A DNA stretch of 31,969 nucleotides. Origin: a virus. The notes under the pieces were generated by a model. That model was not told where the DNA came from and searched no databases. It saw nothing but the letters and a program-made list of their open reading frames with translations. The DNA lies in IMG/VR virus record IMGVR_UViG_3300025108_000226, positions 1 through 31,969 of that record. One strand, 5' to 3'. Position 1 is the stretch's first letter, and every line of letters begins with the position of its first letter. The position numbers and the translations under genes are program-made. Positions 1 through 31,969 of the stretch are shown piece after piece.

Positions 1-613
1 TAAAGGAGAAGTAAGTTCCAGGGTCCATACTCTCATAGGCTTCCTGTCTAGCTATCTCATTGATGTCCATCATAGAGTAGCCTTCGTAGTACGCATCCTT
101 ATCTAGTCTAGCCCTTGCTGAATCTTTAAGGCCCATGCCCAGCGCAGACTTTAGGAAGCCCTGATCCTTAGCTTTGTAGCCACCTAGTGATGGAGAAGCT
201 AAACCAATAGAGTTGGCGTAGTGTTCAGCAGGGTCCATAGCTTGTGCGGAAAACTCATCAGGCATATCAATGAAAGCATCTAGCTCATTCTCGCTGAATG
301 TGTACGAACCACCAGCGCTAGGCCTCTTCTGTGCTTCTTTCTGTAGTGACTGAGAAAACTCAAACAAAGCCTTTGGCCCTGCTGCAATAGCTGCATTGAT
401 GTGTTTGTCTTTTGCGCCTAGCTTTTTAAGCATATTGATTTCTGTTTTAGCTAGGTTGACTAAGGCTCTACGTTTACCTACAATAGACTTATTACGTTCA
501 GCCTGTTCACGCTGTTGATCTTCATAGTCCTCTGCATCTTGTACACGCTTCTGAATAGCCTTAGCTTGGTCATCCATAAATGCTGTGGCAAATGCCTTAA
601 AATTAAAACCCAT
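1..613 (-). CDS. Internal virion/structural protein, 3'-truncated by window edge
   Basis: The frame is open from an ATG at 613 to the left edge with no stop, so the C-terminus is missing and about 204 residues are visible. It begins MGFNFKAFATAFMDDQAK. A charged, Gln/Glu/Arg-rich helical stretch follows (about residues 14-60, coiled-coil-like), then a segment containing NELDAFIDMPDEFSAQ. A ribosome site AGAGGTG lies 7 nt upstream, inside the end of the preceding gene, whose stop is 2 nt before this start, so coupling is likely. No enzymatic motif is visible. From memory, proteins of this look occur at the distal end of marine podovirus structural clusters near internal virion proteins. The role as a minor or internal virion protein is inferred from position. 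Confidence 0.75.
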   Translation of the reverse strand, partial: MGFNFKAFATAFMDDQAKAIQKRVQDAEDYEDQQREQAERNKSIVGKRRALVNLAKTEINMLKKLGAKDKHINAAIAAGPKALFEFSQSLQKEAQKRPSAGGSYTFSENELDAFIDMPDEFSAQAMDPAEHYANSIGLASPSLGGYKAKDQGFLKSALGMGLKDSARARLDKDAYYEGYSMMDINEIARQEAYESMDPGTYFSF

Positions 614-615
614 AG

Positions 616-1212
616 TTATGCACCTCTCGCCATAAGACCTGCACCCTCAGGTGGCATCGACTCTTCTGCAGGTTCTGTTACTTGTTGTAGCTCTTCAGCC
701 TCAGGCGGTTGTTCCTCTGCCATAGGCTCACCCTCTTGTTCTGAAACTAAATAGTCAGCCATAGACTGCAGCATGGACGTTCCTTCGTCCTGTGTCTTAG
801 CTTCACGTACAGCGGCCTGTAGTAACATAGCAATCTTAGCTTCTTCTTTATTTCTCTTTTCTTTCTTGTAGTCTTTGTTAGATAACTTGTAGTCGATACC
901 ATAACTACGTGCAACAGCAGCAAAGTATTCTGTTAATGCAGGTGCAATCAAAAGACCTACATCTAAACTATGTACACCACGCATAACATTAGAAAGATAC
1001 AGAGTTTCTACCATAGGTACAATAGCAATACCCGATTCTACAGCTACCATGAAGTCATCTATAACTTCTTCATTAGATAAACGTTGCATGTAATACTTCA
1101 AAGCTTCTTCTACTGAAGCAATCTCAGGGGGTCTTTCCCACTGTCGTTCACCTGGCTTATGTGATGTTAAAGATGAACCCGGTATAGGTTTACTATATTC
1201 TAATACTGCCAT
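616..1212 (-). CDS. Conserved marine-phage structural-cluster protein
   Basis: This is a 198-residue protein. The N-terminal 120 residues look folded, containing PIPGSSLT, an 'ERPPE' segment, a helix 'VEEALKYYMQRLSNEEV' and a hydrophobic helical stretch around 75-105. The C-terminal 45 residues (about 155-198) are Glu/Pro/Gln-rich and probably disordered. I see no signal peptide, convincing membrane span or catalytic motif. An AGGA ribosome site lies 7 nt before the ATG, and the gene directly follows a membrane-protein gene with a 9-nt gap. I recall similar N-termini in marine phage virion clusters but cannot name a function. A minor virion protein is the best guess. Confidence 0.75.
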   Translation of the reverse strand: MAVLEYSKPIPGSSLTSHKPGERQWERPPEIASVEEALKYYMQRLSNEEVIDDFMVAVESGIAIVPMVETLYLSNVMRGVHSLDVGLLIAPALTEYFAAVARSYGIDYKLSNKDYKKEKRNKEEAKIAMLLQAAVREAKTQDEGTSMLQSMADYLVSEQEGEPMAEEQPPEAEELQQVTEPAEESMPPEGAGLMARGA

Positions 1213-1221
1213 TTTATTTTC

Positions 1222-1665
1222 CTACTTAGTAAATCCTGCACCGAAGTACAGACCTACGATTGCTGATACTATATGTGTGTCTAATGGTGTGATTACAAAA
1301 CCCTGTGCTGTACGCCACTGTACCGTTTCTGCTGGCCCAAACAACCAGTTCCAGAAACCGCCTGTAGCTTCTGTGTATCCTACAATTACACCAACCTCAG
1401 GATACCATACTGCTACTAGCTTTGGCAAGACAATAATGCTAAACACTGCAGATAAAGCTATGATGCGCCTAGTCCAAGCAAAGTGTTTATCGTTCTTACC
1501 TGCGTTCCTAGCTTCATTAACTTGATCTGCTCTGAACTGTGCAGTCTGCAACATCATCTTCTGTTGCTCCTGCTTGTTCTTCATGTTCTGCCCCCAGATA
1601 GACATGACGCCACCAAGGATGGTAGAGAAGAGCATGGTTATGAGTTCTAAAGGTAAGCCAAACAT
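1222..1665 (-). CDS. Three-span membrane protein, holin-like candidate
   Basis: This 147-residue protein has hydrophobic segments at about 5-24, 67-87 and 129-144. They are separated by a charged, Gln/Lys-rich cytoplasm-like stretch (26-65, possible coiled coil) and a Trp-rich loop (GGFWNWLFGP) around 102-111. The size and three spans would suit a holin or a membrane-anchored DNA-entry factor. The ATG shares one base with the stop of the peptidoglycan-binding gene upstream (TAATG), so the two are probably translated together, which favours a lysis-linked role. GGGG lies 7 nt upstream. No holin family motif can be confirmed by eye. Holin is inferred from context. Confidence 0.75.
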   Translation of the reverse strand: MFGLPLELITMLFSTILGGVMSIWGQNMKNKQEQQKMMLQTAQFRADQVNEARNAGKNDKHFAWTRRIIALSAVFSIIVLPKLVAVWYPEVGVIVGYTEATGGFWNWLFGPAETVQWRTAQGFVITPLDTHIVSAIVGLYFGAGFTK

Positions 1666-3221
1666 TAACTACCCCATGTATTAGGGTTGCCAAGGTTAAT
1701 TAATATGGGTGTACCCTCATCTTTGTCTGGGTTCTTATAATCTCTACTACCTAAAAGAAATCCAGTATTATGTACAGCCGACATAAAACCTATCTTGCCG
1801 CTTGCATACGCCGCAAGTGTATCTTTTATGCCTTTAGCAGTTGAGTACTTTTCTTCAAATTTTTCCGTTGATAAAACAGGGTACTCACCTTTTTTATTTG
1901 GCTTTGCAGAGTAGTCTGTATAGATATTGTAATCATACATATCTTTTAAAATAACATCTCCGTTTTCTCTTTGCGTTAAATAAGTATCCCCTACAGAATA
2001 GTAAGCTCTAACTTCAGGTGGTAAGTTAAGAGCAGATTCATCTTTACCTGTTCTTACTTTCATCACATCTTTAGCAGTGTCTATTTGTTGGGCTTTAGTT
2101 ACTAATCCCTCACCGTGCTTACTCCACATATTTCTAAAGTGATCTAGTTCATTCTCTTTAAAGGATGCTTCATCTATAGTTATAGGTTTAAGACCTAAGT
2201 ATTGATTTCTATCTAGCCCTAGTATGTTTCTAAATAAAAGTTTAGCAGGTGTGGATGTAGCTAAATCTAAATATTTACCTTTAGGGAAAGAAGAGAATAT
2301 CCCTGCCTGAACAGCGTCAGTCGCATCAAACTCTCTAGTCATCAGGCCATCTGGTTCTGTTACATCCTCACTCTTAGCTGAGCTAAGTAGTCTTTCATTA
2401 ATCAATGCATCAGAAAACCTATTCTCGCCAGCTATCTGATCCTCTCTAGCTAAAGATGGACGGGTATCAAATAATAGTGATTCTACTATAGGGGAATCAG
2501 GAGCTACACTACGCAGAGCCTGTTTGGTATTTGGCCCTGCTATACCATCTACCTTTAGTCCTTCTCTTTCTTGAAAAGACTTAATTGCTTTTCTTGTATT
2601 CTTACCCATAATACCGTCTTCTACAAGAGACTTACCATTTACTGTTATACCTGCAGCGTTTAGCGCTGTCTGTAGATCTCTGGTTGAATCTATTTTTGTA
2701 TAACTTCTCTGCTCTTTTCTTATAGCTTGTATTTCTTCTACACTCTTAGGCCTAGCTCTAGGTCTTGCAGACGCTAAGGGGTCCATAACCATTTTTACTT
2801 CAGCTAAAATATCATCTACTTCATTATCTTCCACTACACCTGCAACCTTTACGTTAGCTCTACCGCCATCCGTTAAAGGCGCACCCTTATTAAGTTTAGC
2901 TAATTGCATAGCTGTAGTTCTATACTTACCGTTCAGGTTCCTAGCATCTGTCTGTAAAGTAGCGAGAGGTATGTCTACCCCTTCTTCTGGTGTATCATCA
3001 AAGTCAGCCATCCCAGCAATGAACCTAGAAGCAGAATCAGCGCCTGACGGAATAGCTTCTTCATCAGCGTCATCCTGATCTGGTCTACGTCGAGGGCGTA
3101 AGCTAGTAGTGGGAGCACCTAAACCAGATGGTCTGGCTTGAGGTCTTACTACATCCTCTTGTTCACCTGAACCAAAGATGTCAGTTAGTATATTTTTTAT
3201 TACTTGATCAAAGCTAGACAT
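1665..3221 (-). CDS. Peptidoglycan-binding-domain protein, possible lysis or entry protein
   Basis: This is a 518-residue protein. Residues about 181-238 form a peptidoglycan_binding_1 type module with two DG-I-x-G turns (DGIMGKNTRKAIKSFQ and DGIAGPNTKQAL), the family hallmark. It is preceded by Arg/Pro-rich linkers (LRPRRRP near 41-47, ARPRARP near 152-158). The 280-residue C-terminal part, which ends with a conserved-looking RDYKNPDKDEGTPILI stretch, carries no lysozyme, amidase or protease signature that I recognise. It may be a novel hydrolase domain or a virion-associated entry protein. No signal peptide is apparent. It lies downstream of the big repeat protein and upstream of a membrane-protein gene with which it overlaps by one base. 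Confidence 0.8.
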   Translation of the reverse strand: MSSFDQVIKNILTDIFGSGEQEDVVRPQARPSGLGAPTTSLRPRRRPDQDDADEEAIPSGADSASRFIAGMADFDDTPEEGVDIPLATLQTDARNLNGKYRTTAMQLAKLNKGAPLTDGGRANVKVAGVVEDNEVDDILAEVKMVMDPLASARPRARPKSVEEIQAIRKEQRSYTKIDSTRDLQTALNAAGITVNGKSLVEDGIMGKNTRKAIKSFQEREGLKVDGIAGPNTKQALRSVAPDSPIVESLLFDTRPSLAREDQIAGENRFSDALINERLLSSAKSEDVTEPDGLMTREFDATDAVQAGIFSSFPKGKYLDLATSTPAKLLFRNILGLDRNQYLGLKPITIDEASFKENELDHFRNMWSKHGEGLVTKAQQIDTAKDVMKVRTGKDESALNLPPEVRAYYSVGDTYLTQRENGDVILKDMYDYNIYTDYSAKPNKKGEYPVLSTEKFEEKYSTAKGIKDTLAAYASGKIGFMSAVHNTGFLLGSRDYKNPDKDEGTPILINLGNPNTWGS

Positions 3222-3236
3222 ATTGGAAAACCTTTA

Positions 3237-6200
3237 TTATGTTTTGGAGATAAATGATGTCACGACAGATGACAAGAAATCACCTGCAGCGCTACTGTAA
3301 GCTGAGTCTTCAGAAGCATCTGCTTGTATCTTAGCTTTAGCTAACTCATGGTCACGGTCCATTTGTTTCTCAGAGCTAGTCCATGCAAAATCCATAAGGT
3401 CACGCTCTTGCTGCCACAACTCAGCTATACCCTGTATAGTCAAGTTGTTCTGTGCCATAACTTCAGCCATGTTCGCTTCATTAAGTGCTGCAGTATTAGC
3501 TGTAGCTATCTCCTGCCTCCATTTAGTATTAGCTTGTGCGACAACCAGTTCATTCTGTGCGTTAAACAAATCACGTTGGTTATCAAGTTCAGCTTGAAAC
3601 TTAGTCATAGAGTTCTCTTCACCTGCGTTAAACTGTTCCATAGCATTCTCTTGAGCTATGTTAAACTGCTGTACGTTAGTTGACATAGTTTCATAGAACT
3701 GATTAACTTGATTGATGCTCTCAGCGTTAAACTGTAGTTGTGCATTCTCAGCCGCTTGATCTGTGAATATGCTTTGCACCAAAGTCTGTGTCTCAAACAT
3801 AAGAGCTTGCTGCTCGTTGTCTAAGTTCTTCATATCCATTTCTAAGAAAGCCTGTGCTTGCTGTGCTGCAGCCTGTTGATTATTACTAAGGTTAGCCATG
3901 TCAACATCAGTTAGAGCAGCACAGTCAGCTAAAAGCTTAGCTTGTTTGTTTGACAGATTAGCTAAGTCTACAGTCTGAGTAAGTTGTGCATTCTGCAAGG
4001 CACGAGATTGCTCTGCAGTAAAGTTCATATTAGCAATCTCAGCAATACGCTCTGCTTTAATAACATTAACTTGTTGCTTATTAGATAGCTCCTGACCTTT
4101 CATTGCAGCTTCTATCTGAGCATTGGCTAAAGCAGTCTGTTGACGGTTGGACAGGTCAGCCATATCAATAGTCATCTTGTTTGACATATTGAATATACGT
4201 GTTTGCTGTTCGTTGTTGAGTTCTATCTCACGCTCAGACACTTGGTTAGCAACATTGAAAAGAGCAGTCTGCTGTTTGTTATCTAGAGCACGTCCTTCCA
4301 TAGCCGCCTTAGCAACAGCATCTTGGATAAACGATTGTTGTCTATTTGTAGCCTCCTGCATGTTGGCTTCAAACGCTTGTGTACTTTCGATCACAGCCAT
4401 CTGCTGTTCGTTGGTAAGCTCCTGACCCATCATAGAAGCTTTAACTTGTAAGTTAGCCAAAGCAGTTTGTTGTGAGTTTGACAAGTTAGTCATCTCTATC
4501 TCTAGATTTTGTGTAGACTTCAAGATAGATGTTTGCTGTCTATTCGTAAGGTTGATATCATTTACTGCAGCATAACGTGCAGCATTAGAGATAGCTACGT
4601 TAGAACTAATGTCTAGCTCTTGACCTAACAGTGCCGCTTTAAATTGTGCAGTAGCAAGTACAGCTTCTTGTTCGTTGCTCAAGTTCTTTAATTGCAGATT
4701 AGCATTGTTCATACTGTTCTGTAAGTTTACGGTCTGTTCGTTTGATAGATTCTGTAAAGCAAAGTTCTGTGCTGCAGCAGCATTAGCTATAGCAACTGCC
4801 TGTTCGTTACGGACATTTTCCATTTCCATGTTTGCAAATGTAGCCGCATCTGCTGCTGCTATAGGTATAGCGGATTCCATAGCGGCCTGAATAATAGCTG
4901 CACCTGCCATAGAACTTGCACCTAATCCACGGGCAACCAAAGCGGCCTGTGCTTTACGTATACCACCTGCAGCCCAAGCTGGTGTACCATCGTTAAACTG
5001 ACTCATCAGCTTTTCCATATGGAAGTCAACAGTAGACTTAGCGGAAACAGTTCCTACTGCTGCCTTAGCTTCTAGCTGTTGAGTAAATGTGGCTGAAGCA
5101 GCTTTAGCAGTGGCATCCTCATTAAGAGCTTCTAGGGTTTTAGCAGTTACAATAACCTCTTCACCATTGAGAATATCATTTACATCAATTATCTCATCTT
5201 TTTCAATAACGTCTGTTTGTTCTGCAGTAATCTCAGGTACATACTCAGATTGTTTTTCTTCTTCAGATGCATACTCAGTGAAGTTTGCAGCGTCTTTTAC
5301 TTTACTGTCTTCAACCTTTGCTACATCTGTAGGTGGTAAATTGTAGTCTACTTCAGCAGTTGCTTCAGGTGTTTTAGTATCGTACTTAGCAGCATCAATC
5401 TCATCAACTTCGCCTTCAAACTGCTGCGCCTTAGATGTTGTGTACGCATCAAATAATGCAGCATCAGGAAACTCTTCTGAGTCCTGCTTTAGTTTACCTA
5501 CTATCGTACCTGTCTGAATTGCTTTCTCAACAGACGCTGATGCTTTCTCGTAAGCAGCTTTAAGAGTTTCGTAGCTTTCTGTATCGCCTTCAGCTAGGGC
5601 AGACATCATACCAGCCTGAAGTCTATCACGTTCTCCATTGATACGTATTACATCGTCTTCACTGAGAACTAGATTGTATGACTCTAGCTTAGCAGGATCT
5701 TTAAACTCTCCTGCTAGTTGTGCTAAATCACCTGGTGTCATCTGCGCTGCTGTCATCTTAGATTCTTCAGACAGCGTTCCTTTAGCGAACTGCCCTAACT
5801 CATCTAAGGCTTTTATTTTCTCCTCTGATTTAACTGCAGTGTATGTCTCTGCAGTATCCTTTATTGCATCCTGTTCAATCTGAGTTTGTTGTGCTGCATA
5901 GTAATCATCTATAGATTTTTGAACATTTTTTGGTAAAGGCATTACCATAGGAATAGCGTAAGGGTAAGGTGGATATTTTTCGGAGCGCTCTTCACGAGAT
6001 AAACCCTGCAGATAAGCTGCTGCTTTTTTTACTTTAGGGTCTGCTGCCTTACCTGCTGACTGAGCTTGCTTAACTAAAAGCGTAGCTGCATCAGCAACCT
6101 GACCTGTGCTGCTATCAATAAGCTGATTGTCTTTAACTTCCAAGCCATACACAGTAGGTTGAGAAAGAAGAGAACTAGGTGACGTAATAGATTTACCTAG

Positions 6201-6890
6201 AGCTTCACTAGTAGAAGGTATGTCTGTAGTTTCAAACTTCTTTTCAGCCGTGCTTACACCTGCTTGTGCATTTGTTACTTGAAGCTCAGCGTCTTCTATT
6301 TCTCTTTTACGTATTTTAACAGCTTCTTTATATGCATCAACCTGTACCTTTTGAATGTCATACTGTTCTTTATCTTCAACAGGGTCAAGACGTGCTAAAA
6401 CTGCTTCAGCTTCAAGTAACTCACTTTCAGTAGTAGTCAGAGTTGTCTGAGCAGTTGTTAGATCTGTCATAGATTTACTGTAAGCTGCCTGTGCTTCATC
6501 TAAAGCCTTAGAAGCATCCGTAATCTCAGGTGTAGGTGTGCCTGTCTTGAGTATAAAGTCAGGCTTTTCAGTTGTCTCTTCTGCTGGCTGTTCTGCTGGC
6601 TGTTCTGATTCAGTATCTTCTGTAGTATCTTTTATTCTAGATACTTCTGTGTAGCTATCATCTTCTTTTTCTATGGCACCGTCACTACCTTCAGCAAAAC
6701 CTGTAGCCGCTAAAGGCTCGCCTTCTACACGCTGTCTAGCAATATCTGTGTAACGTCCAATCTTTGCGGCTGCACGAGGGCTAGACGCTAAGAAAGCATC
6801 CATCTCATCCTTCTGCGCTGGGCCAGTAAAGCCCATCTCTTTAAGGAGAGTATGTGTTTGCTGATTGGTAAAACCTTTAAACTTTTTCAT
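3237..6890 (-). CDS. Giant internal virion protein with 22-residue repeat domain
   Basis: This 1217-residue protein is the largest in the window. The N-terminus (MKKFKGFTNQQTHTLLKEMGF) is a short globular segment of a kind I recall from marine phage virion proteins. Residues about 60-690 are Glu/Ala/Thr-rich, mostly helical and low complexity. Residues 692-1043 are sixteen uninterrupted 22-residue units keyed on (N/E)L(S/T/D)N(E/K/R)QQ. Residues 1044-1142 are nine 11-residue units of the form NAxxxNxxxxF. The C-terminal 75 residues hold a Trp-containing helix and a short hydrophobic end. No transglycosylase motif is visible. The size, helical content and place after the tail genes match ejected core proteins such as T7 gp15/gp16 in role. 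That role is inferred. An AGGT site lies 5 nt before the ATG. Confidence 0.85.
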   Translation of the reverse strand: MKKFKGFTNQQTHTLLKEMGFTGPAQKDEMDAFLASSPRAAAKIGRYTDIARQRVEGEPLAATGFAEGSDGAIEKEDDSYTEVSRIKDTTEDTESEQPAEQPAEETTEKPDFILKTGTPTPEITDASKALDEAQAAYSKSMTDLTTAQTTLTTTESELLEAEAVLARLDPVEDKEQYDIQKVQVDAYKEAVKIRKREIEDAELQVTNAQAGVSTAEKKFETTDIPSTSEALGKSITSPSSLLSQPTVYGLEVKDNQLIDSSTGQVADAATLLVKQAQSAGKAADPKVKKAAAYLQGLSREERSEKYPPYPYAIPMVMPLPKNVQKSIDDYYAAQQTQIEQDAIKDTAETYTAVKSEEKIKALDELGQFAKGTLSEESKMTAAQMTPGDLAQLAGEFKDPAKLESYNLVLSEDDVIRINGERDRLQAGMMSALAEGDTESYETLKAAYEKASASVEKAIQTGTIVGKLKQDSEEFPDAALFDAYTTSKAQQFEGEVDEIDAAKYDTKTPEATAEVDYNLPPTDVAKVEDSKVKDAANFTEYASEEEKQSEYVPEITAEQTDVIEKDEIIDVNDILNGEEVIVTAKTLEALNEDATAKAASATFTQQLEAKAAVGTVSAKSTVDFHMEKLMSQFNDGTPAWAAGGIRKAQAALVARGLGASSMAGAAIIQAAMESAIPIAAADAATFANMEMENVRNEQAVAIANAAAAQNFALQNLSNEQTVNLQNSMNNANLQLKNLSNEQEAVLATAQFKAALLGQELDISSNVAISNAARYAAVNDINLTNRQQTSILKSTQNLEIEMTNLSNSQQTALANLQVKASMMGQELTNEQQMAVIESTQAFEANMQEATNRQQSFIQDAVAKAAMEGRALDNKQQTALFNVANQVSEREIELNNEQQTRIFNMSNKMTIDMADLSNRQQTALANAQIEAAMKGQELSNKQQVNVIKAERIAEIANMNFTAEQSRALQNAQLTQTVDLANLSNKQAKLLADCAALTDVDMANLSNNQQAAAQQAQAFLEMDMKNLDNEQQALMFETQTLVQSIFTDQAAENAQLQFNAESINQVNQFYETMSTNVQQFNIAQENAMEQFNAGEENSMTKFQAELDNQRDLFNAQNELVVAQANTKWRQEIATANTAALNEANMAEVMAQNNLTIQGIAELWQQERDLMDFAWTSSEKQMDRDHELAKAKIQADASEDSAYSSAAGDFLSSVVTSFISKT
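3465..4817 (-). repeat. Coding 66-bp (22-residue) repeat array plus 33-bp (11-residue) tail
   Basis: Within the 1217-residue protein, sixteen consecutive units of exactly 22 residues carry the hexamers NVRNEQ, NLSNEQ (twice), ELDISS, NLTNRQ, NLSNSQ, ELTNEQ, EATNRQ, ALDNKQ, ELNNEQ, DLSNRQ, ELSNKQ, NFTAEQ, NLSNKQ, NLSNNQ and NLDNEQ. Each hexamer is followed by 16 residues with no insertion or deletion. Nine 11-residue units follow in unbroken phase. A period of 11 is the hendecad of right-handed coiled coils. Confidence 0.9.
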
Positions 6891-6892
6891 TG

Positions 6893-7354
6893 TTACCTAG
6901 TTCCTATCCATACAAAACCAAATAGAGCACTTAAACAAAGAATAAAGAGTACAATACCTGCTGACCACTCTACAATCTTTTGTTTCATTTCTATTTGTCT
7001 GTGTTCGTGTTCTTTTTTTTGCTTACGTAAATCTGCTTCTATTTGCAGTATCTCTTCCCACTTTGACGGTCCATACATAACTGAGATATAGTCTTTTAGT
7101 TCTTTCCTCATCTGAGCTGCTTTTTCTTTAGCTTGCCAGATTTCCATAGCTTGCGCTTCTACTCCACTGCCTAAGACTTTGTACCATGCAGGTTTTTTAT
7201 TCTGCTGGTCAGCAAAGTCAAGGTCAGCTATTGCACCTGCCCACTTAGAAAGCTGACCACCCATATCCTGTAAATCTTTACCAACGGCTATGCCTTTTTT
7301 TATATACCCAAAAGCTGCCGTGGCTGCAGTAATCGCAGTCACTGGATCAATCAT
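6893..7354 (-). CDS. Tail-anchored coiled-coil membrane protein
   Basis: Starting at the ATG at 7354 this is a 153-residue protein. An earlier in-frame ATG at 7360 directly abuts the GGGGAG ribosome site (zero spacing), whereas the ATG at 7354 lies 6 nt from it, so I chose 7354. The N-terminus 'MIDPVTAITAATAAFGYIKKGIAVGKDLQDMGG' is an amphipathic or weakly hydrophobic helix. A Lys/Glu/Gln-rich helix (about 80-125) leads into one strong C-terminal membrane span (about 128-148, GIVLFILCLSALFGFVW). The topology could suit a holin, spanin-like or internal entry protein. I recall similar proteins next to holin-like genes in marine phages. The function is not assigned. Confidence 0.75.
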   Translation of the reverse strand: MIDPVTAITAATAAFGYIKKGIAVGKDLQDMGGQLSKWAGAIADLDFADQQNKKPAWYKVLGSGVEAQAMEIWQAKEKAAQMRKELKDYISVMYGPSKWEEILQIEADLRKQKKEHEHRQIEMKQKIVEWSAGIVLFILCLSALFGFVWIGTR

Positions 7355-7378
7355 AAGCATCTCCCCATTGCTTATAAA

Positions 7379-7627
7379 TTATTTACCGAAGGTCATCCAA
7401 ACTGCGGTAGCTATAAAAGTTAGTACTGCCACTGTTACCATCCTTACAGTGGTAGACCATATACTTTTCTTAGTAAGTCTCCATGCATCTAGTAAGCTAC
7501 GCATATCACGTAGGTCACTAGCGGCATCCTGATCTTGTAAACCTATATCAAGTAAAGCCTGTGCTGCACCCTTTTTTGCTGCACGGTCTAGCATCTCTTC
7601 TAGTTGCTCTGGTGTAAGATCTACCAT
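7379..7627 (-). CDS. DUF6127-like small membrane protein, putative holin
   Basis: This is an 82-residue protein. The N-terminal part reads MVDLTPEQLEEMLDRAAKKGA followed by 'ALLDIGLQDQDAASDLRDMRSLLDAWR', a pattern I associate with DUF6127 proteins of alphaproteobacterial phages and gene-transfer-agent-like elements. A basic patch and one membrane span (about 58-78) follow near the C-terminus. The size and single span suit a class III-like holin or another lysis accessory protein, but nothing proves it. It lies immediately upstream of another single-span membrane protein. The 79-bp gap upstream contains a T-run and two TATAAT-like hexamers but no convincing complete promoter. Confidence 0.75.
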   Translation of the reverse strand: MVDLTPEQLEEMLDRAAKKGAAQALLDIGLQDQDAASDLRDMRSLLDAWRLTKKSIWSTTVRMVTVAVLTFIATAVWMTFGK

Positions 7628-7706
7628 ATTAATTCTCTGTGTTACTTTCTAGTTGAGAGGTGCTTGTAAAAAAAGTTTAGTATGTCAATTATAATTATAT
7701 GTAATG

Positions 7707-8831
7707 TTACGCATCCCATTCCATTTCTGCTTTAGTCACAGTACTAGTATACTTATAACCTTGACCTTGAAAGGAATGAGCACTTCCTAAATCTGTAACA
7801 GGGTCTACATACCCAATCGCTTCTACGGTGTTAGTGTTCAGATCACACTTAGCTATTCTTGCACAAGTATTTCCACCTATGGTTTCATTCTCAAATACTA
7901 AAAACACAACCCTAGATTCACTTTTAGAAGGTAGAGCACAAACTAAGTTTTTATTGTTTGGGTTATAAGTGGGGTTACCTGAACTTATTAGTATGTTATT
8001 ATTGGCACTGCTAGATAATCCATTAGCCTGTGAGATTGCAGCAGCTATAACTGAGTTGTACTTAGCATAAACTAACAGTCCATTATTGGACATACGATAA
8101 TCACCAAAATCACCGCCGTCCATAACATATGATTGATTAAGAGTTGTAGTTCCATCTTGGACATAGCTTGTATAACTTGTATAGTAAGGCCCAACCCACC
8201 ATCCTTTGTAGTAGTGCATAGATATTGTACCTTGGATATTAGAACTACTTACAGACACATCCGTACCTGAAGTAAAATCAAAACCATTCATACCATACGT
8301 ATACTTTTGTGAGGCATAACATCTTTTGTTAGTTCCGTTATAAGACACCATATGCCTGTAACCTCTGTTACTGAATGTTTCAGAGTTTACATAAGTAAAT
8401 CCACCTGCAAGGTTATTGGCTTGTATTTTAAATTCATATGCTGTGTTAGTACCTGCTCTATGACAGGAATACAGATAACCATCAATATAGGTAATACTAC
8501 GAATAAGACTCATAGAATTTGAATTACCAGGTGTAGTTGCTGTACCTGATCTTTCTTCTTGTGCTAGAGTATCGGGATTAAATCTATGTATATAATCATT
8601 ACAACAGGCATATAACTTTCCATCATCACCTATGATCATATGGTCAACACCGTTATTGTTACCAATACTTACTGTATTATAAAAGTCTACAGATGCTGCG
8701 ATAGAAGCGTCTTTAGTGCTAACTTTTAAAATAGAAGGATAGGCGTACATATAAATATATTCTTCAGAACTAGCTGCCCCATAGCCAAATCCTTTAGCTG
8801 ATGCTCCACCCATTGTCGAAAGTAAAGGCAT
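7707..8831 (-). CDS. Beta-propeller-like tail or fibre protein
   Basis: This is a 374-residue protein, beta-rich with many Gly/Tyr/Ser residues. It has recurrent blade-like segments such as 'GDDGKLYACCNDYIHRFNPDTL' and 'YIDGYLYSCHRAGTN', and a late DLNTNTVEAIGYV strand. Repeated 'xGxLYxx' strands about 45-60 residues apart suggest a propeller or similar beta-sheet repeat. It is the last gene of the fibre cluster and has an AAGGA site 6 nt before the ATG. A receptor-binding or fibre-tip role is inferred from this position and fold type. No catalytic motif is seen. Confidence 0.75.
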   Translation of the reverse strand: MPLLSTMGGASAKGFGYGAASSEEYIYMYAYPSILKVSTKDASIAASVDFYNTVSIGNNNGVDHMIIGDDGKLYACCNDYIHRFNPDTLAQEERSGTATTPGNSNSMSLIRSITYIDGYLYSCHRAGTNTAYEFKIQANNLAGGFTYVNSETFSNRGYRHMVSYNGTNKRCYASQKYTYGMNGFDFTSGTDVSVSSSNIQGTISMHYYKGWWVGPYYTSYTSYVQDGTTTLNQSYVMDGGDFGDYRMSNNGLLVYAKYNSVIAAAISQANGLSSSANNNILISSGNPTYNPNNKNLVCALPSKSESRVVFLVFENETIGGNTCARIAKCDLNTNTVEAIGYVDPVTDLGSAHSFQGQGYKYTSTVTKAEMEWDA

Positions 8832-8840
8832 GTATAATCC

Positions 8841-10244
8841 TTATGCGTACTGTATAATAGATGCAAACACTGTAAATGTAGCATCTGCTGTTTTTATAAT
8901 AGTGAATGAGTAAGCATCAATACCTGAAGCATTACCTTCTGTAGGCGCTGATCCACCTTGCCATTTAGGTGTTACTGATGATCCATCTACTTGATATGCG
9001 TTAAGATAGTATGCAGTAGACCCCTGTGTCATTAATACAGCAGAAGTCATAGATTGACCTATGGCTAAATTTGAATTGACATTACTAAAATTAATTGTTC
9101 TATTTGCAGTTTGATTTGCTGTATAAAACTCAATTGCTTGAGTAGTAGTATCAAATGTAATTGTGCCAGTTGTAGTAGTTTGAGTAGTTACTTTTTCGTA
9201 CACTTCTTCAATGTCTAGTGTGCCATTTATAGTGGCAGTGCCTGTAAGAGTAGGGCTTGCAGTAGGCGCTTTTGTATCTAACTGCGTTTGGATTGCTGAA
9301 GTTACTCCATCTACATAGTTCAACTCAGTGGTGGTAACAGTAGCACCATCAAGTATCTGTACTTCAGCTTGAGTTAAGTCAGCTAAAGCAGATGCGGTTG
9401 TGCTCCCCATAGTTGCAAGTTCTGTAAGCTCAGCATCTAAAGCTTGCTTAGCATCTAACTGCGTTTGGATTGCTGAAGTTACGCCATCAACATAGCCAAG
9501 TTCAGTAGCTGTCAACGTAGCAGGAATGCCATCTAAGGTGTTTAACTCAGTAGCTGTAGCTGTAACCCCACTTAATATATTAAGCTCTGCAGTAGTAGAG
9601 TTTACACCGTCTAGAAGGTTTAACTCAGTAGAAGTAGACGTAACACCTAAGTCTGACAGTTTAGAGATTGTCTTATTTGCCTCACCACCCATGCCAGAAT
9701 GATTTACACAGTAGTAATACAAAGTACTTGGCGTGTCTTGTTCAAGCTTAATCTGCGTATAAGATCCTGCACTACCTGGCGTACCTACTGAAGTAACACC
9801 CGTAGTAAACGCACTACCACCACCATGTGTACCATTTGAAGTTGTGCTAAATAGTAGTGGGTGTCCTGCGTTAGAAGAGTCAGACTGATCAAACCTATAT
9901 GTTACAGAAGGAGTAAGTAAAGCAAGTTGTTGCACAGTTCCATCAAGCGCATACTTATTGCCGCCAGAGTTTACTACAGTGACTGCAATTGTGGCATACG
10001 GTTGCTTCGCATCTATTTGTGTTTGAACATTAGATGTAACACCGTCAACGTGGTTTAACTCTGCAGTAGTAGATGTAACACCATCTAAAATGTTAAGATC
10101 CGCTACTGCTCCTGTAAAACCATCTAGCTTATTTAACTCAGCAGCCGTAGCTGTCAAGTCATTTATTTCAGATACACTAATGTTTCCATCTGCCAACTCA
10201 CCGCCAGTAGACATATAGTTAGCTAAATCTCTTGCTTTACTCAT
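8841..10244 (-). CDS. Tail fibre protein with TAELN repeats
   Basis: This is a 467-residue protein. It carries many copies of the motif T(A/T)(A/T)ELNxLDGV or TATELGYVDGV in residues about 30-110 and 195-330, typical of elongated trimeric fibre shafts of marine phages. An inserted beta-rich domain (about 85-190) contains YYYCVNHSGMGG, resembling the common 'xYYCxxHxGMGG' module of marine phage fibre proteins. The C-terminal 100 residues are beta-rich and probably form the tip. A module of about 200 bp (9339-9540) is closely duplicated in the gene at 12786-13835. An AAGGA ribosome site lies 7 nt before the ATG. Confidence 0.85.
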   Translation of the reverse strand: MSKARDLANYMSTGGELADGNISVSEINDLTATAAELNKLDGFTGAVADLNILDGVTSTTAELNHVDGVTSNVQTQIDAKQPYATIAVTVVNSGGNKYALDGTVQQLALLTPSVTYRFDQSDSSNAGHPLLFSTTSNGTHGGGSAFTTGVTSVGTPGSAGSYTQIKLEQDTPSTLYYYCVNHSGMGGEANKTISKLSDLGVTSTSTELNLLDGVNSTTAELNILSGVTATATELNTLDGIPATLTATELGYVDGVTSAIQTQLDAKQALDAELTELATMGSTTASALADLTQAEVQILDGATVTTTELNYVDGVTSAIQTQLDTKAPTASPTLTGTATINGTLDIEEVYEKVTTQTTTTGTITFDTTTQAIEFYTANQTANRTINFSNVNSNLAIGQSMTSAVLMTQGSTAYYLNAYQVDGSSVTPKWQGGSAPTEGNASGIDAYSFTIIKTADATFTVFASIIQYA

Positions 10245-10254
10245 CTGTTAATCC

Positions 10255-10752
10255 TTACGGTTTTGTAGGCCAATCACTATCTTCAAGATCAGGCCAATTG
10301 CTGTGTGATGGTAGATCACGTAGAGCCTGACGATATGCTGTCATAGCATCTGTCATTGTTACATCTGACAGAGCATAGAAGTCTGTCTCAGCAAGTAAAC
10401 TAGCTCTTGTGTTACGGTGTCCTTCAGCAGTTCTAGCATCTAGTGTAGCTTGATATGCAGCTTCATGCTCTGCCTTGGTGGTTGTTACGCCATCTTCTGT
10501 AGTGTCAGCAAACATGTCACGAGCAACATACTTTTCTACCCAGTTACCATTACTGTCCTGCTCAACACCATCACGTACAGATGTTTGATATGCTGTAGTG
10601 GTAGCAGCAGGACTACGTAGCACTGCATCTATATTAAGTGCATCTAGTACATTACTGTTCCACACTTTAGGTAAAGACATATTAGGATTAGCTGCTCGCC
10701 ATTGCCCTTGTGTTTTAACTTCACCTGTTGTTCTGTTTCTGTATTCACTCAT
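10255..10752 (-). CDS. Fibre-assembly chaperone-like protein (DUF4376/TAC type)
   Basis: This is a 165-residue protein. The C-terminal region (about 115-165) has 'RASLLAETDFYALSDVTMTD' followed by 'AYRQALRDLPSHSNWPD' and ends DWPTKP. This is the recognisable ending of tail-fibre assembly and DUF4376-type proteins, which usually sit beside fibre genes. The N-terminus (YRNRTTGEVKTQGQWRA) also resembles small fibre-accessory proteins. The gene lies between two fibre genes, which supports a role in fibre folding or attachment. An AAAGGA site lies 8 nt upstream of the ATG. It could alternatively be a small structural collar of the fibre. Confidence 0.8.
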   Translation of the reverse strand: MSEYRNRTTGEVKTQGQWRAANPNMSLPKVWNSNVLDALNIDAVLRSPAATTTAYQTSVRDGVEQDSNGNWVEKYVARDMFADTTEDGVTTTKAEHEAAYQATLDARTAEGHRNTRASLLAETDFYALSDVTMTDAMTAYRQALRDLPSHSNWPDLEDSDWPTKP

Positions 10753-10805
10753 TTGATTGATCCTTTCGTCTGAGTTTGAGTAGTCCGTTAGGACGTTGCG
10801 TAGTG

Positions 10806-12779
10806 TTATGCAATTGCGTAGAAAACATATCTAGCACTAGAAGCATTTACCTGAGCATTGCTTGAACCTAGTGAAAAACCAGCGTTATAAGGGTCTACAT
10901 AGTCAGTGCCTGTAGCTTCTGCTGCCTTGTTGTTTATTGTTAACACACCATCTGTTCCTGCATTAATACCTCTACGGGTATCAAATACATTCCAATCATA
11001 GCCTGTAGTATCTACACGTTTAATTAATACAAATCTAGCACCGTTTGTAAAGCCACAATCTATTTGTTTTCCTGCAGAGCCTGACCCTGTATAATGCCCT
11101 ACTTTACTTACACCATCTAGTGTTGCAAACAAATAAGCAACATAATTTTGATTGTTGCCATTTGTGTTAGCTGTATTGTTTACAGTAAAAACACTTGCTG
11201 TTGGAGCAGTATTATTAAAGTAAGAACTTTCCCCAGATTCTGCAGTAGTTCCATTTAATCTTAACTGATAGTTTGCGGGATTGGTTCCTGAGTTTGCCCC
11301 AGAATGATATACTGCCCATTGTGATGTGGCTCCTCTTCGTTTAATCCATATCATTTCAGGCGCAACACCTAAATTATGTTCTACGTTTTGAGCAGACGAT
11401 GTTCCATCATAGCAGACAACATCAAAAAAGTGAGGTGCTCTACGCCACATCCACGATTGAAAGTCAGTATTGCTACCACTAGAACCCCACCCATTCATGT
11501 AGTCCATACCTGCATAAATCAGATTATTAGAGGTAGCTTCTGCATCAGTATCATTTACACAAAGGTGAAATGCAAGATCATTATTAGCCCCATACCTTAC
11601 TCTGTCATGTATTTCATAGTCTTGTGAACTAGAAGTGATACTTTTATGAAATGCCATATCTACTGTTTTCATAGTAGATGATTGATATGTAGGTGCCGTT
11701 CCATCTAAGTTTGCCATATCAAAAACTTCATCAGCATCTTCTGGCACTGCCATTGGGCCACGGCGTATGGCTATATAAATATAGTCACCAATATCTCCAC
11801 CAGTACTATTTCTAAATCCATCATGATTTAAGCGAATAGAAGATGTGTTATTTTCTGCACTAGTTGCCTGAAGTGTCACCTGTCTAGCATAAGTAAAATC
11901 AGGACCACCCCCAAAAGGAAAACCACGCATAGTATCTACCACTGTCCACGCAGCACCAGACATATTATAGCCTTTTATTAGTACCCATTGTGGTTCAAAT
12001 CCAATATCTGCAGCAAAAGTTTTTCCAGAGTTAACAGTATATTTACCACATTTAATAATGTCTTGATCACCATCAGGGCCGAAATTACCATCACCATTAT
12101 TGTGCGCCCATAAATAAGCAACATATTCACCGCCAGATTGATTTACATCGTGGTTTGTACCTAAAGTAAATTGAGTGCTAGTTGGAGCTGTATCATTCCA
12201 TCTTGAATTATTGTTAGCCCGTTCATCTTGTGTATTTAGTTGCATGTAATAATCTTCTGGCGCAGTAGCATCCATGCTTCTATGAAAAACTTGCCAAGGA
12301 CCAGCACTATCTAAACGTTTTACCCAAATACATCCTGGCACACTGCCAAGATTATGGCTTACATTATGTCCTGCAGTTCCGTTACCCGTATATTTTACTA
12401 CATCAAAAAACTTAGGAGCTTTACGAAATGTCCAAGAAAGATATTCAGTGTCACTAGCGTTTGTACCGCCATAGGTTCCAGTAGTAAATCCATCAGAATT
12501 AAACGAGCTTAACGCAGCAGACTGTGTTGTTAGCAGTTGAGTTGAAGCCGACATCACATACTTAGTTGCACCGTTCTCAGTATCAAAGAAGAAAGTGTTA
12601 GCAGGGATACGACCTCTTTGAATAACTAGGCCACCACTTCCTTCTAAGTCAATGTCGTTAGTGATAGCCAATGAAGAACCCGTGCCCGTATATAAATAGT
12701 TACTGAACACGTTTTCTACATTTAAAGGATCACCACCTAAACCAGAAGCAGCATTTAATACAATTTTACTAGCAGTCAT
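10806..12779 (-). CDS. Large fibre protein with repeated DUF7483-like domains
   Basis: This is a 657-residue protein. Two homologous halves are visible: residues about 116-340 start 'FRKAPKFFDVVKYTG' and residues about 445-657 start 'RRAPHFFDVVCYDG'. Each half contains two sub-repeats of the form YxGxGxxxxxHxLGxxPxxxxIKRxDxxxxWxVxxxxRG, with cores near 129-167, 246-286, 457-492 and 562-604. I associate this pattern with DUF7483 domains of marine phage tail proteins. The N-terminal 75 residues are a different beta-rich attachment region. It is probably a receptor-binding or fibre-tip protein. GGGG lies upstream as a weak ribosome site, and the preceding gene ends 6 nt away. Confidence 0.85.
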   Translation of the reverse strand: MTASKIVLNAASGLGGDPLNVENVFSNYLYTGTGSSLAITNDIDLEGSGGLVIQRGRIPANTFFFDTENGATKYVMSASTQLLTTQSAALSSFNSDGFTTGTYGGTNASDTEYLSWTFRKAPKFFDVVKYTGNGTAGHNVSHNLGSVPGCIWVKRLDSAGPWQVFHRSMDATAPEDYYMQLNTQDERANNNSRWNDTAPTSTQFTLGTNHDVNQSGGEYVAYLWAHNNGDGNFGPDGDQDIIKCGKYTVNSGKTFAADIGFEPQWVLIKGYNMSGAAWTVVDTMRGFPFGGGPDFTYARQVTLQATSAENNTSSIRLNHDGFRNSTGGDIGDYIYIAIRRGPMAVPEDADEVFDMANLDGTAPTYQSSTMKTVDMAFHKSITSSSQDYEIHDRVRYGANNDLAFHLCVNDTDAEATSNNLIYAGMDYMNGWGSSGSNTDFQSWMWRRAPHFFDVVCYDGTSSAQNVEHNLGVAPEMIWIKRRGATSQWAVYHSGANSGTNPANYQLRLNGTTAESGESSYFNNTAPTASVFTVNNTANTNGNNQNYVAYLFATLDGVSKVGHYTGSGSAGKQIDCGFTNGARFVLIKRVDTTGYDWNVFDTRRGINAGTDGVLTINNKAAEATGTDYVDPYNAGFSLGSSNAQVNASSARYVFYAIA

Positions 12780-12785
12780 AGTTTA

Positions 12786-13835
12786 TTACCCCAGTGCTTG
12801 TCCAAGCGTAAATCCGTAATAGGTTGTACCACCGTCAACTGTCATAAAACCAAATACGTCTACACCTGCATTAGTAGCAGTTATTGTTGGTGCGGTAGCA
12901 GCAGCCCAGTCAACGCTTGAAGGCCATGTAATAGTTCTTGCTGAACTATCCTGTGTTATCTTTAGAATAAAAGCAGATGCTCTGCCTGATGCTGCAGGGT
13001 TACTGAATGTGTATGTTACGTTTTCGGACAGTGTGTGTGTAAATACATTACCATCACGTAGGTTAATCGTAGCTGCATTTGAACTAGATGTAATGGCAGT
13101 ACTTTCCTCAACAGTACCATTGTCAAATGAAACAACTCCGTTGCTGTCTGCAGTTACAACTTTACTTGCTTCTGATAGACCTTCTGTAGTTACGTCTACC
13201 CTGTTAAGATCAGCAACTGCTCCCGTATAACCATCTAGCTTATTTAACTCTGCTGTGCTGACAGTAGCACCATCAAGTATCTGTACTTCAGCTTCAGTTA
13301 AATCTGCTAAGGCTGCTGCAGTTGTACTTCCCATAGTTGCAAGCTCTGTTAGTTCAGCATCTAGAGCTTGTTTAGCATCTAGCTGTGTTTGCAAAGCAGA
13401 TGTAACACCATCAACGTAGCCAAGCTCAGTAGCTGTCAGAGTGCCAGGAATACCATCCAGAACATTCAATTCTGCTGGTGTAGATGTAATGGCAGCGCCA
13501 CCTACTTGAAGTGTAGTAGCATTAACCTCACCAGAGGAACCGTACACCACACCCTTACTATTTACAATACTTCCTGCACTAGATCCATCAAGAAGGTTTA
13601 ACTCTGCTGGTGTAGATGTAATGGCAGCGCCACCAACCTGTAGTGCAGTGCTTGCATTCACTGTTGGTGCAGTTGCTGTACCTGTAAATGTAGGACTAGC
13701 TAACGGTGCAGCACCACTAATTTTACTTAATGCTATGGCTGCACTAGCATTAACGTCAGCATTAACTATAGAACCATCTGTTATATTAGAACTACCAACA
13801 TTAGTTGGTGCAGGTTGATTACCAATGTAGGGCAT
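12786..13835 (-). CDS. Tail fibre protein with TAELN and TPAELN repeats
   Basis: This is a 349-residue protein beginning MPYIGNQPAPTNVGSS, an N-terminus common in marine phage fibre genes. Residues about 62-165 hold two 44-residue units carrying LQVGGAAITSTPAELN. Residues about 130-215 carry the TATELGYVDGVTS / EVQILDGATV module shared with the fibre at 8841-10244. The C-terminal 130 residues are a beta-rich tip including TFSNPAASGRASAFILKI. A strong AAGGAGAG ribosome site lies 6 nt before the ATG. A role as a shaft or connector of the fibre complex is inferred. Confidence 0.85.
   Translation of the reverse strand: MPYIGNQPAPTNVGSSNITDGSIVNADVNASAAIALSKISGAAPLASPTFTGTATAPTVNASTALQVGGAAITSTPAELNLLDGSSAGSIVNSKGVVYGSSGEVNATTLQVGGAAITSTPAELNVLDGIPGTLTATELGYVDGVTSALQTQLDAKQALDAELTELATMGSTTAAALADLTEAEVQILDGATVSTAELNKLDGYTGAVADLNRVDVTTEGLSEASKVVTADSNGVVSFDNGTVEESTAITSSSNAATINLRDGNVFTHTLSENVTYTFSNPAASGRASAFILKITQDSSARTITWPSSVDWAAATAPTITATNAGVDVFGFMTVDGGTTYYGFTLGQALG
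13471..13634 (-). repeat. Perfect 32-bp direct repeat inside a fibre gene
   Basis: Positions 13471-13502 and 13603-13634 are identical over 32 bp and lie 132 bp (44 codons) apart in the same frame. They encode the VGGAAITSTPAE segment of each 44-residue unit. The spacing means that deletion or gain by recombination would keep the frame. Confidence 0.85.
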
Positions 13836-13847
13836 CTGTGTCTCTCC

Positions 13848-14180
13848 TTATGTCTGCTGTAGTACGGATACAAGGGCATCTGCACTTGACGAAGCACTAC
13901 TTGTAACTTTAAGTATGTCTGTTGCTTCTAGCACAACCTTTTGATCACCGCCTATTGGAACAACTGCACCGCCAACAGGCACTGTAGCTCCTTTAACTAT
14001 ATGAACACTTGTGCTTGCACTTGTGTCGGTAACAACAACATCAACTGTTATGTCTGAGGATGTTATATTTGATACAGTCAATCCAATAACTGTAGAAGTA
14101 GTAGCAGAAGGTACAGTATAGACACTTGTTTGGCTAGTGCCTATTGCTGAACTAACTGCATTTTTAAATGTATTAGCCAT
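13848..14180 (-). CDS. Small beta-sandwich virion protein
   Basis: This is a 110-residue protein, rich in Ser, Thr and Val with alternating hydrophobic strands (TSVYTVPSATTSTVIGLTVSN, then ITVDVVVTD, ILKVTSSASS). It ends in a short SVLQQT tail. I recall this type as a small conserved structural protein in cyanophage and pelagiphage tail clusters, sometimes placed near the neck or fibre. The exact site in the virion is unknown. It is flanked by two fibre genes with 9- and 12-nt gaps. AAGGAA lies upstream of the ATG. A second protein with a similar beta-sandwich look is coded at 28423-28788. Confidence 0.75.
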   Translation of the reverse strand: MANTFKNAVSSAIGTSQTSVYTVPSATTSTVIGLTVSNITSSDITVDVVVTDTSASTSVHIVKGATVPVGGAVVPIGGDQKVVLEATDILKVTSSASSSADALVSVLQQT

Positions 14181-14189
14181 GTTTTTTCC

Positions 14190-15935
14190 TTATCCTAATG
14201 CAATAGCCATAGCGATTGGGTCATCTATTGACGCATAACGTGCATCACTCTGTGTTTGTGTATAATGATTAGCTAGTTCAAAAGCACCATACGCAACAAT
14301 ATCTACAATGTCTCCTGCAGTAGCACCTGACGATAATATTATAGCAGTTCCGTTAGTAGCTGTAAAGTCTGTACCTGCTAAAAGTTTAACACCATTTAAA
14401 TATACATCAACAAAACCTACATCGTAAGTAACACTAAATGAAGTTTGATTAGATGTAGCGGTTGCTACAGTACGTGAAGAAGTTCCATTTACTGTAGAAC
14501 CCGCATTCTTCCAGACACTACCTGTATATACTTTTAGTTGTTCTGCGGTAGTATTATAGTATAAAGCACCTGTTACAAGTGCATCACCATCATTGTCTAC
14601 TGTAGGGTCACTAGACTTAGAACCTAAATAACGATCATCAAACTGATCATATAAACTAGCAGCAGAAGCAGCAGAGGCAGCAGCAGCCGTAGCACTTGCT
14701 GAAGCAGCAGCAGTCGCACTAAAGGTACTATCAATGTAGCCTTTTGTCGCTGCATCTGTAGAGGCAGTAGGTGTAGCAAGACCAGTTATCTTACTATTAC
14801 CCATAGCTATAGCACCTGTCATAGTGCCACCTGCTAGTGGTAACTTAGTTGCAATACTGTTTGTTATGGTAGTGCTAAAGTTAGCATCATCACCAATGGC
14901 TGCGGCTAGTTCATTAAGGGTATCTAGTGCTCCTGGGGCTGAGTCTATAAGACCTGCAACTTCAGAATCTACATAGGCTTTTGTTGCAGCATCTTGTGCA
15001 GATGTTGGATCAGTTACAGCCGTAATCTTATTGCTGCCCATATCAATAGTGCCAGACATATCAATGTCAGCAAATGTAGATGTGCCAGAAGAAGTTACGT
15101 TACCTGTAAGGTTTCCTACTACACCACCATTAGCAGTGACAGTGCCTGTAAAAACAGATGTACCAGTAACCGCTAAAGTAGAACTAAGAGTAGCTGCACT
15201 TGTAACACCTAGTGTACTATTCAGTGTAGTTGCACCTGTTACAGCTAAAGTACCACCTATTGCATTTGTACCTGTAGTGCTCATGTTGCCGCCTACAGAT
15301 AAGTTACCTGTGACTGCACCATTTTCATCTACTTGTAATGTATCAATGGTAGCTGTACCATCAATATGCAAGTCTTGCCATTCGTGAGTAGCAGAGCCAA
15401 GATCATATGTACCATCTGTAGTGGGTATAAAATCAGAAGCTGCTCTAGCTGTATATGTTACAGTATCACTTGTAGCATTACCAAGTACCGTATTACCATT
15501 AACCGTAAAGTTTCCTGTGACTGTACCGTTCTCATCAACTTGAAGAGTGTCAACTGTAGCAGTACCATCTAGGTATAAGTCTTTAAACTCTAAGCTAGAT
15601 GTACCAAGGTCAACGTCATTATCTGTGACAGGAACTATAACACCGTCTTGAAAACGTAACTGCTCTACAGCAGAGCCACCTACCTCAACAAATAAACCAA
15701 AAAGATTGTTAGTCTGATCTACTGTAAAGTAATTCTTTTTATCTAAGTCAGCAATAAAAGGAACGTAAGAGCCTTCATCAGAACTACCATCATGTCGGTG
15801 TCCTGTTGTACCTGTATCACTTTGAGTGAAAGCATCCCTTAGCTTATCAAACTCTGCATTTATTGGGGCAGCACGTACAACGGCTGTAGGTACAATAGTA
15901 GCTACCGACTGTCGTGAGTATCCTGATCCTGCCAT
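14190..15935 (-). CDS. Main tail fibre protein with beta-repeat shaft
   Basis: This is a 581-residue protein. After an N-terminal attachment-type region (residues 1-75, including GTTGHRHDGSSDEG), residues about 108-260 repeat a unit of the form DLGSxxxEWxDLxxDGTATxDTLQVDENG...VTGN. A region with two 'ITxxxxPTxxxDAATKxYxD' units (about 300-410), common in phage fibres, follows. After an Ala/Ser-rich helical linker (about 408-428) comes a C-terminal module containing VDVYLNGVKLLAGTDFT. The last 30 residues include THYTQTQSDARY-like fibre-tip sequence. It directly follows the tube gene with a 3-nt gap. AGGAGA lies 6 nt before the ATG. It probably joins the tail tube to the distal fibre proteins encoded next. 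Confidence 0.85.
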   Translation of the reverse strand: MAGSGYSRQSVATIVPTAVVRAAPINAEFDKLRDAFTQSDTGTTGHRHDGSSDEGSYVPFIADLDKKNYFTVDQTNNLFGLFVEVGGSAVEQLRFQDGVIVPVTDNDVDLGTSSLEFKDLYLDGTATVDTLQVDENGTVTGNFTVNGNTVLGNATSDTVTYTARAASDFIPTTDGTYDLGSATHEWQDLHIDGTATIDTLQVDENGAVTGNLSVGGNMSTTGTNAIGGTLAVTGATTLNSTLGVTSAATLSSTLAVTGTSVFTGTVTANGGVVGNLTGNVTSSGTSTFADIDMSGTIDMGSNKITAVTDPTSAQDAATKAYVDSEVAGLIDSAPGALDTLNELAAAIGDDANFSTTITNSIATKLPLAGGTMTGAIAMGNSKITGLATPTASTDAATKGYIDSTFSATAAASASATAAAASAASAASLYDQFDDRYLGSKSSDPTVDNDGDALVTGALYYNTTAEQLKVYTGSVWKNAGSTVNGTSSRTVATATSNQTSFSVTYDVGFVDVYLNGVKLLAGTDFTATNGTAIILSSGATAGDIVDIVAYGAFELANHYTQTQSDARYASIDDPIAMAIALG

Positions 15936-15938
15936 ATT

Positions 15939-17726
15939 TTATCTCCTGTCTCCTACACCGTAAGTTATACTATATGCCTGAATAGTATGGCTAGGTTGAT
16001 CTGTGTTGGTAACATATCTAATTGAAACGGACTTACCTGATCCTGAAACATTTGTTGAACGTATTGGTGATGGATTACCATCATATATTTCTGCTGCATC
16101 ATACACTGCACGATCATAATAAGCAGCGGCCCCTGTAGTAGTAAAATCAAAGTCTGTAGGATTTAAAACACTTGTGTCTCCATAGTCATACTCTAAACCC
16201 ATAACAACATTTATAACACCTTCTGCCCGCAAATAAGTATTAATACTGTGAATGTTTTTACGTACCTCTGGATCATTCATATATACATATGGAGTTTGGT
16301 ACAAGCTGAAAATATCACTACCATTAAAGTTATTACCATCTTCTTGACGATAAACAAAACCATTTGAGTCACCGTGAATTACAAACTCTTCATCACCAAT
16401 GTAACCACTATCACCAGAGTTTACTTCAATACCTACAAGCTGACCAAACTCAAAACCTGCCTGTGTACTAACACCACTACGGCGAATACCACCGATTAAA
16501 CCAAGAGAGTTTTGATCTGCAAAGAATAACCTAAACTGTGATTTCTTCTTAACGATAATAGTACGAATGGATGCTAGATCTTCTTGGTCAATATAGTCTT
16601 CAAAGATCGACTGAATAGGTTTAGATAATGTAGCAAGTTCAATATCACCAATACGATCAGTACCCGATATAGGACGTAAACCATCAGGTGCTAAAAAGAT
16701 AAGCTCCCCGTTAAACTCTGCAACACTGTCAGGTGCTATGCAACCTAAATTACTAGTAACTGTGCGTACAACCCAATCATCTCTATTAGTACCTTCTAGG
16801 CTTTTGATACTATTCTCACCAAAGATATAGAGTACATTACGAAATACTTTAAGTTGCGTTATCTTAAAACCTACGTTTACTACAAATGCACCTAAGTCTA
16901 CCCCAAAGTTAGTTTCATCCTCAGGTATACTATGGTATAGATTGTAAGGTTCTGCAGGATCACCCGCTAAAAATAAATGGTTTTGATATGCTACTACAAG
17001 TGTAGGGTCAGTAGGGGCAAGCGCATGAGTTACTTGTGTGTACGTAGTACCATCATATATAGCAGCAGGATTAACACCATCCACTAAAGCAATCTTTGGC
17101 GTACCCCAATTAAAACTTTCAAACCTGACTTGACTTACACCTGTCATAGTAGGAGAACCTGCACTACTTACAGCTTGCCATCCTTTAACTGCAGGAGTAG
17201 ATTGTACTGTACCTGTGGCAGTTGATGTACCGCCTGTTAGGACATTACCAGTAGCAAATATTTGTTCAGGTAGTTTACCAAAATTAATTACAAGGGCATT
17301 TGCAGTTTTAGATATAACAGTGCCTGTAGCAGCTACTCCTGTGTTATCACCCGAACTAACTACACCTGTAACTGTTTCTCCTACACTAAATCCAGCACCT
17401 TCTCCTGAAGCTAGTGTGACATCGTAATAATGATTATACCAATGTAAGTAATTATTACCTGATGCAGGTTTACGGCATCCAAAGATACCTTGATTAATAT
17501 CAGGTGAAACATGTAACCCTAAGACAGGACTATTAGCTAATCCTGTAAGTTCACCATATGCGTTTGAGTATCCTGAGATACGACGATAGCCACCGTTAAG
17601 AGATGGCTCATAGTTAATCATACGATATGCAGAACCTGCAAACTGACCACCATGTGTTAAGGGGTCTACATTAGATATAAGCCCGCCGCCGCATGGTACA
17701 GGAAATGTAGCTAAATTATCTGCCAT
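15939..17726 (-). CDS. Tail tubular protein B / P22 gp10-like nozzle protein
   Basis: This is a 595-residue protein. It starts with a segment containing 'FPVPCGGGLISNVDPLTHGGQFAGSAYRMINYEPSLNGGYRRISGY', a pattern of the podoviral tail-nozzle or 'packaged DNA stabilisation' family. The remainder is beta-propeller-like, with 'YDGTTYTQVTHALAPTDPTLVV' and a late TSNLGCIAPDSVAEFNGELIFLAPDGLRP segment that is highly characteristic of the family. It should form the lower tail tube below the adaptor ring. It overlaps the adaptor gene by 11 nt, so translation is probably coupled. The length is similar to P22 gp10 (about 470) and T7 gp12 (about 790). Confidence 0.85.
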   Translation of the reverse strand: MADNLATFPVPCGGGLISNVDPLTHGGQFAGSAYRMINYEPSLNGGYRRISGYSNAYGELTGLANSPVLGLHVSPDINQGIFGCRKPASGNNYLHWYNHYYDVTLASGEGAGFSVGETVTGVVSSGDNTGVAATGTVISKTANALVINFGKLPEQIFATGNVLTGGTSTATGTVQSTPAVKGWQAVSSAGSPTMTGVSQVRFESFNWGTPKIALVDGVNPAAIYDGTTYTQVTHALAPTDPTLVVAYQNHLFLAGDPAEPYNLYHSIPEDETNFGVDLGAFVVNVGFKITQLKVFRNVLYIFGENSIKSLEGTNRDDWVVRTVTSNLGCIAPDSVAEFNGELIFLAPDGLRPISGTDRIGDIELATLSKPIQSIFEDYIDQEDLASIRTIIVKKKSQFRLFFADQNSLGLIGGIRRSGVSTQAGFEFGQLVGIEVNSGDSGYIGDEEFVIHGDSNGFVYRQEDGNNFNGSDIFSLYQTPYVYMNDPEVRKNIHSINTYLRAEGVINVVMGLEYDYGDTSVLNPTDFDFTTTGAAAYYDRAVYDAAEIYDGNPSPIRSTNVSGSGKSVSIRYVTNTDQPSHTIQAYSITYGVGDRR

Positions 17727-18441
17727 CTATGTCAAACCTATTAAAGGCTTTTCTTGCAATGACCTTGGAAGATACATAGCGAGGCTCATCTAGTAAAAGC
17801 CTTCTCATTGTATCTATACCATCATCAAACTTTTGCTGGTGTAATGCAGCGCTCTGTTCATTGCTACGAAAGCGCATCATGTACATCATTGCGCCATCTA
17901 TGAGTATATGTTTAAATCTATCTGGAATAATTGAGGTGCTATCAAATTCTGTTAGATCACTAGGGAAAGACCAATAACGATATTCAATTTCATATGCAGC
18001 ATCTGGTACGGGCGTTACACCAAACTTACGTTCCTGCGTTTGATAAACAGTAGTAGGTACAGTTCTTCCTGACGCACCTGAATTATCTTCTTGAGGTCTG
18101 TAATATTTTAGATAATCTTCATATTTAATTACAGGTAATAGCTTTGGTTCGTTGTCTACAGACGTTAGCTTTTTTAAATAAAACGTATCCCAATCTACTT
18201 TAGATGTATCAGACTGCCAAGCATAAGTTCCTGTACCTGCTGAAAGAGTTTGAGTATATGTAGTTAGTGTAAAAGGCCACTCTTGCGAAACTTGAAGAAT
18301 CTCACGAGTGCTTGAATTAATGGCATCCTTAGCAATAGCCTGTAGGTTACGGGCATCAGCAAAACCATCACCTGCTACATCAAGTGTTGTTTCGTTAATG
18401 CGTCTTAATAACTCGTTTACTAGTGCTACATACGTTGCCAT
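17716..18441 (-). CDS. Head-to-tail adaptor / tail tubular protein A
   Basis: This is a 241-residue protein. The N-terminal helices (YVALVNELLRRINETTL, then ARNLQAIAKDAINSSTREILQ) and the WPFTLTTYTQTL segment are typical of the podoviral adaptor that docks on the portal (P22 gp4 or T7 gp11 type). The C-terminal half holds IPDRFKHILIDGAMMYMMRFR and a helical end. It is the first gene after the terminator that closes the capsid unit and overlaps the nozzle gene by 11 nt. AAGG lies 9 nt before the ATG. Confidence 0.85.
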   Translation of the reverse strand: MATYVALVNELLRRINETTLDVAGDGFADARNLQAIAKDAINSSTREILQVSQEWPFTLTTYTQTLSAGTGTYAWQSDTSKVDWDTFYLKKLTSVDNEPKLLPVIKYEDYLKYYRPQEDNSGASGRTVPTTVYQTQERKFGVTPVPDAAYEIEYRYWSFPSDLTEFDSTSIIPDRFKHILIDGAMMYMMRFRSNEQSAALHQQKFDDGIDTMRRLLLDEPRYVSSKVIARKAFNRFDIDGR

Positions 18442-18461
18442 TTTAAAAACCTTGTTATTTC

Positions 18462-18487
18462 AAAAGGGGCCACCCGAAAGCAGCCCC
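18462..18487 (-). terminator. Rho-independent terminator after the capsid unit
   Basis: On the minus strand, GGGGC (18487-18483) pairs with GCCCC (18470-18466). The stem extends inward through two G-U pairs and a C-G pair to about 8 bp, with a 6-base loop, and is followed by TTTT (18465-18462). It lies 13 bp after the stop of the head accessory gene and before the adaptor gene. It probably gives partial termination. Confidence 0.7.
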
Positions 18488-18499
18488 CAATGTTAGTAG

Positions 18500-19033
18500 T
18501 TATACTTGGTCACGAGACACTTCAGTTGGAGCTACACGTCCACGAGGTCCAGTGTCGATGCAACATGCAACAACACGAAGGATACCTGATGTAACATCTG
18601 CAGAAGCTGCAATCAACTTAACGTCAATTGTATCTGTAGCTGTTACATGCTGTGTAAACGTAGAAGCTGCACCTGTTCCAACAGTCATAGCCTGACCGTT
18701 TGTACCAGAAGCTAGGAAGCCAGCAGCAGAAACGTCACCGCCATCAACAATATCATCACCTGCTGCAAAATCAATATCTACAGTTGGTGAAGAACCATTA
18801 AACGCAGTTTCAACCTCAGCACCTGCAAACAATACCATAGTATTGGCAGGAATTTCTAGAAGCTGAAAGATGTCTCCGTTTGCACAAGAGTATCCATCTT
18901 CTACCATTTTAGCAATGTCAAGACGTGCTTCACGCATGTACATGCCCATTGCTGCGTGGCGTGATGTAGCTGCTGCAATGCTGTTAGAATCAACACCGAC
19001 AGTAGCTGATGAGGTCATATCATAAGTAGCCAT
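18500..19033 (-). CDS. Probable head decoration or accessory protein
   Basis: This is a 177-residue protein beginning MATYDMTSSATVGVDSNSIA. A short helical segment (about 25-45) is followed by beta-rich sequence with FQLLEIPANTMVLFAGAEVETAF and ATDTIDVKLIAASADVTSGILRVVACCIDT. The beta-sandwich look and its position immediately after the major capsid gene, inside the same promoter/terminator unit, suggest a highly expressed head protein. A decoration protein or capsid-stabilising protein fits best. An AAGGGGGAAT ribosome site lies just upstream of the ATG. I cannot name a family. Confidence 0.75.
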   Translation of the reverse strand: MATYDMTSSATVGVDSNSIAAATSRHAAMGMYMREARLDIAKMVEDGYSCANGDIFQLLEIPANTMVLFAGAEVETAFNGSSPTVDIDFAAGDDIVDGGDVSAAGFLASGTNGQAMTVGTGAASTFTQHVTATDTIDVKLIAASADVTSGILRVVACCIDTGPRGRVAPTEVSRDQV

Positions 19034-19046
19034 AATCTATTCCCCC

Positions 19047-20120
19047 TTACGCTGCGTTATACTTGGCAGATACGATACCTTCTGGACGAAGGATCTTTCT
19101 ACCGTAAAGATGCATACCACGAACAATGTCAGCAAAGCTGTCAGGGTCACGATACGTTTCTGTTTTGTTGATAGTCTCTGCTGTTGCGACTGCTGAGTCG
19201 TGTCCAGCAACAATCACACCGAAGTTGGTGTTCTGGTTTGCCGTACCTGTGGTGCCGGGTCCAGTTCCCAATGACGGAAGATTTGATGATGAATAAACAC
19301 GGAAACCGTGGAAGTTATTCACCGACAGACCATTACGGATTCCACCTGATTCACCGAAGTCAGCGTTAAAGAAACGGCTGTCTTCATCAGCAAGGAGTTC
19401 CATAAATACCGGGTCAACTACGAGCCACCGTCCAGCTTTATCAACTTGCTGTTGATCAAGTAAACGAGCCATACGAGCAACAACCATTGCTGGTGAAGCT
19501 GTAGCAGTTGGAAGTGCGGTAGCACCTGGCAGACGTGCTGCAAGAGGAATGGAGTGATCACCAGCAGAACCTGTTGTGATGTTTCCAAAGTCAGACTTTT
19601 TTAATTTCATTGAAGAAAGAAGTTCGTCTGAACCTGCAGTTGAAACAGCTTTAGTACCATTAACTTGGTCATTCACTGTGTCTGCTTTTGAGTGCAGAGC
19701 AGATTGCTTGTAGCCTGACAAATAGCCAAGAACTTCTTGGTCATACTGATCAGACAAACGATATGCTGCACGGTCTGTTGCAAGACTCATAAAATTGACG
19801 TGTGCGTGACTCTCTTCGATATCATCAACTTTGAAAGCATAATAGTTGCTCTTGTCAATAACGAGAGAAAAGTCTTCATCGTCTAAGTCTTGTGGTGAGA
19901 TCTGCGTACCCCTTGCATAGGCGCTCACTGAAATCTCAGGTTCTTTAATGATTTTAACGGTATCACCCTGTGCAGAGATCTCACCGAAATAATCAGAGTT
20001 AGTAATGTCTCCTACTACAGTGCTCTTGCGAAATGCAAGTTGCACCTTTTGGGAGTAGATTACAGGACTGAAGTTGCCATTTGGCAAGTTCCCGTAACCC
20101 GCTGCGGTTTGAAAAGCCAT
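19047..20120 (-). CDS. Major capsid protein
   Basis: This is a 357-residue protein. The N-terminus MAFQTAAGYGNLPNGNFSPV is followed by 'VIYSQKVQLAFRKSTVVGDI' and a segment reading 'FGEISAQGDTVKIIKEPEI', the pattern of coat proteins of many marine podoviruses (HK97 fold, P22/T7-like lineage). Further conserved-looking parts are DLDDEDFSLVIDKSNYYAF and GRWLVVDPVFMELLADEDSRF. It lies between scaffold and neck genes. It has the best ribosome site in the window (AAGGAGG at 20135-20129, 8 nt before the ATG), its own consensus promoter and a terminator one gene later, all consistent with the most abundant virion protein. Confidence 0.9.
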   Translation of the reverse strand: MAFQTAAGYGNLPNGNFSPVIYSQKVQLAFRKSTVVGDITNSDYFGEISAQGDTVKIIKEPEISVSAYARGTQISPQDLDDEDFSLVIDKSNYYAFKVDDIEESHAHVNFMSLATDRAAYRLSDQYDQEVLGYLSGYKQSALHSKADTVNDQVNGTKAVSTAGSDELLSSMKLKKSDFGNITTGSAGDHSIPLAARLPGATALPTATASPAMVVARMARLLDQQQVDKAGRWLVVDPVFMELLADEDSRFFNADFGESGGIRNGLSVNNFHGFRVYSSSNLPSLGTGPGTTGTANQNTNFGVIVAGHDSAVATAETINKTETYRDPDSFADIVRGMHLYGRKILRPEGIVSAKYNAA

Positions 20121-20203
20121 GAGTTAATCCTCCTTAGATAGTTAGGCTTGTATATAAAGCAGAACAATCAGGTAAGAGGCTGTTCGTTTTAGGGTGCGAC
20201 ATT

Positions 20204-20224
20204 AAAAAAGATTGGCCTATCTTT
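20204..20224 (-). terminator. Terminator-like hairpin in the capsid mRNA leader
   Basis: On the minus strand, AAAGAT (20224-20219), a 6-base loop AGGCCA and ATCTTT (20212-20207) are followed by further T residues to 20204. The stem is A/T-rich and so weak. It lies about 115 nt after the predicted start of the capsid transcript and before the gene, so it may attenuate, stop read-through or merely fold the leader. Confidence 0.4.
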
Positions 20225-20285
20225 AAGTCAGTCGGGCCTATACTAGAGCAGGTAGGTCTTATCGTATTTGTCTTCTCTTAGTAGA

Positions 20286-20333
20286 AAGTATAGGTACAGT
20301 GGCTGTAACGTTTAACAGGGTATACCTATACTT
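20286..20333 (-). promoter_or_regulatory. 11-bp inverted repeat at capsid mRNA 5' end
   Basis: AAGTATAGGTA (20286-20296) and TACCTATACTT (20323-20333) are perfect reverse complements around a 26-base loop. In the leftward transcript predicted to start near 20340 this forms a stem-loop almost at the 5' end. Such structures often protect abundant mRNAs. A DNA-level protein site is an alternative. Confidence 0.65.
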
Positions 20334-20346
20334 ATTAACATACACA

Positions 20347-20375
20347 GTTATAGCATAGTGTTAGTGTAATGTCAA
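20347..20375 (-). promoter_or_regulatory. Consensus sigma70 promoter of the capsid gene
   Basis: On the minus strand a perfect -35 TTGACA (20375-20370) is followed by a 17-bp spacer and TATAAC (20352-20347), with a TGC extended -10. The predicted start is near 20340, inside a 263-bp non-coding gap directly after the scaffold stop. It is the best promoter match seen in the window. Confidence 0.8.
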
Positions 20376-20383
20376 TACCTTAT

Positions 20384-21262
20384 TTACCTAGCACCGCCAG
20401 ATATATCATAAATAAATTTACCGCTACGAATAGCTTCCATTATATCATCTGATTTTTTTTCGTACTCTGCACTACTCATACGCTGAACGTCAGATTCACG
20501 TATACTTCCTGCAGTGTCAGAGGACTCTGGTTTTGCGGTGCGTCTGGTTTTAATAGCAGATGCTGCATCTTTAGTGTTCTGTCTTTTCCCTTTTGTGTCC
20601 ATACCTTTGTCTACTTTGAATAGATCAATGACACGAATCACAGACTTAGGGTCATCTTGATTTTCATATAGTGCGTCTTGAACCCACTTAGGTTGCTCAC
20701 CAGCCCAATCATGGAAGTCATCACTACTACGTAATTCATCAAAGTCCGTATGCATAGCACGAATTTCATTCTCTGCTTTTGTGCGCTGGGCTTCTGAGTT
20801 CAGCTTATCAATCTCTCGTAGACGTTCATCTGCAGAATTAAACTTTTCTTGTGCTTTCTTCTCAGCAATAGTTTCTACAATACCAGCAATCTCAGGATAC
20901 TTTTCAGCCCATGCGTCGATACTCTCATCTGAAGTGGGGGCACGTACCTTACCTGTCTTCTGTACTGTTTCAAGCTGTGACTTGAGTTGTTTTAACTCTT
21001 CTGATTGTTTATTAAGGTGACTACGTAGATCACTGTAGCGCTTCTTGTAGGTACGCTCTTCACCTGACAATTCTTCCTGTTCAGGTTCTTTATTGGCTTT
21101 ACTCTGCTCAGTCTCTACAGCTTCTTCTTTTTCTTCTTGCCCCGCTTCTAGTTCAGCAAGTGCTTTTTCTTGCTCTTCTATACGCTTGCGATTTCGATTA
21201 ACGTGATTGGGATTTACCAAACCTGCTGTCTTTGGGGTTTCTACTTCTGCTAGTTCAGGCAT
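20384..21262 (-). CDS. Capsid scaffolding protein
   Basis: This is a 292-residue acidic, highly charged protein. Residues about 25-115 and 130-170 are Glu/Lys/Gln-rich helices with strong coiled-coil character (for example EEQEKALAELEAGQ and LRSHLNKQSEELKQLKSQLE). The C-terminal end is shorter and partly basic (KTRRTAKPESSD, then SGKFIYDISGGAR), as expected for a coat-binding tail. Low complexity, length and position directly before the major capsid gene are classic for scaffolds. A small hairpin (CCAGC/GCTGG at 21285-21298) lies upstream of the AAAGGAAA ribosome site. Its stop is 8 bp before the capsid promoter. Confidence 0.85.
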   Translation of the reverse strand: MPELAEVETPKTAGLVNPNHVNRNRKRIEEQEKALAELEAGQEEKEEAVETEQSKANKEPEQEELSGEERTYKKRYSDLRSHLNKQSEELKQLKSQLETVQKTGKVRAPTSDESIDAWAEKYPEIAGIVETIAEKKAQEKFNSADERLREIDKLNSEAQRTKAENEIRAMHTDFDELRSSDDFHDWAGEQPKWVQDALYENQDDPKSVIRVIDLFKVDKGMDTKGKRQNTKDAASAIKTRRTAKPESSDTAGSIRESDVQRMSSAEYEKKSDDIMEAIRSGKFIYDISGGAR

Positions 21263-21310
21263 AATTGTTTCCTTTATGTTGGGGCCAGCCTAAGCTGGGT
21301 AGCCTTATTA

Positions 21311-23242
21311 TTATTTTACAAACAAACCTGTCAAGAAAAACTGGGTTGTACGTAGGTAGTAATTTATTGCTGGCTTCACGCCTTTCTTGAGTCCTCTACC
21401 GTAAGACACAAAATCTTTAAACTCTTGGTAATGCTTTGCTGCCTTACCTTTTTCTATCGCTTTATTACCTGCATGACGGTAGCCACGTCTGAATGCTTCA
21501 CCATACCACTTACCGTGATACGTGCGCTCACACCAGAGTTCAGCTTTAGCTTTATCTAGCAGACTAAACCCACCTGTTGAGATACCGTGTGTAGCTATTA
21601 CACAGCTATCCTCATCTTTATCTCCTGGGTCAGAACCTGCAGGTGAATCATCTGTTACTACTCTAGCAGGAGCACCTAAACCTTGATTAACAGCAGTTCC
21701 TGTTGCTATGGCTGTTGCTACACTACCACCATACTTATCTGCTTGATCCATATCTGCATTAGACAAACCAAGAGCAGCGCCTTCCTCACGAGACATATTA
21801 CCTTGAGCATACCTGTCCTGTTTATTACGAAGCCTATTGATAGCTACGTAATGACTTGCAACCCCATCATTTCCACTGTCCACGGCATTATCAAAAGCAG
21901 CCTGTTCTTTTGTAGTTAATGTATTTGTTGTAGCACCTGCTGATGCTGACGCTTTAGTGGGATCATACTTACCTTTGGGAGCCTCAACACCAATCTTACC
22001 CGATTCTAAAGTAGGTGGTCTTCCTCTAGGTCTTACCCCACCTGCTGCGTAATAATCTTCTACATCCCCTACAAAAACACCTTTGTCTGTTACTGTACCT
22101 TTAATTTTACTCATGTCTAGTATGCTAGTGGCAGACATTTGCTTATTAGGATCGTGCAGTGTATAATTCAGCCCTCTGTCACTAAAAGCTTTTTCTGTTG
22201 GCATACCGTATATATCTAATTCATCCCCTGCTTTTAAGGATGTATAATCGCCTTCTTCGTAATCAAACGTTTTATAAGGATTAGCTACTAGAGGATCATA
22301 ACCTTCTTTACCAAGCATAGATCCTAAAATATAACGTGTATCATTTTTTACAGGATCTGTGTCTTCTAATGTAGATACATGGTTAAATATATCTTCCGCA
22401 CGTTTTAACTTCTGTTTTTTCATCAGGCTTTCTATAGCGCTATCCGCACCGAAAACTTTGCCTAATAAACCAAACGGCCCACTTAAAAGACTAGTTACAA
22501 GTTGTTCGCCTTCATCTAAGTCTAGAGCGCTTTTACCAGATTTTATATTTGAGTTAAGCTGAGCGTAGTAACTAGCATACTCATCATCAGACCAACTCTC
22601 TACGTTTTTATTTCTCCAATCAGTCGAAGACTTTTTAATCTCATCTGTTAAGCCCTCATTAGCATCTGTAGAATCTGTTGCTGCTGCAATTGTTTGTTCT
22701 TCTACAGGCGTTTCACCCTTCTCACGAAAGCCTTCAGGTATCCTACTTAAAGGTCTACCATTAAAGTGAAAGATAGTTATCTGCTGATTTGTAGCATCGT
22801 TTACAAATACTTTACTTTGATATCCTGTGAAAGCAGATCCAGTTCCACCGTACTGACCATAACCGCCACCTACAGGTTCAGGAACTACTGAGCCGCCTTC
22901 ATCATAACCTTTGACAACACCACCATAAGCAAAGCCTTCTGGTGCTACTTCTTCCGTTTGATCATCTTCAATATCAAGTTCATCATCTCTGAAAGGTAAC
23001 TCTTCACCTTCCTTAATACGTTTAAAACCTTCTGATGCAGCTTCTTGTAACTCATTAAAAAAATCCTCTCCAAAGTATCTCACTGTCTGTGCATTGATTA
23101 CGTACTCTCCTGCACTCACTCTTATATCTATATCATCACGAACTTCTTCAGGTTTAGATCCTATAGGAGCAGTGTTTCCACTTACAGGATCTTTCTGCTC
23201 ATTCATAATGAGGTCCATCTCTAATTGGTTTTGATCAAGCAT
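21311..23242 (-). CDS. Large virion-cluster protein with conserved Cys/Trp C-terminal domain
   Basis: This is a 643-residue protein. The N-terminal 60 residues (DPVSGNTAPIGSKPEEVRDD followed by SAGEYVINAQTVRYFG) form a conserved module I recall from many marine phage structural clusters. Gly-rich linkers follow (about 105-140). The middle (about 180-520) is charged and probably flexible. The last 97 residues (547-643) look like a separate domain, with CVIATHGIS, then AELWCERTYHGKWYGEAFRRGY. Its CxIAT start and late EFKDFV loosely recall CFI-box C-terminal domains. It lies between portal and scaffold genes. The function is unknown, but a head or internal protein is likely. Confidence 0.75.
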   Translation of the reverse strand: MLDQNQLEMDLIMNEQKDPVSGNTAPIGSKPEEVRDDIDIRVSAGEYVINAQTVRYFGEDFFNELQEAASEGFKRIKEGEELPFRDDELDIEDDQTEEVAPEGFAYGGVVKGYDEGGSVVPEPVGGGYGQYGGTGSAFTGYQSKVFVNDATNQQITIFHFNGRPLSRIPEGFREKGETPVEEQTIAAATDSTDANEGLTDEIKKSSTDWRNKNVESWSDDEYASYYAQLNSNIKSGKSALDLDEGEQLVTSLLSGPFGLLGKVFGADSAIESLMKKQKLKRAEDIFNHVSTLEDTDPVKNDTRYILGSMLGKEGYDPLVANPYKTFDYEEGDYTSLKAGDELDIYGMPTEKAFSDRGLNYTLHDPNKQMSATSILDMSKIKGTVTDKGVFVGDVEDYYAAGGVRPRGRPPTLESGKIGVEAPKGKYDPTKASASAGATTNTLTTKEQAAFDNAVDSGNDGVASHYVAINRLRNKQDRYAQGNMSREEGAALGLSNADMDQADKYGGSVATAIATGTAVNQGLGAPARVVTDDSPAGSDPGDKDEDSCVIATHGISTGGFSLLDKAKAELWCERTYHGKWYGEAFRRGYRHAGNKAIEKGKAAKHYQEFKDFVSYGRGLKKGVKPAINYYLRTTQFFLTGLFVK

Positions 23243-23423
23243 TTACTTCTTCCCGTAAATAAGTTAGCCTTCGTAGTGCAGCAATTTCACCTTGAGCACG
23301 GTAGACACCTTCTATAGCTGTTTCTTGCTCTAGCTTACGTTGTGCTACATCAATCTTTGTATTAAGTACCTCTAAGAAACTATCCCACAGAGGCTTATCG
23401 TTTACTAGTTTCTTTATTGTCAT
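23235..23423 (-). CDS. Small helical protein between portal and head genes
   Basis: This 62-residue protein is almost entirely alpha-helical (LEVLNTKIDVAQRKLEQE, then YRAQGEIAALRRLTYLREEV). The ATG overlaps the portal stop (ATGA) and its own end overlaps the next start by 8 nt, so it is translationally coupled on both sides. Small helical proteins at this place are common in podoviruses and may be accessory scaffold or portal factors. I recognise no family. Confidence 0.75.
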   Translation of the reverse strand: MTIKKLVNDKPLWDSFLEVLNTKIDVAQRKLEQETAIEGVYRAQGEIAALRRLTYLREEVNA

Positions 23424-25558
23424 GTACCAGTAAATCCTTGCTCACCCGGTGTAGGCGCAGTACCTGTACCAATATTACCACCCCCAGCGCCTGTGGTGTC
23501 AGCTACGCCAACCCCTGCTTGTTCTGGTGCTGCTCCGGGTGTAGGTGGTACGGGTGGACCTTGCTCTGCACCTGCAGGGGGTTCAGGAGGTGTAGTAAAC
23601 TTTTTAAGTATCTCTGCCTGTATAGCAGCGTCACCTAAGGAGTTTGTCACCTTATCAGGATCTAGGTCCATGCTCTTAGCTATCTCACGAATAATGTAGT
23701 CAGACTTTACAAACGGCATAAGCGCTGGGTTTGAAGCTACACCCATGAACTGCATCAAGCGCTGACTGCGTACTTCGTTAGCCATCAAGCTCTCTGTACC
23801 TGAAGCCTTAACTTCCAGATCACCTTTTATTTCCTTATCAAAGTCAAACTGCATATTAAACGCAAAGAACGCCTTACCAATAGGACCAATAAGATAGTCA
23901 TCTACGTTCTTGACAACATTTCGTATAGAGCCGTTAGCTGCAGACATAAGCATACTAATCCCAGAAGCAGTCCTTCCCACTCCTGAAACACCTGTCTGCC
24001 CGTGTGCAAACGATGGAAAACCTGTACTCTCATCAGCCAATACTCTCGCTTTATCAAACAGTTGCATGTTCTCGTTAGCTACGTTAGGAAACTTAGTTCC
24101 AAAAATGCCTTGTCCTGGTGCACCCCCCTGACGCCTAAATATTTTTCCAGGGTACACAGATAAGTCCTGCCCAGGCACCAAATTAGTTTCGTCTACTTCG
24201 ATTATAAGATTACCAGAAAGTGCAGCATTATCTATCGCCATACGCATGAACCCATTCATAAGGGTTTGTGTGTCATCCATATTCTCCGCAATACCTACCC
24301 CAAAGAATGAGTAGGGGTTTAATTCGTATGGTACAGCGTAGTAAGGAATACGTGTAGGCTTGAACGGATTGAGTACAAGACGCAGTACCTGACCATTACA
24401 GATCCATACATTTACGTTTACTTGCTCTGCATTTTTAAGTTCACGAGGAATGCGTACACCGTTCTGTTCAAGAATGTCTGTGTCTACATAACCCCAAAAT
24501 TCTAGGACTTCATAACGTTCAGGATAGCCACCTTCTTGTGCGCCATCCTCCATGTCGTGTTCCCAATACTTTTTGTCATACGACTCGCCCATGCTTATTG
24601 CTTCATCAATAGATTCTTTTCTAAAGAAAGGACGTGACTTTAAACCACGCATTTGAGAACGTGTCATACGGTGACGTTCTACTACATACTCTGCCTCATC
24701 CATGTTGTAAGCATCTGGGTCTGGATAAAAATTCCACACTGATACATGGCTAGTAGAGGGTACTGTCTTAACCGTAGGATCGTAATTACCTTCTTCATTC
24801 CAGTTAGGATACTCCTTGTCAATAGCAAACGGGCCTTTCATTATACCCGTTCCAAAGAGAGCCATCTCAAAAGAAGTATGGCGAAGCTGTTTATTAGCTC
24901 CGCTTTCTTCTAACTGGTCATGTATTTTCTTTTCCATCTTCTTAGCTGCAACCATAGCAGGATGGAAAGTAACAGTATCTTGAGTGGTACCTGGACCTTC
25001 TATGACCTTATCACCTACAGCCTCAAGCTTCTTCTGCAGTGATCCCATACGTTTCATACGGTCATACATTGTTTCGCCTGGCTTCAGTTTTTCATCAGGA
25101 TCAAACAGAAACTTTACTTTAGGCTCTTCTTCAAATGCACCACGTAAAGGGTCCATAGCTTGTTCAGCTTGTGGGTTTACATTAATGTGCATAGACTCAG
25201 CTACACCCTCAGGTAATGTTGTAGGGTTTACTGTTAGAGGAAAACGTGAACTACCAAAGAGTACATCTACTATTTGACCGTAAGCTGCCAACGTTTTAGT
25301 CTTAGTAACTTTAACAAAAATACGAGACTTTTCAGTTTCTGTAAATTGTACATCGCTTCCATACAAACCTCTGTAGTTTCTATAAGAGCGCAGCCATCTA
25401 TTCTCGTCTGAATATCGTGCGTCCTCTGCACGTTTAAATCTAGACTGTACGTAAGACACTACACTAGATGCATCTAAGTCATCACCGTCTTGAATAACAG
25501 ACACTTCATCTGTCTCAAACAGTTCGCCTTGTTCGTTTACATTATCTTCTTCTGCCAT
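23420..25558 (-). CDS. Portal protein
   Basis: This is a 712-residue protein matching the size of large podoviral portals (P22 gp1 is about 725). It has an acidic N-terminal tail and a helical start containing 'RFKRAEDARYSDENRWLRSYRNYRG'. The central region includes SVWNFYPDPDAYNMDEAEYV, a wing/stem-type feature of this family, and GIAENMDDTQTLMNGFMRMAIDN. After residue 650 follows a Pro/Gly-rich, probably disordered tail. The protein forms the dodecameric DNA channel at the head vertex and the docking site for the terminase and the adaptor. It starts 4 nt after the large-terminase stop. Confidence 0.9.
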   Translation of the reverse strand: MAEEDNVNEQGELFETDEVSVIQDGDDLDASSVVSYVQSRFKRAEDARYSDENRWLRSYRNYRGLYGSDVQFTETEKSRIFVKVTKTKTLAAYGQIVDVLFGSSRFPLTVNPTTLPEGVAESMHINVNPQAEQAMDPLRGAFEEEPKVKFLFDPDEKLKPGETMYDRMKRMGSLQKKLEAVGDKVIEGPGTTQDTVTFHPAMVAAKKMEKKIHDQLEESGANKQLRHTSFEMALFGTGIMKGPFAIDKEYPNWNEEGNYDPTVKTVPSTSHVSVWNFYPDPDAYNMDEAEYVVERHRMTRSQMRGLKSRPFFRKESIDEAISMGESYDKKYWEHDMEDGAQEGGYPERYEVLEFWGYVDTDILEQNGVRIPRELKNAEQVNVNVWICNGQVLRLVLNPFKPTRIPYYAVPYELNPYSFFGVGIAENMDDTQTLMNGFMRMAIDNAALSGNLIIEVDETNLVPGQDLSVYPGKIFRRQGGAPGQGIFGTKFPNVANENMQLFDKARVLADESTGFPSFAHGQTGVSGVGRTASGISMLMSAANGSIRNVVKNVDDYLIGPIGKAFFAFNMQFDFDKEIKGDLEVKASGTESLMANEVRSQRLMQFMGVASNPALMPFVKSDYIIREIAKSMDLDPDKVTNSLGDAAIQAEILKKFTTPPEPPAGAEQGPPVPPTPGAAPEQAGVGVADTTGAGGGNIGTGTAPTPGEQGFTGT

Positions 25559-25562
25559 TTAA

Positions 25563-27149
25563 CTAGTATCCAAATGTTGAATCTGCAGCTTGAAAACCTG
25601 CATTGTGTGATACAGGATTATAATCCCATAGAGAACTTCTAGGTCTTGTCATTATACCGTATCTGATAGCATCGTATAAGTGATCTTCAGCATTAGTATC
25701 TACATCTTCTGGGTTTCTTTTGTCTAAAGGTATGCTTGGTAGTTGAGCTATAGAATGAGTGCAAGTCGAAAAGAACACCAACCTTGGCTCATCAGTGTAC
25801 TCATCCACTTGCAAGCGGCGGTGAAGCTCGTTCTTACCTGCAACCCTTGAGCCTCGTGAACGGTCTGAAGGCCTCCACCTACATCCCTTTTGATTCATCT
25901 GCTCAGCCAAGGAAGGGCCAGTGTCACCTCTTTTGTGCCACAGGGAGCTATCCAACACGCCGTACCTTATACTACCATCTTCAGCTTCCGCTTCAAGAAT
26001 CATGTCAGCTAGATCAGTAGCTGTAACTTTAGAACAATATAACTCTCTGTAGACAACAAGCTGCTCAGAGGGTGATACAGCAAACCAGACAACGCCTGTG
26101 AAACTTCCGTAGCCGTAGTCGCAAGCTCTAAACTTAGTCCACCCTGAGGGAATTTTAAAAGGGTCCACGACATGTATGGATCTGTTCCATTCAGGAAATG
26201 CTGCACCTTCGTTGACATCCCAATTACCTTCTAGTAGTTGCTTTCTTTGATGCTCTGGTAGTGACAGAAGCATAGCTTCATAGTCACCACTATCAGCTAG
26301 GTACGGATTATCAAAGAGGCTGGCAGGTATAAACCTTCTTTTGAACAGGGGTTGTCCAGCTTTACTATGTCCTGCAGGGAAGCGTAATACCTCACCAGTC
26401 TCTATGTTCGTTGCCCAAAAAGATGTATTAACAGGTGATGGGTCAATGAACATTTTTTTAACCCAAGCATGTCCTACTCCACCTGGGTTAGTTGTAGCTC
26501 GCATATACAAACCTAAGTCTTTGTTTGCACTACGTAATCGGGATCTCATGTAATCCCACGCAAAGGGTGACTGCCACTGCGTCAACTCGTCAAACGCTAC
26601 ATAGTTAAACGCCTGTCCTTGATAGCGCATAACGTCTGTGTCTCTGTCCAAGTACGACATCCAAAGTGTGCCGCCTCTTGGTGTAGTCCACTGGCTTTTA
26701 CGCTCAGACCACTTTATCCCCGGTATAGCCTTAGGGTACAACTCTTGGCTTTTCTGTATAAGCTCTCTGAGTTCCTCTGTCGTGTGACGTACAAGAAGCC
26801 CACTAAAGTCAGGACTGTTCATATTACGTAAAGGGTCAGCTAGTGTAGCGTAACTCTTACCCCCACCCGCTGCTCCACCATATAGTACCTCACGTTCACC
26901 TGAAGCTAAGTACTCTGTCTGTGGCCCAGCGTTAGGCTTAAAGACAATGTTCTGCGATTCCTCTACATCATACTCAGGTGGTTTGACCTGCGCTGGGCTG
27001 GGTGTCGCTACTATCGGTTCCGTCTTCTTCGTAGACGAAATAGCCTGTGTAGTTTTTTTCGAGCGCTTCGATTTGTTGTAACGCTTTTTCGAGCCGCTTG
27101 GTGTAGTAGCGCTTAATTGCAGCAAGACGCTTTCTTTTTCTTTCGACAT
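25563..27149 (-). CDS. Terminase large subunit
   Basis: This is a 528-residue DNA-packaging motor. The ATPase part has Walker A GGAAGGGKS (91-99), Walker B YVAFDE (183-188) and a coupling motif ATTNPGG (218-224). The nuclease part has acidic residues at D344 (RACDYGYG), D400 (GVLDSS) and the EDHLYDAIRYG segment (488-498). The ATG at 27149 has an AGAGAG site just upstream. The first 60 residues are a Ser/Thr/Lys-rich tail coded in DNA that also encodes the end of the upstream HTH protein in another frame. There is no later good start before the ATPase domain, so the long overlap appears real. Confidence 0.93.
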   Translation of the reverse strand: MSKEKESVLLQLSATTPSGSKKRYNKSKRSKKTTQAISSTKKTEPIVATPSPAQVKPPEYDVEESQNIVFKPNAGPQTEYLASGEREVLYGGAAGGGKSYATLADPLRNMNSPDFSGLLVRHTTEELRELIQKSQELYPKAIPGIKWSERKSQWTTPRGGTLWMSYLDRDTDVMRYQGQAFNYVAFDELTQWQSPFAWDYMRSRLRSANKDLGLYMRATTNPGGVGHAWVKKMFIDPSPVNTSFWATNIETGEVLRFPAGHSKAGQPLFKRRFIPASLFDNPYLADSGDYEAMLLSLPEHQRKQLLEGNWDVNEGAAFPEWNRSIHVVDPFKIPSGWTKFRACDYGYGSFTGVVWFAVSPSEQLVVYRELYCSKVTATDLADMILEAEAEDGSIRYGVLDSSLWHKRGDTGPSLAEQMNQKGCRWRPSDRSRGSRVAGKNELHRRLQVDEYTDEPRLVFFSTCTHSIAQLPSIPLDKRNPEDVDTNAEDHLYDAIRYGIMTRPRSSLWDYNPVSHNAGFQAADSTFGY

Positions 27150-27444
27150 CTACTCTCTTCTTCAGACCATCGTGAGTTATACTTTTACCTGATTGAGTAG
27201 TCAACCATGCTGATACCTGCCTGAAAGAGTACTGCTTTAAGTGCTTCTTAGCTAACTCTAACAGTTCTAACTCTTTAGGTATAGGGTTCAGCCATTCCTC
27301 ATCTTCAGGATCAACCTCATAGCCGAAAGGTATATAGTTGCTAGTACGTGGTATGCGTTGCCAAAGCTTTACCTTAAAAGGTACTTTGGGTAACATCCAG
27401 TACTCACTCTGTAGTGGGCGCTCTTTACGTAGCCTCAGAAGCAT
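26974..27444 (-). CDS. HTH plus coiled-coil protein, alternative small terminase candidate
   Basis: This is 156 residues from the ATG at 27444. A later ATG at 27396 (140 residues, starting MLPKVPFKVKLWQRIP) is an equally possible start, and neither has a strong ribosome site. The middle has an HTH-like segment (YSFRQVSAWLTTQSGKSITH then DGLKKRV). It is followed by a basic long helix with RKRKRLAAIKRYYTKRLEKA, suited to oligomerisation. It sits exactly between the TerS-like and TerL genes and overlaps TerL by 176 bp. I recall such proteins before the terminase in marine phages, sometimes labelled resolvase-like HTH. A DNA-recognition role in packaging is inferred. Confidence 0.7.
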   Translation of the reverse strand: MLLRLRKERPLQSEYWMLPKVPFKVKLWQRIPRTSNYIPFGYEVDPEDEEWLNPIPKELELLELAKKHLKQYSFRQVSAWLTTQSGKSITHDGLKKRVDVERKRKRLAAIKRYYTKRLEKALQQIEALEKNYTGYFVYEEDGTDSSDTQPSAGQTT

Positions 27445-27802
27445 CTGTGTTCTTAGGGGGAAGTATAAACAAACCACCGCTTGACTCTACTGTCACCCTC
27501 TCAGTTTTTACAATACCTGCACGGTCTAGGATCTGTCCTGCAGCTACCATACGCTCCTTAACACCTAACTGGGTAGGATCGTCCAAAGCACTCGCATATG
27601 CCACTGCAGCCTTAGGTCCAACCCGTGACATGTATGTTTTAGTTGCATCAAAGATTTCATCTTTCAAAGCCTCTACAATAGATGCGGTAGATGATTCAGG
27701 GTTATACCCTGCAAGTTTCTTAGCTAGTACAACGTCACCACCAGCCTCTTCAAAGAGAACTTCTAAGAACTTACTTTGTTTTTCTGTAAGGTTTCGTTTC
27801 AT
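27425..27802 (-). CDS. Terminase small subunit-like protein
   Basis: This is a 125-residue protein starting 'MKRNLTEKQSKFLEVLFEEA' and continuing through a Gly-Asp-containing turn to AKKLAGYNP, the HTH pattern of small terminase subunits. A long helix 'IVEALKDEIFDATKTYMSR' and 'GVKERMVAAGQILDRAGIVK' follow, the latter being a conserved phrase of this family. It should bind the packaging site and hand the DNA to the large subunit. Its ATG overlaps the previous stop (ATGA), and AGGA lies upstream. Confidence 0.8.
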   Translation of the reverse strand: MKRNLTEKQSKFLEVLFEEAGGDVVLAKKLAGYNPESSTASIVEALKDEIFDATKTYMSRVGPKAAVAYASALDDPTQLGVKERMVAAGQILDRAGIVKTERVTVESSGGLFILPPKNTDASEAT

Positions 27803-28047
27803 TTTACTTTCCTATGGGCTTTGGTTTTAGCTGCAATCTTCTTAGGCTGAGCCACATGCTGCTTACCTGCCTTAGTGCCTTTTCGTTTAGCTCTGGTTGT
27901 AGCGGCGTACTCAGAATCGCTAAGAGACTTAATAGCCTTAGCAGGTAGATAACGCTCACCAGTTTTAGCACTAGGCTTACCACTCTTAGTACGCCACTTC
28001 TGTTTAGTCCAAGACTTTAAACTCTTTTGAGATTTAGCAAGGGCCAT
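27799..28047 (-). CDS. Small basic protein, DUF5872-like
   Basis: This 82-residue protein is strongly Lys/Arg-rich. The stretch SLKSWTKQKWRTKSGKPS followed by TGERYLPAKAIKSL and YAATTRAKRKGTKAGKQ matches my memory of DUF5872-type proteins in marine phages and some large viruses. The function is unknown. Charge and size suggest nucleic-acid binding or virion packing. The ATG shares one base with the stop of the previous gene (TAATG). GGGGGC lies upstream as a ribosome site. Confidence 0.8.
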   Translation of the reverse strand: MALAKSQKSLKSWTKQKWRTKSGKPSAKTGERYLPAKAIKSLSDSEYAATTRAKRKGTKAGKQHVAQPKKIAAKTKAHRKVK

Positions 28048-28232
28048 TACTTATAGCCCCCGCCTTTTGCTTTATACTGCTTTGCAACCATCTGTGCTTT
28101 CCTGGCACTCCATTGTCCGGGCTTTCCACCTTTCCCACCAGCTTTAACGGAAGCAACGAGGCGCTTCCGCATACTAGGCTTAGTATAATTACCCGCTGCA
28201 TTAACCGTAGACTTTTTGCCTGACTTCGCCAC
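28047..28232 (-). CDS. Small basic Gly/Lys-rich protein
   Basis: Translated from a GTG at 28232 this is a 61-residue protein (reads VAKSGKKSTVNAAGNYTKP, then QWSARKAQMVAKQYKAKGGGYK). I chose this start because GGGGA lies 6 nt upstream. A longer reading from 28265 (GTG) or 28250 (ATG) lacks a good site. Similar short proteins occur next to the DUF5872-like gene in marine phages, as I recall. It overlaps the end of the DUF1127-like gene by 32 bp and the next gene by one base. The function is unknown. A DNA-binding or virion-packed peptide is plausible. Confidence 0.75.
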   Translation of the reverse strand: MAKSGKKSTVNAAGNYTKPSMRKRLVASVKAGGKGGKPGQWSARKAQMVAKQYKAKGGGYK

Positions 28233-28341
28233 GACTGATCCCCATATCATGCAGCTCTCTGTCACTCAAATTCATGAGTATCCAGTAGTCTGCTCTTCGT
28301 TGTTGATTCTCTTGGAACCGCTTTAATAGTTTAGTAAACAT
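28201..28341 (-). CDS. DUF1127-like small protein
   Basis: This is a 46-residue gene: MFTKLLKRFQENQQRRADYW followed by ILMNLSDRELHDMGISRGEV and RQKVYG. The 'LSDRELxDxGISR' core is the hallmark of DUF1127 (YjiS-like) proteins, common in Alphaproteobacteria, where small members have been linked to RNA-related regulation. It has the strongest ribosome site of the small genes (AAGGAG, 8 nt before the ATG). That site lies inside a 9-bp inverted repeat with an extended -10 promoter at its far side, so it is probably regulated on its own. It overlaps the next gene by 32 bp in another frame. Confidence 0.85.
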   Translation of the reverse strand: MFTKLLKRFQENQQRRADYWILMNLSDRELHDMGISRGEVRQKVYG

Positions 28342-28344
28342 TGC

Positions 28345-28375
28345 ACTATCTCCTTTTATTAGGTGCGGAGATAGT
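28345..28375 (-). promoter_or_regulatory. Inverted repeat masking the ribosome site of the DUF1127-like gene
   Basis: ACTATCTCC (28345-28353) and GGAGATAGT (28367-28375) are perfect 9-bp complements around a 13-base loop. In leftward RNA from further upstream, the 3' arm holds GGAG of the ribosome site and would be paired. The far arm touches the -10 of the local promoter, so RNA started there would lack the masking arm. Confidence 0.75.
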
Positions 28376-28382
28376 TATACCA
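28374..28382 (-). promoter_or_regulatory. Extended -10 promoter before the DUF1127-like gene
   Basis: The minus strand reads TGG-TATAAC (28382-28374), a TGn extended -10 with 5 of 6 consensus bases. No good -35 is seen 15-19 bp upstream, as is usual for extended -10 promoters. The predicted start is near 28367, about 26 nt before the ATG. Confidence 0.5.
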
Positions 28383-28422
28383 CAAATGTTAGCGCTATAC
28401 TACATACAATATTGCATACCCG

Positions 28423-28788
28423 TTATCTACCAGGGTTATAGTATTCTTTTCCTGACATAGTAATACTTAAAGTACCACCCCCGTTAAACGCTACTATTTT
28501 GTCACCTCCATGCATATAAAAAACGTTACCCCCTTGAATAACATCATATACATCATTTCCTGCAACTTGTTTAGCGTTTATGATAGTATGGTACGTAGTA
28601 TCTTCTGCGTGATACCACTGTACAGAAACATTGTCATTTGAAGAAGCACCATTAGTTATATGCAGAAAGTCTACTTCTGCGTCAAAGTTACTAGGGCACG
28701 TATAAAGAACGTTACCGTTAGAACCCCCAGAAGTAGCAGTGATGCTTAGAGATTTAGTTACTGTACCATATGAACGGGCAACTACCAT
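28423..28788 (-). CDS. Beta-sandwich protein of unknown role
   Basis: This is a 121-residue protein of alternating hydrophobic/polar strands (VTKSLSITATSGGSNG, VLYTCPSNFDAEVDFLHITN, GGTLSITMSGKEYYNPGR). It resembles in style the small structural protein at 13848-14180 and other marine phage beta-sandwich virion proteins. Its place among the small basic genes, upstream of the terminase, is unusual for a tail protein. Its ATG directly follows the stop of the preceding gene (TAAATG). It might be a minor head or decoration protein. No function can be assigned. Confidence 0.75.
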   Translation of the reverse strand: MVVARSYGTVTKSLSITATSGGSNGNVLYTCPSNFDAEVDFLHITNGASSNDNVSVQWYHAEDTTYHTIINAKQVAGNDVYDVIQGGNVFYMHGGDKIVAFNGGGTLSITMSGKEYYNPGR

Positions 28789-29046
28789 TTACTTTTTATT
28801 CTTTAAGTTGTCACGCTGCTCTTTTACCATACCACCTAAGTTGTACGTCATTACTTTACCGCCTTTAGCGTATGCTTTCTTCTTCATCATACCACCCATA
28901 GCGTAACCTTTTTTCTTAACCTTACCGCCATCTTTCATGTAACCCATTTTATTACGTACATTAGTTGGTAGCTTTTTAAGTCCTGTTTCGTTAGCAGTAG
29001 GTTCCTTTAACTTACCGCCCATAGCGTAACCTTTTTTCTTCATCAT
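28789..29046 (-). CDS. Small Lys/Gly repeat protein (KKKGYAMGG repeats)
   Basis: This 85-residue protein has four related units: KKKGYAMGGKL, KKKGYAMGGMM, KKKAYAKGGKV and TYNLGGMV. The repeats are visible in the DNA as an identical 23-bp sequence at 28895-28917 and 29018-29040. GAGGGA lies 6 nt before the first of two adjacent ATGs. I recall such 'MMKKKGYAMGG' proteins in many marine phages, usually near structural genes and without known function. The repetitive cationic Gly/Tyr sequence suggests disorder and nucleic-acid or capsid-interior binding. Confidence 0.8.
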   Translation of the reverse strand: MMKKKGYAMGGKLKEPTANETGLKKLPTNVRNKMGYMKDGGKVKKKGYAMGGMMKKKAYAKGGKVMTYNLGGMVKEQRDNLKNKK

Positions 29047-29049
29047 AGT

Positions 29050-29727
29050 CTATCCCTCGTTATATAAATTGTTGAACACTCGTTGCGTATCCCATACATA
29101 ACCTACGTCTTCCTTTGAGTTGTACGTATGCTGGTTAGGCTTAAAGTCAGGAGCACCTTCGCCTGTCTCAAACCACGCAGGGTGAGTTACTCTCACTCTA
29201 TTATTGGGTAATGCAACCATGTTACCTGTATAAGGTCCAGCGTCTAGCAGTTCTAAAACGTGTGACTGCTTATGCTGCGCTGGGTCATCTGCTACTTCAC
29301 TGTCTGTGTAGTCAACTGTAAAGTAATACTTCGCAGGGTAAAACTCCCCGTCAACCTTAGCTATCCACGGTGCAGGACTTGCACGTTCTAGCTTATATAC
29401 GGAATGCCAGTGAGACATACAATCCCACGGCTGGGCCAGATAGGGTGGTAGCTCATCAGGCCATTCTTCTAAAGGTGTATCAGCTACTAAAGCGGTAAGG
29501 GGCAACCTAGCCCACATAGCACCACCATGAACGTTGTGGTCTTCTTCCGAAAGATCTGACTCACAACCCGTAAAGATAACCTGAAAGCTCAACGTCCTGT
29601 TGGGCAGAGTCGTTACTCCTACAACCATACAGTGTAGGAAATGACCTTGGTAGTCTTCTAAGTTCTTCGTGTATTCACGGCGTACCCACGCTTTGAAGTA
29701 CGGTATGCTACTCGTTAAGTAAGGCAT
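29050..29727 (-). CDS. Conserved phage protein of unknown function
   Basis: This is a 225-residue protein, Trp/Tyr/His-rich and apparently globular. It contains EYTKNLEDYQGHFLHCMVVGV, then GAMWARLPLTALVAD, PYLAQPWDCMSHWHSVY and NRVRVTHPAWFETGEGAPDF. It has no membrane span, signal peptide or obvious catalytic motif. I recall similar proteins in cyanophages and other marine phages but know of no assigned role. There is no clear ribosome site before the ATG. The preceding gene stops 5 nt upstream, so re-initiation is likely. Confidence 0.75.
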   Translation of the reverse strand: MPYLTSSIPYFKAWVRREYTKNLEDYQGHFLHCMVVGVTTLPNRTLSFQVIFTGCESDLSEEDHNVHGGAMWARLPLTALVADTPLEEWPDELPPYLAQPWDCMSHWHSVYKLERASPAPWIAKVDGEFYPAKYYFTVDYTDSEVADDPAQHKQSHVLELLDAGPYTGNMVALPNNRVRVTHPAWFETGEGAPDFKPNQHTYNSKEDVGYVWDTQRVFNNLYNEG

Positions 29728-29732
29728 ATAAG

Positions 29733-29981
29733 TTAAGCTATAATAAAATTAACTATCTGACCGTCAGGCTTACGTAGCTTATTAGGGTCAGGGTTATAGG
29801 CGTACATCTGGTTGACTAACTTCAAGTCCTCTACAGGTGTGTCAGGTGTGACTAGGTTAGGCTCTGGCTTCTCTTCTACGTTATTCCTGTGTGACCTATC
29901 TTTATCAGCTTTCTCAAACACTATGTTCTCGTGTGTCTGGAAAGGCATATTAGGTAACGGGAAGTGAGATATTAAAGTCAA
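29733..29981 (-). CDS. Small hypothetical protein, TTG start
   Basis: This is an 82-residue protein from the TTG at 29981. An ATG at 29948 would give 71 residues but has no ribosome site. The TTG overlaps the stop of a possible small upstream gene (TTGA), with GAGAAG 8 nt before it, suggesting coupling. The C-terminal half (VTPDTPVEDLKLVNQMYAYN, then PDPNKLRKPDGQIVNFIIA) looks like the conserved part. The middle is charged and probably disordered. The function is unknown. Confidence 0.65.
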   Translation of the reverse strand: MTLISHFPLPNMPFQTHENIVFEKADKDRSHRNNVEEKPEPNLVTPDTPVEDLKLVNQMYAYNPDPNKLRKPDGQIVNFIIA

Positions 29982-30079
29982 TGCTTGTTCTTCTCTGCTG
30001 TTTTCTTCTGAAGGTATCGCTGCTTCTTCAGCTTCTGTATTGGACGTTTGCGTTTAGGTAGCTTCTTGCTAGTCTTCAA
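29978..30079 (-). CDS. Possible 33-residue basic peptide, TTG start
   Basis: This short frame fills the gap between its neighbours. It starts with TTG at 30079 (AAGGA 8 nt upstream) and reads KTSKKLPKRKRPIQKLKKQ then RYLQKKTAEKNKH. Sixteen of 33 residues are Lys or Arg. It overlaps the end of the upstream gene by 11 nt and its stop overlaps the next start (TTGA). That packing supports a real gene, but the short length and TTG start leave doubt. Confidence 0.4.
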   Translation of the reverse strand: MKTSKKLPKRKRPIQKLKKQRYLQKKTAEKNKH

Positions 30080-30341
30080 TCACAGGTTCCTTAGTGCCAA
30101 ACACTCTCTCGTATGTCATATCGTTGCTGTACTCTTCAGCCCATCTATTCTCAGTAAACGTAGCAAACTGTATCAGAGCCTCTAGATCAATATCCATAGA
30201 GTTCATGTAAGTCTTCATATCTACAACATCTTGCTGTAATATCTCAATAGTGTGAGCCTGTTTTGATACCCACCACACAGCAGCTACAAGCTGTATAGCC
30301 ATCGCTGCTACAAGTGCTACAGGAAGTTTTAAATCACTCAT
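30069..30341 (-). CDS. Small N-terminally anchored membrane protein
   Basis: This is a 90-residue protein with one N-terminal membrane span (about 7-25, LPVALVAAMAIQLVAAVWWV). A short helix (HTIEILQQDVVDMKTYMNSM) and an acidic end follow. The topology, with an inner-membrane anchor and an outward helical domain, resembles inner-membrane spanins or superinfection-type proteins, but it lies far from the other lysis candidates. The ATG follows the preceding stop by one base (TAGTATG). The function is unassigned. Confidence 0.75.
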   Translation of the reverse strand: MSDLKLPVALVAAMAIQLVAAVWWVSKQAHTIEILQQDVVDMKTYMNSMDIDLEALIQFATFTENRWAEEYSNDMTYERVFGTKEPVIED

Positions 30342-30342
30342 A

Positions 30343-30621
30343 CTACCACTTTACTTTATCAGCCCAGTATGCTGCGCTAGTCTTTCCTTTAGAAATGTTC
30401 TTAGCATGGCGAGCCTTAAAAGACTTCTTACGTGCTTTCTCTCCTGCTGACTGAGGGTTTTTACCTGCACCACTAACTCCTTGCTGACCGAAGCGAATAG
30501 TCTTAATAGTGTTGCCTTCTTTAGCTACAACTACGTGTGACTTCTTAGGATGGCTAGGTGTACGCTTTGGTTTGTTGAAACCACTAACACCTGCACGTTT
30601 TAGTCTAGGATCTTTAGCCAT
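30343..30621 (-). CDS. Small basic protein, DUF6321-like
   Basis: This is a 92-residue protein. It reads MAKDPRLKRAGVSGFNKPKR, then TPSHPKKSHVVVAKEG, IKTIRFGQQGVSGAG, KKSFKARHAKNISKGKTSAA and YWADKVKW. I recognise this pattern (TPSHPxKSHxVxAxEG, IRFGxQG, SFKARHxKNIxKGKxSAAYWAxxxKW) as the DUF6321-type family found in marine phages and some large DNA viruses. The function is unknown. The strong positive charge suggests DNA binding. It overlaps the previous gene by 8 nt. Confidence 0.8.
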   Translation of the reverse strand: MAKDPRLKRAGVSGFNKPKRTPSHPKKSHVVVAKEGNTIKTIRFGQQGVSGAGKNPQSAGEKARKKSFKARHAKNISKGKTSAAYWADKVKW

Positions 30622-30871
30622 ACTCTCGTTTTCTCTTAGGGTCTAGTACTTCATAAGCCTGTAAGTGACCCTCTAAGTACATAGCACGTTCAACGTGGTC
30701 CAACGTGTACCACTCACCTGTACGTTGATATATAGCTTCACGTACATAGAACACATCCGACTTAGGTATATGTACTTTATGTAAAGCACGAGGGTTGTTA
30801 TCTGCTATAGCTTCATAAAAGTCTTCTATAACAGTTTCACTTGCATATAGTTGTACTGGTTTCTTAGTCAT
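30614..30871 (-). CDS. First gene of the leftward block, hypothetical
   Basis: This is 85 residues from the ATG at 30871. An in-frame TTG at 30877 is possible but is part of a TTGACA and lacks a ribosome site. The protein is mainly helical and charged (YASETVIEDFYEAIADNNPR, then KSDVFYVREAIYQRTGEWYT and LDHVERAMYLEGHLQAYEV). It is the promoter-proximal gene, about 170 nt downstream of the predicted start for the leftward promoter. No family is recognised. Its position would suit an early regulator or anti-host protein. Confidence 0.7.
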   Translation of the reverse strand: MTKKPVQLYASETVIEDFYEAIADNNPRALHKVHIPKSDVFYVREAIYQRTGEWYTLDHVERAMYLEGHLQAYEVLDPKRKREYG

Positions 30872-30897
30872 TGTCAAGAGTTATTTCATGTAAAAGA

Positions 30898-31001
30898 CGT
30901 ATTACAGAGATAAATGTATAAATGTAGGTAGTGTAGGAGAGGAGATACAGGATGGGAGAGACAACACTAACTGTATATATACAAATATTCTCTGTAATAC
31001 G
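30898..31001 (-). promoter_or_regulatory. 13-bp perfect inverted repeat in the leftward mRNA leader
   Basis: CGTATTACAGAGA (30898-30910) and TCTCTGTAATACG (30989-31001) are exact complements. Inside them GTATA (30916-30920) and TATAC (30978-30982), then AGTGT (30930-30934) and ACACT (30964-30968), can also pair. It lies wholly downstream of the predicted start (near 31041) and ends 27 nt before the first gene, so the leader RNA can form a long hairpin. Confidence 0.7.
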
Positions 31002-31008
31002 CTATAGT

Positions 31009-31069
31009 AGTAACTTTATAGTTATACGTTATGTAGTTACTTAGAGGATAGTAACATATTTGTAGTTAC
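31009..31069. repeat. Alternating AGTAAC/GTTACT sites over the leftward promoter
   Basis: AGTAAC at 31009-31014, GTTACT at 31036-31041, AGTAAC at 31050-31055 and GTTACG at 31064-31070 (core GTTAC 31065-31069) form an alternating inverted array. The third copy overlaps the -10, the fourth the spacer and the second the predicted start point. This is a plausible set of operator half-sites. Confidence 0.5.
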
Positions 31070-31076
31070 GTGTCAA
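31048..31076 (-). promoter_or_regulatory. Leftward sigma70 promoter for the structural block
   Basis: On the minus strand TTGACA (31076-31071), a 17-bp spacer and TACTAT (31053-31048, 4 of 6 matches) are seen, with a TGT extended -10. The predicted start is near 31041, giving a leader of about 170 nt before the first gene. Confidence 0.7.
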
Positions 31077-31107
31077 GGATTAAATACATAATGTCTATTA
31101 TTTGTTA

Positions 31108-31171
31108 GTTTAACTCTATGTTTAACTATCTTAGGTTCATATTTTCTTTGTTTTAACTTTAATGTTTAACT
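31108..31171. repeat. Four GTTTAACT-type direct repeats
   Basis: GTTTAACT occurs at 31108-31115, 31120-31127 and 31164-31171, with a one-base longer copy GTTTTAACT at 31150-31158. Start-to-start spacings are 12, 30 and 14 bp in very A+T-rich DNA. They may be binding sites for a regulator or initiator. Confidence 0.5.
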
Positions 31172-31248
31172 TAGGGCTGCTACTGCTACGCAGTTTTACA
31201 CATTTTACCCCCTGTGTCAATCCCTATTCGTACAAACTGCAGTAAAAA

Positions 31249-31285
31249 GTGATTATATTGTAACAATTGTAACAAAACGTGATTA
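31249..31285. repeat. Tandem TTGTAACAA flanked by GTGATTA repeats
   Basis: Two exact adjacent copies of TTGTAACAA (31258-31266 and 31267-31275), each a dyad TTGT-A-ACAA, are flanked by GTGATTA at 31249-31255 and 31279-31285, exactly 30 bp apart. The arrangement looks like a compact protein-binding cluster. Confidence 0.55.
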
Positions 31286-31329
31286 AGATTAACGTGTGTG
31301 TACGTCTTTGTGTATGACCCTTTTGAAAA

Positions 31330-31366
31330 ACCCCGTGTGTTGCAGAGTATGTATATATAACGGGGT
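31330..31366. promoter_or_regulatory. ACCCCGT/ACGGGGT inverted repeat
   Basis: ACCCCGT (31330-31336) and ACGGGGT (31360-31366) are perfect 7-bp complements with a 23-base A/T-rich loop including TATATATAA. A G/C-rich stem in A/T-rich surroundings could be a hairpin or binding site. No T-run follows on either strand. Confidence 0.4.
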
Positions 31367-31406
31367 AACCCCCAGGTGGCCCTCGCCCCACCCCTTGCAA
31401 CTATAG

Positions 31407-31462
31407 GTAGAGTAGCACACTTTTAGGTTGTATCGAGCAGCTTTACTCTACTATAAAGTGTG
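31407..31462. promoter_or_regulatory. Two interleaved 8-bp inverted repeats
   Basis: GTAGAGTA (31407-31414) pairs with TACTCTAC (31444-31451). CACACTTT (31416-31423) pairs with AAAGTGTG (31455-31462). The arms alternate (A1-B1-A2-B2), a pseudoknot-type order. TTTTAGG occurs at 31421-31427 and again at 31463-31469. Confidence 0.5.
31428..31457 (+). promoter_or_regulatory. Possible rightward promoter
   Basis: TTGTAT (31428-31433), an 18-bp spacer and TATAAA (31452-31457). The -10 is good (5 of 6) and the -35 weak (3 of 6). It overlaps the interleaved inverted repeats and would transcribe toward the rightward frames. Confidence 0.35.
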
Positions 31463-31490
31463 TTTTAGGCTGTGCTTAGCTAGTAAACCA

Positions 31491-31528
31491 TTGAAAACAT
31501 TAGAAAAACAGACTGATAAGCTATCAGT
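31491..31528 (+). promoter_or_regulatory. Possible rightward promoter with overlapping palindrome
   Basis: TTGAAA (31491-31496), an 18-bp spacer and GATAAG (31515-31520) make a fair promoter. The perfect dyad ACTGATA-AGC-TATCAGT (31512-31528) covers its -10 and start point, where a repressor would act. Confidence 0.4.
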
Positions 31529-31635
31529 GTCAGCGTAAAAAGAGCAATAAAGTGTTATGTTATAACAAACGATGCAGGAAACAGCATAAGGGATGCACAA
31601 CCTAAAGATGTAAAAACCTTTGTGTATTTATAATG

Positions 31636-31665
31636 TATATACCCAAAAATACCCCTACCCGTCAA
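31636..31665 (-). promoter_or_regulatory. Possible second leftward promoter
   Basis: On the minus strand TTGACG (31665-31660), an 18-bp spacer and TATATA (31641-31636). It is a moderate match upstream of the main leftward promoter. A TATAAT on the plus strand (31629-31634) nearby lacks a good -35. Confidence 0.3.
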
Positions 31666-31720
31666 AAAAGTTTCACACATTGCATTTTTTTGCTTGCGTC
31701 CGTCTTCATCATTTGCAAGT

Positions 31721-31834
31721 ATGAGTTATCGAAAGCGACAAGGCGAAACGCACAAGGTAAGACCTAGCACAAGCCAGCGTCCTAGACGATCAAGCCGGAT
31801 AAAAGACCCGCATAGAAGACAGACTAAAAATTAA
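31721..31834 (+). CDS. Possible 37-residue Arg-rich peptide
   Basis: ATG at 31721 to TAA at 31832-31834. It reads MSYRKRQGETHKVRPSTSQR then PRRSSRIKDPHRRQTKN, with twelve Arg or Lys residues, and is probably disordered and nucleic-acid binding if made. No ribosome site is visible upstream (GCAAGT only), so confidence is low. The DNA strand bias changes here to purine-rich on the plus strand, in keeping with rightward coding. Confidence 0.3.
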   Translation: MSYRKRQGETHKVRPSTSQRPRRSSRIKDPHRRQTKN

Positions 31835-31837
31835 GAC

Positions 31838-31969
31838 TTGACGACAGAACGACTAAATGCAAGACTGAATACACAGAACGAACGCAGACTAGATAAAGGC
31901 GCTAGTCAAAAGACTGCTACAGCGTTGGGCTTGGCAACCCATTACTACAAGTCAGTGGACTCTGACGTG
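31838..31969 (+). CDS. Start of a rightward gene, cut by window edge
   Basis: The frame is open from a TTG at 31838 to the right edge (44 codons, no stop), in the same frame as the short peptide before it. It reads LTTERLNARLNTQNERRLDK then GASQKTATALGLATHYYKSV and DSDV. The 'ATALGLxxYYxx' phrase resembles the N-terminus of phage HNH or zinc-ribbon proteins of the 'ALGLxxYFTGKPCxxGH' type. That comparison is tentative, since the Cys/His part would lie outside the window. There is no clear ribosome site. The start could also be elsewhere. Confidence 0.4.
   Translation, partial: MTTERLNARLNTQNERRLDKGASQKTATALGLATHYYKSVDSDV

Follow-up and report, generated by a model that had tools for sequence, protein, structure and literature searches.

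A conserved hairpin in the leader of the late operon of HMO-2011-type marine phages probably forms the core of a regulatory RNA of the phage, whose loop would pair with the ribosome-binding sites of early genes and block their translation. The structure is conserved as RNA on the late-sense strand, presents a conserved loop, is accompanied by a promoter-like site and a U-tract, and has its loop complement enriched at early ribosome-binding sites of the phages that carry it. Among the titles and abstract openings of a mostly open-access literature, we encountered no prior description of such an RNA in HMO-2011-type phages, and the main text of the main genomic paper on this group (PMC9038755) uses none of the terms RNA polymerase, intergenic, hairpin, promoter, non-coding or terminator.

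A large hairpin precedes the late operon

The stretch of DNA analysed here (the window) is an IMG/VR virus record of 31,969 bases and covers part of the genome of a marine phage of the HMO-2011 type. Its portal-terminase end (24000-31969) best matches phage CRP-603, with 71.2% identity over 58% of the query, and matches CRP-2 with 70.2% identity over 51% of the query. The leftward genes of the window constitute the late operon, and the complete relatives read have their early and replication genes in the opposite orientation; because the window stops short of its own early genes, early-gene targets were taken from relatives. The first late gene occupies 30614-30877 on the minus strand and encodes 85 aa from an ATG at 30871 (87 aa from a TTG at 30877). 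A tRNA/tmRNA search of the window returned none, and an Rfam comparison of 30300-31969 and 10 related loci gave no family at the curated threshold, the sub-threshold matches being to unrelated families. By eye, two blocks look common to the window and a locus of another clade, L288: TTAAGACTTGAC...AATGCAAGACTGAATACACA...GCAGACTAGATAAAGGCGCTAGTCA, on the early side (about 31826-31910 in the window, about 3570-3650 in L288), and the non-coding GTGTGTTGCAGAGTATGTATATATAACG (about 31334-31361 and about 4220-4250, respectively).

The hairpin spans 30897-31002 on the minus strand and consists of a perfect 13-bp outer stem (30898-30910/30989-31001), whose arms enclose 78 nt, and an interrupted inner stem; no other perfect inverted repeat of at least 13 nt was listed in 30300-31969. 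A preliminary description of this DNA had noted the outer stem, two inner pairable segments, a purine-rich loop and a distance of 27 nt to the first gene. The stem and inner segments are present at those positions and recur in relatives, and the end of the 13-bp stem indeed lies 27 nt ahead of the ATG at 30871. As leftward (minus-strand) RNA, the segment 30880-31020 has a predicted folding energy of -32.2 kcal/mol, compared to an average of -16.55 for its shuffles (z -5.3; equalled by 0/200), while the plus strand gives a z of -4.1, with 1/200 shuffles as good. The loop is purine-rich only when the plus strand is read; in the leftward RNA, the predicted 29-nt apical loop (30963-30935, minus strand), which is the conserved part of the element, is pyrimidine-rich.

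The hairpin is conserved as an RNA structure

Using the first late gene as a query we found 475 related stretches, of which the best 80 were kept. The 78 of these with at least 130 nt upstream, together with the window, CRP-603, CRP-2 and CRP-207, yielded 82 leaders, and in all 82 the predicted fold encloses the sequence TCTCC. This fold comprises only 4 pairs in L050 and is larger in L032, L035, L036 and L037, loci whose 72-nt hairpin was seen in a separate analysis. Upstream of gene 1 in L050, much of the 3' arm of the hairpin is gone, possibly through a natural deletion or an assembly fault. A stricter, anchored search for stems of at least 9 ahead of TTGACA(A/G)T returned 120 records; many represent fragments of a shared contig, and the unique elements number 55, with lengths of 69 to 128 nt. 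Three further leaders missed by the first search (L312, L365 and L366) also have the hairpin.

Twelve isolates were inspected in the fetched end stretch only. CRP-603 and CRP-2 (by scan) and CRP-207 (by fold) possess the hairpin, and none was found in the end stretches of CRP-345, CRP-9, CRP-1, CRP-212, CRP-235, CRP-13, CRP-738, CRP-3 and HMO-2011. The hairpin-less leaders of CRP-1 and CRP-345 (L090 and L088) contain other inverted repeats (GCC...GGCGAG) downstream of the promoter-like site and ahead of the first late gene, which perhaps belong to a different leader RNA.

We examined covariation in three alignments. In A2, which unites the window's clade with a neighbouring clade and contains one erroneous base affecting only pair 1-106, 99.3% of outer-stem cells are paired and two-sided changes occur at 3 pairs (12 cells); in A3 the corresponding values are 99.2% and 3 pairs (5 cells). 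The covariation score and the number of two-sided changed cells in these two alignments were reached by 0/500 shuffles and by no slid control; the count of two-sided changed pairs was reached by 83 and 11 of 500 shuffles, and additional kinds of pair did not exceed the shuffled values. A4 shows no two-sided change and one pair broken in 2/8 sequences. In a strand-blind alignment of the 55 unique elements, G-U (G-T) oppositions outnumber A-C oppositions on the late-sense strand by 171 to 73, and 34 elements lean towards the late-sense strand, 8 towards the opposite strand and 13 are tied. The selected molecule is therefore most likely an RNA transcribed leftward, and this strand asymmetry disfavours the suggestion, made in the preliminary description, that the repeat acts as DNA in an origin.

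A promoter-like site and a U-rich tract flank the hairpin

Upstream of the hairpin, a sigma70-like promoter (P1, TTGACA-17-TACTAT) was recognized at 31048-31076 on the minus strand, with a transcription start predicted at about 31041. Promoter-like matches in this region of the window number 2, which is not above shuffles (4.3). Among relatives, the best sigma70-like match is a TTGACA site whose -10 element ends 42-49 nt before the hairpin in 38/52 unique elements and lies elsewhere in the remaining 14, and the hairpin is kept between the sigma70-like promoter and the first late gene. The proposal of the preliminary description that the hairpin is a regulatory element of a leader RNA thus gains support from compensatory changes among related regions, from the leftward excess of G-U over A-C and from a promoter-like site situated upstream, not downstream, of the repeat; the conditions named there as refuting it, a lack of compensatory changes and a start site downstream, do not overturn it.

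On the 3' side of the hairpin lies a U-rich tract (30887-30896, minus strand), a feature of intrinsic terminators that is weak in the window, where it amounts to one run of 4 U, but is present as a run of at least 4 U in 38/55 unique elements compared to 6.5% of background windows. Beyond it, a block at 30849-30877 on the minus strand, TTGACAATG...GTACAACT (also given as TTGACAATG...GTAcAACTATATG or TTGACAATG...GTACAACTATATG), lies over the beginning of the first late gene. The TTGACAATG...GTAcAACTATATG form is largely conserved among 42 unique sequences, synonymous positions included, and occurs in similar form in the hairpin-less phages CRP-1, CRP-345 and HMO-2011. This block is perhaps a second promoter (P2), a late promoter located inside a coding start.

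This arrangement could also be read as a leader element that acts exclusively in cis, in which P1 transcripts are terminated or attenuated before the late operon, or are released by an antiterminator, and the loop binds a protein. In phage lambda, the terminator tR' follows the late promoter and offers an analogue. Both the U-run behind the hairpin in 38/55 elements and the placement of the hairpin between P1 and the first late gene fit such an element. Intrinsic terminators, however, usually have a short G+C-rich stem and a small loop, whereas the stem here is AT-rich and the loop measures about 20-30 nt, and a terminator scan of the window, which covered loops of 3-8 nt only, did not list the hairpin. 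Two further observations described below, that it is the loop and not the stem that is conserved and that the loop complement is enriched at early ribosome-binding sites, are left unexplained by a purely cis-acting leader, and we regard it as unlikely, if the best of the alternatives.

The conserved loop is complementary to early ribosome-binding sites

Across elements, the loop mostly reads UGU(G/A)UCUCC. Columns without variation among 29 diverse elements are five in the loop, the G, T, T, C and C within GTnTCnnC, plus a single T beyond the loop, and in the elements of the stricter search TCTCC is preceded by TGTG in 31 occurrences, by TGTA in 12 and by other sequences in 16. The complement of this loop motif is GGAGA(C/U)ACA, an extended ribosome-binding site. 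In the window, the loop seed reads UGUAUCUCC (30941-30949, minus strand), the complement of GGAGAUACA, and is complementary to early-gene sites in relatives. The first clue to this relationship was the occurrence of the loop complement before helicase genes, as AGAGGAGACACGACATG in CRP-603 and TAGGAGACATAAGAAATG in CRP-207. Complementarity to several early ribosome-binding sites suggests a small RNA that turns early genes down. The earlier view of a regulatory element in the leader RNA thus stands, with the loop to be read in the other sense, in which it carries an anti-ribosome-binding-site sequence and acquires a prospective role on early genes.

To quantify this complementarity, we counted all GGAG sites located 4-11 nt upstream of an ATG that opens a frame of 30 codons, and recounted them after masking the hairpin, checking strands and keeping a single record for each contig. 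The 74 distinct contigs with the hairpin show ACA directly after GGAG at 70/393 early-strand sites compared to 6/227 late-strand sites of the same contigs (Fisher p 1.7e-9) and to 5/191 early sites of 10 distinct hairpin-negative contigs (p 2.4e-8), p-values that overstate independence because the contigs are related. The hairpin-negative set consists of CRP-1, CRP-345, CRP-9, HMO-2011, L344, L346, L349, L360, L362 and L363; L348 was left out by the one-record rule, L305, L308 and L309, with the late strand unassigned, were dropped from the recount, and CRP-13 and CRP-235, which have no P2 match, were counted apart (ACA at 2/19 and 0/5 sites). L327 was assigned to the hairpin-positive set by hand because its fold had been seen. 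Of 55 trinucleotides seen after GGAG, ACA is the sole one with a one-sided p < 0.01, and a C follows GGAGACA in 25/70 cases compared to 54/323 elsewhere (p 8e-4).

Annotated genes of isolates follow the same pattern. GGAGACA precedes 5/42 early genes in CRP-603, 4/41 in CRP-2 and 3/37 in CRP-207 (together 12/120) compared to 0/29 in CRP-1, 0/38 in CRP-345 and 0/21 in HMO-2011 (together 0/88), which are hairpin-less, and it precedes 2/99 late genes in the former three phages and 1/126 in the latter. The 82 frames behind ACA sites fall into 43 clusters of early genes, unknowns included; by similarity to CRP-603 proteins they comprise helicase (6 contigs), ribonucleotide reductase (3), methyltransferase (3), polymerase (1) and ThyX (1). 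A 74-aa early protein, gpE, was found in 70 loci and is preceded by GGAGACA or GGAGATA in 12/17 hairpin-positive and 0/7 hairpin-negative loci, the other 46 being loci that could not be classed. The tail of the ribosomal RNA itself would favour GGAGGU over GGAGACA.

The correlation has exceptions. Hairpin-positive contigs without ACA sites include G005 (0/18), L365 (0/22) and L366 (0/13), and some ACA sites occur without a detected hairpin in L363 (2/14) and L360 (1/20). GGAGATA, though able to pair with the loop, is not enriched (30/393 hairpin-positive compared to 17/191 hairpin-negative early sites). Duplex energies computed for the loop and early sites share much of their range with those of phages that lack the loop, the early sites of HMO-2011 scoring equal to those of CRP-603, and were less telling than the trinucleotide test. 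Co-change of loop and target is thin: the clade with the UGUAUCUCC loop offers 2 readable early GGAG sites, both GGAGATACA and both from one genome, and a further case is the gpE gene of a related contig, G022, whose loop reads UGUAUCC. If the pairing is real, early sites in the window's UGUAUCUCC clade are expected to read GGAGATAC and not GGAGACAC.

CRP-1, which has no early genes with GGAGACA, and CRP-2, which has 4 annotated ones, share one host strain, and this contrast speaks against a host effect, an argument qualified by CRP-9 and CRP-13, phages of that host with ACA at 2/19 sites each and no detected hairpin. Two scans of bacterial genomes were intended as a host control, of which one found no relative of gene 1 and the other, with the phage ribonucleotide reductase, recovered 8 loci in metagenome bins. 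Contigs binned as Flavobacteria or Neomarinimicrobiota (L380-L384) encode ribonucleotide reductases 73-83% identical to that of the phage and are possibly mis-binned phages. As a host stand-in we used two plasmid stretches of the marine Rhodobacterales M. anthonyi, a small sample and not the real host, in which ACA follows at 2/51 sites. ACA near the Shine-Dalgarno sequence can itself raise translation in enteric bacteria, as reported in PMC3879156, and a role as translation enhancer is another possible reason for GGAGACA sites.

These counts bear on two further explanations. The hairpin could be a general anti-Shine-Dalgarno decoy directed mainly against host mRNAs and serving to take over ribosomes, as its CUCC-rich loop and the similar action of cuckoo-type RNAs in alphaproteobacteria (PMC10746234) might suggest; yet the conserved UGUGU/UGUAU part of the loop reads into the spacer, and the complement is enriched at phage early sites and not in the M. 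anthonyi plasmids, small and imperfect as that stand-in is, making such a decoy improbable. Slightly less probable again is a site where the late mRNA is processed, by RNase III for instance, or a stem that protects its 5' end, with the complementarity due to shared history or to ACA enhancers, for although the stem is long and close to the predicted 5' end, the loop is conserved and loop-matched early sites occur in unrelated genes.

Proposed mechanism and comparison with known systems

We infer a free small RNA that acts in trans and represses late in infection because of P1, the U-tract, the complementarity and the place of the element before the late operon. Transcription from P1 to the U-tract would produce an RNA of about 150 nt, which might accumulate as a free small RNA or as a late-operon leader whose transcription often terminates. 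On its long stem the RNA would present a loop with the seed UGU(G/A)UCUCC, and in several early genes this seed could pair with GGAGA(C/U)ACA, which comprises the Shine-Dalgarno sequence and the spacer. On the simplest account, the loop would compete with the 30S subunit at these early sites and block ribosome loading, which probably would help to shut down early expression while late expression rises. Such an RNA would provide a handle on gene regulation in an abundant ocean group, the HMO-2011-type phages.

The best reading gives the phage hairpin, by analogy, the mode of action of alphaproteobacterial anti-Shine-Dalgarno hairpins. NfeR1, an RNA of the cuckoo/alpha-r14 type, is described in PMC10746234 as carrying CCUCCUCCC in hairpin loops on variable stems and as silencing ntrB by pairing at the translation initiation region. 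The phage hairpin likewise has an anti-Shine-Dalgarno-like motif in an unpaired loop on variable stems, and the exact 9-mer CCUCCUCCC was read by eye in the 8 loops of clade A4. It differs from the published RNAs, so far as they are described there, in being phage-borne, in having one hairpin and not three or four, in its longer stem and in the added UGUGU/UGUAU of the loop. The exact CCUCCUCCC is absent from the window loop and from the rows of A3, and the anchored search, which covered positions next to TTGACA(A/G)T only, never found more than one element per record; because the window lacks the exact motif and multiple hairpins were not found, we do not file the phage hairpin under cuckoo/alpha-r14. 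In Rhodobacter, CcsR RNAs are matured together with a DUF1127 protein (PMC10253847). The window encodes a DUF1127 domain at 28219-28326 on the minus strand, in a 57-aa open frame about 2.6 kb downstream of the hairpin on the same strand. In contrast to the CcsR locus as reported, this frame is not adjacent to the hairpin, and the domain occurs in 23/26 phage records tested, with and without the hairpin, such that we rejected DUF1127 as a hairpin-specific partner.

Multi-target action on ACA motifs near the Shine-Dalgarno sequence is also known from GcvB (PMC3879156), an enteric bacterial sRNA to which we claim no membership for the phage hairpin. The closest likenesses among phage-encoded RNAs directed at the mRNA of a phage are c4 of P1/P7, sar of P22 and OOP of lambda, and c4 pairs around a ribosome-binding site, likely via its loops (PMC12197685). 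According to the same account, phage antisense RNAs mostly act on single phage targets or host genes, and c4, sar and OOP have one phage target each (ant, ant and cII, respectively), whereas the hairpin described here would address many early genes (PMC12197685). In its proposed end it resembles RegA of T4, which represses about 30 mRNAs at translation initiation regions (PMC3014915), with the difference that RegA is a protein and the effector here would be RNA. With a little less than even confidence, we propose that the hairpin is the RNA counterpart of T4 RegA, in which one loop recognizes a word shared across many unrelated early genes and drives the early-to-late lytic switch. If true, a target word common to many early genes would amount to a new level of temporal regulation in lytic phages.
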